The notes under the pieces were generated by a model. The model was given only the letters and a program-made list of their open reading frames with translations, did not search any database and was not told the origin of the DNA. A DNA stretch of 64,000 nt. Origin: Synechocystis sp. PCC 7338. GTDB taxonomy: Bacteria > Cyanobacteriota > Cyanobacteriia > Cyanobacteriales > Microcystaceae. Positions 1 to 64,000 of this stretch are shown one piece after another. Each line of letters begins with the position of its first letter. Positions within the stretch are counted from its first letter, which is position 1. The stretch covers positions 1,225,488-1,289,487 of the forward strand of contig NZ_CP054306.1 in the NCBI RefSeq assembly GCF_018282115.1. The letters run 5' to 3'. Position numbers and translations under genes: made by a program.

Positions 1-166
1 TCAAAGTATTTGAAAAACTCTCTTTATGTTTCTCAATGCTCTTTTGTTGAGAACCTAGTTTATTTTTTCTGTTCACCATGATAAATATATGAAATATTGT
101 CAACTTTTCAAGAAAAAATCGAATTCGGTCATTTATGTCAATCACTATAAATAAACAATTGAGCTA

Positions 167-1498
167 ATGGCTATTATAAATCCTTCTCATGTCAGTGAAA
201 TAGAGTTTGATCAGGATGATCTACATGTGTTTAACATTGAAGATGTGAAACAACGTGCTATTGCAATGAGGAGTCAGTTTTTTCCTCGATTAGAGCTATT
301 GAGGAAAGAAAGCTTAGAGCTTGCAGCGAGCGTATATGGTATTGATCCTCTTGAAGGAATGGGAAGCATTTCTAGTCCTAACAATAGACAAGATGCTACA
401 AAAAATAGAGGAGCAGAAAACGTTCGTGTTGGCATTTCGGGTAAAAGAAGAGATAAAAACGATTCACCATTGTCTATCAAAAATTCAAACGGCAAGCCAA
501 TTTATATTCATCCTTCTATGCTTGGCTTTGACATATATCCAGGAGAAGAGACATGTATAACTATAAATTTTTCACCCTTTTCTTTTTCGGTAGAGAAGGC
601 CTTCGCCGAGAAAATATACGTAGAAATGCAATCTAATTTTGATTTGCTGAATAAAATTCTAACGAGTATTGAGGTTTGCTATAGCTTGCCCAACTATGAC
701 TATTCTAATGATTTTCATGATTTAATCAATACGAAAAAATTTAATTTATTAAACAAGAAAACCATTAAAAATACCCTTCTATTCGTAGATCCTTATTATT
801 TCCTCGTCAATTTTAATGAAGGATTGGGGACACTCAAAATCGCCTTCGTTGGCTTGTATCCTCTATTACACTTATCCGTTTCAATTGCGGAAGGGAGAGA
901 AACAAAATTTTCTACAATGCTTGAAAAGTTTTATGAATGGTATTCACAGGAAGAACAGAATGAGAACGAAAACTTAAGTGATTCTCTTAATGTAACTGAA
1001 TCTAAAGAAATCTCTGATGATTTAGATAAAAACCATTGGATTTTGGCTGATAGAGAAGAAATTGAAGCTGAGTTAAATTTTGATCCACAAAATATTAAAG
1101 ATGCTAGAAAACGAACAATGAAAGAGATTGTTCAACGTCAGGGTCAACCTAAATTTCGCTCCGAATTATTAGAGGCTTATGATAGAAGATGTGCTATTAC
1201 AGGTTGTGATGCAGAGGCTGCATTAGAAGCCGCACACATAATTCCCTATTTGGGTGCTCAGACAAACTATGTTGCAAATGGTTTAATACTACGTGCAGAT
1301 ATTCATACTCTCTTCGATCTTCATTTAATTTCGATTAATCCAACAACTAAACAGGTTTTTGTTTCACAAGATCTTTTAGACACTTGTTATAAGGAAATCG
1401 ATGGAATATTCATCAGACTTCCTGAAGATACTTCTGCTGTACCATCTTTTGAAGCTTTGGAACAACACTACAATAATTTCTTAAAGCTTTCTAGTTAA
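167..1498 (+). CDS. HNH endonuclease with unrecognised N-terminal domain
   Basis: The protein has 443 residues. The last ~110 carry a complete HNH nuclease signature: a Cys pair (C342, C347, in CAITGC), H357 (AAHIIP), N371 (NGLIL) and H380 (DIHTLFD). This is the beta-beta-alpha-metal fold seen in restriction-like DNA nucleases. Residues 1-300 match nothing I recognise; they contain a Ser/Asn-rich charged stretch near 60-105 and an acidic linker near 265-290. The gene is AT-rich and has no HIP1 sites, unlike the genes from 2 kb onward, which suggests acquisition. The ATG is preceded only by a weak GAG. No methyltransferase or specificity subunit lies in view, so a stand-alone restriction or defence nuclease is inferred, not shown. 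Confidence 0.75.
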   Translation: MAIINPSHVSEIEFDQDDLHVFNIEDVKQRAIAMRSQFFPRLELLRKESLELAASVYGIDPLEGMGSISSPNNRQDATKNRGAENVRVGISGKRRDKNDSPLSIKNSNGKPIYIHPSMLGFDIYPGEETCITINFSPFSFSVEKAFAEKIYVEMQSNFDLLNKILTSIEVCYSLPNYDYSNDFHDLINTKKFNLLNKKTIKNTLLFVDPYYFLVNFNEGLGTLKIAFVGLYPLLHLSVSIAEGRETKFSTMLEKFYEWYSQEEQNENENLSDSLNVTESKEISDDLDKNHWILADREEIEAELNFDPQNIKDARKRTMKEIVQRQGQPKFRSELLEAYDRRCAITGCDAEAALEAAHIIPYLGAQTNYVANGLILRADIHTLFDLHLISINPTTKQVFVSQDLLDTCYKEIDGIFIRLPEDTSAVPSFEALEQHYNNFLKLSS

Positions 1499-1595
1499 AT
1501 TTATTGCATTCCAATTTCATTATCACCGATTTTTTTAAAAGCCTAGTCATTGATAGACGACGGAATTATTTTTTATAAAAATAGGATTCATATCT

Positions 1596-1835
1596 ATGAC
1601 TAACCTTGAAGTTACCCATATTTCCAACCATGGGATTTGGTTGCTGTCTGGGGATAATGAACTATTTCTGTCCTACGAGGATTTTCCTTGGTTTAAAGAC
1701 GCCTCGGTAAAGCACATTCTTAACGTCACTGAGCCCACTGCCAATCATTTTTATTGGCCTGATCTGGACGTAGATTTGACCTTGGACATCATCAAACATC
1801 CCAAACTTTTTCCCCTAGTTTGTACTGACTCTTAA
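1596..1835 (+). CDS. DUF2442 domain protein
   Basis: This small protein of 79 residues matches the DUF2442 pattern. It has an opening strand ending in G-x-W-L, a central FPWF motif and the family's closing WPDLDVDL motif. DUF2442 proteins are often found near toxin-antitoxin and mobile loci, commonly paired with DUF4160; no such partner is seen here. It lies about 100 bases after the HNH nuclease gene on the same strand, and both may belong to the same accessory segment. The function is not established for the family. Confidence 0.75.
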   Translation: MTNLEVTHISNHGIWLLSGDNELFLSYEDFPWFKDASVKHILNVTEPTANHFYWPDLDVDLTLDIIKHPKLFPLVCTDS

Positions 1836-1989
1836 TGAATTACCTAGGTAGTTCACAGACAACTTCACGGCGATCGCCCGTCGCTTGAGCTAGCAAAACC
1901 AGGGAGATCAGTTGGGCTCAGTCCTCCCTTTGGGGCCGAAAATGGTTGTAGCATGGGGAATAAGGGATCAGTCCGCTAGAAACACGCCC

Positions 1990-2322
1990 ATGCTAGCCGT
2001 TAACGAAGACAACTTTGATAATCTCGTTCTTCAATGCCCAAAACCGATTTTGGTTTACTTTGGGGCTCCCTGGTGTGGACTGTGTCACTTTGTCAGACCC
2101 CTACTCAATCACATCCATGGGGAATGGGGAGAACAACTTATCTGTGTGGAGGTCAATGCCGACGTTAACCTACATTTGGCCAACGCCTACCGCCTGAAAA
2201 ATCTCCCCACCCTAATCCTGTTCAACCGTGGTCAGATTATCCAACGCTTAGAAGATTTTCGTGCTAGGGAAGACCTCCACCGTATTCGAGAGCAGATTGC
2301 CATTTCCATTTTTCCCTCCTAA
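1990..2322 (+). CDS. Thioredoxin-like protein with WCGLC active site
   Basis: The product is a thioredoxin-fold dithiol oxidoreductase. From the ATG at 1990 it has 110 residues, the usual thioredoxin length, with the active site W28-C-G-L-C32 and the cis-Pro motif (LPTLILF). The canonical motif is WCGPC; Leu replaces Pro here, which in other thioredoxins shifts the redox potential. The frame is open upstream to a TTG at 1912, but the extra 26 residues do not resemble thioredoxin and the ATG start gives the normal fold. dapB and adk follow on the same strand, an order that I recall from Synechocystis PCC 6803. Confidence 0.85.
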   Translation: MLAVNEDNFDNLVLQCPKPILVYFGAPWCGLCHFVRPLLNHIHGEWGEQLICVEVNADVNLHLANAYRLKNLPTLILFNRGQIIQRLEDFRAREDLHRIREQIAISIFPS

Positions 2323-2411
2323 GGCTGGCCGGTGCTTGCCCTCGGTTAACGCTTGTCCAACAATGGAGAAGTTAATCATTGTGATCAATTGTGGGTAAAG
2401 CTGGGGCAGTT

Positions 2412-3248
2412 ATGGCTAATCAAGCTAATCAAGATTTAATTCCTGTGGTGGTAAACGGTGCGGCAGGAAAAATGGGTCGGGAAGTGATTAAAGCCGTAGC
2501 CCAGGCCCCCGATCTCCAATTGGTAGGAGCGGTGGACCACAATTCAGCCCTCCAGGGCCAAGACATTGGTGAAATAGTGGGCATTGGGCCATTGGAAGTT
2601 CCTGTCCTAGCTGATCTCCAGAGTGTGTTGGTTTTGGCCACCCAAGAAAAAATCCAAGGGGTGATGGTGGATTTTACCCATCCCAGTGGCGTTTATGACA
2701 ATGTTCGTTCGGCGATCGCCTATGGGGTAAGGCCCGTAGTCGGCACCACCGGATTGAGCGATCAACAAATCCAAGACCTGGGGGACTTTGCCGAAAAAGC
2801 CAGTACAGGCTGTTTGATTGCTCCCAACTTCGCCATCGGGGTGCTATTGATGCAACAGGCCGCCGTGCAAGCTTGTCAGTACTTTGACCATGTGGAAATT
2901 ATTGAATTGCACCATAACCAGAAAGCTGATGCCCCCAGTGGCACTGCCATTAAAACGGCCCAAATGTTGGCGGAAATGGGCAAAACCTTTAACCCAGCGG
3001 CGGTGGAGGAAAAGGAAACCATTGCCGGAGCCAAAGGGGGACTAGGGCCAGGGCAAATTCCCATCCACAGCATTCGTTTACCAGGGCTAATTGCCCACCA
3101 AGAAGTCCTATTCGGTTCCCCTGGGCAACTCTACACCATCCGCCACGACACCACTGACCGGGCCTGTTATATGCCGGGGGTGCTTTTGGGCATTCGTAAA
3201 GTGGTAGAACTGAAGGGTTTAGTTTACGGTTTGGAAAAACTACTTTAG
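2412..3248 (+). CDS. dapB: 4-hydroxy-tetrahydrodipicolinate reductase DapB
   Basis: DapB carries out the NAD(P)H-dependent reduction step of the diaminopimelate/lysine pathway, supplying lysine and peptidoglycan precursor. The Rossmann motif [10 protein letters not shown] lies near the N-terminus. The family signature [15 protein letters not shown] contains the catalytic His pair and the Lys, and [17 protein letters not shown] follows. The length of 278 residues is normal. An in-frame GTG at 2391 would add seven residues; ATG 2412 is preferred because the core fold begins soon after it. The gene probably stands alone or follows the thioredoxin gene in a loose cluster. Confidence 0.97.
2712..2719. 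repeat. HIP1 octamer (representative copy)
   Basis: GCGATCGC occurs dozens of times across the window, both inside genes (as here in dapB) and between them, often extended to GGCGATCGCC. This is the HIP1 repeat characteristic of many cyanobacteria. It is absent from 1-1867, from about 15.03-17.76 kb and from about 59.32-62.31 kb. Confidence 0.95.
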
Positions 3249-3481
3249 GGTTAATGGCGCACCACCATACCGAGACAATGAAAGCAAAAAGCCCCAGCGT
3301 TCTATGGTGTAAATTGAAAACCCAGTCAATTGAGCTAATTTAGAGGCAACGAGTCAAATTAATTAAACCTTGGCGGGGAAAACCCCCAACTTCAGCGGCA
3401 GCGGCGGGGGAAAAATCAACCAAATTATCCATCCATCATCTATCAACAGTCTTCAACCCATCAATAATTTGACCTTTAATT

Positions 3482-4027
3482 ATGCGATTAGTTCTGCTCG
3501 GTGGCCCAGGGTCAGGGAAAAGTACCCAGTCCAATAACCTCAGCCAACAGCTTAATTTGCCGGTGATTTCCATGGGGGGCATTTTGCGTGATGCCATTAC
3601 TAGCGCCACTCCCCTGGGCATCAAGGCCAAGTCCTATGTGGAAAAAGGGGACTTGTTACCAGATCCGATAATGATCGAATTCATTCAACAGAGGTTAGGG
3701 CAGGAAGATGGAGGTCAAGGCTGGATTGTGGAAGGTTATCCCCGCACTGCTTTCCAGGCAGAAGAATTGGACTTTTTACTCGAAGATTTAGGACAACCCT
3801 TAGATTGGGCTCTGCACCTAAAAATTGATGAAGCAACAATGGTGGAACGTTCCCTCAACCGTTCCTTGTTTGATGACCATCCCGAAGTTGTCACCAATCG
3901 CATTGGCAGGTTCCACGAGTACACCATTCCCCTGTTGGAATACTACGACGCGAAAAAAAAGTTACTGACAGTGAATGCACACCTTGAGGTTGATCAAGTA
4001 ACAAAGCTGATTTTGTCCCAGTTTTAA
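3482..4027 (+). CDS. adk: Adenylate kinase, short form
   Basis: Adenylate kinase interconverts ATP plus AMP and two ADP in the cytoplasm. The P-loop GGPGSGKST begins at residue 7, and the AMP-site motif appears as EGYPRT rather than the usual DGFPRT. A short LID loop with the DDHPEVV pattern replaces the long zinc-type LID. At 181 residues it belongs to the short class. A second adenylate kinase is usual in Synechocystis, and this one is the more divergent type. A weak TGTCC/GGACA hairpin follows the stop codon. The 233-base gap before the gene shows no other coding sequence. Confidence 0.92.
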   Translation: MRLVLLGGPGSGKSTQSNNLSQQLNLPVISMGGILRDAITSATPLGIKAKSYVEKGDLLPDPIMIEFIQQRLGQEDGGQGWIVEGYPRTAFQAEELDFLLEDLGQPLDWALHLKIDEATMVERSLNRSLFDDHPEVVTNRIGRFHEYTIPLLEYYDAKKKLLTVNAHLEVDQVTKLILSQF

Positions 4028-4069
4028 GCTCAGTTTTGTCCGATTGGACAGCCTAAAATAGAAAATAAT

Positions 4070-4089
4070 TATTGACACTATTCTCAATA
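4070..4089. promoter_or_regulatory. Inverted repeat, possible operator
   Basis: A perfect six-base inverted repeat, TATTGA and TCAATA, is separated by eight bases. It lies in the 250-base gap ahead of the betaine-type transporter gene and just after a run of A/T. The size and symmetry suit a dimeric repressor, but I cannot assign it to a known regulator. It could also be chance in AT-rich DNA. Confidence 0.25.
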
Positions 4090-4278
4090 GCGTTAGCTCA
4101 ACTTAGCCCAAAATTCCATCGTGAGAATTGCTGTCATAAATGCCATTCCTGTGTCCGAGATTCCCCTCTAGTTTTGTGGAGGCATTGCCAATAAAACGTA
4201 GTTATTCCCCCCAAAAGTTGCCAGCTTAGTTAGCCGGTTGTTGTTAAGTCAGGCTCACTTTCCACGTTTTTTAACCCA

Positions 4279-5820
4279 ATGACCTCATTGACCAATCTCT
4301 GGCCCCAGCTCTTAACCCACACCCAAGAACATATTCAACTAGTGGCGATCGCCATGACGGTGGCAATTTTGATCGGTATTCCGTTGGGGGTAGTGATTAG
4401 TCGAGTGCCCCGCTTAGCCCAGCCGATTTTGATTTTTGCTAATGCGGCCCAGACTATCCCTAGTTTGGCCATGTTTGGTTTTTTGATTACGGTGCCATTA
4501 TTGGGTGGTATTGGCCCCACCCCGGCGATTGTGGCCTTGGTGCTCTATGCTCTGTTACCCTTGATTCGCAATACGTATACGGGGTTAAAATCCGTTGATC
4601 CCGAACTAAAAGAAGCGGCCTTCGCGTTGGGCATGACCCCTCGACAGGTCTTAATTTATATCGAATTACCCTTGGCATTAACGGTCATTTTGGCGGGATT
4701 GCGGGTTGCCACGGTGATTTGTGTGGGAGTTGCCACCATTGCGGCGGCGATCGGTGGGGGAGGGTTGGGAGTGTTTATTTTTCAAGGCATTTCCTTGGTC
4801 AATAACCAATTGATTTTAGCCGGGGCGATTCCGGCCGCATTGATTGCTTTGATCGCCGATTGGGGCATTGGTTTACTTGAAAAACAACTTTCCCGCCGTG
4901 GCCCCCGCTTGTCCCGTTGGCAACGCAATTTACGCTGGGGAACGGTCGGTTTAGGGGGATTTCTGGGATTATCATTTTTGATCCATGCTCTCTGGTTTGG
5001 CAATCCGGCGGATATTACCATTGGCGCGAAAAATTTTACTGAGCAATACGTATTGGGAGAACTGCTTGCCCAGCAAATTGAAAATAAAACTAATTTGACG
5101 GTCAATCGCAGTTTTAATTTGGGGGGCACCAATATTGCCCACGAAGCAGTCAAGTCCGGAGCGATCGCCGGTTATGTGGAATATACAGGCACCGCTTACA
5201 CAGTCATTTTGAAACAAAAACCTATTTCTAATGCAGAACAAGTTTACGAGACAGTTAAAAGAGATTATGCCAAAAAATTTCAGTTAACCGTTTTTCCTTC
5301 TTTGGGATTTGAAAACACTTTCGCGCTAATTGTGCGTCCCACCGATGCCCAACGCTATGGTCTCAAAACTATTAGTGATTTAGTGCCTTTAGAAAATGAA
5401 TGGCAGGCAGGGTTTGGTTATGAGTTTCTTAACCGTCCTGATGGCTACCCTGGTCTGAGTCGTACCTATGATTTGAAATTTACTAAACCGCCGATCGCCA
5501 TGGATTTAGGCTTAATTTATACAGCCTTAACGGCAAACCAAGTTGATTTGGTGGCGGGTAATTCCACCGATGGGCAAATTTTCAAAAATAAGCTGGTTGT
5601 TTTGGCAGATAATAAACACTATTTTCCCCCCTATTATGCTGTGCCTATTTTCAATGACAAAATTCTCAAAACCTATCCTCAAATCCGACCAGCGATCAAT
5701 GAATTAGCCGGAGTCTTGACCGCCACAGAAATTCAACAACTCAATTTACAAATGGATGAAGGCAACACCGACGTGACAAAGCTGGTGCAAGCTTTTTTGC
5801 AGACTAAAGGGTTAATTTGA
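4279..5820 (+). CDS. Fused glycine betaine/proline ABC permease and substrate-binding protein
   Basis: This single 513-residue chain joins two parts of an osmoprotectant importer. Residues ~1-215 form a ProW/OpuAB-type permease with about six membrane segments and the EAA-type loop (ELKEAAFALGMTPRQV). A further membrane segment near 225-245 leads into an OpuAC/ProX-type binding domain (from ~250, beginning TIGAKNFTEQYVLGELLAQ), which would sit on the periplasmic side. Such permease-binding fusions are known for quaternary amine transporters. The matching ATPase is not adjacent on either side, so it must be encoded elsewhere or shared. The substrate (betaine, choline or proline) cannot be decided from sequence alone. 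Confidence 0.9.
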   Translation: MTSLTNLWPQLLTHTQEHIQLVAIAMTVAILIGIPLGVVISRVPRLAQPILIFANAAQTIPSLAMFGFLITVPLLGGIGPTPAIVALVLYALLPLIRNTYTGLKSVDPELKEAAFALGMTPRQVLIYIELPLALTVILAGLRVATVICVGVATIAAAIGGGGLGVFIFQGISLVNNQLILAGAIPAALIALIADWGIGLLEKQLSRRGPRLSRWQRNLRWGTVGLGGFLGLSFLIHALWFGNPADITIGAKNFTEQYVLGELLAQQIENKTNLTVNRSFNLGGTNIAHEAVKSGAIAGYVEYTGTAYTVILKQKPISNAEQVYETVKRDYAKKFQLTVFPSLGFENTFALIVRPTDAQRYGLKTISDLVPLENEWQAGFGYEFLNRPDGYPGLSRTYDLKFTKPPIAMDLGLIYTALTANQVDLVAGNSTDGQIFKNKLVVLADNKHYFPPYYAVPIFNDKILKTYPQIRPAINELAGVLTATEIQQLNLQMDEGNTDVTKLVQAFLQTKGLI

Positions 5821-5914
5821 GTGGCCAAGAACGTTGATCGCCCTTGCATCCACAGATTTCACAGCAGTAATCAGCCAGGCGGCAATTGTGTCCTTTGAGT
5901 ACAGCCCAAGTCTC

Positions 5915-5998
5915 TTAGAACGTGTTTTAAAAGCCCCCTTGACCACCAAATTTGGGGGGGAAACAAAGGCAAATTCCCCCAGTGCTGCCGGAGCTTTA
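5915..5998 (+). repeat. Dispersed intergenic repeat, copy A
   Basis: This ~85-base block begins AGAACGTGTTT, passes through a palindromic core (CCAAATTTGG flanked by runs of C and G) and ends near CCGGAGCTTTA. A second copy in the same orientation lies at 40741-40834, estimated at about 85 percent identical by eye. Both copies sit just after the stop codon of a plus-strand gene. It has no coding capacity. The core could fold as a hairpin in RNA. Confidence 0.8.
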
Positions 5999-6025
5999 TA
6001 ACAGTCCGTAACCACACCCAAAAGC

Positions 6026-6835
6026 TCAAAATTGTGGAGTCACAAAATTTAAGTAGCTAGCAATCAATCTTTCACCCCAAAAGAGACTGACGAGGGCACC
6101 GATCGCCAAAAAGGGGCCAAAGGGAAAACCCTGTCGTCGTTGTAATCTGCCCAGCAGTAGCTTTAAACCGCCATAGATAGAACCAAATAAACAGGCAATA
6201 AATGTGGTCAAGAGTAATGAAGGCCAGCCCAACCAAGCTCCCACCATGGCCGCCAATTTTGGATCGCCGTCCCCCATGCCTTCCCTGCCGAGCAACAGAC
6301 TGCCCCCCATGCGGATCAAATCAAACAGCCATAGCCCCAATACCGCCGAGGCGATCGCCTCCACCAAGGGAATAATCCAATGGCCGCTTTGCCAACCCAG
6401 CAGTAAATGAAATAGTAAGCCAAGCACCAGTCCCGGTTTAGTCAGACTATTGGGCAGGGTCATGGTGTCCCAGTCGATTAAAGTCAGGGCAATTAAAAAA
6501 CTGATTAATGTCCAGTAGCCGAGGATTTGCCACTGCCAACCAAAATGCCAACAGGTCAGGGCAAATAATAATCCCGTAGCCGCTTCCACCAGGGGATAGC
6601 GGGGGGGAATGGACGCTTGGCACCAACGGCATTTACCCTTTAGCCATAACCAGCCCATAACGGGCACATTTTCCTTCGGGCCCAGTGGGTGACCACAGTG
6701 GGGACAACGGGAAGGGGGATGCACCAGGGATAAACCCTCTGGTAAACGATAGGCCACCACGTTAAGAAAACTGCCCACGGCACAGCCCAGGGCAATGGCA
6801 AACAGGAAAGCAATGGGGGCAATTAGGGGATCCAT
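6026..6835 (-). CDS. pilD: Type IV prepilin peptidase/N-methyltransferase PilD
   Basis: PilD is the bifunctional inner-membrane aspartyl protease that cleaves type IV prepilin leaders and methylates the new N-terminal Phe. The N-terminal cytoplasmic loop carries the two zinc-binding Cys pairs (CPHCGH and CRWCQ). The two catalytic Asp motifs of family A24 are [10 protein letters not shown] and [10 protein letters not shown]. Around seven to eight membrane helices are visible across 269 residues, the normal length. Synechocystis uses it for pilus-based phototaxis and DNA uptake. It is transcribed away from the plus-strand genes around it and appears monocistronic. Confidence 0.96.
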
Positions 6836-7041
6836 GCTGATCTCGGTGAAGGAAGGTCAAGAGCTTAAGGTGGTGTTTGCCAAGCCTCCTTACCCCCCAT
6901 TTGACGGGAAAAACTTAAAGTACCCCGACATTAAGGCATTAGAAAATTTAAGGAGCAGAATTGGACTTGACGAACAGGTTCTAAAACAAATGTAGTCCGT
7001 TTTGTTTTTGAAAAGCCCAATTTTTTCCTGATTGACTAGGG

Positions 7042-7332
7042 TTAGTCCTCCAATTCCTTCTTGATAACTCGATAATTGGTATCTAGATAAATTTCATATT
7101 CCCGCCCGTCGGCACAGACGACATCGTCAATTTCAAAACGTTTTTTGTCGATTTCGTACTCAGCATCATCAAAGGAATTACAGCCCATGGCGTTGAGTAC
7201 TTGGACAATTCTCTGTCTTTCCTGGGCCGTCACATCCCGGTCATCGGCCCTGGCGATCGCCGCTGTAAGGGTCATTTCCATCAGCACCACGCCGGCTAGA
7301 AAATAGCTAATTTGTTTGATGGCATTCATCAT
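7042..7332 (-). CDS. Small secreted protein, PepSY-like
   Basis: This is an exported protein of about 96 residues. It has a signal peptide with a hydrophobic stretch of ~20 residues ending in AIARA, then a mature domain (ERQRIVQVLNAMGC...) resembling a single PepSY-type alpha/beta unit, with two Cys that could form a disulfide. The start is placed at the ATG at 7332 because GGAGA lies just upstream; the frame is open further to 7365. PepSY domains often inhibit periplasmic peptidases, but the function here is not known. The gene has no obvious operon partner. Confidence 0.7.
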   Translation of the reverse strand: MMNAIKQISYFLAGVVLMEMTLTAAIARADDRDVTAQERQRIVQVLNAMGCNSFDDAEYEIDKKRFEIDDVVCADGREYEIYLDTNYRVIKKELED

Positions 7333-7591
7333 GGTTAGTTTCTCCAAAGGAAGTTTAAGCAACACATTAGTTTTTCCAACCTAGACTGTCATGGTTGGTT
7401 TACCAAGCCAGGGGTTAACAGCTTGGCGATCGCCCACTCCCTGGGGCCAAACGGTTCGTTAACGGAGGCCATCCAGCAAAGGATTAAGATGGGAAACAAA
7501 TACCTGCCATGGGTATCAATTGGGGGCTCCGGTCCCACCGCTCAGCAGAAATCAGTCCCTGACGTGATTATCTGGATTGGATGCAAATTTT

Positions 7592-7843
7592 ATGAAAACT
7601 TTACTACTAACCTGGCTAGACCGTATTTTGATTGCTGATGTATTCCTGGTGTTGCTGGGCTTTTTCTGGTTTGCCATTGCGGTGGTGGGGGAATCCACCG
7701 GTATTCCCTTGGGCTATCAAATCTGGCAAAAACTCTGGCTACCCCTGTTCAATCCCGCCATTAGTATTTTGATTTTGGGTGCCATCAGTAGTTGGGGGAT
7801 CAAAAAACTTTCCCAATGGTTCACCGCTAAACAAGGGAGTTAG
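7592..7843 (+). CDS. Small two-helix membrane protein
   Basis: This protein of 83 residues has two hydrophobic helices (about residues 13-35 and 50-66) and a short charged tail. ATG 7592 is chosen over the in-frame TTG at 7577. It ends four bases before the start of the UPF0182 gene, so the two are probably cotranscribed and may be translationally coupled. I do not recognise the family beyond a conserved cyanobacterial small membrane protein. A longer ORF at 7423-7638 in another frame is a shadow. Confidence 0.7.
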   Translation: MKTLLLTWLDRILIADVFLVLLGFFWFAIAVVGESTGIPLGYQIWQKLWLPLFNPAISILILGAISSWGIKKLSQWFTAKQGS

Positions 7844-7847
7844 GGCC

Positions 7848-10800
7848 ATGAAAGGGTGGGTCAAGGTGGCGATCGTCCTGGCCATTGCTTTGATGGGGTT
7901 GGAGATCATTGCCCGCATCTATGTGGAAAATCTCTGGTTCCGGGAGTTAAACTTCCAGTCCGTCTTTTGGAAGCGGTTGCGCTGGCAGGGGAGCATTACG
8001 TTGGTGGCGGGTTTTATTTCCTGGGCCTTTATTGTTTTCCAGGTCAAAGTGGCCAACCGTCTGGCCCATGAGGAAGCCCAACTGAAAAGCCTTGCCGTCA
8101 CCCAAGCTGCCTCTGCACCAGTGCCCGTGGCGATCGGTTCCCGTTACTTACCCATGCCCGCTCCACCAGTGGGGCCAAAAGCCCATTCCCGCCCCCTACC
8201 ATTACCCGTTCTACTGCCCCTGATTATTGCCCTACAAATAATTCTGGTGGCCCTGGTGATGTATTACGTTTTCATCACCATTCAAGTGTGGACCCCGGAC
8301 TATACTCTGCCCAATATCACCCCAGCGGTGCCCCAACCCTTTCGGCTTCGTTTGCTGTTTACCAATTTCAGCAATGGGCGTGCCCAGTTGGGAGCAACAG
8401 CCTTGGCGGGGATTTTAGCCCTCATTGGTGTGTTGCGGGGTCCCAAGCTATTACCGGGTTTAGTCTTTATTTTGAGTGGGGTTTGGGGACTGTTGCTATC
8501 GGGCAACTGGTTTCGATTGCTACTTTCTTTTAACAGTCAATCCTTCAATGCCATTGACCCCCAGTTTCACCGAGATATTAGCTTTTATATTTTCCAGATT
8601 CCCCTCTGGCAGTTGTTAGAGAGTTGGTGGCGGGGGCTATTCCTCTTTAGTTTGTTGGCGGTAACTTTAATTATTCTTAAATCCGGCAATAGCTTATCAG
8701 AGGGACGATTTCCCGGCTTTTCCCCAGCCCAGTTGAGACATCTAAGTGCTTTGGGCGCCGCAGTGGCCGCCACCCTAGCAGTGGAGCATTGGTTAAAGCG
8801 TTATGGTTATTTGTTTGCTAACCATGGGGTAGTCTACGGAGCTAATTACACTGATGTTCATTGGCGTTTACCCGTGGAAACCGGGTTAGCAATTTTTACC
8901 GTGGCGATCGCCATTTGGTCGGGGTGGTTGAGCCTTAAGGGTTGGCCCTCGGGGAAAGGAACTGGTGCCCCCCAGCGACGGGGACAGTTACCCTTAATCG
9001 GCCTCTGGTTGCCGATGTCTGTTTACCTTTTAATTCTGCTACTGCAAAATTTGGGCGGTTGGGCGATCGAACTGTTGGTGGTGCAACCCAATCAACTCAC
9101 CAGGGAAAGGCCCTATCTGGCCCGCAACATCGCCGCCACCAGGGAAGCTTTTAACCTACAAATTATCCAGCCCACCACCCTCAGCGGCCGTGGCCAACTC
9201 ACCCCCGCTAGCCTCGAAAGCAACCGACTCACCTTGGACAACATCCGCCTTTGGGACCCCATCCCCCTGCTGAAAACTAATCGGCAACTACAACAAATTC
9301 GGCTTTACTATAAATTTGTTGACGCTGACCTAGACCGCTACACCATCCGGGTGCAAAAAGACGACACCCAAACCATCAGCACCGCCAAACAACAGGTGCT
9401 CATTGCCCCTAGGGAATTGGACTACACTGCTGTGCCAGAAAAGGCCCAAACCTGGGTGAACAAACATTTGGTCTATACCCACGGCTACGGCTTCACCCTT
9501 TCCCCCGTTAATCTAGTGGATCAAGGGGGATTGCCCTATTACTTTGTCAAAGATATTGGCACCGACGAAAACGAAGGCGCTCTGCGCACCTCCAGTGAAC
9601 TGATCCGCACCAGTATTCCCATCGGTAAGCCCCGCATTTATTTTGGTGAGATTACTGATAACTACATCATGACCAACACCGCCATTCCTGAGCTGGATTT
9701 CCCCAGTGGAGAGGAAAACGTTTACAACTTTTATGACGGTCGGGGTGGCATTTTTTTGAATTCTCCCCTCAGAAAATTATTATTTGCCGTTTATTTGCGA
9801 GACTGGCAAATGCTGTTCACGGAAAACTTTAAGCCTGATACTAGAATTTTATTTCGTCGTAATATTAACCATCGTATCCGCCATATTGCACCCTTTTTAC
9901 GCTTTGACCGCGATCCTTACTTAGTAACAGCCAAAGTAAAAGGAGAAGAACATTCCACCCTTTATTGGTTGATTGATGCCTACACCACCAGCAACTACTA
10001 TCCCTATTCCGATCCGGGGGAAGGGGATGCTAACCAACCGGGGCGTAACTTTAACTACATTCGTAATTCGGTCAAAATCTTGGTGGATGCCTACAACGGT
10101 GATGTGCGGCTTTTCACCATTGATAAACAAGATCCTTTAATTAATGCTTGGCAAAAAATATTTCCCGAATTATTCTTACCTTTTAGCTCCATGCCCGCCA
10201 CCCTAAAAAGTCATATTCGTTACCCGGTGGATATGTTCAGTACCCAATCAGAGCGATTGTTGACCTACCACATGGAAGATATTGATGTATTTTACAACCG
10301 TGAAGATCAATGGCGCATTCCCCAGGAAACCTATGCCGATGAGCAACAACCCATTGCCCCCTATTATTTAATTATGAAATTGGCAGGGATTGATGCCAAA
10401 GAAGAAGAGTTTGTCCTTTCCCAGGTTTACACTCCCAACGCCAGGAATAACCTGATCGCCCTACTCTTTGCCCGCTGTGATGAACAAAATTATGGCAAAT
10501 TGTTGCTCTATACCTTACCCAAGGAAAGACTGGTCTATGGACCAGAGCAAATTGAAGCATTAGTGAACCAAGATCCGGTGATTTCAGAACGGATTAGTTT
10601 GTGGAATCGTCGGGGTTCTCGGGCTATTCAGGGTAATTTATTAGTAATTCCCATTGAAGAATCTTTACTATATGTGGAACCAATTTATCTGGAAGCTGAG
10701 AAAAATAGTTTGCCCACCCTCGCTCGGGTTGTGGTAGTTTATGGCAATCAAATTGTCATGGCAGAAAGTTTAAATGAGGCCATAGACGCCATTTTTTCAC

Positions 10801-10877
10801 CGGATTCTCTAGGAGGAGAGGCAATTGTGCGTCCAGTTGATGGAGTTGTTAATGGTATTAATAACGAATTGAATTAG
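7848..10877 (+). CDS. UPF0182 family large membrane protein
   Basis: This protein of 1009 residues has about seven N-terminal membrane helices (within residues ~1-400) followed by a large soluble domain, the layout of UPF0182 (COG1615), found in cyanobacteria and actinobacteria. Family-typical stretches include NLWFRELNFQSVFW near the N-terminus and NYIMTNTAIPELDFPSG in the soluble part. The start at ATG 7848 avoids overlapping the preceding small gene. The function is unknown. It is followed nine bases later by a coiled-coil gene, which suggests a three- or four-gene transcription unit. Confidence 0.92.
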   Translation: MKGWVKVAIVLAIALMGLEIIARIYVENLWFRELNFQSVFWKRLRWQGSITLVAGFISWAFIVFQVKVANRLAHEEAQLKSLAVTQAASAPVPVAIGSRYLPMPAPPVGPKAHSRPLPLPVLLPLIIALQIILVALVMYYVFITIQVWTPDYTLPNITPAVPQPFRLRLLFTNFSNGRAQLGATALAGILALIGVLRGPKLLPGLVFILSGVWGLLLSGNWFRLLLSFNSQSFNAIDPQFHRDISFYIFQIPLWQLLESWWRGLFLFSLLAVTLIILKSGNSLSEGRFPGFSPAQLRHLSALGAAVAATLAVEHWLKRYGYLFANHGVVYGANYTDVHWRLPVETGLAIFTVAIAIWSGWLSLKGWPSGKGTGAPQRRGQLPLIGLWLPMSVYLLILLLQNLGGWAIELLVVQPNQLTRERPYLARNIAATREAFNLQIIQPTTLSGRGQLTPASLESNRLTLDNIRLWDPIPLLKTNRQLQQIRLYYKFVDADLDRYTIRVQKDDTQTISTAKQQVLIAPRELDYTAVPEKAQTWVNKHLVYTHGYGFTLSPVNLVDQGGLPYYFVKDIGTDENEGALRTSSELIRTSIPIGKPRIYFGEITDNYIMTNTAIPELDFPSGEENVYNFYDGRGGIFLNSPLRKLLFAVYLRDWQMLFTENFKPDTRILFRRNINHRIRHIAPFLRFDRDPYLVTAKVKGEEHSTLYWLIDAYTTSNYYPYSDPGEGDANQPGRNFNYIRNSVKILVDAYNGDVRLFTIDKQDPLINAWQKIFPELFLPFSSMPATLKSHIRYPVDMFSTQSERLLTYHMEDIDVFYNREDQWRIPQETYADEQQPIAPYYLIMKLAGIDAKEEEFVLSQVYTPNARNNLIALLFARCDEQNYGKLLLYTLPKERLVYGPEQIEALVNQDPVISERISLWNRRGSRAIQGNLLVIPIEESLLYVEPIYLEAEKNSLPTLARVVVVYGNQIVMAESLNEAIDAIFSPDSLGGEAIVRPVDGVVNGINNELN

Positions 10878-10885
10878 AGGTAATT

Positions 10886-11401
10886 ATGGATCAGATAGAA
10901 CAGAAAGTTAAAGAACTCTATGATCTTGCAAAAATTTATCCGGATGATGAAAATTTGCAAATAGCAGTAAGTTCTCTCAAGTCAATTCGTAGATCGAGGG
11001 GCAGTCTTCAAAGTTGGAATAGTCGTTACAGAAGTCAGATTAGCGATTTAAACAACTCGATAGAGATTCAAGAAGAGGAAAAAAATAGGCTACAGGCAGA
11101 ATTAGATCAAATAAAATTAGAAGTGAAAAATTCTGTTGTGGAAAAACAAAGAATGATCATCGAGAGAGACAAAATTAAGGCTGACTTAAAAAACATTCAG
11201 ACAGAAGTGGAATTAGCGGCATTGAAAGTTAAAGAAAGTAAAAGTTGGTTTGGTAAATTTCATATACTATGGACATTTGTCAATTCAGTCTTTTTTGATG
11301 AGCCGCCCGATATGGGGTTGATTGATACCTCCCCTAAATCAGATCCTGATAAACCTCAAATGGATACAAAGCCGTCTTCAATTGGCAGAGACCCCGGTTA
11401 A
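10886..11401 (+). CDS. Coiled-coil protein of unknown function
   Basis: The protein has 171 residues. Residues ~45-125 form a long heptad-rich coiled coil (ending around DKIKADLKNIQTEVE). An aromatic patch (SWFGKFHILWTFVNSVFF, ~126-143) follows and could associate with a membrane, and the tail is Pro/Ser/Asp-rich. GAGGTAATT precedes the ATG as a good ribosome site. It starts nine bases after the UPF0182 gene, so cotranscription is likely. The base composition is more AT-rich than the upstream gene and there are no HIP1 sites. I do not recognise a family. Confidence 0.7.
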   Translation: MDQIEQKVKELYDLAKIYPDDENLQIAVSSLKSIRRSRGSLQSWNSRYRSQISDLNNSIEIQEEEKNRLQAELDQIKLEVKNSVVEKQRMIIERDKIKADLKNIQTEVELAALKVKESKSWFGKFHILWTFVNSVFFDEPPDMGLIDTSPKSDPDKPQMDTKPSSIGRDPG

Positions 11402-11427
11402 AGCAGTTAATTTTTCAATCCAAAACC

Positions 11428-11805
11428 ATGTCTAAATTTAGTAAATTGTTAGATCAACTTGACGCAATAGATCAACAAGACACGAAAAATACAGCCAAAC
11501 TTATGGGGGCTACCGCTGTTCTTTATGAGCGCTTGCAAGAAATTATTAATCGAAAACCTCCGCAACTTTTAGATCAAGAAAAGAAAGTTAGCAAGGAATT
11601 TTTGATCAAACATTTCGGCAATTATCGTAATACTTACAGTGTTTACAATAAGACCTATGGCATAAAAGCAAAAGGATGGGATAGTTTGCTGCCCAAAATT
11701 AAGGGTTTGCCTGTGCCCCAATCCCTGGAAGACAGGGTAAAAGAGCTAGAAACACAGGTTCAGCATCTAGCCCAGATTTTTGGTGAATTCCTAGAAAAAA
11801 ACTGA
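11428..11805 (+). CDS. Small coiled-coil protein of unknown function
   Basis: The protein has 125 residues. A helical N-terminal region (FSKLLDQLDAIDQQD) is followed by a basic middle part with several Tyr residues (NYRNTYSVYNKTYGIK) and a C-terminal coiled coil (SLEDRVKELETQVQHLAQ). It lies 26 bases after the preceding coiled-coil gene on the same strand and shares its AT-rich composition. The two may interact through their coiled coils, which is inference only. I do not recognise a domain. It converges with the GDSL gene that follows. Confidence 0.65.
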   Translation: MSKFSKLLDQLDAIDQQDTKNTAKLMGATAVLYERLQEIINRKPPQLLDQEKKVSKEFLIKHFGNYRNTYSVYNKTYGIKAKGWDSLLPKIKGLPVPQSLEDRVKELETQVQHLAQIFGEFLEKN

Positions 11806-11841
11806 CAAGGAAAATTTGGCTGAAGTTGCCGATAACTAGAC

Positions 11842-12543
11842 CTAAGGTTGAGATACCTTAGTTGTTAGCTCTTTGAGGGGTTGCCAGTGGTGGATGTCAT
11901 CCAATAGTGCCTTGTAGCCTGCCACGTTGGGGTGGAGTCCGTCGGCCATGAGATGATCGTTAATCCATTCCTGGCCCCGTTGTTGCCAAATTTCAAAAAT
12001 ATCTAGGTAGGGAATTTGGCGATCGCCGCAGGCCTGTTGGGTAATGTTTTTGAAACGGCGTTGGTCGGCATGGTTGAAATAAAAACAGTCGAGGAAAGGC
12101 ATCCGAACTTCGTTGACCGGCACCATACCGACAAAAAGCACCGGACAGAGTTGACGGGCACTATCCAATAATTGCTCCACCTGTTTTTGAAAGAGGATTT
12201 CATCGGTGAAACAACGCCCATCGGGCCGACCCAACCGGGGGGAGTCGTTCACCCCCACAGAGAGAATGAGCAAATCGGGGACTTTGTTGCGGATTTCTCC
12301 ACGCAGGCGAAATTCTTGCTCCAACCGTTCACTAACTTGGGCTACCCGATCGCCACGGATACCGAGGTTATAGAGAACGGGGCCATTTTCTTCCATCCAA
12401 AACCGCCGTAGCCGTTCCGCCCAACCGCCACCGATGGGATCTCCGTAACCGTAGACAAGACTGTCCCCCATGGCCAACACTTTTAGGGGATGGTCAAAAC
12501 GGGGAGTTTGGGTAAGGGTCGACGCAGGGGAAATCGTTTGCAT
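11842..12543 (-). CDS. SGNH/GDSL-family esterase or lipase
   Basis: The protein has 233 residues with the SGNH hydrolase blocks in order: block I MGDSLVYGYG with the nucleophile Ser, block II Gly in LGIRGDRV, block III SVGVNDSPR with the oxyanion Asn, and block V DGLHPNVAGY with the catalytic Asp and His. The fold matches the TAP/lysophospholipase-type single-domain esterases. There is no signal peptide, so it is probably cytoplasmic. The substrate is unknown. It is convergent with the coiled-coil gene upstream and divergent from tsaB. Confidence 0.88.
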   Translation of the reverse strand: MQTISPASTLTQTPRFDHPLKVLAMGDSLVYGYGDPIGGGWAERLRRFWMEENGPVLYNLGIRGDRVAQVSERLEQEFRLRGEIRNKVPDLLILSVGVNDSPRLGRPDGRCFTDEILFQKQVEQLLDSARQLCPVLFVGMVPVNEVRMPFLDCFYFNHADQRRFKNITQQACGDRQIPYLDIFEIWQQRGQEWINDHLMADGLHPNVAGYKALLDDIHHWQPLKELTTKVSQP

Positions 12544-12768
12544 GGGATGATGTCCTAGGGTCGGGCGGGTAAAATCAAAACCAATGGGATGGATTGTAAC
12601 GAGATCTTAACTGAGATTCTACAGGTTGACGTAAGCATTTATACACATTTGCCCCCCGGCGATCGCCACACTGGGGCAGAAAATTAGATAACAGCTATGC
12701 ATTTGCCCCTATCCTATCCCCGATAAACTAAAGGTTGCAGTAAGCAACGATACTTAAATCTATTGGTA

Positions 12769-13428
12769 ATGACCGTACCTCCTCCCCTTTCCCTGACCGA
12801 TCACAATTTAGGTCTGGCCCTCCACACCGCCACTGGCCAACTAGGTTTAGCTCTCCAACGGGGAAAAAATCCGGTAGCCCAGCAAACTTGGTCATTGGAT
12901 CGGGAATTACTCAATCAATTACACAATTGTTTAGGGGATTTTTTGCCGAGCCAGCAATGGCCAGAATTGGACTATCTGGCCGTAGCCCAAGGCCCCGGTA
13001 GCTTTACCAGCGTCCGCATTGGTATGGTCACCGCCCGCACCTTGGCCCAACAATTACAAATTCCCCTATTTGCCATTTCTACCCTGGCTTGTTTTGCCCA
13101 ATCCTTAATTGAAACCTGTGACGATGGCGAATTATTGGCCGTCACCATGCCCGCAACCAGGGGTTATCTTTATGGGGCACTCTATCAAGTTATCGGGGAA
13201 AAACTAGTTACCCTAAACGGCGATCGCCTCTGGCTACCCGAAGATTGGCAACAATTCATGGCCGATAAACAGGTGGAACGGATCTATAGCACTCCGCCCC
13301 AGCTTGGCATCACCGCCCCCCAACTGCTAATCCTTGCTTGGCAACATTGGCTCCTTGGCGATCGACCCCACTGGTCAGCGGCCCAACCTTTCTATGGCAT
13401 GAGCCCCACCGACCCTGTGGCCAATTAA
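12769..13428 (+). CDS. tsaB: tRNA threonylcarbamoyladenosine biosynthesis protein TsaB
   Basis: TsaB is the inactive partner of TsaD in the complex that installs t6A at position 37 of ANN-decoding tRNAs. The actin-like ATPase fold shows in GLALHTATGQLGLAL near the N-terminus and in AQGPGSFTSVRIGMVTARTLA, the family signature for TsaB. The length of 219 residues fits. The start is ATG 12769; an in-frame TTG six bases earlier is less likely. It is probably monocistronic and converges with the WecG/TagA gene. Confidence 0.93.
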   Translation: MTVPPPLSLTDHNLGLALHTATGQLGLALQRGKNPVAQQTWSLDRELLNQLHNCLGDFLPSQQWPELDYLAVAQGPGSFTSVRIGMVTARTLAQQLQIPLFAISTLACFAQSLIETCDDGELLAVTMPATRGYLYGALYQVIGEKLVTLNGDRLWLPEDWQQFMADKQVERIYSTPPQLGITAPQLLILAWQHWLLGDRPHWSAAQPFYGMSPTDPVAN

Positions 13429-13466
13429 TCTATTTTTTCCTGCTCAAACATTAGGAGCAAAATATT

Positions 13467-14222
13467 TTATAAGGTTTTTTTCTTGGTGAACCATTGCCAA
13501 GTAAATAGAATAATAAAGGCGGGGTTATTGATTAAATATCTGCGCCATAATCGTTTCGGTTCCATGAGTAAACGATAGAACCATTCCAATCCTAGGGCCA
13601 TTAACCAGCGGGGAGCTTGGGACACCAAACCACTGTGGAAATTAAAAGCAGCTCCCACCCCCACCATGACCAGATTTAGTTTTTGATAATGATTAGCCAT
13701 CCAAATTTCCTGCTTAGGACAGCCCAGACCAACAAAGAGAATATGGGCTCCCGAACGCTTAATTTTTGCTAGGGCCACTTCTTCCTCCTGCGGTTCCAGG
13801 GGACGAAAAGGAGGAGAATCAGCACCAACAATGTCAAGTGTGGGAAAACGTTTAATTAGATTAACTTTTAGTTGAGTTAAACAAGCTTCGGTACCGCCGT
13901 AGAGGTAAATACCAAGGTTTTCGTCCACGGCTCGCTGACAAATTGTTAGCATCAAATCCGGGCCATAAACTCTGGTGGCCTGCGGGTAACCGAGCAATTT
14001 TAATCCCCACACCAATGGCATACCATCGGGGGTGATCAACACAGCTTGATTAATAATTTCTTGATAACTTTTATTGCCATAGGCACTCATTACCACATGG
14101 ACATTGGCCGCTACCACATAACTGGCGATCGCCGCTTTAGCTAAATTAATGATGGTGGCTGTGGCTTGTCCATAGTCTGTGCAGTCAATTCTAGTGCTGA
14201 TGATGGTGCGGGAAATGGTCAC
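13467..14222 (-). CDS. WecG/TagA/CpsF-family glycosyltransferase
   Basis: This is a GT26-family enzyme, which transfers N-acetylmannosamine(uronate) or similar sugars onto lipid-linked acceptors in cell-envelope polysaccharide synthesis. Family motifs are AANVHVVMSAY, LITPDGMPLVWGLKLLG, YGPDLMLTICQRA, the FVGLGCPKQEIWMANH block and VGVGAAFNFHSG. A basic C-terminal tail (FYRLLMEPKRLWRRYL) is typical for peripheral membrane binding. The start is uncertain: no ATG fits, and GTG 14222 or TTG 14234 are the candidates. It is divergent from the phosphatase gene, with ~70 bases between them. Confidence 0.9.
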   Translation of the reverse strand: MTISRTIISTRIDCTDYGQATATIINLAKAAIASYVVAANVHVVMSAYGNKSYQEIINQAVLITPDGMPLVWGLKLLGYPQATRVYGPDLMLTICQRAVDENLGIYLYGGTEACLTQLKVNLIKRFPTLDIVGADSPPFRPLEPQEEEVALAKIKRSGAHILFVGLGCPKQEIWMANHYQKLNLVMVGVGAAFNFHSGLVSQAPRWLMALGLEWFYRLLMEPKRLWRRYLINNPAFIILFTWQWFTKKKTL

Positions 14223-14294
14223 AGCAAAAGCCAAAGTGGATGTCTGGGTGGTTTAATTTTGCCATTGTCGGAGCAATAAAACTGAGGCCAGGGG

Positions 14295-15980
14295 ATGATT
14301 GTCACTAGTTTGTTATTAATGCATTTGCTGGTTATGTTGAGTGATCCTTTTTTACAACTTCCCACCCCTGACAGCGTTGAAGTCATTTGGTTTACCGAAT
14401 TTGCCGGGGACAACCATTGGGTGCAGTGGGGGAAAGACCTGGAGCATCGCACCGAGGCTTCCAGCCGACAGTTGACCCGCACCAGGGAAGATGAATGGTC
14501 CTACACCTTCCAAACCTATGACAAGCTTTCCCCCAGGGCCATTTGGCGACATCAAGCGGTGATCACTGGCTTAAAAGCTGGGGAGACTTTGCCCTATCAA
14601 GTTTTCAGTGCCGATCGCCAACGGATACACCAGAGCGATATTTTTTCCCTCCAATCCAGCCCTCCTCCAGATCAGCCCTTAAAAATTTTGCTCACCTCCG
14701 ACCATCAGTTAATGCCCATGGTGGCGGCCAATATCCAACAGGCGATCGCCGTTTATAGTGGCTTTGATGCGGTATTCCATGCCGGAGATATGGTCAATGT
14801 GCCGGATCGGGCTTCGGAATGGTTTGATGACCGCCGGGGTAGGTCTTTTTTCCCAGTTCTCCAGGGCCGGGCTTCAGTAACTTTGGGGGGCAAAATCTAT
14901 CAGGGAGCACCGGTCTTGCAATCCACTCCCCTCTTTCCCTGCATTGGTAACCATGAAGTAATGGGCCGCTATTCCCCCAGCAAGGCATTGCATTTACAGT
15001 TTAAGGATGCTCGACCCCAGGCGATCGCCGAAGAAGAATATTTTGAGCGGCAGGATTTTGCTGAGCAGGAATATGATCCAGGCCGAGCCGCCCAATGGAT
15101 TGAGGATAATTCCTTTAACTTCCAAACCTATCAAGAAATTTTTTCCTTACCCCCCACCCCAGCGCCGCAAAAACAGTACTATGCTGTTACTTTTGGCCAT
15201 ATTCGTCTCATTTCCTTAATGGTCACCAATGTTTGGAGAGCACCACAAAAGAATTCAATCACACCGGGGCGTTACCAGGAAAGCAGTCAACAGTTACATG
15301 AACCGGAAAATTGGGGCTATGGCCAGCATATTTTTGAGCCCATTACCCCCGACAGTAGACAGTATGAATGGCTGCAGCAGGAATTAGCTGGGGAAGCCTT
15401 CCAACAAGCTCAGTACAAAATTGTTATGTTCCACCATCCTCCCCATAGTTTAGGCGGTAATGTCACCCCTCCCTACACCGACCCCCAAGCCTACGAAGAA
15501 TATGCCCCTGATGGCACCATGTTGCACCGCCGTTATCATTATCCCAAAGGAGAAGATCAGATTATTAAATACTTAGTTCCTCTGCTAAAAAATGCCGGAG
15601 TTCAGCTAGTTTTTTATGGCCATTCCCATCTTTGGAATCGTTTTGTCAGTCCTGGGGGGATGCATTTTTTAGAAACTTCCAATGTCGGCAATAGTTATGG
15701 CGCCCATTTAGCCGACAATCCCCGTTCCCTGCCAGATTTTACTGATCCCAGCAATGATTTCCCCGTTGGTAATCCCAATGGTTTATCGCCAATTATTCCC
15801 ACCATTGCCCCTCTACTTAATTCCCAAGAAGAACCATTACCTTACATTGCTAATAATAAAATTACCGTCTTTAGTGTACTGGAAACTAGTGATAATAACG
15901 CAGTGATCAAAAGCTATTATTTTGACACCAATGGAGATAATAACAATGTAGTTTTATTTGACCAATTTCAACTAAGATAA
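14295..15980 (+). CDS. Purple acid phosphatase-like metallophosphoesterase
   Basis: The protein has 561 residues. Residues ~20-120 form an N-terminal fibronectin-III-like domain as in purple acid phosphatases. A calcineurin-type metallophosphoesterase core follows: AGDMVN, GNHEVMG, the MFHHPPHS block and FYGHSHLW supply the metal-binding Asp, Asn and His residues. A hydrophobic start (TSLLLMHLLVMLS) could be a signal peptide, which would make it periplasmic. GAGG lies before ATG 14295. Phosphate scavenging is a reasonable guess; no Pho box was identified. Confidence 0.88.
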   Translation: MIVTSLLLMHLLVMLSDPFLQLPTPDSVEVIWFTEFAGDNHWVQWGKDLEHRTEASSRQLTRTREDEWSYTFQTYDKLSPRAIWRHQAVITGLKAGETLPYQVFSADRQRIHQSDIFSLQSSPPPDQPLKILLTSDHQLMPMVAANIQQAIAVYSGFDAVFHAGDMVNVPDRASEWFDDRRGRSFFPVLQGRASVTLGGKIYQGAPVLQSTPLFPCIGNHEVMGRYSPSKALHLQFKDARPQAIAEEEYFERQDFAEQEYDPGRAAQWIEDNSFNFQTYQEIFSLPPTPAPQKQYYAVTFGHIRLISLMVTNVWRAPQKNSITPGRYQESSQQLHEPENWGYGQHIFEPITPDSRQYEWLQQELAGEAFQQAQYKIVMFHHPPHSLGGNVTPPYTDPQAYEEYAPDGTMLHRRYHYPKGEDQIIKYLVPLLKNAGVQLVFYGHSHLWNRFVSPGGMHFLETSNVGNSYGAHLADNPRSLPDFTDPSNDFPVGNPNGLSPIIPTIAPLLNSQEEPLPYIANNKITVFSVLETSDNNAVIKSYYFDTNGDNNNVVLFDQFQLR

Positions 15981-16314
15981 ACCCAACTCATCCTGTTTGC
16001 TTTTTGGTATTGCATTCAATTTTACTAATATTGTAAAGATATTGCCCTGTTTTTAACTTAAACGACAACTGATATTTTCCTCAGCTTACAGTGGTCAAAT
16101 TTCCGTTGGCCAAGACCAACGCTCTCTGTCATAGGCATTACAAACGTTTACAGCGGCTACCGTTTCAGCCTGGCACACTCAGCAGAATTCAAACGCTTGT
16201 TACACCGTTGATTTGTTGTTGTAAGGCGTACTAAACTGGTTTGATACTTCCTTTATCATACTTAATCCTCAGAGGTTTTTGTTTGTCGATTATGTACAGA
16301 TATATTGTCACAAT
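15981..16314. other. Intergenic stretch without recognisable gene
   Basis: This stretch of 334 bases lies between the phosphatase and the methyltransferase, convergent at both ends. It is AT-rich with many short stop-broken frames. I see no RNA gene, no clear terminator and no IS ends. It begins a stretch without HIP1 that runs to about 17.76 kb. Confidence 0.5.
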
Positions 16315-17076
16315 TCATCGCTTACGCGCCACATAAAACCCGTAACTGAACCAATTTTTAAATCGCCTGTATAGATCTATTTCTCGGCGTTCCATTTTTA
16401 TTAGTTCCTCTGCTTCAAACTGTCCCCTATGGCGCTGAAGAAATTTATCTATTCGATCTTCAATTGGTATATAGTAATTTTCTAGCCAGTTTGTTGATGG
16501 AAGTATGAAATATCCAATTAGGTCGTACCCTCCGTGCTCAAGAATTGCAATTTTTTCACAAGCAGTGGCGATTTCGGGGTATTCCGTGTTCCAGTATTGT
16601 CTAATTTCCTCTGGGGGAAGGGGATTCAGCCAAGTGATTTCGGAAACCGCAAGCACACCACCAGTTCGCAACATTCGCCTCCAGGACTCAATCCCCTGAG
16701 CAAAGCCCAGATTGTAGATTGCCGCCTCAGACCAGATGAGATCCAATGATTCCTCTGCAAAGGAAAGTTTGTCCATTGATTCTGTAAGCGTCTCGATTTT
16801 TTCGGAGTAACCCATTGCCCTTGCTTTTGCCGACAAAACATCAAGAAATTCTGGAAAAATATCAATGGCGGTAATTTGTGCATTTTGCAGCTTACTTGCT
16901 AAAACCAAAGTCGATGCCCCCGTACCGCAACCGATGTCAGCGACCTGAAGTTTTGCCAATGTATCGATTCGAGTTAGTTCGAGGGCTCGTATGGTTTCTG
17001 CTTCGCTTCCTGGCCCCTGACGTGGTCCATCCCGGTGTAAATCCATCATCAGGGCCAATAATTTTTCCTGATTCAT
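16315..17076 (-). CDS. Class I SAM-dependent methyltransferase
   Basis: The protein has 253 residues with a standard Rossmann-fold methyltransferase core. Motif I is VADIGCGTGASTLVLA (SAM binding), the acidic ITAIDIFPEFLDVL follows, and the motif IV region is LDLIWSEAAIYNLGF. The C-terminal third (ENYYIPIEDRIDKFLQRH) is helical. The substrate is unknown; small-molecule methyltransferases of this type are common in mobile or accessory segments. The gene sits in a HIP1-free stretch next to a broken DinB gene, which suggests a segment with weak selection or recent arrival. Confidence 0.85.
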   Translation of the reverse strand: MNQEKLLALMMDLHRDGPRQGPGSEAETIRALELTRIDTLAKLQVADIGCGTGASTLVLASKLQNAQITAIDIFPEFLDVLSAKARAMGYSEKIETLTESMDKLSFAEESLDLIWSEAAIYNLGFAQGIESWRRMLRTGGVLAVSEITWLNPLPPEEIRQYWNTEYPEIATACEKIAILEHGGYDLIGYFILPSTNWLENYYIPIEDRIDKFLQRHRGQFEAEELIKMERREIDLYRRFKNWFSYGFYVARKR

Positions 17077-17148
17077 TTCGTGAGCTGTGCCCCCAATTGA
17101 TTTAGTGCTATAAAAAGTACTTTTCTACCCAGTGGTTGTCGCTATCGA

Positions 17149-17670
17149 TTAGAGCCCATTACCAGTGTTTACATCAAGGTGGGCTAACCAAGGTAAGTCC
17201 ACTATGCCAGGCTCATAGCCCAGTTGCTTGATCAGGGTGGTCACTTGGCCACGGTGGTGAGTTTGATGATTAAACATATGGGTGACCAACACCCAGGTGG
17301 GCATAATACGGGTTTTGCCGTCTGTGTTGCTGGTGTATTCAAAAGGAGCTTCTAACCATGGGGATGATAGGTTCTGGGACTAGTGTAAAATTTCTTGGTC
17401 CATTGCACTTCTCTCGGCCCATAGCGCATCAAAGTCTTGGTAAAGTTCCTGACCAATGCTTTTTGATGTCAAAGATTGTTTGGTAAATCTTCCCAGCCAT
17501 GCTTTGTCTCCGTACAAAATGTGATTTAAGGTTCCATCGATGGACTTAAAAAAAGCACCTAGATCTTTTTTTCGCATATCGTCGGGAATTTCGGCGCAGA
17601 CTGCATAAATCTTCCCATTGATCCATTGGTTGTATTGGGCCATTAGCTCGAAGTAATCGCTCGTCTGCAT
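17149..17670 (-). pseudogene. DinB-family protein broken by an in-frame TAG
   Basis: The frame starts at ATG 17670, preceded by a good AGGAG, and encodes a four-helix DinB/DUF664-type protein (MQTSDYFELMAQYNQWINGK). At 17380-17382 it meets TAG after EILH, then continues in the same frame as SQNLSSPWLEAP and on to TAA at 17149. Without the stop the product would be 173 residues, the normal family length. The metal-site His near LNHILYG lies before the stop and the HHRGQ His residues lie after it, so the shortened product cannot form the site. Trp (TGG to TAG) is the likely ancestral codon, since family members often have Trp there. Readthrough is possible but unsupported. Confidence 0.85.
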
Positions 17671-17831
17671 ATTGTTTAGCTCCTGTGATGAAAAAATGTA
17701 TTTGTTTCTAAGCCACGTACCGACCGATCGCCAATTGACAGTAATTAATTCCAACCTGGGCGATCGCCTGCCGTTTAATCAATTTCCTGGTTATTTTTGC
17801 ACCACCAATATGTTGCTCTGTCAATTCTAGA

Positions 17832-18323
17832 TTAATTCTCAATGGATCCCGACTCGACCCTAGCATCACCGGTGGGAATCATAATCCCTTCTTGGACAAC
17901 GGTAAGAATGGGTCTGCCATCAATATCAGTGCGCCATATCTTGGCAGGATAAGTACCCGGTACTGGTCGCCAACCCTGGGGAATAAACTCATATTTCCAA
18001 TTGGGATAACTTGTTTCCCGCACAATTCCGTGGTAGTGATTATCGGCATTCCAACGAGTAATGATAATGGAAACCTCTCCCAGTGAGGGAACTTCCTCGT
18101 CAAAAGCAGATATGGCTGCAATCAGATTAGAGCCTAGCTTTCTTCTGGAAAATCCGACAATGACAAAAAAAAGCGAAAATGTTAGAGGTAATAGATTCCA
18201 AAATAATAGTGAGGTGATCGCCCCCAAAACAGCCGCCCCCAAGAACCATCGATTGATCTGGGCCGCTATTCCCAGGGCTGGACGGAGGTTAGTAATTTGT
18301 TGTGCGACCGATAGTGTTTTCAT
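17832..18323 (-). CDS. Hypothetical membrane protein
   Basis: The protein has 163 residues. Two adjacent hydrophobic helices (about residues 27-65) are followed by a soluble domain of beta character (VSIIITRWNADNHYHGIV, then WRTDIDGRPILTVVQEG). ATG 18323 is chosen over an in-frame TTG at 18344. I do not recognise a family. The gene lies between the broken DinB gene and an IS remnant and may be part of a decaying region, but its own frame is intact. Confidence 0.6.
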   Translation of the reverse strand: MKTLSVAQQITNLRPALGIAAQINRWFLGAAVLGAITSLLFWNLLPLTFSLFFVIVGFSRRKLGSNLIAAISAFDEEVPSLGEVSIIITRWNADNHYHGIVRETSYPNWKYEFIPQGWRPVPGTYPAKIWRTDIDGRPILTVVQEGIMIPTGDARVESGSIEN

Positions 18324-18391
18324 TGTAGATCCGTAGTTTTCCAATAGCCATTGTCAGTAAATTTTTGATCTTAAAAAGTGTTTGGAAAGTT

Positions 18392-18612
18392 TTAGGCAAG
18401 CCTCTGGAGCATGAGGTTGACCATGGCCACATAAAATATTGTCTCACTGGTGGTAAGTAAATATTTATAATCCTTGCTTAAACGACAATAGCGTCCAAAC
18501 CAAGCAAAGGTACGCTCGACGACCCAACGGTGGGGTAGGAATTCAAAGCCTTTTTCTTCCCCCGTTTTTTGCTTTGGGTAAATAAGGCTCTACCAACTTC
18601 CTCTCAAATTAC
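18392..18612 (-). mobile_element. Internally deleted IS5-family transposase remnant
   Basis: On the minus strand, 18589 down to TAA 18392 encodes the C-terminal end of an IS5-type DDE transposase: [18 protein letters not shown] with the catalytic Glu, then [10 protein letters not shown]. Directly upstream, in another frame (about 18609-18551), is the transposase N-terminal motif [18 protein letters not shown]. The middle, roughly 170 codons including two of the three acidic catalytic residues, is missing. This is an internal-deletion derivative that cannot transpose on its own. It abuts the 3' end of the lhgO gene. Confidence 0.85.
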
Positions 18613-18621
18613 AAGCTGATG

Positions 18622-19824
18622 TCAACGATTTAAAAGAGTCGGCACTTGGGAGGCGATCGCCTTGCCAATTTCCAAAGAAGCTGTGGCCGCCGGAGAAGGA
18701 GCGTTAAGTACCTGGAGGGAATTGGAGCCGGGGACAATGAGAAAATCTTCTACCAAAGCCCCATCATTTTTCAGCGCCTGGGCCCTCACCCCCGCTGGAT
18801 TGGGCAGAATGTCGTCCGCCGTCACTTCCGGAATTAATTCTTGCAAACTCCGCACAAAGGCCGCCTTACTAAAGGAGCGAATAATTTCCTGTAGGCCTTC
18901 TTGCCAATGTTTACCCACCAACTTCCAAAAGCCAGCATAGGCCATCACCTCGGTAAAATCCCCCCAATCAAAATCCGTTTTGCGATAACCTTCCCGCTTC
19001 AAACTCAGCACTGCATTGGGCCCAGCGTGGATACTGCCATCAATCATGCGGGTGAAATGTACCCCCAAAAAGGGAAAGGCCGGGTTGGGGACTGGGTAAA
19101 TTAAACCTTTGACTAAATATCTTTTCTCTTGCTTCAACTCATAATACTCCCCTCGAAAAGGTACGATTTTAGCATCAGGCTTGATCCCCGCCATTTTGGC
19201 TAGGCGATCACTCTGGAGACCGCCACAATTGATCAAAAAACGACTAAAAAAATCCCCCTGGTTAGTTATCAAACTATGGCCGTCAGCCTGGGTTGCAATA
19301 CTATTTACCCGATGGTTAAACCTGATTTCTCCGCCCTGGGCTTGAATTAGTTCCGCATATTTTTGACAAACAAGTTTGTAATTAACAATGCCAGAAGTGG
19401 ACACATGAATCCCCCCTAAGCAGGACACATGGGGCTCGTACTCCCTAACCTGCTCGGGGCTAAGCTTTTTCACCTTTAAGCCATTGGCTTGACCCCGATT
19501 AAATAGGTTTTCCAATAGGGGCAATTCCGCTGGCTTGGTGGCCACAATCACTTTGCCACAAACCTCGTAGGGCAGTGAATGTTCCTGACAAAATTCCACC
19601 ATGCTCTGGTTGCCTGCTTTGGTGAACTGGGCCTTAAAACTGCCAGGTTTATAGTAAATGCCAGAGTGAATGACGCCGCTATTATGCCCCGTCTGGTGAT
19701 AGGCTGGCTCCGCTTCTTTCTCCAAAATCAATAATTTGTATTGGGGAAAGCGACGACTAATAAATAACCCCGTGGCCAAACCGACAATGCCACCGCCGAT
19801 AATTGTGATGTCATAGGAAGCCAT
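18622..19824 (-). CDS. lhgO: L-2-hydroxyglutarate oxidase LhgO family
   Basis: The protein is an FAD-dependent oxidoreductase of 400 residues. The dinucleotide-binding motif GGGIVGLATG begins at residue 9. The family-specific HQTGHNSGVIHSGIYYKPGS (FAD contact) follows, and RAQALKNDGALVEDFLI lies near the C-terminus. The enzyme oxidises L-2-hydroxyglutarate to 2-oxoglutarate, a metabolite-repair reaction, with electrons going to the quinone pool. AGGAG precedes the ATG. Its stop codon lies only ~10 bases from an IS5 remnant, so the element landed just behind it; the protein length appears normal. Confidence 0.92.
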   Translation of the reverse strand: MASYDITIIGGGIVGLATGLFISRRFPQYKLLILEKEAEPAYHQTGHNSGVIHSGIYYKPGSFKAQFTKAGNQSMVEFCQEHSLPYEVCGKVIVATKPAELPLLENLFNRGQANGLKVKKLSPEQVREYEPHVSCLGGIHVSTSGIVNYKLVCQKYAELIQAQGGEIRFNHRVNSIATQADGHSLITNQGDFFSRFLINCGGLQSDRLAKMAGIKPDAKIVPFRGEYYELKQEKRYLVKGLIYPVPNPAFPFLGVHFTRMIDGSIHAGPNAVLSLKREGYRKTDFDWGDFTEVMAYAGFWKLVGKHWQEGLQEIIRSFSKAAFVRSLQELIPEVTADDILPNPAGVRAQALKNDGALVEDFLIVPGSNSLQVLNAPSPAATASLEIGKAIASQVPTLLNR

Positions 19825-19970
19825 TTTTTCCCCACTCCTTGGAAGAATTACCAGCTAATTATCCTATCCGGACAATGCCGCCCTAGAAAATATAATGATA
19901 AATTCCTCTCGTCGGCCGTAAACCGAAAGTTTCCCTTTGACCAGGAATGGCCTGTCAGGGAGCAAATTTA

Positions 19971-20044
19971 TGGACGTAACTGGATTCGAACCAGTGACCC
20001 CATCGATGTCAACGATGTACTCTAACCAACTGAGCTATACGTCC
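19971..20044 (-). tRNA. trnV-GAC: tRNA-Val (GAC)
   Basis: Read on the minus strand, 74 bases fold as a full cloverleaf. The acceptor stem is GGACGTA paired with TACGTCC, the D arm is AGCTCAGTTGGTTAGAGT and the T arm contains GGTTCGAATCC. The anticodon stem is CATCG/CGATG around the loop TTGACAT, giving anticodon GAC for valine. The discriminator base is A and CCA is not encoded. It lies between lhgO and aroE. Confidence 0.97.
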
Positions 20045-20056
20045 TAGCGATTTAGT

Positions 20057-20086
20057 AATATAGCATGGCTCCATTTAAATTAACAA
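20057..20086 (-). promoter_or_regulatory. Probable promoter of tRNA-Val
   Basis: On the minus strand, TTGTTA (20086-20081) and TATATT (20062-20057) are separated by 18 bases. The -10 box ends 12 bases before the mature tRNA 5' end, leaving a very short leader. It fits a primary-sigma promoter; the divergent aroE promoter must share this ~50-base gap. Confidence 0.5.
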
Positions 20087-20095
20087 TTGTCCCCC

Positions 20096-20968
20096 ATGCT
20101 TCCCATTACCGGTAAAACTAAGCTTCTCGGTGTGATTGGTCATCCGGTGGCCCATTCTCTGTCCCCGGTGATGCACAATGCGGCCCTCCAGGCGATCTCC
20201 AGTGACTATGTGTATGCGGCCTTTCCCATTGCCCCGGCGGATTTGACAGTAGCCATTGAAGGTTTGGGAGCCAGTGGAGTTCAGGGGTTAAGTGTGACAA
20301 TTCCCCATAAACAGGCGGTGATGGCTTTATTGACCCAGATAACTGAAACTGCTCAGCAAGTGGGGGCCGTGAATACTCTCTGGCGGGATGGCCATGGTTG
20401 GCGGGGAACCAATACAGATGTTGAGGGTTTTTTGGCTCCTTTATTGGAGTTAAAGCGAGATTGGTCAGGGGGGAAAGCGGTAGTTCTCGGTCACGGTGGA
20501 GCCGCCCGAGCAGTGGTGGTGGGTTTAATCCAATTGGGGTGTCCAGAAATTATCGTGGTGGGTCGCAGTCCAGAAAAATTGGCTCAGTTTGCCGACGGTT
20601 GGACAAATCCAGTAATCAAGCAAGCTCTGCAAGTCCAGCCCTGGGAAGAATTGTCTACGGTTATTCCCAAAGCAACCTTATTGATTAACAGTACCCCTGT
20701 GGGCATGGTCCCCCACCCCGATCAATCCCCCCTAGATCAATCCCTTTTAGAAAAATTGCCCCCAACGGCGATCGCCTATGACTTGATTTACACTCCCCGC
20801 CCCACCAAGTTTTTACAACAGGCCCAGGAGCGAGGCTTAGTGACTATCGACGGAGCAGAAATGCTCGTGCAACAGGGGGCTGCGGCATTGAAAATTTGGT
20901 TACAACGGGACGTACCAGTTGATGTAATGCGCCAAGCCCTACTCCATCACCTGGAAAAATCCGCCTGA
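20096..20968 (+). CDS. aroE: Shikimate dehydrogenase AroE
   Basis: AroE performs the NADPH-dependent reduction of 3-dehydroshikimate in the aromatic amino acid pathway. The substrate-binding motif HSLSPVMHN lies at residues 20-28. The catalytic Lys is in VTIPHKQAV, the Asp in GTNTDVEGF, the Rossmann motif is VLGHGGAARAVV, and the closing MLVQQGAAALKIW block is typical. The start is ATG 20096 (290 residues); the TTG at 20087 would add three residues. hisZ follows after ~115 bases, so this is a row of biosynthetic genes rather than a tight operon. Confidence 0.96.
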   Translation: MLPITGKTKLLGVIGHPVAHSLSPVMHNAALQAISSDYVYAAFPIAPADLTVAIEGLGASGVQGLSVTIPHKQAVMALLTQITETAQQVGAVNTLWRDGHGWRGTNTDVEGFLAPLLELKRDWSGGKAVVLGHGGAARAVVVGLIQLGCPEIIVVGRSPEKLAQFADGWTNPVIKQALQVQPWEELSTVIPKATLLINSTPVGMVPHPDQSPLDQSLLEKLPPTAIAYDLIYTPRPTKFLQQAQERGLVTIDGAEMLVQQGAAALKIWLQRDVPVDVMRQALLHHLEKSA

Positions 20969-21084
20969 TCACCTGGAAGTAAGGGTTTTGAGAATTTTGC
21001 CAACCAAGGAAAACCGGGGAAATATTCCTTGGGGTTGCGGGAAAACATTATATTTAAATTTGCCCCCGCCGAAACTAAGCTGCC

Positions 21085-22305
21085 ATGATTCACCATCCCC
21101 CCGCTGGAGCCAGGGACTTACTTCCCCTAGAAGTTGCCCAAAAAGCCTGCATCAATGACCAACTGCAACAAACTTTTCACCGCTGGGGCTATCAGCGCAT
21201 TGTTACCTCCACTTTGGAATGGCTGGATACCCTTGTGGCCGGGGGAGCAATTTCCGCCCATAAAGTTATCCAACTCCAGGACCGGGGGGAAGGACGGTTG
21301 GGTTTACGGCCAGAATTGACTGCTTCCATTGCCCGGGCGGTGGTGACTCGCATGACTGACAATCAGCCCCAAAGATTGTGTTACCGGGCCAACGTCTTTC
21401 GCAATCCTCCAGAAGGCTACCACGGCAAGCAAATGGAGTTTTTTCAAGCGGGCATAGAATTGCTCTTTGCTGGGGGCGTCCGAGCCGATGCGGAAATTCT
21501 TCTGCTGTTGACCGATTGCCTGACCAAATTGGGCTTAACTGATTGGCAACTGATTTTGGGCGATGCTGGCCTGACCAGAAGTCTATTGGCCAAATTACCC
21601 ACCACTCTTCAAACCGCTGTCCGGGATTGCATCACCCGTTTGGACTATGTGGAACTATCCCAACTCCCCTATCCCGATGACGAAGCCAAAAACCTGGCCT
21701 TGCAACTGTTTGACCTCCGGGGCACGGTGGAGGAAGTTTTGGCCAGACTCGGTCAGTTGAATGTACAGGGGGAATGCCTAGCCCGGGTCGATCGCCTGCA
21801 GGCATTGTTGTCTTTGGTAGCGGCCAGTGGAGATGGGCCCTCCAATTTGGTGTTGGATCTGAGTTGGCTCCAGCCGTTTGATTACTACACTGGGATGGTG
21901 TTCCAAGCGGTGAGTCGCCAAGCGGATAACTGTTACGTATTGGGGCAAGGGGGTCGTTATGACCAGTTACTGAGTCAATACCATCCCCAACGGCAATCCT
22001 TTCCCGGTACGGGCTTTTCTTTGAACATTGAGGAGTTGCACCAATGTTTGCTCGCATTGGGGACTTTGCCCACCAGCACCGCCGCCATCGATTATCTAGT
22101 TTGCCCAGTGGATGATGCCGCCGAGGGGGCCGCCTTTCGCCATGCCCAACAGTTGCGCCAACAATACCCCAATCGCCGGGTGGAATTAGACTTAGGGGGG
22201 CGATCGCCAGAGGAATTAAATGCCTATGCCCAGGCCATGGCGGTGGGGCAAATTGTCTGGGTCGGGGCCGATAGCCAGGTTGAAGCGACACCGGCCGATC
22301 TGTAA
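21085..22305 (+). CDS. hisZ: ATP phosphoribosyltransferase regulatory subunit HisZ
   Basis: HisZ is the HisRS-like regulatory subunit that pairs with the short catalytic HisG in the first step of histidine synthesis. The class II synthetase-like core is visible: GARDLLPLEV at the N-terminus, LRPELTASIARAV (motif 2 region), CYRANVFRNPPEGYHGKQMEFFQAG and GQGGRYDQL. The length of 406 residues lacks the full anticodon-binding domain of true HisRS. The adjacent glutaredoxin gene starts ~78 bases later. Confidence 0.93.
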   Translation: MIHHPPAGARDLLPLEVAQKACINDQLQQTFHRWGYQRIVTSTLEWLDTLVAGGAISAHKVIQLQDRGEGRLGLRPELTASIARAVVTRMTDNQPQRLCYRANVFRNPPEGYHGKQMEFFQAGIELLFAGGVRADAEILLLLTDCLTKLGLTDWQLILGDAGLTRSLLAKLPTTLQTAVRDCITRLDYVELSQLPYPDDEAKNLALQLFDLRGTVEEVLARLGQLNVQGECLARVDRLQALLSLVAASGDGPSNLVLDLSWLQPFDYYTGMVFQAVSRQADNCYVLGQGGRYDQLLSQYHPQRQSFPGTGFSLNIEELHQCLLALGTLPTSTAAIDYLVCPVDDAAEGAAFRHAQQLRQQYPNRRVELDLGGRSPEELNAYAQAMAVGQIVWVGADSQVEATPADL

Positions 22306-22382
22306 TGTTTGAGGGAAAGGACAAAAGTAACCCCGTTGCAGTCCCCATTTAGAGTTCCCAGTTCCAATCTCCAGGTGACGTC

Positions 22383-22712
22383 ATGGCTAATTTGTTCAAC
22401 TGGCTCCCCCTCCTCAATGGCCGCCAAGCGGATGGTATCAAAGCCAAAGTGGAAGTATATACTTGGCAAACTTGTCCCTTTTGCATCCGGGCCAAGCTTT
22501 TACTGTGGTGGAAGGGAGTTAAGTTCATCGAATACAAAATTGATGGCGATGACCAGGCCAGACAGGCCATGGCGGAAAGGGCAGAGGGACGACGCAGTGT
22601 GCCCCAGATTTTTGTCAATGACCAGGGCATTGGTGGCTGTGATCAACTCTATAGCCTGGACAGCCGCGGTCAGTTAGATCCTCTTTTGGCCACTCCCCCT
22701 AACCCAGCTTAG
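22383..22712 (+). CDS. Glutaredoxin (GrxC type, CPFC)
   Basis: The protein is a glutathione-dependent disulfide oxidoreductase of 109 residues with the dithiol site C31-P-F-C34. It has the cis-Pro motif RRSVPQIFVND and the GGCDQLYSLD glutathione-binding loop. An N-terminal extension of ~20 residues precedes the domain. AGGTGA precedes the ATG. The fructosamine kinase gene follows almost immediately, suggesting cotranscription. Both proteins deal with damage (thiol oxidation, glycation), which makes the pairing plausible. Confidence 0.93.
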   Translation: MANLFNWLPLLNGRQADGIKAKVEVYTWQTCPFCIRAKLLLWWKGVKFIEYKIDGDDQARQAMAERAEGRRSVPQIFVNDQGIGGCDQLYSLDSRGQLDPLLATPPNPA

Positions 22713-22754
22713 GCATTGCTACCCCTTACCCCTGTCCTCTTTTCCATTGTGCCT

Positions 22755-23636
22755 GTGAATTCCCCTGCTTTCTGGCAAACCATTGCCCAACAAATCAGTC
22801 AGACCACCGGCCAGCCCTTCAGTGTTCAGGAACGGCGATCAGTAAGTGGTGGTTGTATTAACCAGGGCTATTGCCTCATGGATGGGGAGCAGAAATATTT
22901 TGTCAAACTTAACCAAGCCCAGCAGTGGCCAATGTTTCAAGCGGAAGCCCTTGGCTTGGAGGCCATGGCCGCCACCCATACCATTAGGGTTCCCCGTCCC
23001 ATTTGCCATGGTAGTTCCGCTGGCCACAGTTACCTGGTGTTGGAATGGCTAGAGTTTGGCCAAAGCAACCGTGACAGTTGGTACCGCATGGGGCAAAATT
23101 TGGCGGCATTGCATCAAGCGGGGGGGAGCACCCAATTTGGCTGGCAGACTGATAACACCATCGGGGCCACTCCCCAGCCCAATCCTTGGATCGATAATTG
23201 GGCCGACTTTTTTGCGGAGCATCGCCTCGGCCATCAACTGGCCCTAGCTCGACAGCGGGGAGGTAATTTTCCCGATCCAACAGTGGTGGTGCCCAAAGTT
23301 AAGGAATTACTAGGCGATCACCAACCAACACCGGCTTTAGTCCATGGCGATTTGTGGTCTGGCAATGGCGCAATTTTAACCACAGGGGAACCGGTCATTC
23401 TCGACCCGGCCTGCTACTACGGCGATGGAGAAGTGGATATTGCTATGACGGAATTATTTGGTGGATTTCCGGCGGGATTTTACCAGGGTTACCATGCAAT
23501 TCGTCCTCCGGAGCCTGGTTATCAACAACGGAAAACCCTCTACAATCTCTATCACATCCTCAACCACTTCAATTTGTTCGGGGGCGGTTATCAACAGCAA
23601 GCCCAGCAAATGCTTAAACAATGCTTAAGGATTTAG
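22755..23636 (+). CDS. Fructosamine kinase family protein
   Basis: The family phosphorylates ketosamine (glycated) amines and leads to deglycation of proteins. Recognisable are the nucleotide-binding VSGGCINQGYCL region, FVKLNQAQQWPMFQAEALGL, the catalytic LVHGDLWSGNGAI and the metal-binding ILDPACYYGDGEVDIAM, all diagnostic for FN3K/YniA-type kinases. The frame is open from TTG 22716, directly after the glutaredoxin stop; GTG 22749 or 22755 fit the family N-terminus better, so the start is uncertain. It probably forms an operon with the glutaredoxin gene. Confidence 0.88.
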   Translation: MNSPAFWQTIAQQISQTTGQPFSVQERRSVSGGCINQGYCLMDGEQKYFVKLNQAQQWPMFQAEALGLEAMAATHTIRVPRPICHGSSAGHSYLVLEWLEFGQSNRDSWYRMGQNLAALHQAGGSTQFGWQTDNTIGATPQPNPWIDNWADFFAEHRLGHQLALARQRGGNFPDPTVVVPKVKELLGDHQPTPALVHGDLWSGNGAILTTGEPVILDPACYYGDGEVDIAMTELFGGFPAGFYQGYHAIRPPEPGYQQRKTLYNLYHILNHFNLFGGGYQQQAQQMLKQCLRI

Positions 23637-23847
23637 TTGAAGAATTGTTGACTTTTTCCCCATATTCGCCTTCAGACTTTGGATTAGTTTTATAATTGCA
23701 TAGGGTTCTTAGCCATATCTCTCCATTTTGGCCCATTTGCAGGCAAGCTATTTTCTCGGCCAGAGTGCGGATGAGAATGATGCCCAAGCCCAGACATAGC
23801 GTATTTCCCACGTCATTTGCTGAGGCATCGGTTGGCAAAAAAAATTT
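23614..23847 (-). pseudogene. Possible RsbW-like anti-sigma kinase remnant antisense to the sigF upstream region
   Basis: On the minus strand, about 23844-23704 encodes LGLGIILIRTLAEKIA followed by GQNGEIWLRTL. This resembles the G2 box and last strand of RsbW-type HATPase anti-sigma factors. Immediately before it, FFLPTDASANDVGN could be the linker typical of such proteins. The N-terminal half with the N and G1 boxes is absent: the frame simply runs on antisense to the start of sigF. It could be a remnant of a lost regulator or a chance match. Confidence 0.3.
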
Positions 23848-23925
23848 ATTTTTTCCATATATTTGCTGATGCAGGCAAGGCCTAACTATCGATAAAGTTG
23901 ACTGGAGTCGTCTAAATCCAAAACC

Positions 23926-24702
23926 ATGACCAATGCCACTAGCGAAAGCCTTAAACTTGAGACTCTGAGACTGTTCAAAATCTACACAGAGTCCCACAAC
24001 GTTGACGTGCGGAATCGGATTATGGAAGTCAATCTGGGCCTGGTGAGGAAGGAGGCATACCATTGGACAGCCCAGTGTAATGAAAGTTTTGAAGATTTGT
24101 CCCAGGTGGGTTGTTTGGGACTGATCCGGGCCATTGAAAGGTTTGATATGAATAAGGGCAATGCCTTTAGTTCCTTTGCCATTCCCTATGTGCGGGGGGA
24201 AATCCAGCATTTTCTGCGGGATAAAAGTAACTGCGTTCGCATTCCCCGTCGTTGGTTGGATCTGGGTCGTCAGGCTATCGCCGTCCAGCAAGAATTTCGC
24301 CTCAAATATGACCGAGCCGCCACCGATGAAGAAATTGCCCAAATTTTAGCGGTGCCCCTGACAGACTGGCAGGAAACCAAACTGGCATTGCAAAATCGTG
24401 AGCTAGTGAGTTTGGATACCAAAGTAAATGGCGACGATGACGGGCAAGTTAACCTGGGGGATTGTTTAGCCCACCACGAATTCCGTAGTTTTCAACTCAG
24501 CCCCGAGGATCAGATCCGCCTGCAACAGGCTCTGGCCGGTTTGGAAGAACGTACCCGCCGCATTGTGGAATTTGTTTTTCTCCATGACTTCACCCACAAG
24601 GAAGCCGCTGAAATGATGGGGGTTAGTGTGATCACAGTTTCCCGTCGCATCAAACAGGGCATTGGGGCATTGAAAAAAGCCTTGAACACGGAAATTTTCT
24701 AA
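23926..24702 (+). CDS. sigF: RNA polymerase group 3 sigma factor SigF
   Basis: The protein is an alternative sigma factor of 258 residues. Region 2 contains LVRKEAYHWT, FEDLSQVGCLGLIRAIERFD and FSSFAIPYVRGEIQHFLRD; region 3 is present (YDRAATDEEIAQIL); region 4 ends in the helix-turn-helix HKEAAEMMGVSVITVSRRIKQG. It is closest to SigF of Synechocystis, which in PCC 6803 is required for pilus genes and motility. The window also encodes PilD, part of the same pilus system. The upstream 290 bases hold its promoter and a possible anti-sigma remnant on the other strand. Confidence 0.94.
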   Translation: MTNATSESLKLETLRLFKIYTESHNVDVRNRIMEVNLGLVRKEAYHWTAQCNESFEDLSQVGCLGLIRAIERFDMNKGNAFSSFAIPYVRGEIQHFLRDKSNCVRIPRRWLDLGRQAIAVQQEFRLKYDRAATDEEIAQILAVPLTDWQETKLALQNRELVSLDTKVNGDDDGQVNLGDCLAHHEFRSFQLSPEDQIRLQQALAGLEERTRRIVEFVFLHDFTHKEAAEMMGVSVITVSRRIKQGIGALKKALNTEIF

Positions 24703-24828
24703 CTTCTTAGAGTAACTCTCCGGTAGTTGACGAAAAAATTCATCCAAGGTCGGCGATCGCCCTGGTAGTATGGCAGATGGAACTTTATGTCTAATTTCTC
24801 GATTTTTTTTGAGCCATTGCGTTAGCTT

Positions 24829-25170
24829 ATGCTGCAATTGACTGCCAGTGCCACCCAGGAAATTAAACGATTGCAACACAGTCGCCAACTAACCCGCCAC
24901 CATTTTCGCCTCGCGGTTAGGCCTGGAGGGTGCGCCGGTTGGTTATACCATATGGATTTTGTACCGGAAATTACCGCTGACGATTTAGAGTATGAAAGTG
25001 ACGGGGTGACGGTGCTAGTGGATAGCCAGAGTGCAGGTTACCTCCACAATCTCAAATTAGATTATGCCGAAGATTTAATGGGGGGAGGATTCCGCTTCAC
25101 TAACCCCAATGCCGCCCAGGTGTGCAGTTGTAGCTTGTCCTTTGCTCCTAATCTAGAAAAGAATTTATAG
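24829..25170 (+). CDS. A-type iron-sulfur cluster carrier (IscA/SufA family)
   Basis: The protein has 113 residues with the three Cys of the HesB/IscA family: C35 in RPGGCAGWLY and the C-terminal pair C98 and C100 in VCSCSLSF. It would carry or sense Fe-S clusters or iron. Cyanobacterial members have been linked to iron and redox sensing in addition to cluster delivery. The hpnB-like gene starts nine bases after its stop, so the two are likely cotranscribed. Confidence 0.92.
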   Translation: MLQLTASATQEIKRLQHSRQLTRHHFRLAVRPGGCAGWLYHMDFVPEITADDLEYESDGVTVLVDSQSAGYLHNLKLDYAEDLMGGGFRFTNPNAAQVCSCSLSFAPNLEKNL

Positions 25171-25178
25171 GTGGACAG

Positions 25179-26366
25179 ATGGTCACCTTTGTCTTCGTAA
25201 TTACCGCAATCTCTGGCCTAATTTGGTGCTTTTTGCTGGGGGGCTGGGGAAATTTTTGGCGCTGTGATCAGGTTTTAAACTTTGAGCATTCATCGTCGTT
25301 AAAGGAGTATCCCCCCGTGGCAGCCATTATTCCAGCTCGGGATGAGGCCAACGTCTTGGGTCAGAGTTTGCCCAGTTTATTGCAACAGCATTATCCTGGC
25401 CTGTTGAAAATTATTTTGGTGGATGACCAAAGTAGTGATGGCACAGGAGTTGTGGCCCAGCGCATCGCCACCGATTTGGGCCATGGCGATCGCCTAGAAG
25501 TGGTGTCCGGGCAACCGCTACCCCCTGGATGGTCGGGAAAATTATGGGCAGTGGAACAGGGCTGGCAAACGGTGCAGTCGGACAAACAAAGTCCAGAACC
25601 CTGGCCAGAGTACATTTTTCTCACCGATGCGGACATTGCCCATGGCCGGCAAACCATTAAAACCTTGGTGGAAAAAGCCCAGCGGGAAAATTTAGCCCTG
25701 GTATCCCTGATGGTGCTGTTGCGCTGTGAGAGTGCTTGGGAAAAATTGCTGATTCCAGCCTTTATTTTCTTCTTTCAAAAGCTCTATCCTTTCCCGTTGG
25801 TGAATAATCCCCACCATAAAACGGCCGCGGCGGCGGGGGGCTGTATTCTCATGCAGCGGTCAGCCTTACAAACCATTGGTGGCATTGAAGCTCTCAAGGA
25901 AGCACTAATTGATGATTGCACCCTTGCCCAGAAGTTAAAAACTCAAAAACTCCCCATTTGGTTGGGGCTAACTAGGGAAAATTGGAGCTTACGGCCCTAC
26001 GATCGCCTAGAAACCATTTGGCAGATGGTCAGCCGCACTGCCTACACCCAACTGGATTACAATCCCCTGCTGTTACTAGGTACCCTCCTGGGCATGGCTT
26101 TAGTTTATTTAACTGCCCCTGTGGCCCTAGTATCGGCAATAATTTGGGGTAATACCTCCCTGGCCCTAGTGGGAGCTTTTACCTGGGTGCTAATGGCGAT
26201 CGCCTATGGCCCGACCTTAAAATTCTATGGGCGCTCCCGGCTTTGGGGTTTGACCCTACCGTTAATTGCCCTGTTATATAGCCTCATGACCCTAGATTCT
26301 GCTTGGCAACATTGGCAGGGCCGGGGGGGAGGCTGGAAAGGTCGGGTTTATCCCCAGGGGTTTTAA
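25179..26366 (+). CDS. hpnB: Hopene-associated glycosyltransferase HpnB
   Basis: The protein is a membrane GT2-family glycosyltransferase of 395 residues. An N-terminal membrane helix is followed by the catalytic domain (PARDEANVL, ILVDDQSSDGTG, FLTDADIAHG) and three to four C-terminal helices (from ~residue 290). The family is tied to hopanoid lipid gene sets, although its reaction is not settled. The start at ATG 25189 region is less likely than 25179, which keeps the N-terminal helix. It is convergent with the WD40 gene, with only ~20 bases between. Confidence 0.85.
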   Translation: MVTFVFVITAISGLIWCFLLGGWGNFWRCDQVLNFEHSSSLKEYPPVAAIIPARDEANVLGQSLPSLLQQHYPGLLKIILVDDQSSDGTGVVAQRIATDLGHGDRLEVVSGQPLPPGWSGKLWAVEQGWQTVQSDKQSPEPWPEYIFLTDADIAHGRQTIKTLVEKAQRENLALVSLMVLLRCESAWEKLLIPAFIFFFQKLYPFPLVNNPHHKTAAAAGGCILMQRSALQTIGGIEALKEALIDDCTLAQKLKTQKLPIWLGLTRENWSLRPYDRLETIWQMVSRTAYTQLDYNPLLLLGTLLGMALVYLTAPVALVSAIIWGNTSLALVGAFTWVLMAIAYGPTLKFYGRSRLWGLTLPLIALLYSLMTLDSAWQHWQGRGGGWKGRVYPQGF

Positions 26367-26385
26367 TTCCTTGTGAACCCTCGAG

Positions 26386-27432
26386 CTAACGGGCAATGGC
26401 ACTCAAGTCCCAGATTTTAACGATTTTATCCTCCGCACCACTGTAGAGAGTATTGCCGTCGGGACTAAATACCAAGGAAAGAACCCAGCCCTGGTGGCCC
26501 CTCAAGGTGTTAACCTGTTTGCCGTTGACTAAATCGAAGATCATGATAGTTCCTTCCTTATTGGCGGTGGCTACCCAGCGATTATTGGGGGAAACGGCAA
26601 TGGTATTAATTTCTAAGCTGGGGCCTTTGACGGTGAATAATTCTTTGGCATCGGCTAAGTCCCAGGCTTTGACAAAATTCCGCACTGCCCCCACCAGTTT
26701 TCTACCATCGGGGGTTACCGCTAAGCCGTTAATAAAACCAGGCTGCTTGGGAGAGGTACCCAATAATTGAAAGGTGTTGGCATCCCAAAACTTAATGGTG
26801 CGGTCCTGGCCGATCGCCCCGGTGATGAATTGATCGCCGTTGGGGGAAAAAACAACGCTGGTAGTAGGGCCAAGATTATCTGCTAAGGTTTGTACCAGGT
26901 TGCCTGATTCCCGTTCCCAAATGCGAATGGTGCGATCGCCACCGCTAACGCTCACAACGGTTTCCCCATCAGGACTAAAAGCGACACCACTGACCTTCTC
27001 TGTGTGCCCAGCCAGGGATTTAACCCTCATGCCATCTTCCACCCGGCGTATATCAACATTATTATCAGCGGCGATCGCCAACCATTGGCCGTCGGCACTG
27101 ACAGCCAAATCAGCAAAATTATTGACCGGACTCCTTTGGCTATAAACTACCTCTTGGTTAGCTAAATTGATCAGGGTGATTTGGTTGTCGGCCGTAGCCA
27201 CGGCTAAGTATTCACCGTCGGGGGTAACGTTGAGAGCGATAATAATTCCTTGAAAACCAGTGAGATTTTCCACCGTTACCGATGGGCTGGCCCCAGTTTG
27301 AGCCACCATATACGGGTTAGGAGCGCTGCCGTTGGCGCGGGCACTCTCGCCTGGATAAACTAAACAGGCAACAGTCAAAAAAAATGTAACGGGGCCAGAA
27401 AGTTTTTTCAATCGGGAGAAATGGTTATTCAT
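26386..27432 (-). CDS. Periplasmic WD40-repeat protein
   Basis: The protein has 348 residues. It begins with a signal peptide (FFLTVACLVYPGESARA) and then has about seven WD40 blades, seen as repeated SPDG/SPNG turns and closing IRIWE, IKFWD, VKAWD, IMIFD and VKIWD motifs. It should fold as a secreted beta-propeller for protein binding. Synechocystis PCC 6803 has a similar periplasmic WD-repeat protein. The partner is unknown. Confidence 0.9.
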   Translation of the reverse strand: MNNHFSRLKKLSGPVTFFLTVACLVYPGESARANGSAPNPYMVAQTGASPSVTVENLTGFQGIIIALNVTPDGEYLAVATADNQITLINLANQEVVYSQRSPVNNFADLAVSADGQWLAIAADNNVDIRRVEDGMRVKSLAGHTEKVSGVAFSPDGETVVSVSGGDRTIRIWERESGNLVQTLADNLGPTTSVVFSPNGDQFITGAIGQDRTIKFWDANTFQLLGTSPKQPGFINGLAVTPDGRKLVGAVRNFVKAWDLADAKELFTVKGPSLEINTIAVSPNNRWVATANKEGTIMIFDLVNGKQVNTLRGHQGWVLSLVFSPDGNTLYSGAEDKIVKIWDLSAIAR

Positions 27433-27830
27433 CTTAAAAAATAGTTAAGTTACTAAAATTTGTGTTTACTTAATTATAATAGGCGTTACTTAGGGTCTTT
27501 TTATAAGCTTTTAGTCCGGCTTTTAAACCGACCGACTGGAGCTCCAGTAACAGCGAGGAATTTTTGTTGATCTTCCCTCTTAATAAGATGCCCAGTGACA
27601 ATTAATTCTCATTTTTCGTCTTTTAGAATATACTTTCGGGGAACTTATATTAAAATTACCATGGTAAAAAGTGCTACTAAAAGACATAAAACTGGTCACA
27701 TTCGCACTAGACATATTTGACCGCAAGACTGATAAAAAATTTGCCATTGGTTGATAAATTGGCTTACATTTAGTTGATTTATTCAGACTAACTTTAATTC
27801 CTTTCGATCTATTTTGGATCATTAAAATAT
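27433..27830. other. Divergent AT-rich intergenic region
   Basis: About 400 bases separate the WD40 gene (minus) and the outer membrane protein gene (plus) and should carry both promoters. The stretch is AT-rich with no HIP1 site. An 80-codon minus-strand frame at 27580-27822 has no recognisable features and no ribosome site. No RNA gene or clear operator was found. Confidence 0.5.
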
Positions 27831-30128
27831 ATGAAGGTGTTTCGCTGGCTACTTTATTTCGCTACGCTTAGTTTGCCAGGAATAGTTCCCTGCTCTGTTT
27901 TAGCTAATGAAATTCTCAATTTTGACAATTTTATCCCTGCTGAGGCAGAATTAAATGATGCCTTACTATTGGAAAATTCAATTCAATTAGATCCCTTTGT
28001 AGTAGAAAATATTGCTGATTTTAGCACGATTAAAGTAGATCAAGAGCCATGGCAAACTTCCGCCAATTCTTCCCATAACTTGACTTATAGCACCTCAAGC
28101 ACAAAGGATTTAAGGAGCCAGGTAGCACACTTAGAACAGCCTTTTACTCAAGCCTTAACTGAGCCAACAAAAGAGAAAGAGCCAACTTTTTCGCCGGCCA
28201 TAACTCCAGAAAATAGCTCCTATCCGGAGAGCATTATCCAACAATTGACCGACACAGAGAATAGTGAACAGCTCAGCCCTAGCCCAACAGTTAACACAGT
28301 CCAAAATGATGGTTGGCAAGTTTTTATTACCCCTGGTGCAGTCCTGCCCATTAACGCCTATGGATCAGCCAGAATTAGCGGAGTTCAGGGTGATTATCAC
28401 CTTACGACTGCGGACATATTGGAGAGATTAACAGTTTACGCTGGGGGCAGAGTCGAAGCTTGGCACGGTAATTGGGGCATTATTTTAGATGGGTTTTATT
28501 ATAATTTAAAAGGAGCTTCCACCAGTCAGCGGGACAATTTTCCTGGTTTGGCATCTTTTAGTCCAATCAATTATTTACTCAACACAGATATAAATAATCG
28601 TTTGAATGGAATTAATGGTATTCTTGCCGATCAGTCCGGAATTTTACAGCAAAAAAAAAGTGATATTAACCAAAATCTCGCCCAAATTCAATCTGAGTTT
28701 GAAGAGGTGCGTAATGCGGCTCCCGATCGCCAGGATTTGATGACGGCGATCGCCTCAGCTTCGGCCAAAATTGAAACACTGCAAGCCCTAGGTAATGATA
28801 TTGACCGGCAAGCCATTGGCGCTTGGGCAAAACAAATTAATGAACTAAAAAAAATGGTGGAGGAGGGTAACCTTGGTGAACGGGAAATTGAACAAAAGTT
28901 AACCCAACTCCAGATCGCCCTGGGCACTATCCAGGGTTTTCGGGACAGTGCCATCGGTTCCATTGATCGTTTAGAGAACAGAGTGCAACAACGGGTTACG
29001 GAAATCCAAACCTTTGCTTCCCAGTTGCAAAACCTCCGGGAAGAGACTAGACAATTGCTGGCCACATTACCCCTAGAAGAAATTGACCGTCGGGATTTGG
29101 CCAAAATTGCCCTGGGGGGACTGGATAAAATAAAACAAATTGAGGGCGATCAGAACCATTCCACTTTGGAAAATATCATTGACCGGGTGGAGACAGCACA
29201 GGATAGGTTGGAGGCGGTACGTACCCTACAGACGGAAATTCAAAGCCGCATTGCCAATCTTCGTTCCAGGGAAGATCTCGAAGCATTGCAGAAAAAATTG
29301 GCGGAAACTAGGGAGAGGGTAGGCCAAGTACGAGAGGCGATCGCCAATCTCGAGGAAATTAAGGATTCCCACCTAGGGGAAATTATCCAAATCCTCCAAG
29401 ACAGTAATGCTAAAGAAAACCTGGTGCAACTGCAAAATGCATTGACTACGTTACAATCGCTCAAAAATAATGCAAATTTTGCCGACACATTACAAGATTT
29501 AGCCAAATTAGACCAAATTTTAGCTAACGAAGAGGAGGTAATTGCCGCCATTCAGGCTGAACTTTACGGGGCAGGGCAACGGGATTTAAGCATTGATACC
29601 AACACTGATTTATCCGTCAGCGAAACCACCGTTGATCTAGCCATCAGCTACCATTTTGGTAATGCTCGTCCCGTCTACGGTTCAGGGTCCCAAAACCGAA
29701 GTTATCCCCAGTGGTGGTTTGAACCCTACATCGGAGCCAGGTTAATCAATCTCAGCCTCGCCCTGGACCAGACCACTAACTACAACTACAACAGTTCTTT
29801 AATTTCCCTGGGGGGACAATTCCAAATTAACGAAACCGCTAGCCGTACCTGGATTAATCCCTTGGTGGGGGGAAAATTGGGGGTGCAGTTAACGGATACC
29901 TTGGCCCTTTGGCTCCGGGGAGATGTATCCGGCTTTGACCTATCGGGGGATGCGGATTGGAACTGGAAAGCCATTTTAGGAATGGATTACTATGTAAGGG
30001 AAAACGTAGCTATCCAGTTGGGCTACCAATTCTACAGTTTGAAATACGGGCAGGGTAATGGCAACAATGGTTTTGACTTTTCCCTGAATTTAAATGGCCC
30101 CTATGTGGGTTTGACCTTGCGGCTTTAG
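27831..30128 (+). CDS. Outer membrane beta-barrel protein with large coiled-coil insert
   Basis: The protein has 765 residues. It has a signal peptide (ending near SVLANE), a low-complexity Ser/Thr/Glu-rich region (~50-155) and a first barrel-like segment (GWQVFITPGAVLPINAYG and VYAGGRVEAWHGNWGIIL, ~160-225). A coiled coil of more than 300 residues follows (~255-590). The rest of the barrel (ISYHFGN onward, ~620-765) has alternating aromatic strands and ends in LTLRL, like OmpW/OmpA-type barrels. The split layout suggests that the coiled coil projects from a loop or plug. The function is unknown; adhesion or envelope spacing is a guess. Confidence 0.8.
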   Translation: MKVFRWLLYFATLSLPGIVPCSVLANEILNFDNFIPAEAELNDALLLENSIQLDPFVVENIADFSTIKVDQEPWQTSANSSHNLTYSTSSTKDLRSQVAHLEQPFTQALTEPTKEKEPTFSPAITPENSSYPESIIQQLTDTENSEQLSPSPTVNTVQNDGWQVFITPGAVLPINAYGSARISGVQGDYHLTTADILERLTVYAGGRVEAWHGNWGIILDGFYYNLKGASTSQRDNFPGLASFSPINYLLNTDINNRLNGINGILADQSGILQQKKSDINQNLAQIQSEFEEVRNAAPDRQDLMTAIASASAKIETLQALGNDIDRQAIGAWAKQINELKKMVEEGNLGEREIEQKLTQLQIALGTIQGFRDSAIGSIDRLENRVQQRVTEIQTFASQLQNLREETRQLLATLPLEEIDRRDLAKIALGGLDKIKQIEGDQNHSTLENIIDRVETAQDRLEAVRTLQTEIQSRIANLRSREDLEALQKKLAETRERVGQVREAIANLEEIKDSHLGEIIQILQDSNAKENLVQLQNALTTLQSLKNNANFADTLQDLAKLDQILANEEEVIAAIQAELYGAGQRDLSIDTNTDLSVSETTVDLAISYHFGNARPVYGSGSQNRSYPQWWFEPYIGARLINLSLALDQTTNYNYNSSLISLGGQFQINETASRTWINPLVGGKLGVQLTDTLALWLRGDVSGFDLSGDADWNWKAILGMDYYVRENVAIQLGYQFYSLKYGQGNGNNGFDFSLNLNGPYVGLTLRL

Positions 30129-30288
30129 ACGTTGTTGAACCCGTTGATTTTCCCAGGAAATTTTCCCGAAAACGGAACTTTCTGTCCAACGAAATCCCCT
30201 TCAATTCCGTTGTAATTCCACCCGGATATAGCTATTGGTACCATGGCAGGGAAGGGTCTAGCCCCAAGCATTTTAATCCATCGAACCA

Positions 30289-30699
30289 ATGAAACCTGAA
30301 TTTGCCACAGTCCAGGCCTGGGAACAGGCCGATTGCCTCATGCAACCAGCTCTGATCCGCACCATTGATCATCTGCGGCAAGGCTTGGAAAGCTGTCCCT
30401 GGCGTAGTCGCTACGAGGAGGTGGAGGAACCCATACCAGGACATCGGTTAATTCTCGAAAATGAGGGGCAAACCTACGGAGTTAACATTTGGGATTTATG
30501 TTTTCAGGTGTGTTTTGCCAATTACCAGCCCCAGCCCTTTGGGGATCAGCTGCCGGACGAGGATGAAGTTTTCACGGCGGAAATAGACCAACAATTGTTC
30601 AACGACCAAGGGGAGGTGGATTGGACTAAATTAGACGACAAAGCTCGTCATTGCGTCACAACCCTCCTAGCGGACCTGCCCACTGTGGGGCAAAGCTGA
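30289..30699 (+). CDS. Conserved cyanobacterial hypothetical protein
   Basis: The protein has 136 residues, is acidic, has no membrane segment and no signal peptide. Short conserved-looking stretches are ALIRTIDHLRQGLE, CPWRSRYEEVEEPIPGH and VNIWDLCFQVCFANY. I recall similar hypotheticals in other cyanobacteria but no assigned function. Its last ~33 bases overlap the 3' end of the convergent larB gene, so the two transcripts would overlap antisense. Confidence 0.7.
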   Translation: MKPEFATVQAWEQADCLMQPALIRTIDHLRQGLESCPWRSRYEEVEEPIPGHRLILENEGQTYGVNIWDLCFQVCFANYQPQPFGDQLPDEDEVFTAEIDQQLFNDQGEVDWTKLDDKARHCVTTLLADLPTVGQS

Positions 30700-31500
30700 T
30701 TTCAGGCGATCGCCGGTGCGGAGAATTTGTCCGGCCAACATGGCCGCCCCGAAACCGTTATCAATATTGACTACCCCCACCCCCACCGCACAGGAATTAA
30801 GCATGGTTAACAGGGGAGCCACGCCACCAAAACTGGTGCCATAGCCGACGCTGGTGGGGACTCCAATCACAGGACAGTCTACTAACCCCGCCACCACACT
30901 GGGCAAGGCCCCCTCCATACCCGCCACCACAATCAACACATCCATGGACTGGATTAAGGCCCGATGGCTCAACAACCGGTGTAGGCCTGCCACCCCCACA
31001 TCCCAGAGTTTTTCCACTTTGAAACCGCACAAACTCGCTGTGGTGGCCGCTTCCTCTGCCACGGGTAAGTCTGCGGTGCCCGCACTGAGTATGCCAATGG
31101 TGCCGGGATGTTTAAGTTGTAAAGGGGTTTGCAGCAAAGCGCAGATTTTGGCCTGGGCGTAGTAGTGCAACAGGGGGATGCGCTCTCCTAAAATATCCGC
31201 CACCGCTGGCTCCACCCTGGTCACCATCACCACTGGATTATGCGCCGCTAGGGCTTGGAGAATTTGCTCAATTTGTTCTGGAGTTTTACCGGGGCCCCAC
31301 ACCACCTCTGGAAAGCCCGTTCGTAGTTGCCTTTGGTGGTCCACTTTGGCAAAATCATCGATCGCCTCAAAGCTGAGATGTTTAAGCTGCTCAAAACCCT
31401 CTTGGCTACTGGTGTGGCCACTGGCGATCGCCGTGAGTAATTGTTGGAGGGAGTCTGGGGTCATCGGTGCAGAAAACTGAAAAACAGGGCCATTGACCAT
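30667..31500 (-). CDS. larB: Nickel pincer cofactor biosynthesis protein LarB
   Basis: LarB carboxylates nicotinic acid adenine dinucleotide in the synthesis of the nickel-pincer nucleotide of lactate racemase-type enzymes. The PurE-like C-terminal domain shows in ILSAGTADLPVAEEAATTA, VVAGMEGALPSVVAGLVDCPVIGVPTSVGYG and VNIDNGFGAAMLA. The N-terminal FAKVDHQRQLRTGFPEVVWG is typical. Cyanobacterial homologues were also named CpmA, a circadian phase modifier. No larA, larC or larE is in view. The start could be ATG 31464 instead of 31500. Confidence 0.92.
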   Translation of the reverse strand: MVNGPVFQFSAPMTPDSLQQLLTAIASGHTSSQEGFEQLKHLSFEAIDDFAKVDHQRQLRTGFPEVVWGPGKTPEQIEQILQALAAHNPVVMVTRVEPAVADILGERIPLLHYYAQAKICALLQTPLQLKHPGTIGILSAGTADLPVAEEAATTASLCGFKVEKLWDVGVAGLHRLLSHRALIQSMDVLIVVAGMEGALPSVVAGLVDCPVIGVPTSVGYGTSFGGVAPLLTMLNSCAVGVGVVNIDNGFGAAMLAGQILRTGDRLKSALPHSGQVR

Positions 31501-31515
31501 TCTGGCCTATTTGGG

Positions 31516-32181
31516 CTAGGTTGCCCCGCCGTACATGGCCTGTAGCACCAGGGCCGGATCCACTAAAACTCCGTTATGGCGCAGTTCCCAGTGTAGATGG
31601 GGTCCCGTCGTGCGGCCCGTCATCCCCACCCGACCAATGCGCATTCCTGCCACCACCTGTTGCCCCTGTTGGAGCACAATGCCCCCCTGGCGATCGACCA
31701 AATACCTTTGGCCTTGGTGGACCTCCACCCGTCCCATTAAATGACAGTAAGTATGCTGCCAAGCACCGGATTGAATCCGTACCATAGTGCCACAACCGGT
31801 ATGGTCCGACATTTCCACCACTGTGCCATGCCACCAATTGCGAATATAACTTCCCAGGGGAGCGGCCAAGTCCAAACCATTGTGGAAAGTGCTAGCTCCA
31901 GCAGTGGGGGCCCGGCGGGGACCAAACCCAGAAGTATATTGCTGAAAATTTTCCACTGGAAAAGAAGCGTACTGCCAGGGATTACTGGAACTGGTCGCCA
32001 CCGGAGCATATTGGGCAGTGGCCTGGTTATTGGGAGCTAAACCAATGGTTAAGGCGCTACTGGCTAGGACCAAAGCGAGGAGAACTATGAACGGCCGTCG
32101 CCGACGTTTTTTGCCCAAGGATTTGGGTAAATTTCCATTTAACCAATGCTTTTGACGACAAGTCCCCCAGAAAGAATTCAT
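31516..32181 (-). CDS. M23-family peptidase (LytM domain)
   Basis: The protein is a predicted zinc metallopeptidase acting on peptidoglycan cross-links in the periplasm, 221 residues long. A basic stretch (KKRRRRP) and one membrane helix form an anchor or uncleaved signal. The peptidase M23 core has FHNGLDLAAPLGS (HxxxD) and GPHLHWELRHNGV (HxH), the full zinc-ligand set. The start is placed at ATG 32181 because GAGGA precedes it; the longer frame to 32250 adds a Cys-rich stretch without support. It lies 15 bases downstream of larB in transcription order reversed, so it is transcribed first and may read into larB. Confidence 0.9.
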   Translation of the reverse strand: MNSFWGTCRQKHWLNGNLPKSLGKKRRRRPFIVLLALVLASSALTIGLAPNNQATAQYAPVATSSSNPWQYASFPVENFQQYTSGFGPRRAPTAGASTFHNGLDLAAPLGSYIRNWWHGTVVEMSDHTGCGTMVRIQSGAWQHTYCHLMGRVEVHQGQRYLVDRQGGIVLQQGQQVVAGMRIGRVGMTGRTTGPHLHWELRHNGVLVDPALVLQAMYGGAT

Positions 32182-32383
32182 GGCACAATCCTCACACGTT
32201 TCACACTGCTCCCTAGTGTATGCCCAGAATTGTCCCCTGGCGACGGTCAACCTATCTCTGGAGACATAGCCGGGTATGTTGAAAAAGTCCGAAAATGATC
32301 ATTAATGCTTCCATAACGCTTTCACCGCCCCTGATGGGGGAAGAATTTAGAAACAGAGTCCTCAGTAAATGGAGGATTGCAAC

Positions 32384-32406
32384 GAGATTTTTCTGTGGAG
32401 AATCTC
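32384..32406. promoter_or_regulatory. Hairpin in divergent intergenic region
   Basis: A 23-base near-perfect inverted repeat begins GAGATT and ends AATCTC. It can form a ten-pair stem with two G-U wobbles on a three-base loop. A second small TCCTC/GAGGA pair lies just before it. The site is in the ~360-base gap between the M23 gene (minus) and the first AIM24 gene (plus); the rest of the gap shows nothing recognisable. It may be part of a 5' leader or an operator. Confidence 0.35.
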
Positions 32407-32544
32407 ACTTTTCCAGCGCTCCCCTAAACTACTAACTTTGAGTTTTAAGCCCCGTCAAATTGGCCTTGGTTTGTTATAGATTGAGGCTAATTGGTTCAAA
32501 ATGGAATCAATGTTGCTCCGTTGTTGTTCTTCCCCTGCTGAGCC

Positions 32545-33204
32545 GTGCTCTACAAAATTCGCCACTATCCCAACTCGGTGTTGGCCGTTACCCTCAAACC
32601 CAAGGAACGGCTCTACATTAACCCCGGTTCCCTAATTAGCATGGATGGGGGACTGATAATTAGTCGGCTGTGTGGAGGAGGCTGGCTGAGGGCCCTGGCT
32701 AGGTTTTTATTGGGCAAAGAAAACCTAATGGTCAACGTCATCCACAACCCCACTGATCAACCGTTGAGTTTTACCTTAGGCAAAGCTCTACCAGGAAATT
32801 TGACTCGCCTAGAATTACCTAAAAATGGCATATTCATCAGTCCTGGAGTACATGTCGCCCATACCAACGGCGTCAATATGGGGGTGCATTGGCTTGGTTT
32901 CTCCAGTTGGTGGGCAGGACAGGGTTTGTTCGGTTTGAAACTCCAGGGCAAGGGCCGCGTCTTCCTTAGTAGTTACGGCACCCTCAACCAATTGTCGTGC
33001 CCCCAGAGTTTTGTGGTGGAACATTCCCATTTACTGGCGTTTCAGCCCAAACTCAAACTCAAAGTTAATTTCCCTAGGGGAATTATCGGTGATCTGCAGT
33101 CCGGTCGGGGGCTTAGTTCCCGTTTACAGGGCACCGGAAACATCTATTGGCAATCCCGCAGTTTAAGTAGTTTAGGTCGTTTTATCCGGCTACGACTGCG
33201 CTGA
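32545..33204 (+). CDS. AIM24 family protein, first of three
   Basis: The protein has 219 residues with the AIM24/TIGR00266 beta-sandwich fold: LKPKERLYINPGSLISMDGG near the start, FISPGVHVAHT, GKGRVFLSSYGTL and a final GTGNIYWQSRS. The start is GTG 32545. There is no signal peptide; a short basic C-terminal end follows. In mitochondria AIM24 supports membrane organisation, while the bacterial role is unknown. The second paralogue begins 19 bases later, so the trio is probably one operon. Confidence 0.85.
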   Translation: MLYKIRHYPNSVLAVTLKPKERLYINPGSLISMDGGLIISRLCGGGWLRALARFLLGKENLMVNVIHNPTDQPLSFTLGKALPGNLTRLELPKNGIFISPGVHVAHTNGVNMGVHWLGFSSWWAGQGLFGLKLQGKGRVFLSSYGTLNQLSCPQSFVVEHSHLLAFQPKLKLKVNFPRGIIGDLQSGRGLSSRLQGTGNIYWQSRSLSSLGRFIRLRLR

Positions 33205-33223
33205 TTTTTCCCCTGCCTCCCCT

Positions 33224-33904
33224 ATGAAAATTAAACTTCTCAATTCCCCCCAAACGGCGATCGCCAGGGTAATCCTGGAGGCCAACGAAGAATTAGCGGC
33301 CCAGAATGGCTCTTTAATTGCCATGAGTCAAGATATCTCGGTGCAAAGTTCCGTGCGGCGCACCAGCGATGGGGGAGGGAAACAGACCAGCCGGGGCAAT
33401 CAAATTAAAACCATGTTTTTAAACAATTATCAAGCCGGGGAAAATGGCGGCGAAATTTACTTAGCCCCTGCGCTGGTGGGCAACCTGGGGCACTATCAAC
33501 TGGGGGGCAGGAAATTAATTGTGCGCCAGAGTTCCTACCTGGCATCCGATGGTAAGGTGGACATTTTCATGGGCTACAAATCCGCCGCCAAAAGAGAACC
33601 CTATTCCTGGCTAAGTTTGGTGGGCGTTGGAGATGTGTTAATCAGTTCCTTTGGGGCCATGTATTCCCTGGAAGTGAATGGCAAACAAATTGTCAACTCT
33701 GACCATGTGGTGGCCTTTGATAATAGCCTCAAAGTCAAGCAATATCAGGAGTTGCGTCCATGGCCCAAACGTCTAGTGCCCAAGCAAGAAATTCTCTATG
33801 AATTTAGTGGCACAGGTACAATTTTTTGCCAAACCCATGGTCCCCGCAGTTTTGCCCAGGAAGTGGGTCACCAGCTCAAACCAGAAAACTTCAAACTGCG
33901 CTAA
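33224..33904 (+). CDS. AIM24 family protein, second of three
   Basis: This paralogue has 226 residues, with the same fold and the most typical sequence: AIARVILEANEELAAQNGSL, APALVGNLGHYQLGG, LSLVGVGDVLISSFGAMYSL and YEFSGTGTIFCQTHGPRS. It lies between the two other AIM24 genes, with 19 bases before and 86 after. The conserved G-x-G-D/T turns imply a self-associating beta-sandwich. Function unknown. Confidence 0.88.
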   Translation: MKIKLLNSPQTAIARVILEANEELAAQNGSLIAMSQDISVQSSVRRTSDGGGKQTSRGNQIKTMFLNNYQAGENGGEIYLAPALVGNLGHYQLGGRKLIVRQSSYLASDGKVDIFMGYKSAAKREPYSWLSLVGVGDVLISSFGAMYSLEVNGKQIVNSDHVVAFDNSLKVKQYQELRPWPKRLVPKQEILYEFSGTGTIFCQTHGPRSFAQEVGHQLKPENFKLR

Positions 33905-33990
33905 TCAATCAGCCTAAAGGCTAGGACAGTTAATGCCATTACCCTGCGACTAAAATTTGCCCCCACCTCTATTAGCACCACCGCCCCGCC

Positions 33991-34845
33991 ATGATGGAAG
34001 AAGAATCCCTAGAAAAGCTCGAACAAAGTTTGGAACAGATTGATCCTGAGGAGGATTTGGAAGAGGATTACACCCAGCACCTCTTTGCCCATCCCCGGGA
34101 AGCAGAGGCGGATAGTCAGGTGCGTCCTACGGATGATGAATTTAATCTTCCCTACACCATCAATGGCCATGCCCTGTACGCCACCCTGGAGTTGACCCTG
34201 AAACCCGGTCAAATTGTCTTCGTCGACGCTAACGTAGTCACCACTATGGATCGCCATATTCTCTTTGTTAACAAATTACGGGGAGGACTACTGGATATCT
34301 TACGTAAAGCCCTGGGGACGGATGCACTATTCTTCAACCAATTTACGGCGGAACAAAACGTTGGTCATCTCCAATTAGCACCGGCCTTGCCAGGGGATAT
34401 TTGCCATCACTTTCTAACCATAGAAAAGGGAATTTATCTACGGACGGATAACTTCCTTGCCTGTCAACCAACGGTGAAAATTGACACCAATTTCGCCAGC
34501 ATGAAGCATTTTTATAACGATAGCGAGAGTTTTTTATTGCGTTTAGTCGGACAGGGGGATTTGTGGTTTAGCCTCTACGGTGGTTTGGTGGAGATTTCCA
34601 TGGATGGCAAGCTGGCCTATAACCCTGATTACATTGTTGCGTTTGAAGATACCCTGGATTACGAAATGACCAAACAGGAAGGGCTCGCTGTCGATCGCCT
34701 GCGGGGGGATGTGTGGGGCGGTAAGGGTCGACTGTGCCGCTTCACCGGCCAGGGGAAAATTTGGCTCCAGGCCCGCCAAGCCAATAGCTTTTTGAACTAT
34801 ATCCAATCAATTTTGCTCAATTTACGTTTCCCCCGACTTAATTAG
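33991..34845 (+). CDS. AIM24 family protein, third of three, with acidic N-terminus
   Basis: The protein has 284 residues. The first ~45 residues are strongly acidic (EESLEKLEQSLEQIDPEEDL), a feature the two upstream paralogues lack. The AIM24 domain follows: LELTLKPGQIVFVDANVV, LAPALPGDICHHFLTIEKG, LRLVGQGDLWFSLYGGLVEI and CRFTGQGKIWLQARQ. The different N-terminus suggests division of labour among the three proteins. It is probably cotranscribed with the other two. Confidence 0.85.
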   Translation: MMEEESLEKLEQSLEQIDPEEDLEEDYTQHLFAHPREAEADSQVRPTDDEFNLPYTINGHALYATLELTLKPGQIVFVDANVVTTMDRHILFVNKLRGGLLDILRKALGTDALFFNQFTAEQNVGHLQLAPALPGDICHHFLTIEKGIYLRTDNFLACQPTVKIDTNFASMKHFYNDSESFLLRLVGQGDLWFSLYGGLVEISMDGKLAYNPDYIVAFEDTLDYEMTKQEGLAVDRLRGDVWGGKGRLCRFTGQGKIWLQARQANSFLNYIQSILLNLRFPRLN

Positions 34846-35021
34846 GGGGATCAACGGATTTACGGAGAACTTAGGCCATGCTAGGATGACCAGGTGAAAT
34901 TAGGTTACGGGCGCTAAAAATAGGCTTTTGCTCCAACAAATTAGGGCGGAAATTTACACAACTTCCCATCCGCCGTCGAAATTAAAATCACTCAAACATC
35001 ACAATTTTTTTGGCTAGACCG

Positions 35022-35816
35022 ATGACAATGGGGGATAATCTCTGGGGATGGCAAAACATCAATGGCTCACCCTATCTTACCTGTGCTTTGTTGGCTCCCT
35101 GGTCCCATGGCTTTTTCACTAGGGCCTTCCATCCCCAGTTGCCCGAAGTACTAATCAACTATCTTGATCCCCAAGGAACAGCGTTGCGAGTCAAACAGGT
35201 GCATGGGGACGTGACCCTAACGGCGACGGAAATTAGCCAAACCCCCGCGGCTCCCGATAGTGTTCATCCCCCGGCGGATGGAATCATTAGTGATGCTCCC
35301 CACCAGGGGGTCTGGGTGGCCAGTGCGGACTGTACCCCGGTGTTGATCGGCGATTTGGCTAGTAAACGGGTAGCGGCGGTTCATGCGGGCTGGCGAGGTA
35401 CTAAAGCCAGGATTGTGCCCAAAACCATCGACCGATTTCTGCACCTAGGTAGTGAGCTAAAGGATTTACGCATTGCCCTTGGGCCGGCGATCGCCGGAGA
35501 GGTGTACCAAGTCGATCCCTGGGTGGCCTTGGAAGTGGGTCAGAGCGTGCCTGCGGTGCAGAGATTAGCCGCAGAAGCACAGCAATGGGATTATTTATCC
35601 ACCATGGCCAATCCGCCGGTATTGCCCGATGGAGAACCGGAAAAATGTCGCCTCGATGTGCGCCGTATTAATCAATTGCAACTGTTGGATTTAGGCTTGG
35701 CTCCGGAACAAATTGCGGTGGCCCCCCACTGCACCTTCCAAATGGAAAAACTTTTTTTCTCTTATCGCCGTACCCACACCAAAGAAGTGCAATGGTCGGG
35801 CATTGTCAGCCGCTGA
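35022..35816 (+). CDS. pgeF: Multicopper/laccase-domain purine nucleosidase PgeF family (YfiH)
   Basis: The protein has 264 residues and belongs to the DUF152/YfiH family. The metal-site residues are the His in RVKQVHGD, the Cys in SADCTPVLI and the His in VHAGWRGT. Members act on purine nucleosides or remove misplaced L-Ser from peptidoglycan precursors in E. coli; which applies here is open. ATG 35022 is chosen over TTG 35010. It is convergent with the RemA-like gene, with only seven bases between stops. Confidence 0.9.
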   Translation: MTMGDNLWGWQNINGSPYLTCALLAPWSHGFFTRAFHPQLPEVLINYLDPQGTALRVKQVHGDVTLTATEISQTPAAPDSVHPPADGIISDAPHQGVWVASADCTPVLIGDLASKRVAAVHAGWRGTKARIVPKTIDRFLHLGSELKDLRIALGPAIAGEVYQVDPWVALEVGQSVPAVQRLAAEAQQWDYLSTMANPPVLPDGEPEKCRLDVRRINQLQLLDLGLAPEQIAVAPHCTFQMEKLFFSYRRTHTKEVQWSGIVSR

Positions 35817-35822
35817 AGTGGA

Positions 35823-36092
35823 TTACTTTTTCGCGTTTTCTTTAAAATCCTTATCCACCACAAAGCGGTTAGCCACAGTTTCCGGTTGAATGGCCGAGAG
35901 AATTACCTGATTAGAGTCCATAATGATCACAGCCCTGGTGCGCCGGCCGTAGGTGGCATCAATTAACTGACTACGTTCCTTGGCATCGCTGATAATCCTT
36001 TTAATGGGGGCCGATTCCGGACTGACAATGGCAACAACCCGATTGCCAGAAACAATATTGCCAAAGCCAATGTTGATGAGTTGAATTTCCAT
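35823..36092 (-). CDS. RemA-like DNA-binding protein (DUF370)
   Basis: The protein has 89 residues with the full DUF370 pattern: [50 protein letters not shown] and HVILSA-like [11 protein letters not shown]. In Bacillus subtilis RemA is an oligomeric DNA-binding activator of matrix and osmoprotection genes; in cyanobacteria the role is less clear. It appears monocistronic, transcribed from the ~300-base gap before the channel gene. Confidence 0.88.
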
Positions 36093-36396
36093 AGATTAGG
36101 GTGGATGGGAAAGGAGAGGAGAAGGGGAAATGATCGCTTAGGTATTTATTAGAAGCAATGGTTAGCCTTCAAGAGGAAATGGTTGTTCGTTCCGTAATTT
36201 AGCTAACCAAGTTAAATTATGGCCAATTTCAGCCCATCCCTTCCTTTACTTTCGACTTTCAAGTCCTTTTCCGCGTCTATCCAGAGATAGATTAATCGGG
36301 AAAATTAGGTCTAACCAGCGGATTTGTCGTCAATTTGCCAAATATTTCTGACTGTCCCCATGGGAACCCTCCTTTGTCAACTTTCATGGAATTTTC
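36093..36396. other. Divergent intergenic region with inverted repeat
   Basis: This stretch of 304 bases lies between the RemA-like gene (minus) and the MscS-type channel gene (plus). It has no coding frame of note. GGTTAGC at 36160-36166 and GCTAACC at 36202-36208 form a seven-base inverted repeat with a 35-base loop. RemA-type proteins bind repeated sites in promoters, so autoregulation is possible but unproven. Confidence 0.4.
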
Positions 36397-37836
36397 ATGC
36401 CCTTTGTTGCCATTGCTTTCGCCAAAATTTTTGATACCCTCGACGCCACCACTCTGAATTTTGGGCGCACCCAACTTTCCCTCTTGGACTTGCTCCAGTT
36501 GGTCCTATCGGCCCTGGCCATATTCGTTTTAACCCATTACCTGAACCGAGTTCTGCGGGGCATTATTCTGCGGCGTTTTATCTATGAGCAAGGTATCCGC
36601 TACATTGTGGCCAATTTGTTGAGCTATGGCATGGGGTCTTTTTTGTTCATTGCCATGCTCCAAACCAGTGGCATTAACCTGTCTTCCTTGACGGTGGTGG
36701 GGGGGACCCTGGGGCTAGGGATTGGTTTAGGTCTGCAAAATGTGACCCGCAATTTTGTCAGCGGGGTGACCCTGCTGGTGGAGCAGAAAGTCAAAATTGG
36801 CGATTACATCCGGTTCCAAAACGTCCAGGGCTATGTGCGAGAAGTATCCACCAGGGCGGTGGTGGTGGGGCTCAAGGATGGTTCCAAGGTGATTTTACCC
36901 AGTAGCCTGCTAATCGAAAATCAGGTGATTAACTATCACTACGAAACGGAAACGGTGCGTTTGACCGTATCTGTGGGGGTAGCCTACGGCACAGAGCCGG
37001 TGTTGGTGACGGAAACCCTGTTGATGTGTGCCTATAGCCAAGCTTGCGTGGTCAAAACTCCCCCGGCCCAGGTTATTTTCCAGAATTTTGGCGATAATGC
37101 CTTGGAATTTGAGCTCTGGGTTTGGATTGAGGAAAGGTACATGGGCCAGCACCCGGAAATTCTTAGTGCCCTGCGCTACACCATCTGTTTTTACTTTAAG
37201 CGTAATGGTATTGGCATTCCCTGGCCCCAACGGGAACTGTGGCTGAAAAATCCTGAGGCGATCGCCAAATATCTGCGGCCAGATTTAGATTTACCCATTC
37301 CTTCCGACCTGGGGAAACAAGAGCCAATGATTTCCCTCAGTCAGGTCTTAAAGTCCAGCGATTACTTTGGCAGTTTAAACGAGTTGGAAATTCGCCAGTT
37401 GGTGGAAATTGGGCAGTTGCAATCCCTCAAACCGGAGGAAGTGCTCTTTCGGGAACAGGATCCCGCCGACGGTTTTTACATTGTCATTTCCGGGCTGGTG
37501 GAAGTGTACACCGACAAGTTAGGCCGGGTGCTGGCCAGTTTGGGACCCGGTAGTTTCTTTGGTGAGTTAGCCCTGATGTTGGGCATTCCGCGCACCGCCT
37601 CGGTCAAAGCCAAGGAAAAATGCCTCTTGTTTGTGGTGCGATTTCCCCAATTTGAACAGTTGCTACAAACTAACCCCGATTTCCGTGAAGCCATTATCAA
37701 TGCCTTGGGGGAGCATCAAGGGGAGTTAATGCGCCGCAAAGAAGAACTGGCCACCAAGGGTCTCCTCGCTTTGGAGGAAGAAGATAGTAATATTATGAAC
37801 TGGGTGCGTAAGCGTCTACAGCGGCTATTTGGTTAG
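36397..37836 (+). CDS. MscS-type channel with cyclic-nucleotide-binding domain (bCNG)
   Basis: The protein has 479 residues. Three membrane helices (residues ~25-110) end in the Gly/Ala/Leu-rich pore helix (GGTLGLGIGLGLQNVTRNF) followed by the MscS beta-domain (VKIGDYIRFQNVQGYVREV). A linker and a C-terminal cNMP-binding domain (~320-445) follow, with the phosphate-binding cassette FFGELALMLGIPRTASV including its Arg. This is the bCNG channel layout: cyclic nucleotide gating replaces or tunes mechanical gating. I recall the PCC 6803 homologue as a studied bCNG channel. Confidence 0.93.
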   Translation: MPFVAIAFAKIFDTLDATTLNFGRTQLSLLDLLQLVLSALAIFVLTHYLNRVLRGIILRRFIYEQGIRYIVANLLSYGMGSFLFIAMLQTSGINLSSLTVVGGTLGLGIGLGLQNVTRNFVSGVTLLVEQKVKIGDYIRFQNVQGYVREVSTRAVVVGLKDGSKVILPSSLLIENQVINYHYETETVRLTVSVGVAYGTEPVLVTETLLMCAYSQACVVKTPPAQVIFQNFGDNALEFELWVWIEERYMGQHPEILSALRYTICFYFKRNGIGIPWPQRELWLKNPEAIAKYLRPDLDLPIPSDLGKQEPMISLSQVLKSSDYFGSLNELEIRQLVEIGQLQSLKPEEVLFREQDPADGFYIVISGLVEVYTDKLGRVLASLGPGSFFGELALMLGIPRTASVKAKEKCLLFVVRFPQFEQLLQTNPDFREAIINALGEHQGELMRRKEELATKGLLALEEEDSNIMNWVRKRLQRLFG

Positions 37837-37889
37837 GGGCTGAAAGGCTACGGATGAACAGTTTTTGCCAACTATATTCTGAGGTTATT

Positions 37890-38204
37890 ATGGGCAATCG
37901 ATCTCGCCTTGGGGCATTGACATCCCTTGGTTTAACTTTTGTCGCTCCTCTCGTCCTTAGTCCCACTTTTTCAGCCATGGCCACGGAACCGACCCAAACC
38001 CAGCTACAAACGGCCGCCAAACTGATCTGCCAAGCTTTGAGTGAAGGGAAATCCCCCGATGTGGCTAGGGATGCGGCTAGAGCCTATTTGATTGCGGAGG
38101 TGGGTAGTAGAGATTTGTTGAATGCCGACAATGTACGCCAAAAGTTGCGCCCCGAAGTGGTGAAGCAATGTCCTGGCCAAGCCATGAAACTCATTGGCCG
38201 CTGA
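37890..38204 (+). CDS. Small secreted hypothetical protein
   Basis: The protein has 104 residues with a signal peptide (LGLTFVAPLVLSPTFSAMA) and a mature helical domain containing two Cys (KLICQALSEG and VKQCPGQA), which could pair. ATG 37890 is preferred over 37854 because TGAGGT lies just upstream. I do not recognise a family. It sits 34 bases before scpB on the same strand. Confidence 0.65.
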   Translation: MGNRSRLGALTSLGLTFVAPLVLSPTFSAMATEPTQTQLQTAAKLICQALSEGKSPDVARDAARAYLIAEVGSRDLLNADNVRQKLRPEVVKQCPGQAMKLIGR

Positions 38205-38237
38205 TGTTCTGCTCCCCCAAATACATTTTCTTGCCAA

Positions 38238-38726
38238 ATGCGCCTTGCCACCACCATTGAAGCAATCCTTTATCTCCAGGCTAAACCGGTGGCGATCGCC
38301 GATTTGGTCAGCATTAGTGGCCAGGAAAGGTCTTTGGTGGAAGATGCCCTGATGGAGTTGATGGAGGACTATGCCCACCGGGACAGTGCCCTGGAAATTG
38401 TGGAAACTAATCAAGGTTATAGCCTGCAACTGCGGGCGGCCTTTCAACATTTGATCCAGGATTTTGTCCCCGCCGACCTCAGCACCGCTAGCCTCCGTAC
38501 CCTGGCGGCGATCGCCATTAAATCCCCCCTACTGCAAACAGAATTGATTGAACTGCGGGGCAGTGGGGCCTACCAACAGGTGCAGGAATTGGTGGAAGCG
38601 GGTTTTGTCCGTAAAAGAAAGCAAACGGAAGGAAGATCCTATTGGTTGGAGATCACCGACAAGTTTCACCAATACTTTGAAATTGATCGTTTACCGGCGG
38701 ATTTTGCTGAAAAAAAACAAAAGTAA
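38238..38726 (+). CDS. scpB: Segregation and condensation protein ScpB
   Basis: ScpB is the winged-helix kleisin partner of the SMC condensin complex in chromosome segregation. The first winged helix shows in TIEAILYLQAKPVAIADLV and the second in SLRTLAAIAIKSPLLQTELIELRG, with the family's GSGAYQQVQELVEAGFVRKRK ahead of the end. The length of 162 residues is normal. scpA and smc are not in the window. The ~286 bases after it, up to the DUF3352 gene, contain no recognisable gene. Confidence 0.92.
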   Translation: MRLATTIEAILYLQAKPVAIADLVSISGQERSLVEDALMELMEDYAHRDSALEIVETNQGYSLQLRAAFQHLIQDFVPADLSTASLRTLAAIAIKSPLLQTELIELRGSGAYQQVQELVEAGFVRKRKQTEGRSYWLEITDKFHQYFEIDRLPADFAEKKQK

Positions 38727-39012
38727 GCCCAAAGAAAAATATTCGATCTTATTGAACCTATGCCTAAAAACTAGTTTCGCGTCTGATCTTTATCGACTAA
38801 ATCCCACAGTTGCCGATGGATATGACTGCTGGGGAAACCCTGGGTTACGGACTAGGGACGGGAGGTTAACTTTGCTGAACCTATTCCGGATAACTGTTTG
38901 TAACTGGTTTTATACAGCAACTTTTCCCGCCCAAACAGCTAAAAAGATCGGGCAAGGCCGCCGACAGCCCTGATAATGGGAAAGGATTGTCGCAAGAGGG
39001 TATCAGTCCGTT

Positions 39013-40701
39013 GTGAAACCCCGTTCTTTTTTCGTTCTACTGGCCGCCGTTGCAATCTTTTTATTGGCTTTAGCCGGCTGGGGCACTGTCCTGGTGCTCG
39101 GCCATAGCCCCCTTAATTTGACCCAGGGAGGGGTGAACCGTGGCCCCATGGCCCCAGGGTTAATTCCTGGTCAATCACCAATTGTGGTGTCTTTGCTGGT
39201 CAATCCTGATCGCCTGGAGGCCTTTACCCAATTGGCAGTTAATCCTGGGCGGCGGCGTCGATCCCATGGGGAGTTGGCGGATTTAGAGCAGAGTTTGTTG
39301 GCTAAAACGGGGCTGGATTATCGCAAGGAAGTGAAACCCTGGTTGGGGGAGGAAGTTACCCTAGCGGTGACGGATTTAGATTACGACCACAATGGGGCCA
39401 ATGGGGCTCAACCGGGATATCTATTGGTGGTTCACAGCCAAGATCCAGAACTGAGTCGGGAATTTTTGCAACTGTCCTACGCTACTGCGGCGATCGCCGG
39501 AGATACGGATCTGGTATTTGACCGTTACCAGGGAGTCAAAATTACCTATAAACACCCCGTTAGTCCGGCGCCCAACGGCAATTTACTGGCCAGTGCGGTG
39601 GTAGGGGACTATGTCCTCTTTGCCAATCATCCCCAGGTTTTACGCCAGGCGTTGAATAGTTTGCAAGCCCCTTCCCTCAGCTTGGCTCAAACCGAAACTT
39701 ACCAACAGGCCTTAGCTAGTTTGACTGAACCAAAGTTGGGGATAGTTTATGCTAATTTTCCCGCCCTTTCTGCCTGGCTTGGGCAACGACCGGCCATAGA
39801 TAAGGATTCTGACCAAACGGCGATCGAGCAAACCTTAACGGTGGCTTTATCTCTGCAGGCCCAAGGATTGGTGGCTCACACTGCGTTGACGGGGGTGCCG
39901 AGTAGGGGGGCGGAGCCGGAAATAGCTAATAACTCTTCCGTCGCGACTGATTTAGTTAATCTTCCCCCCAGCAGTAGCTTAGTAATTAATGGGCAAAACC
40001 TAGCTCGACAATGGCAACAGTTGGCCACTGGCTTAGCCCCCCATAGTCCTATCCAACAGGCATTAACCAAGTTAATTAATGATTGGCAACAACCCCTGGG
40101 TTTGGATTTAACCACTGATATTTTTCCTTGGGTGCAGAGCGATTATCAATTAATCTTTTTGCCCAAGACTAATCCTAGTCAAAGTGATTGGGTATTTGCT
40201 GCTCAGGACGGGGATGCCGCCGCCACTAACTTAGCTTTGGAACATCTAGATCAATTGGCGATCGCCGCTGGTTACCAATTATCAACTTTGGATCTACAGG
40301 GGCAACGGGTATTAGCTTGGACTAGTCTCCAAACCCTGGCAAAGGGGAATGTTACCAGCCTACAAACCCAAGTTAGGGGAGTTCATTGCCGAGTCGGCGA
40401 TCGGGTAATTTTGGCCAGTTCTCTCGAAGCTTTGTCCCAAGTGTTGGACCAAACCAGTCCTTCCTTGGCCGATCAACCGGAATTTCAACAAGCATTGTCC
40501 ACCCTGCCCGACGACAGTTACATTTACCTCGATTGGCAAAGGGGAGAACCATTTTTCAGCCAACAATTGCCGGTGTTGAGGGTATTAGAGTTGTCCCTCA
40601 AACCTCTGTTTAAAAATTTACGATCCCTGACCATTAATCAAGAGCCTGGCTCCACCTCCATCAGTAACAGCACCATTTACCTCAATTTGGGGGTTGATTA
40701 G
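39013..40701 (+). CDS. DUF3352 family membrane-anchored protein
   Basis: The protein has 562 residues with one N-terminal membrane helix (FVLLAAVAIFLLALAGWG) and a large extracytoplasmic part. Repeated patterns, such as the LVNPDRLEAFTQL and YQGVKITYKHPV stretches and DRVILASSLEALSQVL, match DUF3352, common in cyanobacteria and of unknown function. The start is GTG 39013. A dispersed repeat (copy B) follows ~40 bases after the stop codon. Confidence 0.85.
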   Translation: MKPRSFFVLLAAVAIFLLALAGWGTVLVLGHSPLNLTQGGVNRGPMAPGLIPGQSPIVVSLLVNPDRLEAFTQLAVNPGRRRRSHGELADLEQSLLAKTGLDYRKEVKPWLGEEVTLAVTDLDYDHNGANGAQPGYLLVVHSQDPELSREFLQLSYATAAIAGDTDLVFDRYQGVKITYKHPVSPAPNGNLLASAVVGDYVLFANHPQVLRQALNSLQAPSLSLAQTETYQQALASLTEPKLGIVYANFPALSAWLGQRPAIDKDSDQTAIEQTLTVALSLQAQGLVAHTALTGVPSRGAEPEIANNSSVATDLVNLPPSSSLVINGQNLARQWQQLATGLAPHSPIQQALTKLINDWQQPLGLDLTTDIFPWVQSDYQLIFLPKTNPSQSDWVFAAQDGDAAATNLALEHLDQLAIAAGYQLSTLDLQGQRVLAWTSLQTLAKGNVTSLQTQVRGVHCRVGDRVILASSLEALSQVLDQTSPSLADQPEFQQALSTLPDDSYIYLDWQRGEPFFSQQLPVLRVLELSLKPLFKNLRSLTINQEPGSTSISNSTIYLNLGVD

Positions 40702-40740
40702 GCTGAAACACTGGTTATAGTCCCCCGGGTTTCTGTTCCT

Positions 40741-40834
40741 CTAAGAACGTGTTTGAAAAGCCCCCCTGACCCCCCAAATTTGGGGGGAAACAGAGGCAAA
40801 GTCCCCCAGTCCCCCCAGTATTACCGGAGCTTTA
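40741..40834 (+). repeat. Dispersed intergenic repeat, copy B
   Basis: This copy matches the block at 5915-5998: AGAACGTGTTT start, a CCAAATTTGG palindrome inside C and G runs, then CCGGAGCTTTA. It is ~10 bases longer because of extra C-rich sequence after the core. The surrounding gap, 40702-41099 (398 bases), holds no gene that I can support, only short frames. Confidence 0.8.
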
Positions 40835-41099
40835 GTGAGGAGATTTAGGGGGCAAAACAAGACCTTACAAACGGGCTCTAAGTTGCCAGAGAAACTGGGA
40901 AAAATTCTCTCAGAACTGCAGTTGGTTTCGGTGGCAGACAAAACTTTATAAACAGACTTTAACCAAATCTAGCCAATGGCGCATGAAAATTAGAACTAGC
41001 CATGACCTTGCTTGGTTGGACAATCACAACAGTGGGATAGTTTTGATGGTTGAGCTTGAGCAAATGGGATCAGAGCACCTCCTTTTGGTTAACAAAAAA

Positions 41100-41732
41100 T
41101 TAAAGGTCAATGCCCCCTTCATTAAGTACCACGTTGGGATTTTCCCCCATGCGGAGAATATGGGCTGCCGTGTTATGCACACCAAACTCGGCCCCCAGTT
41201 GGGCTCCCAGGGTGCCATGGATGGCCATATAGGCCATGAGAAAAAGGGCAAAACCGAGATAGGTCAAACTAACTTCATTGCGGCAATTGGTGCGCCAAAC
41301 AAATCGTTGATAGCCCCGCCAAATGGTTGTGCCCACCATCATCGCCAGTAACAAGATACCCCCGACGCCATGGAGCAACATGGTAGTGCCAGCGCCAATG
41401 CCCCAATCACTGACCTGATCCGTGGGAGGTTGGGCCAAGAGAATTTCAAAAAAGCCCGCCGCCACAGTGAAAAAACTAATGAAGGCACCGGCCACAGCAT
41501 TGTACCAACCCACATCAAAGAAGTTTTGGCGTTGGGCGGGAATGGCAAACCCTTTGAGAATGATTTTATCTAGGGGAAAAAATACGCCTGCAAAATCAAA
41601 AATTAGGGCAATGATAAATAACCCCAGACTGAAATGAACCAAATTGGGGTGGATGGGAAATCGGTAGGGCAGACCATTGGTGCCTAGCTGCAGGCCAATT
41701 TCTTTGAGTTGGTCAATCAGGGAAGGGTTCAT
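41100..41732 (-). CDS. DUF2231 membrane protein, second copy
   Basis: The protein has 210 residues with about four membrane helices and the DUF2231 signature IHPNLVHFSLGLFIIALIFD, in which His residues near the start of helix 1 suggest haem or metal binding. Later helices include a His near LLHGVGGILLL. It lies 58 bases after the first DUF2231 gene on the same strand. The pair probably shares a transcript with ndbC. Confidence 0.82.
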   Translation of the reverse strand: MNPSLIDQLKEIGLQLGTNGLPYRFPIHPNLVHFSLGLFIIALIFDFAGVFFPLDKIILKGFAIPAQRQNFFDVGWYNAVAGAFISFFTVAAGFFEILLAQPPTDQVSDWGIGAGTTMLLHGVGGILLLAMMVGTTIWRGYQRFVWRTNCRNEVSLTYLGFALFLMAYMAIHGTLGAQLGAEFGVHNTAAHILRMGENPNVVLNEGGIDL

Positions 41733-41790
41733 GGCGCGGTCAGTTTCCTCAGTGAAAAATAAAATGGGGAGTGGAACTTCAATCTAAAAG

Positions 41791-42294
41791 CTAGGGAATA
41801 ATGCCATCTTTGGTGGCTTGAACCACGGGGAGGGTATGCAGACCATATACCCAATCCACCAGGGAGCCGAGGAAAATTTGAATACACACTAACACCATAA
41901 ATACGGTGGCCAGCATCAGGAAAGGCAGGCTAGTTTTCAGTGGGTTTCGCACTCTCAATACCCCCCGCCAGGCCGTTAACCCTGCCAAAATGGCCGACAA
42001 TGACCAACCGTTGACCGTATGCCAATCCAATGCTGGTTGGGCCGCCGGGTAGGGCATGGCCAGGGCCGCTTCAAATTCGCCGAAAATCACCGCAAAAAAA
42101 ATGGCGATCGCCGCTGTGAGCCAATTCCACCAAGCCACTTCAAAGAACCGGGGCTTTTTTTGGAGGTAGCCCACCAGTTCACTGATGTAGGCAAAGAAAA
42201 CCATGCCAATGACAAAGTGAACAATGATGGGATGGAGGGTATCTGGATAGGGCAGATTTTGGTCATTGAGGGTGAACATGGGCAGGTTCCGCAA
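41791..42294 (-). CDS. DUF2231 membrane protein, first copy
   Basis: The protein has 167 residues with four membrane helices. It carries LHPIIVHFVIGMVFFAYISE at the start, the same HP..VHF pattern as its neighbour, and a His in WHTVNGWSLSAILAG. It is transcribed after ndbC (gap 112 bases) and before the second copy. ATG 42279 is an alternative start. A membrane redox role is inferred from the His pattern and the neighbour. Confidence 0.82.
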   Translation of the reverse strand: MRNLPMFTLNDQNLPYPDTLHPIIVHFVIGMVFFAYISELVGYLQKKPRFFEVAWWNWLTAAIAIFFAVIFGEFEAALAMPYPAAQPALDWHTVNGWSLSAILAGLTAWRGVLRVRNPLKTSLPFLMLATVFMVLVCIQIFLGSLVDWVYGLHTLPVVQATKDGIIP

Positions 42295-42406
42295 AAATGT
42301 TTGGGATCGGGGCTGAAGTTGGTAGTTGCCAGTCTAGTTAAGTTAATTGAGTTGGCTCAAAGATAGATTTAACTGATTAGAAGGAATTGGCCATGGGTTA
42401 GCATCC

Positions 42407-43870
42407 TTACCGATTTATGCCGGGGCTGGGTTGGGGGACAAAGGGAGGCCTTTCCCTTTCCGGTGTTTTGAATCCAAGGTACAACAGGACAATAAAAATC
42501 AGGGGTGCAATGATGGCGATTGCCCTGATGCCCTGGTATTCCTGTCGTTGGGCCGGGGTCATGGCGGCCCATTTTAGTTCCTGGGCTGTGGGGGCGTGGG
42601 GACGATGGAAGCGGTCGACGGTTTCTTCTGCTAGCCATTGGGTGGTGGCTTTGAAGTTATGCAGAGGAGTGGGCAATAGCTCCAGATAGGTGGCGTTCCG
42701 CAATAAATCCCCTGCCTTGCCTTGGATGCGTACCCGGTCAAATAAATTGGCTACGCCATTGTTCAAACCCAGCTTCATCAAGGTGCCCCGCAGTTGGGGA
42801 TCTGGGCTAACCAACGGTTTCCCTTTTTGCGCCGCCATCAAATTTTTGGCGATCGCCGCCCCCTGTTGATAAGCAATCTGGGCCAGGGCTGGTTTAGGAT
42901 TTTCCTTGACGGTCACACAGTCTCCAGCGGCAAATACTTCGGCAAAACTAGGCAATTGTAGGGTACCGGTCACCAGGGGTTGCCCATGGCGATCAAGTTC
43001 CTCGGCGGGAATTTGCTCCTTGATAATTTTGAGCAGAGGATTAACCGCTGTGCCCGCTGTCCAAATGGTGGTGCCAGTGGCCAAATGGCGCAATTCTTCC
43101 TCTCCGGTTTCCACAAATTGCAAACTTTCTGGGGTAACACCTTTAACCCCTACCCCCAACTTCAACGTTACCGGAATAGTTCTGGCTTGTAACTCCTCCA
43201 GGGCGCAGCGCTTGAGCCCACTATTAGCGTCCCCCGCTAGAATTCCCGGCGCATGATTCACTAAGTAAATTTTTAAGTCATTGATATCTCCCCCCATGGG
43301 CACGTACCAACTGGGCAGCAAATCCGCCAGCGTGGCCGCCATTTCCACCCCCGCCGGGCCGGCTCCAACGATTGCCACCGTCAGTAATCTTTCTTTTTCT
43401 GCTTGATCTTCTGTGCTTAACGACTTTTCTAAACAGGCTTTAAGATGATCCCGCAGGGCGATCGCCTCGGTTTGGGAACGGAAAGCAAAGGCATGTTCTT
43501 CGGCCCCCTTGGCCCCCAAATAACCCTGCACGGACCCCACTGCTAGCACTAAATAGTCATAATGCTGTTCTTGGCCGGAATCGAGCACTAACCGCTTTTC
43601 TGCCAACTGCACATCGGTTACTCTGGCCTGCACTAATTCAACATCACTATTGGCCAACAACTCCCCATAGCTGGGACACACCACTGACTCCGGTAGTTCC
43701 TCCGTGAGCAACTCATAGAGCATGGGCTTGAAAACAAAATTTTCCTGGGGTTCCACCAAAATAATGGGGCCGACGTGCTGGTGATGGCGCAGATGCAGGG
43801 CGGTGAAGAGTCCCACAAAACCACCACCGACAATGACTGTTGTTGCTGAATCGGACACATTAATGGCCAC
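42407..43870 (-). CDS. ndbC: Type II NAD(P)H dehydrogenase NdbC
   Basis: The protein is a single-chain flavoprotein that passes electrons from NAD(P)H to quinone without proton pumping. The FAD motif is VIVGGGFVGLFTALHL near the N-terminus, the NADH motif is VAIVGAGPAGVEMAATL, and the FAD-contact EVFAAGDCVTV block follows. A C-terminal helix (RAIAIIAPLIFIVLLYLGF) anchors it in the membrane, as in NdbC. The frame is open to ATG 43981, which would add 37 residues not needed for the fold; GTG 43870 is likelier. Confidence 0.9.
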   Translation of the reverse strand: MAINVSDSATTVIVGGGFVGLFTALHLRHHQHVGPIILVEPQENFVFKPMLYELLTEELPESVVCPSYGELLANSDVELVQARVTDVQLAEKRLVLDSGQEQHYDYLVLAVGSVQGYLGAKGAEEHAFAFRSQTEAIALRDHLKACLEKSLSTEDQAEKERLLTVAIVGAGPAGVEMAATLADLLPSWYVPMGGDINDLKIYLVNHAPGILAGDANSGLKRCALEELQARTIPVTLKLGVGVKGVTPESLQFVETGEEELRHLATGTTIWTAGTAVNPLLKIIKEQIPAEELDRHGQPLVTGTLQLPSFAEVFAAGDCVTVKENPKPALAQIAYQQGAAIAKNLMAAQKGKPLVSPDPQLRGTLMKLGLNNGVANLFDRVRIQGKAGDLLRNATYLELLPTPLHNFKATTQWLAEETVDRFHRPHAPTAQELKWAAMTPAQRQEYQGIRAIAIIAPLIFIVLLYLGFKTPERERPPFVPQPSPGINR

Positions 43871-44116
43871 AGTTTTCCATCCCACTGCCGAACAATTTTC
43901 ACCGTGCCCCTGGGCACTTCCCTTGTAAAGGTAGCACGCAAGCAAAAAGTGGGGCCAACTTTCTAGAAACTGGAACCCCACTTCATGGATGGGAAAATTG
44001 AGATGGTTCGTAGCCCGCCGCCTAACTCCCCCATGGAAAGAAATTGGCTAAGAATTACTATTTATCAAAAATTTAGGGATAAATTACCACCTTGGCAAAG
44101 ATTTGCTGACTATCAA

Positions 44117-44659
44117 TTACATAGGGGGCAAAATCACCTGATCGACCACATGGATAACACCATTGCTGGCATCAACATCGGCGGAAATCACAGTGGCTTT
44201 ATTAACTTTAACTTTGCCATCTTTGACTTTAAAGGTGAGGGCTTCCCCCGCCAGAGATTCCACTTCCCCAGAGGTTACTTCCGCAGCGGTAATTTTGCCA
44301 GGTACTACGTGGTAGGTCAAAATTTTCACCAATGTATCCTTATTTTCGGGCAACAAGAGACTTTCTACCGTGCCAGCAGGCAAAGCGGCAAAAGCATCAT
44401 TGGTGGGGGCAAAAACGGTAAAGGGCCCCTCTGCGGATAAAGCTTCTACTAAATCAGCCGCTTTCACTGCCGCAACAAGGGTACTGAACGTTTCGTTACC
44501 AGCGGCAACTTCCACAATGTTCATGGTGGTTTCCATGGCGGTTTGGCTGACTACGGCGGGTTTTTCGGTGGTTGCCATTTCGGCCATGGCGACGGTGGGT
44601 ACCCCCAGGGCAAATCCAGTCAGAGCGGTAAAAGCAACAATTCTAGCGGCGGTTTTCAT
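44117..44659 (-). CDS. Secreted fasciclin (FAS1) domain protein
   Basis: The protein has 180 residues. A signal peptide (FTALTGFALGVPTVAMA) is followed by one FAS1 domain with both conserved blocks: H1 (GPFTVFAPTNDAFAALPAG) and H2 (NGVIHVVDQVILPP at the end), plus the YH motif (LTYHVVPGKI). FAS1 domains mediate adhesion; in cyanobacteria such proteins are periplasmic or extracellular and often stress-induced. It is likely monocistronic. Confidence 0.94.
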   Translation of the reverse strand: MKTAARIVAFTALTGFALGVPTVAMAEMATTEKPAVVSQTAMETTMNIVEVAAGNETFSTLVAAVKAADLVEALSAEGPFTVFAPTNDAFAALPAGTVESLLLPENKDTLVKILTYHVVPGKITAAEVTSGEVESLAGEALTFKVKDGKVKVNKATVISADVDASNGVIHVVDQVILPPM

Positions 44660-44773
44660 AGCAATGTTTCCTAGTGAGAAGACTGTCCACCGCTATTATG
44701 ACAAATTATAAATTTTTGTGAAGAGATGTTAAGGCAAAATTGCCACTGGCACAAGCTGACCCCTGGACACAGG

Positions 44774-45925
44774 TTAGAAAATATCCGCCGGATCTGCGGC
44801 CCGCAAGCGCCCCACGGCGATCGCCCCGGAAATGCAACACATGGCAATGGTCATAATCAGTACGGTCAAAGCCCGAGCAGTGGTCATAATTAGGGGCAAA
44901 CCCGTGGCCCGGGCCGTATTGGTATAGAGCAAAATCCCCAAACCAAAGCTAGGCAAAAAGCCAATCACTGCTAGCAACAGGGCTTCTTGGAACACTACCC
45001 CCAACAGATAACGATCGCCGTAGCCAATGGCCTTGAGGGTGGCATACTCCGGCAAATGGTCAGAAACGTCAGTGTAGAGAATTTGGTAAACAATCACCGT
45101 GCCCACAATGAAGCCCATGGCGGTGCCCAAGCCGAAGACAAAACCAATGGTGGTGCGGGTTTGCCAATAATTTAATTCGTATTGCACCAACTTTTCTTTG
45201 GTGAAAACCTGGACATCGCCTCCGGTCAACTCCTGCCGGATTTGTTCGGCCACTACCTCTGGATCTTGCCCCGGTTTAACTTGCAAAATGCCCACATCAA
45301 TGGAACTGCGGTCCCGGCTGGGAAAAAGACGGAAGAAATTTAAGTCGCTGGTGATTAAGGTACCGTCTGCCCCAAAGGAGGAACCAAGGGTGAATAAACC
45401 CTGTACCTGGATGCGACGATTACCTACTTCCGTAAAAACAGGGCCATCGGCTGCTAACAAAGCGGGTACCGGGCCAAATTCTTCCCTAGAGTCCCGGTCA
45501 AAGAGGAACACATCGGGGCGCTTAATCAGGTCTAAATTTTCCTCCACCCCTGGTAGATTAATGGGATTGGAGACGGGGTTAAAACCCATAATGTAAATCT
45601 GGCGGCTGGCTTTGGTTTCCGGGTTTTTCCAGCGGTTGATGTCAATGTAAAGGCTAGTGCCCCTGCTCACCGCTTCATTGCCCATGGCTTGGTACAAACG
45701 GCGGGACGCAAAAGGGGTGGGGTTAACAAAGGTGTCGGTTTGGGTGCTGAGGATGAATAAATCCCCTTGCAAACTTTCAGGAACCCGGACGGCACTGTCA
45801 AACAGGGCATTTTTGAACCCCAGTTGCATAAAAATCAACACATCGGCAAAGGCAATGCCGGCGATCGCCGCCAGGAGTCGCATCCTTTCATGGAATAACT
45901 GGTGCCAAGCAAGGGGAATTTTCAT
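44774..45925 (-). CDS. DevC-family ABC exporter permease
   Basis: The protein has 383 residues with the MacB/FtsX-like layout. One N-terminal helix (LLAAIAGIAFADVLIFMQLG) precedes a large periplasmic domain (~45-250), and three C-terminal helices follow (from GLGTAMGFIVGTVIVYQIL). DevC works with DevB (fusion protein) and DevA (ATPase) to export glycolipids in heterocystous cyanobacteria. Here it follows the DevB-like gene by ~42 bases; no DevA is adjacent. Confidence 0.9.
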   Translation of the reverse strand: MKIPLAWHQLFHERMRLLAAIAGIAFADVLIFMQLGFKNALFDSAVRVPESLQGDLFILSTQTDTFVNPTPFASRRLYQAMGNEAVSRGTSLYIDINRWKNPETKASRQIYIMGFNPVSNPINLPGVEENLDLIKRPDVFLFDRDSREEFGPVPALLAADGPVFTEVGNRRIQVQGLFTLGSSFGADGTLITSDLNFFRLFPSRDRSSIDVGILQVKPGQDPEVVAEQIRQELTGGDVQVFTKEKLVQYELNYWQTRTTIGFVFGLGTAMGFIVGTVIVYQILYTDVSDHLPEYATLKAIGYGDRYLLGVVFQEALLLAVIGFLPSFGLGILLYTNTARATGLPLIMTTARALTVLIMTIAMCCISGAIAVGRLRAADPADIF

Positions 45926-45967
45926 CTATTAAGTTGATTTATGGGTAAATCTTAGGTTGATGGACTT

Positions 45968-47323
45968 TTAGTTGGGGGGAGAGGGGGGAGCGCTGTCGGG
46001 TTCAATTTTCACCACCACTTTGGCATTGCTCAAACCAGCCACCTTTTTGCTTGCCCCGGGGCTGAGGGCAATTTTCACTTCCACTACCCTGGCATCAATG
46101 TCGGCGGCGGGATCGGAGTCCAGCACATCATTTTTGCCAATTCTCAAGCCAATATCGGTGACTTTGCCTTCCAATTCGCCGCTAAAGCTGTCATTTTCAC
46201 TGCGTACCCAGGCAGTTTGCCCCAGTTCTACCCGGCCGATGTCGTTCTCGTACACCTCCGCTACCACAATCATTTGGGACGTGATGCCCAAATCCAGAAT
46301 GCCATTGGTATCGCTGACTTTTTCCCCTGGGCGGGAATAAATTTTTAACACCTGGGAATCCACTGGAGCCCGGACCACAGCGGTGTCCAATTCGGCTCGG
46401 GCTTCCTGAAAGCGAGCCATAGCCAGGTTTAATTCTGCCTGGGCTTTTTGCACATCTACCTGACGAATTTCAGCAATTTGGGAGAGGGTGGCCCTGGCTG
46501 ATTCCCTTTCCAGCAACATGGTCTGGGCGTCCTTATCCCGGATCGATTGTTGTTCTCGAATTCGCTCTTCCAGGGTGGCTTCCGTTTTCATTAACCTGGC
46601 TCGAGCTTCCTGCAACCTCTGGTTACTGGTTTCTAAGTTCAAGCGTCGCTGTTCCCAGTCCGCCATGGCGATCGCCCCATTTTCAGCCAAACTGCGATAA
46701 CGCCGGTCATCGTTGGCCGCTTGATTCACCTCCGCCTGCAGACGGTCTATGGTGGCCTGTTGCTCTATTTTTTCCCCTTCCAATTGCTTAACTAAATTGG
46801 CAAGGGCGGCCTGGTTAACAGCAAAATTCTGTTCTAACTCCGCCTGGGCTTTGCGGACTTGGGATTCCTGGGCGGCAATTTGCCCCCGCTTAGCACCGGC
46901 TTCTATGATTGCCAAATCAGCCTGGGCCACCCGCACCGACTCCTGGGCGGAAACTACGGCGGCGGCCTTTTGTTCGTAGGAATCCAGCACTGCCACCACC
47001 TGGCCTTCCTTAACTTTATCCCCTTCCTTTACCAACACCTTCGATACTTTGGCTCCCCCAAAGGAACCGGGAGAAGCGGAAAGTTTGATAATTTCCCCTA
47101 GGGGGGCAATGCGTCCCAGAGCGGCCACGGGCTGGTCTTCTGGGGTCTGGGCTGCGGGAGCAAGGGCCCCGGAAGCGTTTTCCTCCCCTTGGTTTACCCC
47201 GGAGCGGAGACTGTAAAAAATTATTCCCCCAGTGAATAAAACCCCCACCACCATGGCCAAAATGATCCAGCGGAGGCTATGGTCAGGGCTGGCAAGTTGT
47301 CCGGTTCTCGTGGATTCACCCAT
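45968..47323 (-). CDS. DevB-family HlyD-type membrane fusion protein
   Basis: The protein has 451 residues. One membrane helix (WIILAMVVGVLFTGGIIFY) lies near the N-terminus, then a lipoyl-like half (VSKVLVKEGDKVKEGQVVAVLD), a long coiled-coil hairpin (~130-310), the second lipoyl half (VRAPVDSQVLKIYSRPGEKV) and a beta-barrel domain. It bridges the inner membrane pump to an outer membrane channel. It is the first gene of a pair with the DevC-type permease. Confidence 0.92.
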   Translation of the reverse strand: MGESTRTGQLASPDHSLRWIILAMVVGVLFTGGIIFYSLRSGVNQGEENASGALAPAAQTPEDQPVAALGRIAPLGEIIKLSASPGSFGGAKVSKVLVKEGDKVKEGQVVAVLDSYEQKAAAVVSAQESVRVAQADLAIIEAGAKRGQIAAQESQVRKAQAELEQNFAVNQAALANLVKQLEGEKIEQQATIDRLQAEVNQAANDDRRYRSLAENGAIAMADWEQRRLNLETSNQRLQEARARLMKTEATLEERIREQQSIRDKDAQTMLLERESARATLSQIAEIRQVDVQKAQAELNLAMARFQEARAELDTAVVRAPVDSQVLKIYSRPGEKVSDTNGILDLGITSQMIVVAEVYENDIGRVELGQTAWVRSENDSFSGELEGKVTDIGLRIGKNDVLDSDPAADIDARVVEVKIALSPGASKKVAGLSNAKVVVKIEPDSAPPSPPN

Positions 47324-47417
47324 AAGGCAAAAGGGGCCAATAGCTGGAAAAGACTAGCTAAATTGTAACATTTCGATACAGGGGAATATGGGAGATATGG
47401 GCAAAGTTCTGGGGGGC

Positions 47418-48143
47418 TCAAGAAGGACGCAGATTTTCCCCGGCCGCTTGGTCTAGGAGCCAGAGCAATTCCCCCTGGGGCTGAATAAACCGGGCTGGAT
47501 ATTGTTGGGGGTCGGCTTCCGGGGCAAAGATTTCCGCTAACGCTTGCTGTTTACTGGCCCCCGCTACGAGAAAAACCACAGAACGGGCTTGATTAATCAG
47601 GGGAATGGTGAAGGTTAACCGGGGTTGGCCGTCCTTGTTACCCACCGTAATCAGGCGATCGCCAACGGAGAGGGCGGGGGTGTGGGGAAAGAGGGAAGCG
47701 GTGTGGCCGTCATCCCCCAAACCAAGTAGCACCAAATCAAAGGCGGGAAAATGTCCTGCTTCCACCTGGAAAAAAGTGGCCAACTCATTTTCGTAGGTCT
47801 GGGCGTCCTGTTCCGGATCGGCGGCGGTGGTGGGCATGGGATGGATGTTGGCTTCGGGAATATCCACCTGGTCTAACCAAGCGAGGCGGGCCATGCGTTG
47901 ATTACTGTCGGGATGGTCGGCGGGGACATAGCGTTCATCTCCCCAAAACACATGGATTTTTTCCCAGGGGAGGGCTTGGCGGGCCAGGGCTTCGTATAGC
48001 GGTTTAGGCGTACTGCCCCCCGAGAGGGCAATGGTGCCTTGGCCCCGTTCGGCGATCGCCTTGGTGATGCGGGTGGTGACACAAACCAGAGCCCGCTCGA
48101 TCAAAATTTGTTTATTTATCAACACATCCACTTGGGGAGCCAT
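47418..48143 (-). CDS. pgl: 6-phosphogluconolactonase Pgl
   Basis: Pgl hydrolyses 6-phosphogluconolactone in the oxidative pentose phosphate pathway, important for cyanobacterial metabolism in the dark. Signature motifs are ALSGGSTPKPLYEAL, VFWGDERYVPADHPDSN and LGLGDDGHTASLFP with the catalytic His. The length of 241 residues is normal. The name devB was once used for this gene, which should not be confused with the HlyD-type DevB gene that follows it here. Confidence 0.96.
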   Translation of the reverse strand: MAPQVDVLINKQILIERALVCVTTRITKAIAERGQGTIALSGGSTPKPLYEALARQALPWEKIHVFWGDERYVPADHPDSNQRMARLAWLDQVDIPEANIHPMPTTAADPEQDAQTYENELATFFQVEAGHFPAFDLVLLGLGDDGHTASLFPHTPALSVGDRLITVGNKDGQPRLTFTIPLINQARSVVFLVAGASKQQALAEIFAPEADPQQYPARFIQPQGELLWLLDQAAGENLRPS

Positions 48144-48229
48144 GGAAACCTCTGGGCAATGGACAATCTAATTTTTCCCCTCCATATTGGAGGAGTTTAC
48201 CGGCTAGGGAACGGAATTGTTGAATTTCT

Positions 48230-50728
48230 TCATCTTTTGGCTTCTGGATAGGCTAATTTGCCGTAACCCCCCAAGGCCATTAACCACACCGTCACCACCA
48301 ACCAATGGAAAATGGTAATTAACCAGAGGGAGCCGCTATGCCAATAGAGGGCCGTGGTTCCTATGCCCAATAGACCAGTAAGGGTAAGGAAGATGGGTTG
48401 GAAAAACAAATTTCTTCCCCTGGGATAAAACAGAAGGGCATTGAGGGGATGGTAGATCGGGAACAGCACTAGACTCAGGGCCATGGCCCCCAAAGTCGGC
48501 CAAAATAAATTCAGTTCAGTGGGATAGGGCAACAGCATGACCCGAAAAACCAATTCTTCCCCCAGGGCCGGCAGAAAAAACAGGGCCAAGATTGATTTCA
48601 CACTGCCCCCCAAGGATTGACCCCACCATTGCCATTGCAATAGGCCAAATTTAACCCCCAGGGGAATGGCGATCACCCCGTAGACAATAACGGCGATGCC
48701 GAAGAATTGCCAATCCTGGGGCTTGGGCAAAATAACCGTGGCGCCCAAAATCCGGCGAGCTAGGGCAGAAAGCACAGGCACATCGCCAAAAATACCGGTG
48801 GGGGCCAGGGGCAAAATTTCCGGCATGGCTCCCCCCACTTGATTGGGGCGCATAAACCAAAGCTGGGCACCCTGTTCGAGGAAAATTTGGTTGAGAATAT
48901 CCTGGTTAACCCGGGGTAACATGGACTGCCAACTGAGCAGGGCATTGGCTAGGGTATTGTCCTGGATAAAATCATATTGATTGGTGGGATTGTCCGGGTC
49001 TAAACCGGCTAGGGTAGCGGCATTGCTTTGCCAGTCTTCCCTGGTAATCCCCCTGGGTTTTAACATCGTCAGCAGGCGATCGCCTAATTTTTGTAGCCCT
49101 TGAAAGCGCTGGGTTTCTGGGGAATTGGGGTGCTGGGCCAACCAACTGAGAATTTCCGGGCTATTCTCCACCTTTTCCTGCAAACCCACAATGGCTAAGT
49201 ACAGGGCTTGGTTAGAATCCTGCACACAGGACGCCGCCGGGCTAACCCCCGCATAACCAGTGCCATCCCCGGTACGGTAGCGGGCCATCATAATTTGCAG
49301 TTGTTTTTGCAACTCATCCAGGGGGGAAAGCACCACCTCGCCAAAGTTGTAATCCTGTAACAGGTCTAGTTTGACCATCACATCGGCAAAGGGACGGCTT
49401 TGGATCCAGCCCCGCTGCAAATTACCGGCATAGTTTTCCCAGGTTTGGGAGCCAGCAATGATGCCCTGGGGATTATGGGCATAGACCTGGTAATAGGGAA
49501 TTTCCCACTGCAACTCGTCGGTAAAGGGGTCCCGCACAATTTCAGGCAAACTAAAGGCAAAATGCCCCGTCACTGTGCCCAGCATAGTCTTTTCTCCCAA
49601 TTTCCCCCCAATGCCGCCGAATAAATGCATTCCCAACAGGCGATCGCCTTCTTGCCATTGGCCCAGGGCCACCTCGGGGGAATCACTGCGGGGATCAAGT
49701 AAAACCTTTTGGGCTGTACCTTTGCGAGCGGGAGTATTGTGCCAATTTTGGTGACTAATATAGTCTCGACCGGGGCCGAGGCGAAAAATTTGCTCATCAG
49801 GCTGCAATTGCACCAAGGAACGGGGCTGGAGGGATTGCACCGTGAACAGGCCATCCTGACCTTGGGCTCCATAAAGGTACCAACCCAATTGACCGACGGG
49901 AGAACTGGCCAAATCCCTGGGGGTGGACATAAACCGATCGCCATTGAGGCGGGGCTGTTGGGGAATGCGAATTGTTTCCTGGGGGCCGTCAAATTGTTTA
50001 CTTATGGCGTTGTAATGTTGAACCAGCATTAAATCCGTGGCACAGGGCTGAGGCCCAGGACAATCCTTGGGCACGGTGTTGGGGTCTGCTTTCGGGTCAG
50101 GGCCAATAATTTTTACTAGGGCTTGATAACGGCCCGTCACCATTTCCGGCATGGTGGCCAGTTTAATTTCTGCTTGATTGCCGGCGGGAATATTCACCTG
50201 GGCCCGGAGAAAACGCACTAGCACATCATCCACCGGTCTGGCCCCAGCTAAGGACTGCAAAGGCCCCACTTGCGATCGCCCATTTAAACGGTTGGGTAAC
50301 AGATTGCCCCGGCGTTCACTATTTAAGGCGGCGGGGGTAAAGTTTACGTCTGTGGTAACTAGCTTTAAGTATCTTTCCAAATCGGCATTGCTCTGCCAAG
50401 TGAGGCGGAGTTTTTGTCCCACTAGTCCCTGTTGGATAGAAGGTGCCTGATACAGTTCCAGCCAAACCCAGTCCCCGGGAGTGGCTTTAGTTTCTTCCAC
50501 CGTCGGCAGGATTAACCGCCCCAACCACTCACCCAAGGGCCGATAATACGCCCCATCTAAATTCTGTTGCAGGGGATAATAATCCACCTGGTTGACCGGC
50601 AACTGACTGCTGATTTTATAGTCTGGGATGCGGTCGGAGGGGCCCTGGGGACGGAATAGCATGGCCAGGAAAACCAACACCAAAGCGGCGATCGCCCCTA
50701 ACACTATCCGCCCGCGCCATTGCTTCAT
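48230..50728 (-). CDS. CPBP-family intramembrane protease-like protein
   Basis: The protein has 832 residues. It has an N-terminal helix (IVLGAIAALVLVFLAMLF), a long periplasmic region of ~600 residues and a C-terminal membrane domain with the CPBP (Abi) motifs GEELVFRVMLLPYP (EExxxR) and FHWLVVTVWL. The CPBP core acts as a prenyl-protease-like intramembrane peptidase; the long periplasmic part is a cyanobacterial feature of unknown role. A promoter and a terminator-like hairpin lie in its leader. Confidence 0.88.
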   Translation of the reverse strand: MKQWRGRIVLGAIAALVLVFLAMLFRPQGPSDRIPDYKISSQLPVNQVDYYPLQQNLDGAYYRPLGEWLGRLILPTVEETKATPGDWVWLELYQAPSIQQGLVGQKLRLTWQSNADLERYLKLVTTDVNFTPAALNSERRGNLLPNRLNGRSQVGPLQSLAGARPVDDVLVRFLRAQVNIPAGNQAEIKLATMPEMVTGRYQALVKIIGPDPKADPNTVPKDCPGPQPCATDLMLVQHYNAISKQFDGPQETIRIPQQPRLNGDRFMSTPRDLASSPVGQLGWYLYGAQGQDGLFTVQSLQPRSLVQLQPDEQIFRLGPGRDYISHQNWHNTPARKGTAQKVLLDPRSDSPEVALGQWQEGDRLLGMHLFGGIGGKLGEKTMLGTVTGHFAFSLPEIVRDPFTDELQWEIPYYQVYAHNPQGIIAGSQTWENYAGNLQRGWIQSRPFADVMVKLDLLQDYNFGEVVLSPLDELQKQLQIMMARYRTGDGTGYAGVSPAASCVQDSNQALYLAIVGLQEKVENSPEILSWLAQHPNSPETQRFQGLQKLGDRLLTMLKPRGITREDWQSNAATLAGLDPDNPTNQYDFIQDNTLANALLSWQSMLPRVNQDILNQIFLEQGAQLWFMRPNQVGGAMPEILPLAPTGIFGDVPVLSALARRILGATVILPKPQDWQFFGIAVIVYGVIAIPLGVKFGLLQWQWWGQSLGGSVKSILALFFLPALGEELVFRVMLLPYPTELNLFWPTLGAMALSLVLFPIYHPLNALLFYPRGRNLFFQPIFLTLTGLLGIGTTALYWHSGSLWLITIFHWLVVTVWLMALGGYGKLAYPEAKR

Positions 50729-50754
50729 TTGTGGACCGCCCTAAAAATTGCCAT

Positions 50755-50798
50755 AAAAAAACACCTGGGGCGTCTTTCCTTGTTTCGACTCCAGATGT
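50755..50798 (-). terminator. Terminator-like hairpin in the leader of the CPBP gene
   Basis: In the minus-strand transcript ACAUCUGG (50798-50791) can pair with CCAGGUGU (50768-50761), eight pairs with one G-U, followed at once by a U run (to 50755). It lies between the promoter and the start codon at 50728. A second copy of the 3' arm, CAGGUGU at 50820-50814, could pair with the same ACAUCUG, which is an attenuator-like arrangement. Confidence 0.5.
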
Positions 50799-50825
50799 TT
50801 TTCTAATTTCCTCACACCTGACCCA

Positions 50826-50853
50826 AGTATAAATCACCATCGGGGAATGTCAA
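50826..50853 (-). promoter_or_regulatory. Strong sigma-70-type promoter of the CPBP gene
   Basis: On the minus strand TTGACA (50853-50848) and TATACT (50831-50826) are spaced by 16 bases. Transcription would start near 50820 and give a leader of ~90 bases containing the terminator-like hairpin. Confidence 0.6.
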
Positions 50854-51294
50854 GGCTCCAGCCTAAAAAAAAGCTAATTTTCAACAAATGTTGACCTAAA
50901 GCAGAACTCCAAAGCCTTTTCCTGCGTCGTTTACCGTAGATAATGAATTTTTTCTAAAATTCTTTAATCCCGCTCTTCCCGGTGCCAGCAAAGCTCCATG
51001 GGACAAAAGCAAATCCCCCACCCGGATTATTTCGGTTCGGTTAAGAGTTGTACAAAGGCGATCGCCATTTTGATAACCACGCTAAGATCACGGAGGATTG
51101 GCGAAAAGCCCAGGCTGATTGGTGACTTTCTTTTGCGGCCATAAACCGCTCCTGGAGAGGCTTTCCCCTTCCTGATCCGACGTTGTAATTGATTAATTAT
51201 TTTAGTCGCCCGGCCGATGGAAAACCGTCATGGCCTGACCGACCGGGGTTCCCAGACCGGTATTAAATTAGCCTTTCCGGACAAGGCATCTGTG
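50854..51294. other. Long intergenic region upstream of DUF1815 gene
   Basis: About 440 bases carry one HIP1 site but no frame that I can support and no known RNA gene; I looked for the tmRNA, RNase P and Yfr-type signatures that I know and did not find them. A small RNA or a long leader for the DUF1815 gene is possible. Confidence 0.4.
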
Positions 51295-51321
51295 AAAATC
51301 TTAAAAAAGTATTAAGATTTT
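51295..51321 (+). promoter_or_regulatory. Perfect hairpin just upstream of DUF1815 gene
   Basis: AAAATCTTAA (51295-51304) and TTAAGATTTT (51312-51321) form a perfect ten-base inverted repeat with a seven-base loop. The hairpin ends ~19 bases before the GGAGG ribosome site. It might protect or regulate the mRNA leader, or serve as a regulator-binding palindrome. Confidence 0.5.
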
Positions 51322-51348
51322 AAAAGCTAGCTTATTTTCGGAGGAAAT

Positions 51349-51711
51349 GTGTTTACTCGACTTGCCCAGCAACACCGCGATTTCGTGAAGGATTTAGTCA
51401 TGAGTCTCAGGGCTCTGGCCACTGTGCTCGAAAATCGAGGCTATATTGCTTCTTGCTACACCTGTGGCGACCAACTCAATAGTGCTTCATTCATGGTGAG
51501 TTTGGGAGAAAATCATCTGATTCGCTTTTTGGTATCCGACTACGGCATCACCTGGACAGAAATGCGGGATGACCGGGAATTAATGAAATTAGAAGGGGCC
51601 GAGGCGATCGCCCAATTGGAAGAGTTGGCCAATGTGGTCAAATATTGCTTGGCCGATGCCCCCAAAGGTGGCCGTAAAAAACGGAAAACCGCCCAGCTAC
51701 AACTAGTCTAA
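51349..51711 (+). CDS. DUF1815 family protein
   Basis: The protein has 120 residues. It matches DUF1815, a small cyanobacterial family: FVKDLVMSLRALATVLENRG, SCYTCGDQLNSASFMVSLG with a CxxC pair, and VSDYGITWTEMRDD. The start is GTG 51349 with a strong GGAGG just before it. A basic tail (KGGRKKRKTAQ) ends the protein and could bind nucleic acid. The function is not known. The 236 bases after it hold no gene that I recognise. Confidence 0.88.
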   Translation: MFTRLAQQHRDFVKDLVMSLRALATVLENRGYIASCYTCGDQLNSASFMVSLGENHLIRFLVSDYGITWTEMRDDRELMKLEGAEAIAQLEELANVVKYCLADAPKGGRKKRKTAQLQLV

Positions 51712-51947
51712 GACTGGTGTATGCGCGGCCCGTGCCATGGCCTCCGATGGACTGATTTTTCCCTATGAATCACTGCTGAGTTGCGAGGGGGATTCCTGTT
51801 GATTATCCTCCATAAAGCATGGGGACTGGAATGGGCTGTTTTGCTGTAGGGTGTTAGATCCCCTGCCGGTCATAAACTATGGAAAGTAAAATACCCACGC
51901 CGAACCTAAAATTAGAGCTTGGGACTTACCGCGACATGTTTCTACGC

Positions 51948-54209
51948 CTAAGCCCTGGGCAAACGATTATAACGTTGTAAACGGATGGTAACCGTCGTTC
52001 CTTGGTCGACAGCGCTTTTTAGTAAAATACTGCCACTATGTAGATCGACGCATTTCTTGGCAACCATTAAACCGAGTCCTGTTCCCGCAATATTTCTGAC
52101 ATTTTTGCCCCGATGAAAGGGTTCAAAAATTTGCTTTTGATCCTCTGGTGCAATACCAATACCTTGGTCCGTCACTTCAAAAATAATATTTTCCGAATCT
52201 AGGCCTAGATTGATTTTTATCTGTCCTCCGTCAGGGGAATATTTGATCGCATTAGATAATAAATTAGATAGGATAGACCGTATTAATCTTTCATCCACCA
52301 ACGCCTTAGTATCTTGATCGCCACAGATAAAGTCGAAATAATATTGATCACTGACACTTAATTGAATTTCTTCGATAAATTGCTGAAACAGTGACTTCAA
52401 ATCTAACCAACTAGGATTAAATTCTAATTTACCTGCTTCCGCCCGGTTAATAATTAAAATATCATCCAAAAGCTGAACCATATTTTTAACGGAATTTTGG
52501 ATACGGTGCAAATTCCGGCTACGCTTCTCGGGATCAAGCCAAGCTACTTCAGAATTCTCCAGTAATTGAGCCGCCGCTAAGGCCGTACTGAGAGGAGTAC
52601 GAAATTCATGAGAAGCCATGGAGAAAAAACGAGTTTTTAAGCGACTTAATTCCTTTTCCCGTTCTAGGGCTAGGCGAACTTCCTCTGTGCGACGCCGTTC
52701 AGTGACATCCCTTTGCACAGCAATCCAATGGGTATAGAAACCTGTTTTATCGGCAACAGGTACAAGGCTAAATTCTACCCAAAATTCACTACCATCTTTA
52801 CGATAATTAATTACTTCAACGGTAATGGATTGCCATTGACTAACGGCTTGCCGTACTTTATCTAATTCAGTGCGACTGGTTTTTGGCCCCTGTAAAACTC
52901 GAGGGGTTTTGCCTAGAATTTCTTCGGCGGTATAACCAGTAATCTTAGTAAATGCTTCATTAACATAGAGAATTCTCGGCCCGGGATCATTGATGGGCTC
53001 TGCTTCCGTGATCACCACCGCGTCATTGGTGTGAACCACAACGGATTGTAACAGACGAATTTGTTCTGCTTGCCGTTTTTGTTCGGTAATGTCAGTCACA
53101 ACCGCCACTAACCCTGCAATGTTTTCTTCACTATCTAATAGGGGAGCAGCAGAAAGGACAATTTCAATCCAGCTACCATCCTTTTTTTGGCATTTTAATT
53201 CTAGGCTAGGGGAAGCAATGCCTGATAAAATTCTCTGTTTAAATTGCTGGTAATCTTCTACCAAAATTTCGGATGTTAATAATTCTGGATGGGCAATAAT
53301 TTCTGTTTCTTTCCAACCAAAAATCCGTTCCGCCGCAGGATTCCAAATCTGAATTTGGTCTGCTAAATTAAGGGTAAAAATTCCCCTAGGGGAGGCAACA
53401 ATAAGAGATTGCAGGGTGTGATTGGTGTGGCGGAGGGCCGCCTCGGTTTTTTGTCGCTCGCTAATTTCTACCATCAGGGATTGATTGGTGGCGGCAAGTT
53501 GCTGGGTACGTTTTTCGACTCGATTTTCTAAATCTTTATTGAATTGCTGTAATTGCTCATATAATTCCGATTGTTGAATGGCGATCGCCACCTGGTTGGC
53601 TAATTGTTTCATTAACTCAATTTCCCAGGGTTGCCATATCCGGGTAAAAGCACATTGATGGGCAATTAGGAGGCCCCAAAGATAGGGAAATTCTGATTCA
53701 TTGCCTGGAGAAGTAGAACGATCATGTTGGAGAATGGGAACTACTAATTTTGATTGCACACCAAACTGTTTGACGAAATCAGCTAGGCAAACCTCTACGT
53801 CATCCTGGTCGATGTTATTAATGGCTCGTACTTTACCTTTGGTATAGGCTTGATGATACTCAACGGGAAAAACTTCGTCGGAAAAGGTTCGCCCTAAAAT
53901 ACTGGGGTAATTTGTATTCACCGATTCGGTAATGGCACTGCCCGTACCATCTTGCCAAATGCGATAAATTAAAACTCGATCAACGTGCAACAGGGTTTTG
54001 ACTTCAGCGACGGTGGTATTTAAAACCGTTTCCAAGTTCAAAGATTGACGGATATGTTGGGTAATTTGATTAATAAATCGTTCCCGTTGGGTTTGCTGCT
54101 TGAGGCTAATTTCAATCTTGCGGCGTTGCTGGTTTTGTCGGTGCCATAAATAACAAGCAATGGCGATCGCTAGAAAAACAAATTCGATCGGAATTAGAAA
54201 TTTGCCCAT
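51948..54209 (-). CDS. ccaS: CcaS green/red light-sensing histidine kinase
   Basis: CcaS is a cyanobacteriochrome that absorbs green and red light and phosphorylates CcaR. The 753-residue chain has an N-terminal membrane helix (~5-22), a chromophore-binding GAF domain (~45-215; AHQC with C186 at the usual phytochrome position, and another Cys at C141) and two PAS domains (~265-380 and ~390-510). The kinase has the H box MASHEFRTPLS, the N box LLSNAIKYS, and the G boxes DQGIGI and GTGLGL. The frame is uninterrupted, unlike the Kazusa strain of PCC 6803, where from memory an ISY203 copy splits it. It is transcribed in the cpcG2 unit. Confidence 0.95.
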   Translation of the reverse strand: MGKFLIPIEFVFLAIAIACYLWHRQNQQRRKIEISLKQQTQRERFINQITQHIRQSLNLETVLNTTVAEVKTLLHVDRVLIYRIWQDGTGSAITESVNTNYPSILGRTFSDEVFPVEYHQAYTKGKVRAINNIDQDDVEVCLADFVKQFGVQSKLVVPILQHDRSTSPGNESEFPYLWGLLIAHQCAFTRIWQPWEIELMKQLANQVAIAIQQSELYEQLQQFNKDLENRVEKRTQQLAATNQSLMVEISERQKTEAALRHTNHTLQSLIVASPRGIFTLNLADQIQIWNPAAERIFGWKETEIIAHPELLTSEILVEDYQQFKQRILSGIASPSLELKCQKKDGSWIEIVLSAAPLLDSEENIAGLVAVVTDITEQKRQAEQIRLLQSVVVHTNDAVVITEAEPINDPGPRILYVNEAFTKITGYTAEEILGKTPRVLQGPKTSRTELDKVRQAVSQWQSITVEVINYRKDGSEFWVEFSLVPVADKTGFYTHWIAVQRDVTERRRTEEVRLALEREKELSRLKTRFFSMASHEFRTPLSTALAAAQLLENSEVAWLDPEKRSRNLHRIQNSVKNMVQLLDDILIINRAEAGKLEFNPSWLDLKSLFQQFIEEIQLSVSDQYYFDFICGDQDTKALVDERLIRSILSNLLSNAIKYSPDGGQIKINLGLDSENIIFEVTDQGIGIAPEDQKQIFEPFHRGKNVRNIAGTGLGLMVAKKCVDLHSGSILLKSAVDQGTTVTIRLQRYNRLPRA

Positions 54210-54236
54210 ATATAAGCGGATCCCAGAGGAAAAACC

Positions 54237-54677
54237 TTAATTAAATTTTTGTTTAACAATAATTTTCATAATTTTCAACAATAAAGCTAAATCCTGATCC
54301 TTGGCAAAAACTCCATCAATTTGGGGCAGATAACTGCGAGCTTGCAACGTGATCTGACTGTCGGCATAATCCGTAATTAGGAGCAGGGCTGGCGGTTTAG
54401 CAGACAAGTTTTTGATAATGGTAATTAAATCTAAAGTAGCTGAAATATCAATTGGTTCATATCTAATACCGCAACCAACTAGGACAGAGTGATATTCTCC
54501 AATGTCAATGCGGTTAAATAGAATATCCTGGAAGTTGATGGCAGAAATTTCAAAATTTGGGCATAAAAACCGCTTGACTGATTGATACCATTGCCGATCC
54601 ATTTCTAGGATACCAATCTTTGCCCTCGCTTTTTTGCGGGACGGGGCAGATGATTTTTTACCAGCTAGTTTCAGCAT
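54237..54677 (-). CDS. Degenerate receiver-like protein between cpcG2 and ccaS
   Basis: The protein has 146 residues. A basic N-terminus (SSAPSRKKARAK) precedes a CheY-like alternation of strands and helices: IGILEMDRQWYQSVKRFL, SVLVGCGIRY, LLLITDYADS and IDGVFAKDQD. The phospho-acceptor Asp expected at the end of the third strand is replaced (SVLVGCG), so it should not be phosphorylated; the Thr and Lys positions look kept. It lies 27 bases before ccaS and ~190 after cpcG2. A regulatory or adaptor role in light signalling is inferred from position only. Confidence 0.75.
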   Translation of the reverse strand: MLKLAGKKSSAPSRKKARAKIGILEMDRQWYQSVKRFLCPNFEISAINFQDILFNRIDIGEYHSVLVGCGIRYEPIDISATLDLITIIKNLSAKPPALLLITDYADSQITLQARSYLPQIDGVFAKDQDLALLLKIMKIIVKQKFN

Positions 54678-54863
54678 TAAATTCTGGTCTCAAATACAAA
54701 GTCTGCAAAGTCTCGAAGCATTAAATCCAGAGAACAGATAATTAAGCCCCGAAATATTCCTAGCAAAAACTACTGGCTGTTAAACTGCCTAAGTCCCCCT
54801 ATGGAGGGGGATTGATCGGTATAAATTTTTTCAGCCCTAAGCTCTGCTGTGACATCGAAAAAA

Positions 54864-55613
54864 CTACAGTCCGATGATGCCCCAGGCACTAAGGGCAACG
54901 GCAACTACCCCCAAACTCACCAATGCTCCTCCGGCATAAAGAACCACTTTCCCGGCTAAATAAACCCCAGCGGGATAGGGTTGCTTTTGCCATTCCCAAC
55001 GGTAGGTTAGGGGAGCTTGATTACAGAAGTAACCGATCGCCTCTAGTTTTTCCCGATGATCAGCACCGTAACGGGGCATGCGGGCAAAGGGTAACTCACC
55101 ACTGACTCGTTGGGGCAGAATGCGCCGCCGTTGATAGGGCACGGTGTCATAGCCAAAGTTTTCCAGATATTCCTCACTATTGACCAGTTCATTGATGAAG
55201 CCGGGTAACCCCTTGGTGGCAATCACAATGGACCAAGCAATTTTTTCTTCTTCACTATAAACATCTCGACCCAATAATCGTTGAATACACATTTGTGCAA
55301 AACGATAGTTATTATTTGCTTCAAAATTACGGCGACGAAAGCTATCGGAAATAGCCAAACCACGGATAAAATCCCTTACGGTAATTTGCTGATTTTTTAA
55401 TTGGGATTCCAAGGCAATCTGCCGATTACTTTGAATCATTTGTTGCTCATTGAATACCTGACGATAGGCCGCGGCAATCAGATTATCCATGTCCGAGGGG
55501 GAAAGGCTGTCCTCCGTGGTGAAAATATGGGCGTGTTCATCTCCAGAGACTTCGTAGTTGGCAACCCGTTGATTCTGACTAACGGGGGAATAGGCAATTA
55601 AAGGCAGTGTCAT
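54864..55613 (-). CDS. cpcG2: Phycobilisome rod linker CpcG2 (CpcL)
   Basis: The protein has 249 residues. It has the PBS linker domain (~15-190; [56 protein letters not shown]) and, instead of a core-binding end, a C-terminal membrane helix ([20 protein letters not shown]). That layout defines CpcG2/CpcL, which builds rod-only phycobilisomes that feed photosystem I and the NDH-1 supercomplex. Expression rises under green light through CcaS/CcaR, and the G-box lies ~110 bases upstream. Confidence 0.96.
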
Positions 55614-55723
55614 AGATAAAGTTAGTTATTAAGCTTAAAAGTTGATCAATGCCCAGCCAATGACTGGTATGTGTTGGTATCAAAAATGCAATCCTAACAA
55701 AGTGAAGCAGAAGAAAAGGGGGA

Positions 55724-55747
55724 GAAAGTCGTAAAGAAATCGGAAAG
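55724..55747 (-). promoter_or_regulatory. CcaR-binding G-box of cpcG2
   Basis: On the minus strand the site starts CTTTCCGATTT and ends TTTACGACTTTC, which matches the CcaR-binding G-box described for the cpcG2 promoter of PCC 6803: two imperfect direct repeats (CTTTCCGATTT and CTTTACGACTT). A -10-like TAGGAT lies downstream at 55696-55691. Confidence 0.9.
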
Positions 55748-55851
55748 TTAGCTTATTTGTTTGAAACTGTTACATTTCGCAACATGAATTAACCCAGACC
55801 CGTTCACCCCTTCAGGTAAGCTGAGGTTGATAGAGAAAAGCACAATGGGCC

Positions 55852-56556
55852 ATGAGAATTCTTTTAGTGGAAGATGATTTGCCGCTGGCGGAAACCCTGG
55901 CAGAGGCATTGAGCGATCAGCTTTACACTGTTGACATTGCCCCCGACGCTTCCTTGGCCTGGGACTATGCTGCCCGACTGGAATATGACCTGGTTATTTT
56001 GGATGTGATGTTGCCGGAGTTGGACGGGATTGCACTCTGCCAAAAATGGCGATCGCACGGTTATTTAATGCCAATTTTAATGATGACAGCCAGGGATACC
56101 ATCAACGATAAAATCACCGGTTTAGATGCCGGAGCCGATGACTATGTGATCAAGCCGGTGGATTTAGGAGAATTATTCGCCAGGGTGCGGGCTTTGTTGC
56201 GTCGGGGTTGTGCAACGTGTCAACCAATTTTGGAATGGGGACCGATCAAGCTGGATCCAAGCACCTATGAAGTTAGTTACGATGACGAGATTTTGCCCTT
56301 GACCCGCAAGGAATACAGTATTCTCGAACTGCTACTCCGCAATGGTCGTCGGGTTCTGAGTCGGAGCATGATTATCGATAGCATTTGGAAGTTGGAGAGT
56401 CCCCCGGAGGAAGATACGGTTAAGGTGCATGTGCGGAGTTTGCGGCAAAAATTGAAAAGTGCTGGTTTATCAGCAGATCTAATTGAAACGGTTCATGGCA
56501 TTGGGTATCGTCTTGCCAATTTGGCGGAAAAGCCTTTGTGTCAAGGGAAAAACTAG
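55852..56556 (+). CDS. ccaR: CcaR OmpR-family response regulator
   Basis: The protein has 234 residues. The receiver domain has the acidic pair E7-D8-D9, phospho-acceptor D51 (YDLVILDVMLPELDG), the Thr in MMTARDT and the Lys in VIKPVD. The OmpR winged-helix DNA-binding domain follows (LTRKEYSILELLLRNG and DTVKVHVRSLRQKL). CcaR is phosphorylated by CcaS and activates cpcG2. It is divergent from cpcG2 and shares the ~240-base intergenic region with the G-box. Confidence 0.95.
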   Translation: MRILLVEDDLPLAETLAEALSDQLYTVDIAPDASLAWDYAARLEYDLVILDVMLPELDGIALCQKWRSHGYLMPILMMTARDTINDKITGLDAGADDYVIKPVDLGELFARVRALLRRGCATCQPILEWGPIKLDPSTYEVSYDDEILPLTRKEYSILELLLRNGRRVLSRSMIIDSIWKLESPPEEDTVKVHVRSLRQKLKSAGLSADLIETVHGIGYRLANLAEKPLCQGKN

Positions 56557-56589
56557 TCCAGAAAACCAGGTTCCCCATGAGAAATTCAT

Positions 56590-58179
56590 TTAATCTCTTT
56601 TCTGAGTCGGTGTTACCTGAGATAAATCCTGGGGATCAAAATAGTTTCTTTTGCCGTAGGGCGCTAGGGCTTTGAGCACTTCCCGGCCATAACTGCGGGA
56701 ATTGACCCGGTCATCGAGGATGGCTAACCAGCCCCCGGACTCCCTGAGGGGTAACACTGCCTGCTGTAAATCTTTCAATGCCACCGGCAGTAAATAGTCC
56801 CGGAACCAGTCTTGGTGGTGGCGTTTGTGGTGTTGTACTCGTTTGGCCACCAGGGGATTTTCCAGGGAGGGAATGGGTAAAGTGCCTAAAATCAGCAGGG
56901 CCGGTGGGGGAAACCGTTCCCTTTGGGCGCACCAGTATTGCCAACCTGCCACTAAAATGCCAGGAGCAAAGCTGGGGGTGGGTTCCACTTTAACTCCAGA
57001 GCCTAATTTTGCCGCCAGTTGGCTGCCCAGTTGAGCTTTGAGCGGTAGATCGTCGAGCAAAATCACCACAAAGCTGTCCGGTTGCACGGCGATGATTTCC
57101 GTCAAAATACGTTCAATTTCCGTTAGTAGGGTGGTTTGGAAGGCTGGGGTATTGGGTAAAGGTAGGCGATCGGGTAGGTAAATGGTTAGGGCATCCTGCA
57201 GACGGTGGGGCGAAAATTTCAAGCACAGTAAATTTTCTAAACCCAAAGTTTTGCAATAGGTGGGGGCGGTTTTCTCAGCGTCTAAAAAACTGCCGATGAG
57301 CACAAAGGCGGCTTGATGGCTTTCCTGGCCTCCATCACCACAATCTCCCCGACCTTGATCGGAGCTTTGCCAAATTGGTTGTAGCCAGGGTTGTACGTTG
57401 ACTGGACTGACGTGGAGACTAATTTTGCCCTGCTGTCGATCCACTTCGGCCCAGAGGAGATGGTTGTCGGTTTGTTCTTGCCAAAACTGCCAGAATTGCT
57501 GAATTTTGTTGGTATTTTGCTGTTTAGCTCCATTTTTAAACTGGCTGTTGGCTAATTGTTCTATCACCGCTTGTTTGAGGTCCTGGATTTCTTCGCCATC
57601 AAGGGGATAAAAACCATGGGGATTGACGGGGCGAGCAAAGAGGGACTGACTGAGTCGACTCCAGTGGGTTAGAACTTGGTCTTGACCCTGGGGGGTTTGG
57701 GCAAAAAGGGGTTGGAGGGTGTTCCAATCTAGGTGATGGGAAAGAAAATCCCTTGTCCAATCTTCTAAATGTTCCACCTGTTCGATCGCCGTTAAGGCGG
57801 GGGCCGTATGGGGTAATGACCCTAAATTTTCCTGTAACCATTGATCCGGAGTAACAATGTCTGGCCAGGTGATGACTAAATCGGGGTCATTGCTTTGTAG
57901 GGCCATGTGCAAAGCCGGCAAAATAACTGTTTCCAAATCCCGCTTACGTTTGGGGGTAGTGACTAAACGAACGGGCTGATCACTGAGCAAGCAGGGCAAT
58001 AAATAACTAGGGCCGTAGGTGGGGGGCAAACAACCGGTTTGGATCAGGGCCGAGCGCCGTAGTCGTAGGGCCCTAGAAACTAAACGACCCATGGTCAACG
58101 AATGGGGCCAGGGGGGAATGGTTTGTTGGCGCTGCTGGGCTTTGAGCAGGTGGTGAACTTGGGTTTCGAGTAGTCCCAT
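56590..58179 (-). CDS. DinG/XPD-like helicase homologue lacking a normal Walker A
   Basis: The protein has 529 residues from ATG 58179 (551 from 58245). The C-terminal half has the DinG helicase pattern (ALLILGTLPIPSLENPLV, then SGGWLAILDDRVNSRSYGREVLKAL). The N-terminal region aligns with helicase domain 1, but where GTGTGKS is expected there is GCLPPTYGP (residues 71-79 from the upstream ATG). The iron-sulfur Cys cluster is not evident. ATP hydrolysis is therefore doubtful. ATG 58179 leaves an 80-base gap for the divergent psb28 promoter and is preferred. Confidence 0.75.
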   Translation of the reverse strand: MGLLETQVHHLLKAQQRQQTIPPWPHSLTMGRLVSRALRLRRSALIQTGCLPPTYGPSYLLPCLLSDQPVRLVTTPKRKRDLETVILPALHMALQSNDPDLVITWPDIVTPDQWLQENLGSLPHTAPALTAIEQVEHLEDWTRDFLSHHLDWNTLQPLFAQTPQGQDQVLTHWSRLSQSLFARPVNPHGFYPLDGEEIQDLKQAVIEQLANSQFKNGAKQQNTNKIQQFWQFWQEQTDNHLLWAEVDRQQGKISLHVSPVNVQPWLQPIWQSSDQGRGDCGDGGQESHQAAFVLIGSFLDAEKTAPTYCKTLGLENLLCLKFSPHRLQDALTIYLPDRLPLPNTPAFQTTLLTEIERILTEIIAVQPDSFVVILLDDLPLKAQLGSQLAAKLGSGVKVEPTPSFAPGILVAGWQYWCAQRERFPPPALLILGTLPIPSLENPLVAKRVQHHKRHHQDWFRDYLLPVALKDLQQAVLPLRESGGWLAILDDRVNSRSYGREVLKALAPYGKRNYFDPQDLSQVTPTQKRD

Positions 58180-58259
58180 GGGGGTGTTTTTTCGGCCACT
58201 ACCGGGATCTATGCCATGATGGGGAGTTAACGAAATTAATGTCATTAAGGTAAAAAAAC

Positions 58260-58598
58260 ATGGCTGAAATTCAATTTTCCAAGGGAGTTGCAGAAACCGT
58301 TGTCCCAGAGGTGCGCCTCAGTAAATCTAAAAATGGGCAGTCCGGCATGGCAAAATTCTATTTCTTGGAACCGACAATTCTAGCGAAAGAAAGCACCGAT
58401 GATATTACCGGCATGTATTTAATCGACGATGAAGGGGAAATTATCACCAGAGAAGTAAAGGGCAAATTTATCAATGGCCGTCCCACGGCGATCGAAGCTA
58501 CGGTGATCCTCAACTCCCAACCGGAATGGGACCGATTTATGCGCTTTATGGAGCGCTACGGCGCTGAAAATGGCCTAGGTTTTTCCAAATCTGAATAA
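58260..58598 (+). CDS. psb28: Photosystem II assembly factor Psb28
   Basis: Psb28 binds early photosystem II assembly intermediates at the CP47/cytochrome b559 side and protects them during assembly and repair; it is not part of mature PSII. The 112-residue sequence is typical: [32 protein letters not shown] and [16 protein letters not shown]. Its length and sequence correspond to Psb28-1 of PCC 6803. The DUF4336 gene follows after ~30 bases. Confidence 0.96.
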
Positions 58599-58628
58599 TT
58601 TTTCAATTTTTCATCCTCCTCGGTGACG

Positions 58629-59843
58629 ATGCGGCAGTCCTTTTCCCGATCTTCCCAATCCAGTCCTAGTCAGACCTGGCCCTACTGGTATCTGGTGCCC
58701 ATTTATCCCTACAGCCAAAGGCAAACTTTGTTGCGGGAAGTGGTGCCGGACACCATTTGGGTTTTGGAGCAAGTGCAGGGAATTTTTTATGTGGTAGTAC
58801 CCATCCGCATGACGGTGGTGCGCTTAAATACGGGGGGACTGCTAATTTACGCCCCCATCGCTCCCACGGAAGAATGTTTGCAATTGTTGGGGCAACTAAC
58901 GGCCAAGTATGGCCCAGTTAAATATATTATCCTACCCACCATTTCTGGGTTAGAACATAAGGCCAATGTACCGTCCCTAGCCCGCCATTGTCCAGAAGCA
59001 ACGGTGTATGTGGCCCCAGGACAGTGGAGTTTTCCCCTTAATTTGCCCCTCACTTGGTTAGGATTTCCAGGCGATCGGACTAAAATCTTGCCCGCTGACA
59101 GTAGCGAAACTCCCTTTGCGGGGGAATTTGATTACGCTTACCTCGGGCCGTTGGATTTACGCCTGGGCAAATTTGGCGAGGTGGCTTTTTTCCATTGGTC
59201 TAGTCATACTTTGCTGGTGACGGATACCCTGTTGGTTTTGTCGGAAAATCCCCCCTCAGTGTTGGAACTAGACCCCACCCCCCTAATGTTCCATGCCAGG
59301 GATAAAGCTGGCGATCGCCTGGAAGATAATCTCGCTAATCGGGCTAAAGGATGGCAACGCATTTGTTTATTTGCCCTCTATTTCCAAGCCAGCACCCTAG
59401 AAGTCCCCAATTGGAACCAGGTGTGGCAAGAAGCGAAACAAGTTGGCGCACCGCATAGCGGATCTCTGCGAGATCGCCGTCGGGAAAATTATTTTGGTTT
59501 GTACCCATTTCGGTGGCGGAAAGATTGGCAAAACACTTTTCAAACCCTGTGGGGCGGCGGCAAAGTCCGAGTAGCCCCCATTTTGCAAGAGCTAATTCTC
59601 AACCGCGAACCGGAAGCTGTATGGCAATGGGTAGAAAAAATTACTAGCTGGCCCGTGGAAACCCTCATTCCCTGCCACTTTTCAGCGCCAGTGGCTACCA
59701 ATGGAGAACAAGTCCGCCAAGCGTTTAGCTTTTTGCAAAAATCTCCCCCGGAGGAGGCAATCTTGCCTCAAGAAGATCGGCAAATCCTGCAACGCATTGA
59801 CCAATTCCTGGTACGTTGGCGCATTACCCCACCCTCAAGTTGA
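58629..59843 (+). CDS. DUF4336 family protein (metallo-hydrolase-like)
   Basis: The protein has 404 residues and belongs to DUF4336, a cyanobacterial/plastid family with a metallo-beta-lactamase-like fold. Motifs include YVVVPIRMTVVRLNTGGLLI, IILPTISGLEHKANVPSLA, the VAPGQWSFPLNLP strand and LLVTDTLLVLSENPP. The usual HxHxDH motif is changed here (SGLEHKA), so metal hydrolysis is uncertain. ATG 58629 is chosen over GTG 58623. It may be cotranscribed with psb28. Confidence 0.85.
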   Translation: MRQSFSRSSQSSPSQTWPYWYLVPIYPYSQRQTLLREVVPDTIWVLEQVQGIFYVVVPIRMTVVRLNTGGLLIYAPIAPTEECLQLLGQLTAKYGPVKYIILPTISGLEHKANVPSLARHCPEATVYVAPGQWSFPLNLPLTWLGFPGDRTKILPADSSETPFAGEFDYAYLGPLDLRLGKFGEVAFFHWSSHTLLVTDTLLVLSENPPSVLELDPTPLMFHARDKAGDRLEDNLANRAKGWQRICLFALYFQASTLEVPNWNQVWQEAKQVGAPHSGSLRDRRRENYFGLYPFRWRKDWQNTFQTLWGGGKVRVAPILQELILNREPEAVWQWVEKITSWPVETLIPCHFSAPVATNGEQVRQAFSFLQKSPPEEAILPQEDRQILQRIDQFLVRWRITPPSS

Positions 59844-59938
59844 TCAATAAATATAAGCCGATCAATATAAATAGAAATAACAGTTAGAATTTAAAAAATT
59901 AATTAACATAAGTAATACATTTTATAAGAACGAATCAA

Positions 59939-61024
59939 ATGAGTACTGTTGAATATAAAAAGACGTTTTTTAAAATCGCGGATTTTGTGTCTTGGCAAAA
60001 AGAAAAAACATTAGTGCTGTCTCCTAAATTTCAAAGAAGATCTGTTTGGAGTTCAGGTGCAAAATCTTACTTAATAGACACTATCGTAAGAAATCTTCCC
60101 ATTCCTATTATTTTTTTAAGAGATCTTCCCGTAGATTTAGATACATTAAAAGCAGTCCGTGAAGTTGTTGATGGACAACAAAGACTGAGAACTGTTTTGA
60201 GTTTTGTGGTACCAAGTTTGTTGGATGATTATAATCCTAAAAATGATGATTTTACGGTGCAAAAAAATCATAACCCAGAAATAGCAGGGAAATCATTTCA
60301 AAACCTTGACAATGAAATCAAACAGACTATTCTGGATTATGAATTTAGTGTCCATATTTTGTCACCACGAATGGATGATAGAGAAGTAATTGAAATATTT
60401 CGCAGAATGAACTCTATTTACTATAAGCTTAATGACCAAGAATTAAGAAATTCTCAGTATTTTGGTGATTTTAAAACACTTGCGTATAATTTAGCCACAG
60501 AATCTCTCGATTATTGGAGGAGATGGAATGTATATGATGACGATGACATTGCTCGAATGAAAGAGGTTAAGTTAACTTCTGAGATTATAATTATGATGAT
60601 TACCAAGGATTTAGAATCTAGCAGTAAATCAAAAATTGATAATTTTTATAAGAAATACGATTCAGTGTTGCCCCAAAAAGGGGAAATATATAATAATTTT
60701 CATTTAACAATGAGGATAATTAATGATGGTTTTAAGGATTTTTTACCTTCATCAATATTTTCTCAGCAAACTAAAATATATGTTTTTTTTGCCTTAATTT
60801 ATCATCTTGTTTTTGGATTAAATGACTATCCTAAAATTACTCGCTCATGTCGGCAACTTTCTCAAGACAATGTGCAAAAAATAAAGAAGGTATGCAATGA
60901 GCTACAGCACAATAAAAATGAAATTGAAATTGATTCCAAAGTTATTAAAGCAGTAAATTCCCGAAGACAATCAATTACTGAGAGAACGGTAATTTTTGAA
61001 TATTTAATTAATAAAATTATTTAA
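59939..61024 (+). CDS. DUF262 (ParB/GmrSD-like) protein
   Basis: The protein has 361 residues. The N-terminal ParB/Srx-like fold shows KFQRRSVWS (~30-38), YLIDTIVRNLPIPIIFLRD and the diagnostic DGQQR at 78-82, the motif used by GmrSD-type defence proteins for nucleotide binding or hydrolysis. A helical C-terminal region follows; the C-terminal HNH of full GmrSD-type proteins is absent. The gene is AT-rich and HIP1-free, unlike its left neighbour. The HEPN gene starts 42 bases after it, so the two look like one unit. Confidence 0.85.
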   Translation: MSTVEYKKTFFKIADFVSWQKEKTLVLSPKFQRRSVWSSGAKSYLIDTIVRNLPIPIIFLRDLPVDLDTLKAVREVVDGQQRLRTVLSFVVPSLLDDYNPKNDDFTVQKNHNPEIAGKSFQNLDNEIKQTILDYEFSVHILSPRMDDREVIEIFRRMNSIYYKLNDQELRNSQYFGDFKTLAYNLATESLDYWRRWNVYDDDDIARMKEVKLTSEIIIMMITKDLESSSKSKIDNFYKKYDSVLPQKGEIYNNFHLTMRIINDGFKDFLPSSIFSQQTKIYVFFALIYHLVFGLNDYPKITRSCRQLSQDNVQKIKKVCNELQHNKNEIEIDSKVIKAVNSRRQSITERTVIFEYLINKII

Positions 61025-61066
61025 TTCAAAGCAAGGCTAATTTTGTAAATGTATTTTTAGATTTCT

Positions 61067-61684
61067 ATGCCTCGAAAAGCGAATAAATTATTAGATGATT
61101 TTAAGCAAAAAGTGAGGTCAAAAGAGCTTGTTCGTTGTAAAATGGAAGAGTTGTTAGTTTCTCAAAATATCAAAGAAACTGATATTTTGTTTATTTACGA
61201 TGGATTATTCTTGAATTTATTTACAGATTTTGAGAAATTTATTGAAGACTTATTCTTTGGGCTAATTAAAGGAAGTATTTATATTGAAGGTAAAAGTATT
61301 AGTAGTATTCGTAAAGTTAAAATTTCTCCCCAAGAAGAGATAGAATTAGTTGTTTTAAGTGGAAAAGACTATCTTGATTGGCTACCGTATGATCATACAA
61401 AAAAAAGAGCAGAGATTTTTTTAAATGATGGATACCCCTTTACTAAATTAAATGAAAATCAAATACGTGTAATGGGAGAATATCATAAAATTAGAAATGC
61501 AATTGCCCACAAAAGTCTTAAAGCTCAAAAGCAATTTATGAAAATCATACAAAATCGACCTTTGTTACCTACAGAGAAAAATCCATCGGGATATTTAAGA
61601 AGTAAAGGGAGTGGAGAGATGACGCAATATGAAATCGCAGCCAGGGAATTAGTCAAAATTGCAAACGACCTATGCAAAGTGTAA
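61067..61684 (+). CDS. HEPN-domain protein paired with DUF262
   Basis: The protein has 205 residues and is mostly helical. YHKIRNAIAHKSLKA contains the HEPN ribonuclease signature Rx4-6H (R143 and H148, RNAIAH). The preceding segment FLNLFTDFEKFIEDLFFGLI is typical of the MAE_28990-like HEPN proteins. HEPN proteins with this motif are RNases in toxin-antitoxin and phage-defence systems. The gene follows the DUF262 gene in the same AT-rich island. Family assignment is by motif and pattern only. Confidence 0.78.
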   Translation: MPRKANKLLDDFKQKVRSKELVRCKMEELLVSQNIKETDILFIYDGLFLNLFTDFEKFIEDLFFGLIKGSIYIEGKSISSIRKVKISPQEEIELVVLSGKDYLDWLPYDHTKKRAEIFLNDGYPFTKLNENQIRVMGEYHKIRNAIAHKSLKAQKQFMKIIQNRPLLPTEKNPSGYLRSKGSGEMTQYEIAARELVKIANDLCKV

Positions 61685-61912
61685 CGCAAGTCCTTTAGAG
61701 TAACAAAATGATAAGATGTACAACTTATGGGAAAAATTAATTAAAAAGACTGAGAATAAACATCCGTCAGGGCTTAGAATACCAAGACAATTGCGTAGGC
61801 TGGTTTACCATGGCAATCTTATAGATAATTCTTCCTAAGACTTTTCGTGGTGATTCTCCAGATCCTTAATTAGAGTGCGAATTGCCCAAGTCATAGCCTT
61901 GGCTGAGTCTTC

Positions 61913-63766
61913 TTAGAAATAGAGACTAAAAAAAATATTTTTCCCCATCATTTCTTGATTAAACTGAGCCGGAGTGCCAGAAAAAACAATCCTTCCAGCT
62001 TCTAGCAAAATGATGGTATCAGCCTGCTCTATGACCGATGGACGATGGGAAACCACCAAACAAGTGGGGGTATAAACCGCAGAATGACGTTGGTGAATAT
62101 TACTAAATAGACGTTGCCATAGTTTTTGTTCAGTTTCTAGATCCAGGGCGCTAGAAAGATCATCAAATACCATTAATTCCGGTTGACGAACGAGCATCCT
62201 GGCCGCGGCGACCCGTTGTTTCTGGCCACCGGAAAGGCGAACCCCCCTAGTGCCCAATTGGGTATCAAGGCCCCTGGGCATCAGAGCCAAATCTTGCTCA
62301 AAAACAGCGGTGGCGATCGCCTGGTTTAATTGCTCTGATGAAACATCATCGGCCAGTCCCAACAACAAATTTTCCCGCAGAGAAGTGCTGAATAATTGGG
62401 GAATTTGGGGAGTGTAGGCGGCCCGGGGCGGAATTAAAAAAGTCGCTGGCTCTGCAATTTCCGAACCATTCCAAAGAATTCTGCCTGATTGTTTGGGCAG
62501 TAAACCTAGTAGGGTACGAATTAACGTAGTCTTACCCGTGCCTACCCGTCCGGTAATTACCGTCAAACTGCCCCGTTGTAAGCTAAAGCTGATATCAGCA
62601 ATGCCATTGTCACTGCTTGGATAATGGTAAACCAATCCTTCTACCCTTAGTTCTTGTAAAGGATCAGTTTTGACTGCGACTGAGAGGGGAGGTAAGGCCG
62701 GTTGGGAGCCCAAAATGGGTTTGAGATAGAGAGGATGGGCATAGGTGAGGGGAAAGGAGGCGGGATTAACTGTGCTAGGAGAAGGGCATTCACCACCGTT
62801 GATTAAAACTGCCATGCGCTCAAAGGAGACTTCACTTTGTTTCACAGAAGCAAGAAAACTCCCAAAAAATGCCAAAAAATCACTAACAAAAGCGAGATAA
62901 TAGACAAATAGGGCAAAATCTCCCACAGTGAAGTTACCCTGGGGACCAAGACTTTGGGCCCCTAAAAGTAAAATTAGTCCGGTACCAATGCTGACAGTAT
63001 TTTCAAAGCCGGAATTGAGGATGGCATTAAAAACCTGGTCCCGCACCATTAAACGACGACGGCGATCGCCTCTTTTTCTTAATTCCTCCAACATTTCAGT
63101 TTCGGCCCTGGCCACCTTAATGGACTGCACAGCGGTAAACATTTCCCCTATGAATCCGGTCACCTGTTGGGTTCCATGGCGACTGGCCCGACGATACCGT
63201 TTCAGGCGATGCTCAGCTTGGTGGGCCAGGGCGGTGATTAGGCATAGGGGTACAAAAACCAATAAGGTCATTTCCCTGTTAACGCTCAACAGTAGGGCCA
63301 CGGAAACCACCGCAAACACCCCAGCGGCAAGGATTTCATTCGTGCCCACCACTGTGTCTTCAATTTGTAGAGCATCATCGCGAAAATAGCTCAGCATTTC
63401 CCCAGGGGAAACTTTCTGGCCGTCCACTGCTCCGCTGGCTAGTTCTGCCCCAGGGCGATGCAATAATCCCTGGAACAGGTTGTGGCGCACCAATCCACTC
63501 ATCAAAAAGCGGTGTTGGGTTTTTGTGATCCGCCCAGTAAAAATTGCCGCCATTCTGCCTAGTCCCACCGCTAAAAATAGGCCAATCCAGACCCAGGGAG
63601 ATTCCTTAATTTGGGTTTGGCTGGTTAAGGTGTCGAAAAACTGACGAATTAGCAGTCCCGGTACTATGGGTATTCCCAGAATAAATAGCCACAATATAGT
63701 ATCCAACCAATAAAGTTTCTGGGCATAGCGGATCATCTGCCAAAGCAGTTGATAGATAGGTGGCAT
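61913..63766 (-). CDS. ABC exporter, fused membrane and ATPase domains
   Basis: The protein has 617 residues. Five to six membrane helices (to ~320) are followed by an ATPase domain (~370-610) with Walker A GRVGTGKTT, Q loop, signature LSGGQKQRVAAARML, Walker B LMVFDDLSSALD and the switch His in VVSHRP. The residue after the Walker B Asp is Asp rather than the usual catalytic Glu. It is a half-transporter of the exporter type; the substrate is unknown. The 230-base gap before its stop codon, toward the HEPN gene, holds no supported gene. Confidence 0.9.
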   Translation of the reverse strand: MPPIYQLLWQMIRYAQKLYWLDTILWLFILGIPIVPGLLIRQFFDTLTSQTQIKESPWVWIGLFLAVGLGRMAAIFTGRITKTQHRFLMSGLVRHNLFQGLLHRPGAELASGAVDGQKVSPGEMLSYFRDDALQIEDTVVGTNEILAAGVFAVVSVALLLSVNREMTLLVFVPLCLITALAHQAEHRLKRYRRASRHGTQQVTGFIGEMFTAVQSIKVARAETEMLEELRKRGDRRRRLMVRDQVFNAILNSGFENTVSIGTGLILLLGAQSLGPQGNFTVGDFALFVYYLAFVSDFLAFFGSFLASVKQSEVSFERMAVLINGGECPSPSTVNPASFPLTYAHPLYLKPILGSQPALPPLSVAVKTDPLQELRVEGLVYHYPSSDNGIADISFSLQRGSLTVITGRVGTGKTTLIRTLLGLLPKQSGRILWNGSEIAEPATFLIPPRAAYTPQIPQLFSTSLRENLLLGLADDVSSEQLNQAIATAVFEQDLALMPRGLDTQLGTRGVRLSGGQKQRVAAARMLVRQPELMVFDDLSSALDLETEQKLWQRLFSNIHQRHSAVYTPTCLVVSHRPSVIEQADTIILLEAGRIVFSGTPAQFNQEMMGKNIFFSLYF

Positions 63767-63827
63767 AGAAGCAAAAAAATTAAGACATAGGGGTTAAAAA
63801 GTGTGGGTAAAAGACTTGGGAATACAG

Positions 63828-63998
63828 CTAGGGTGCAGGGGGAATGCGGGCAACCCGGCAAGAACGCAATCCTTCGGGGAGTTTGTAGGCTGGAACCATG
63901 CCGTCTTCGCTGTCGAGGTAAAGTTCAGCGGCGCTGATTAAATCTTTACCGCTATTGATTGGATCTAAATCCCCGAAAAGGTAGGTGGGTTTATGGGT
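63828..63998 (-). CDS. C-terminal end of a gene running off the window
   Basis: An open frame enters from beyond the window and ends at TAG 63828-63830. It encodes about 56 residues, including YLFGDLDPINSGKDLI, AAELYLDSEDGMVPAY and a final CRVARIPPAP. I do not recognise the family. It lies ~60 bases before the ABC exporter start on the same strand, so the two may be cotranscribed. Confidence 0.6.
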   Translation of the reverse strand, partial: THKPTYLFGDLDPINSGKDLISAAELYLDSEDGMVPAYKLPEGLRSCRVARIPPAP

Positions 63999-64000
63999 GC

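Follow-up and report, generated by a model that had tools for sequence, protein, structure and literature searches.

The adjacent DUF262 and HEPN genes in the window (the whole stretch of 64,000 nucleotides of Synechocystis sp. PCC 7338 DNA that was analysed) form a real, conserved and co-inherited unit, as supported by genome comparison. This unit is, on balance, probably a phage-defence module whereby a DUF262 NTPase would act as the sensor controlling a HEPN RNase and bring about arrest or abortive infection. The DUF262 plus HEPN design was already known from PD-T4-2; what is new here is a separate DUF262-HEPN branch. The features concerned are the following.

59939-61024 then 61067-61684, + strand: two-gene module, DUF262 gene followed by HEPN gene, both open reading frames lying exactly where they had been predicted.
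61025-61066: intergenic gap of 42 bases between the two co-directional genes.
59844-61912, no strand: AT-rich accessory stretch, from the DUF4336 gene to the ABC transporter gene.
59939-61024, + strand: DUF262 protein, 361 aa, with a ParB/Srx-like NTPase-type domain (about residues 6-163) and a helical C-terminal part.
60170-60184, + strand: DGQQR motif, residues 78-82, its five residues invariant in 52 sequences including the window's.
61067-61684, + strand: HEPN-domain protein, 205 aa, predicted ribonuclease from motif conservation, the AlphaFold2 model and structural matches.
61493-61510, + strand: RNAIAH motif, residues 143-148 (R143 and H148 of R-x4-H), which holds the only two invariant columns of 59 sequences.

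The original prediction had described two genes 42 bases apart on one strand, AT-rich and lying in a HIP1-free island between ordinary chromosomal genes. The spacing and the common + strand are as described, and the two genes are probably co-transcribed. The AT-richness also stood, the module having a GC content of 29.8% compared to 47.5% for the window (block standard deviation 4.5%); it is the lowest-GC stretch of the window, with only 5 of 1,246 equal-length blocks being as GC-poor and all five overlapping the module locus. The HIP1-free island, on the other hand, is real as a gap (59311-62313, 3,002 bp) but unremarkable, since with 54 HIP1 (GCGATCGC) sites in the window it ranks third by length among 53 inter-site gaps and a gap of such length has a P of ~0.08 at the window's site density. 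In short, the AT-richness of the module exceeds chance and the absence of HIP1 does not; the HIP1 gap was rejected as a sign of foreign origin because two other gaps are longer. The flanking genes are indeed ordinary, with a DUF4336 gene (Pfam) adjoining psb28 on the left and an ABC transporter gene, on the strand opposite to the module, on the right.

The DUF4336 gene was found in all four congeners. In two of them homology ends at 59833/59834, 9-10 bases short of the end of this gene, with different genes beyond, which marks the module site as a variable slot; in the other two it fades within the DUF4336 gene, ending at 59414 and 59695. The pair is absent from the module position in all four, and the one congener carrying it (G001) has it on a different contig from its DUF4336 gene. 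Of five genomes searched, one gave a match to the ABC transporter DNA, at a place distant from its DUF4336 gene, so that rearrangement has also occurred at this locus. One congener has in the same slot, beyond its DUF4336 gene, a small gene pair which we take to be toxin-antitoxin-like. A promoter scan gave 7 sites, fewer than in shuffled sequence (mean 10.0), no terminal repeats or other insertion signature were recognised, the short repeats looking chance-like, and the Rfam and tRNA searches gave no match.

Homologues that are never adjacent had been named as what would count against the prediction. All eight cyanobacterial genomes found to carry the HEPN gene have the DUF262 gene directly upstream. 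Among relatives, the HEPN gene was present in 7 of 148 genomes, its own genome included, and the other six all have DUF262 directly upstream; a profile search of a 386-genome sample of the phylum found it in four, one of which was new and likewise paired. One of the six relatives (L004) has a HEPN gene that is incomplete near a contig end. In most relatives the two genes overlap or are only a few bases apart, compared to 42 bases in the window. A HEPN-first search of 395 Bacteroidota genomes gave nine matches, the five strongest of which (E at or below ~1e-38, and including G876, from which one row of the search model came) are paired with DUF262. The four weakest (1e-21 and above) are of other sizes, and no DUF262 was found in the 3.2-3.7 kb examined around them (about 1.5 kb on each side).

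The converse search, starting from DUF262, was read on the best 80 of at least 124 confirmed loci, and its query, built solely from HEPN-paired proteins, leans to the clade of the window's pair (the HEPN205 clade), so that the tree count given below is fairer. Among the top 40 of these 80 loci in named genomes, an R-x4-H open reading frame lies immediately downstream in 37, one of which (L051) has a HEPN recognised by motif only; the remaining three reach a contig end, and in two of these the beginning of a HEPN-like frame is visible by eye. In the lower 40 of the same best 80, only L074 has a HEPN of the window's type, and at L094, L097 and L100 the HEPN belongs to a known Pfam family. For the IMG/VR DUF262 loci, 11 of the first 13 carry a HEPN and two are cut at a contig end, compared to none of the remaining 12; one of the 11 (L106) shows a shortened DUF262 open reading frame and a 207-base gap. 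Distance matrices of the two proteins over 49 pairs are correlated (r 0.89, falling to 0.69 when only distant pairs are taken), the maximum of 2,000 permutations being 0.25. This correlation indicates that the two genes travel together, and it is also expected from simple linkage.

In a 132-row DUF262 tree, which left out seven duplicate loci and every locus with a DUF262 below 40 bits, one branch (SH-aLRT 96) holds 61 rows, of which 57 have the HEPN and four lie at contig ends. A row bears the HEPN label in this tree if its locus matched a profile that was itself built largely from the same loci; adjacency was read separately at individual loci. The clade covers ten phyla, several represented by metagenome-assembled contigs only: Cyanobacteriota, Zixiibacteriota, Planctomycetota, Acidobacteriota, Actinomycetota, Pseudomonadota, Verrucomicrobiota, Bacteroidota, Bacillota and Chloroflexota. 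Among the Bacteroidota rows there also sits a single archaeal MAG, which is likely due to transfer or contamination. That the two genes have no defence role, being housekeeping or decaying ones, is very improbable; the AT-richness and the absence from this position in four congeners would agree with it, but motifs and reading frames are intact and the pair has been kept together across the ten phyla.

A 68-row DUF262 tree, a hand-picked subset holding a single PD-T4-2 sequence on a long branch, recovers the HEPN205 clade with support of 100/98 and gives as its sister three DUF262s whose partners are Ser/Thr kinases (95/93). The PD-T4-2, Menshen and RiboL-PSP-HEPN pairs lie across a 100/100 branch from it. 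The 'RiboL' labels were set by hand, by Pfam for L094, L097, L100, L118, L120 and L121, from the record's own note for L136, by motif only for L091 and by a weak PD-T4-2_B match for L141. Forcing the PD-T4-2 DUF262 into one clade with the HEPN205 core is rejected (p-AU 0.005), as is a single clade for every HEPN-partnered DUF262 in this tree (p-AU ~1e-101), and a grouping of the HEPN205 core and the 4-row set of RNFLGH HEPNs into one clade is not (p-AU 0.085). The rejection of a single clade implies that DUF262 and HEPN genes came together on more than one occasion; the natural reading is a sensor whose output can be exchanged.

The clade is found on mobile elements, namely plasmids, viral contigs and a prophage. 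The pair is present in four of the first ten plasmid or phage DUF262 loci fetched, on Rhizobium, Rhodococcus and Glutamicibacter replicons and in Escherichia phage vB_EcoM-689R6; of the other six, two have a kinase gene, and in four no HEPN partner was recognised. The phage version is carried at >=99.9% identity by 9 of 5,426 complete E. coli genomes, diverged copies lying outside this search mode, and is annotated as a DUF262 protein plus a hypothetical protein in eight of the nine and as DUF262 alone in one. In both copies inspected out of these nine, and likewise in the phage record, the pair lies between intE and icd, in what looks like an e14-type prophage. The same interval in K-12 holds ymfD, ymfE and lit, the latter annotated as a cell death peptidase; Lit excludes T4. 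As the E. coli version lies in a prophage interval beside icd, a test in K-12 would take two genes only.

The original prediction had also asked whether homologues occur as adjacent pairs in defence islands; adjacency in relatives is borne out, while the island context is thin and only suggestive. PADLOC, run on the 119 neighbour ORFs of 36 loci only (2 of 121 having been removed, being the pair itself), gave matches to models for reverse transcriptases, E1-E2/JAB, type II methyltransferases and restriction enzymes of types I and IIG, besides others, among the 25 of 95 families that were listed. Neighbourhoods enriched in restriction-modification genes have been described for GmrSD genes (PMC4619093).

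Regarding the first protein, the claim of a DUF262 protein with DGQQR and no C-terminal HNH agrees with its match to Pfam GmrSD_N (PF03235; E 1.5e-21, 77.9 bits against a cut-off of 33.2, residues 20-175), this being the sole Pfam family listed at E<=10; no DUF1524/HNH family was listed at this threshold for the DUF262 protein or for the HEPN gene, and a motif scan of the former found only a chance-like HNKN. Besides D78-R82 of the motif, Q32, R33, W37, P54, P56, L123, F154, R156, N158, E168 and R206 are invariant in the 52 proteins. The best PADLOC match is NsnA (124.5 bits), PD-T4-2_A reaching 84 bits (E 2.6e-24), and NCBIfam gave for both window proteins matches far below cut-off only. The AlphaFold2 model (mean pLDDT 93.0) was matched by Foldseek to BrxU first (E 7e-5), with SspE and ParB next. 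With a second aligner, whose matches mostly cover residues 1-163, BrxU aligned along the whole chain (Z 9.0, rmsd 17.9, domains shifted), SspE over 152 residues (Z 8.8, 3.4 A), ParB-family proteins at Z 7.9 and lower and a DndI-system chain at 6.3. At the level of the predicted structure, the DUF262 fold is thereby confirmed. The C-terminal half is helical in the model, and in the structural search no HNH match was recognised for it, apart from a row for the C-terminal part of SspE that is too weak (Z 4.2) to speak for or against an HNH. In SspE, DGQQR is reported as essential for GTP hydrolysis, which couples DNA recognition to nuclease licensing (PMC13251355).

For the second protein, the RNAIAH motif is where it had been claimed, and R143 and H148, whose lack of conservation would have spoken against the prediction, are the sole invariant columns in 59 of 59 HEPN proteins, the window's included, down to about 10% identity to the latter (the rows were chosen by profile score, and L051 by the R-x4-H motif itself). 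This sole invariant feature argues for catalysis in the HEPN protein. It stands against a reversal of roles, in which the DUF262 protein would be the effector, as a modification-dependent ParB-fold DNA nickase or nuclease, and the HEPN protein an accessory for nucleotide binding or assembly, or a second effector. Such a reversal would find room in the helical C-terminal half of the DUF262 protein, which has no known role, and in the term 'ParB nuclease' applied to such proteins in the older literature (PMC3710099), but given also that no Pfam nuclease domain was found and that the motif scan yields HNKN only, it appears improbable.

The window's HEPN does not reach the cut-off of any model in Pfam, PADLOC or NCBIfam. 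In Pfam nothing exceeded the cut-off, pEK499_p136 matching weakly over the motif region (17.8 bits against 26.6), and the best PADLOC match reached only an E of 0.013. HEPN_RiboL-PSP (PF18735) was unlisted for it, with 5 of the 59 proteins matching weakly (best 9.7e-6), and it has no match to the MAE_28990 family (PF18737), which one of the 59 does match; a scan of its whole genome for this family was also empty, but carries no weight by itself, as the controls gave no signal either. Comparison of the window-type HEPNs with the RiboL-PSP set by hhalign showed no relationship, and neither PHROGs nor a protein search of genome-contig, plasmid and phage collections gave a match.

The AlphaFold2 model of the HEPN protein (mean pLDDT 96.6) brought a HEPN toxin to the top of the Foldseek list, weakly (best E 1.4). 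With the second aligner, the best HEPN toxin reached Z 9.6 (4.7 A, 135 residues), and seven of the top nine rows (Z 8.8-9.6, 122-137 residues) carry a title naming a HEPN toxin or a HEPN-MNT complex; the other two are HI0074 and YutE, presumably HEPN-like as well. The first unrelated row after them is a designed helical protein with Z 8.6, compared to 9.6 at the top. Helical proteins reach such scores by chance, and therefore the fold evidence is supportive rather than decisive. The model is thus compatible with a HEPN fold, and given the weakness of the structural matches, the HEPN assignment leans mainly on the motif and on the weak Pfam matches of some relatives.

These structural matches bear on the main rival, a toxin-antitoxin pair, in which the HEPN protein would be a constitutively active RNase toxin and the DUF262 protein, encoded first, its antitoxin; the genes would persist by addiction, and phage defence would be no more than a side effect of the antitoxin being lost upon infection. 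The best matches of the HEPN model are toxins of HEPN-MNT pairs, with which it shares R-x4-H and probably the fold, and the operon is small, mobile and of two genes with the regulator first. The apparently toxin-antitoxin-like small gene pair in the same slot of a congener and the one E. coli copy in nine annotated without a HEPN, as expected if the latter is the costly partner, also suit such a pair. However, HEPN-MNT systems have an MNT nucleotidyltransferase as partner whereas the window's partner matches PF03235 only, and a protein of 350-360 aa with an invariant catalytic-type nucleotide motif would be an unusual antitoxin. Moreover, its DUF262 relatives in SspE and BrxU are presented as phage-DNA sensors (PMC10952713), and other DUF262 genes adjoin other partners (kinase, DUF3696). 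A toxin-antitoxin pair is judged rather unlikely, and a sensor controlling an RNase is retained as the preferred reading.

The original statement that no characterised system has exactly this composition did not survive comparison with the literature, since PD-T4-2 combines DUF262 and HEPN and is validated (PMC9519451, PMC10952713). It is described as acting against T4 in E. coli, both in its native strain and when moved to K-12 (PMC9519451), and is listed in a review under DUF262 as well as under HEPN PF18735 (PMC10952713). A PD-T4-2_B homologue (E 8e-51; L140) was found in 1 of 395 Bacteroidota genomes, overlapping a DUF262 gene, and the PD-T4-2_B model had no match in further sets of 7, 394 and 13 genomes. 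By eye, L140 adjoins an apparent type I restriction gene.

The likeness to PD-T4-2 lies in two adjacent genes, DUF262 then HEPN, in L140 as in the tables of the review (PMC10952713), and in DUF262 N-terminal domains that align with the window's at 26% over 183 aa. If the window's pair were a diverged PD-T4-2, and thus a member of an already named system, one would expect the same two domains in the same order, comparable lengths (DUF262 361 and 373 aa, HEPN 205 and 168 aa in L140) and the PD-T4-2_A match at 2.6e-24, all of which are seen; 2 of the 59 HEPNs also match PD-T4-2_B, at best at 0.0067. The length of the HEPN (168 aa in L140 as against 205 aa) is at the same time a difference, and the window's HEPN itself has no PD-T4-2_B match at E<=10 and is not detectably related to the PD-T4-2 HEPN beyond the motif region, hhalign with the homologue aligning 22 columns around the motif at 15% probability. 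Furthermore, the two DUF262s stand on opposite sides of the 100/100 branch and their single clade is rejected, as far as one long-branch PD-T4-2 row allows. Such membership is distinctly improbable, and by sequence comparison the pair shares the two-part design of PD-T4-2 but belongs to a separate lineage with a HEPN family that the libraries searched do not recognise.

The other known systems resemble the pair in one component only or in another combination. GmrSD, BrxU, SspE and DndI share a ParB/Srx-fold DUF262 bearing DGQQR, but they carry HNH/DUF1524, which was not detected in the two window proteins, a separate HEPN protein being found instead; the GmrSD type IV arrangement, DUF1524/HNH in the same or an adjacent protein, is likewise absent from the window's pair. 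Menshen has as its DUF262 component the stand-alone NsnA, which is the best PADLOC match of the window's DUF262 protein, but the NsnA of Pantoea scores 371 bits and adjoins a DUF3696 gene, presumably the Menshen partner, whereas the window has no such gene. Menshen membership was rejected on this low NsnA score and on the lack of an ATPase or OLD-type partner, the outer neighbours being the DUF4336 and ABC transporter genes.

In the predicted ptuXYZ system, too, a protein consisting of DUF262 only shares an operon with a ribonuclease, but the latter is a BECR-fold RNase of RelE/YoeB type and not a HEPN, and an ATPase gene is also present (PMC11980606). HEPN genes of the MAE_28990 and RiboL-PSP families in operon with 'ParB' genes were noted in a 2013 survey (PMC3710099), and the same arrangement of a HEPN gene beside a ParB/DUF262 gene was met here at L094, L097, L100, L118, L120 and L121; however, the window's HEPN matches neither of these models, and the tree places the DUF262s of those pairs in its other half. 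For the effector side, Tha is described as an R-x4-H HEPN RNase encoded by a prophage; a phage tail protein triggers it, and it stops the cell in an abortive manner (PMC11087260). A literature search of openly accessible article texts found nothing, experiments included, on the HEPN205 clade.

Taken together, the preferred reading is that of a stand-alone, horizontally moving module against phages (or mobile elements), for which we infer NTP hydrolysis, a trigger, a contact between the two proteins, an RNA substrate and an abortive outcome. By analogy with the systems above, it is plausible that the DUF262 protein senses or restrains the HEPN RNase, as was originally proposed; acting as sensor and as switch, it would bind and hydrolyse NTP in a ParB/Srx-type nucleotide pocket (DGQQR) on meeting a phage-specific signal, most likely DNA with a modification or an unusual structure as for BrxU and SspE. 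Rather than licensing an HNH DNase, the switch would free or activate the separate HEPN protein, a dimer of which may cut RNA via R143 and H148 and thereby arrest or kill the infected cell ahead of phage release.

A broader interpretation, which we hold tentatively and consider somewhat doubtful as it stands, is that DUF262 is a general plug-in phage sensor whose outputs have been swapped repeatedly (HNH DNase, DUF3696 ATPase, Ser/Thr kinase and, independently, several HEPN families). The HEPN205 clade would then be the RNA-cutting counterpart of type IV restriction, an unnamed system over at least ten bacterial phyla in which foreign or modified DNA is sensed and RNA is destroyed. If the module works as proposed, it would add a widespread defence family that is now annotated, as in E. 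coli, as a DUF262 protein plus a hypothetical protein, and it would make testable the idea that DUF262/ParB-fold NTPases are interchangeable sensors driving DNases, RNases or kinases.

The pairing of a DUF262 gene with a HEPN gene was also found away from the branch of the window pair. In the fetched loci L094, L097, L100, L118, L120 and L121, DUF262 is partnered by HEPN genes matching PF18735 (HEPN_RiboL-PSP), one of which matched PF18737 (MAE_28990) as well, and the DUF262 proteins of these loci lie on the opposite side of the tree from that of the window pair. A third DUF262-HEPN group (L048, L049, L053 and L056), in which four phyla are represented, formed its own branch with 100/100 support in the 68-row hand-picked tree. 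Its HEPN proteins are of 226-230 aa and carry the motifs RNFLGH, RNYLAH or RNYLSH, the L049 gene being incomplete as it is cut by a contig end.

Distant relatives of the window HEPN family were present at L157:1339-2085 and L158:1486-2208, with no DUF262 in the roughly 1.5 kb examined on each side. An ORF that by eye resembles a Dam-like methylase adjoins one of these two genes. The strain's own genome holds four more DUF262 domains (contig C1:1821478, 1918153, 1680851 and 2920063), every one within a larger open frame of 554-761 aa, and these frames are perhaps GmrSD-like.

The slot after the DUF4336 gene, where the window pair sits, is occupied in the close congener G004 by two small genes (L143:896-1455), which resemble a toxin-antitoxin pair, followed by another, presumably Uma2-like, ORF. 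In G003, another congener, it holds an unrelated ORF (L144:2817-4181) that by eye looks like a secreted carbohydrate-binding protein. Comparison of L149, L150 and L151 revealed ymfD, ymfE and lit in the intE-icd interval of E. coli K-12 and DUF262-HEPN in that of the two other E. coli inspected; in e14-type prophages this interval looks like a swappable cargo slot.

In the DUF262 trees, the sister of the DUF262-HEPN clade consists of DUF262 proteins from loci in which a Ser/Thr protein kinase gene directly follows:

L014:3492-5736, Pseudanabaena plasmid, kinase by Pfam
L015:3471-5613, Asticcacaulis plasmid, kinase by Pfam
L073:2974-4856, Schaedlerella chromosome, kinase by eye

One further member of this sister clade, L019, has a transposase as its downstream gene. 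DUF262 and the Ser/Thr kinase may possibly constitute a second two-gene module.
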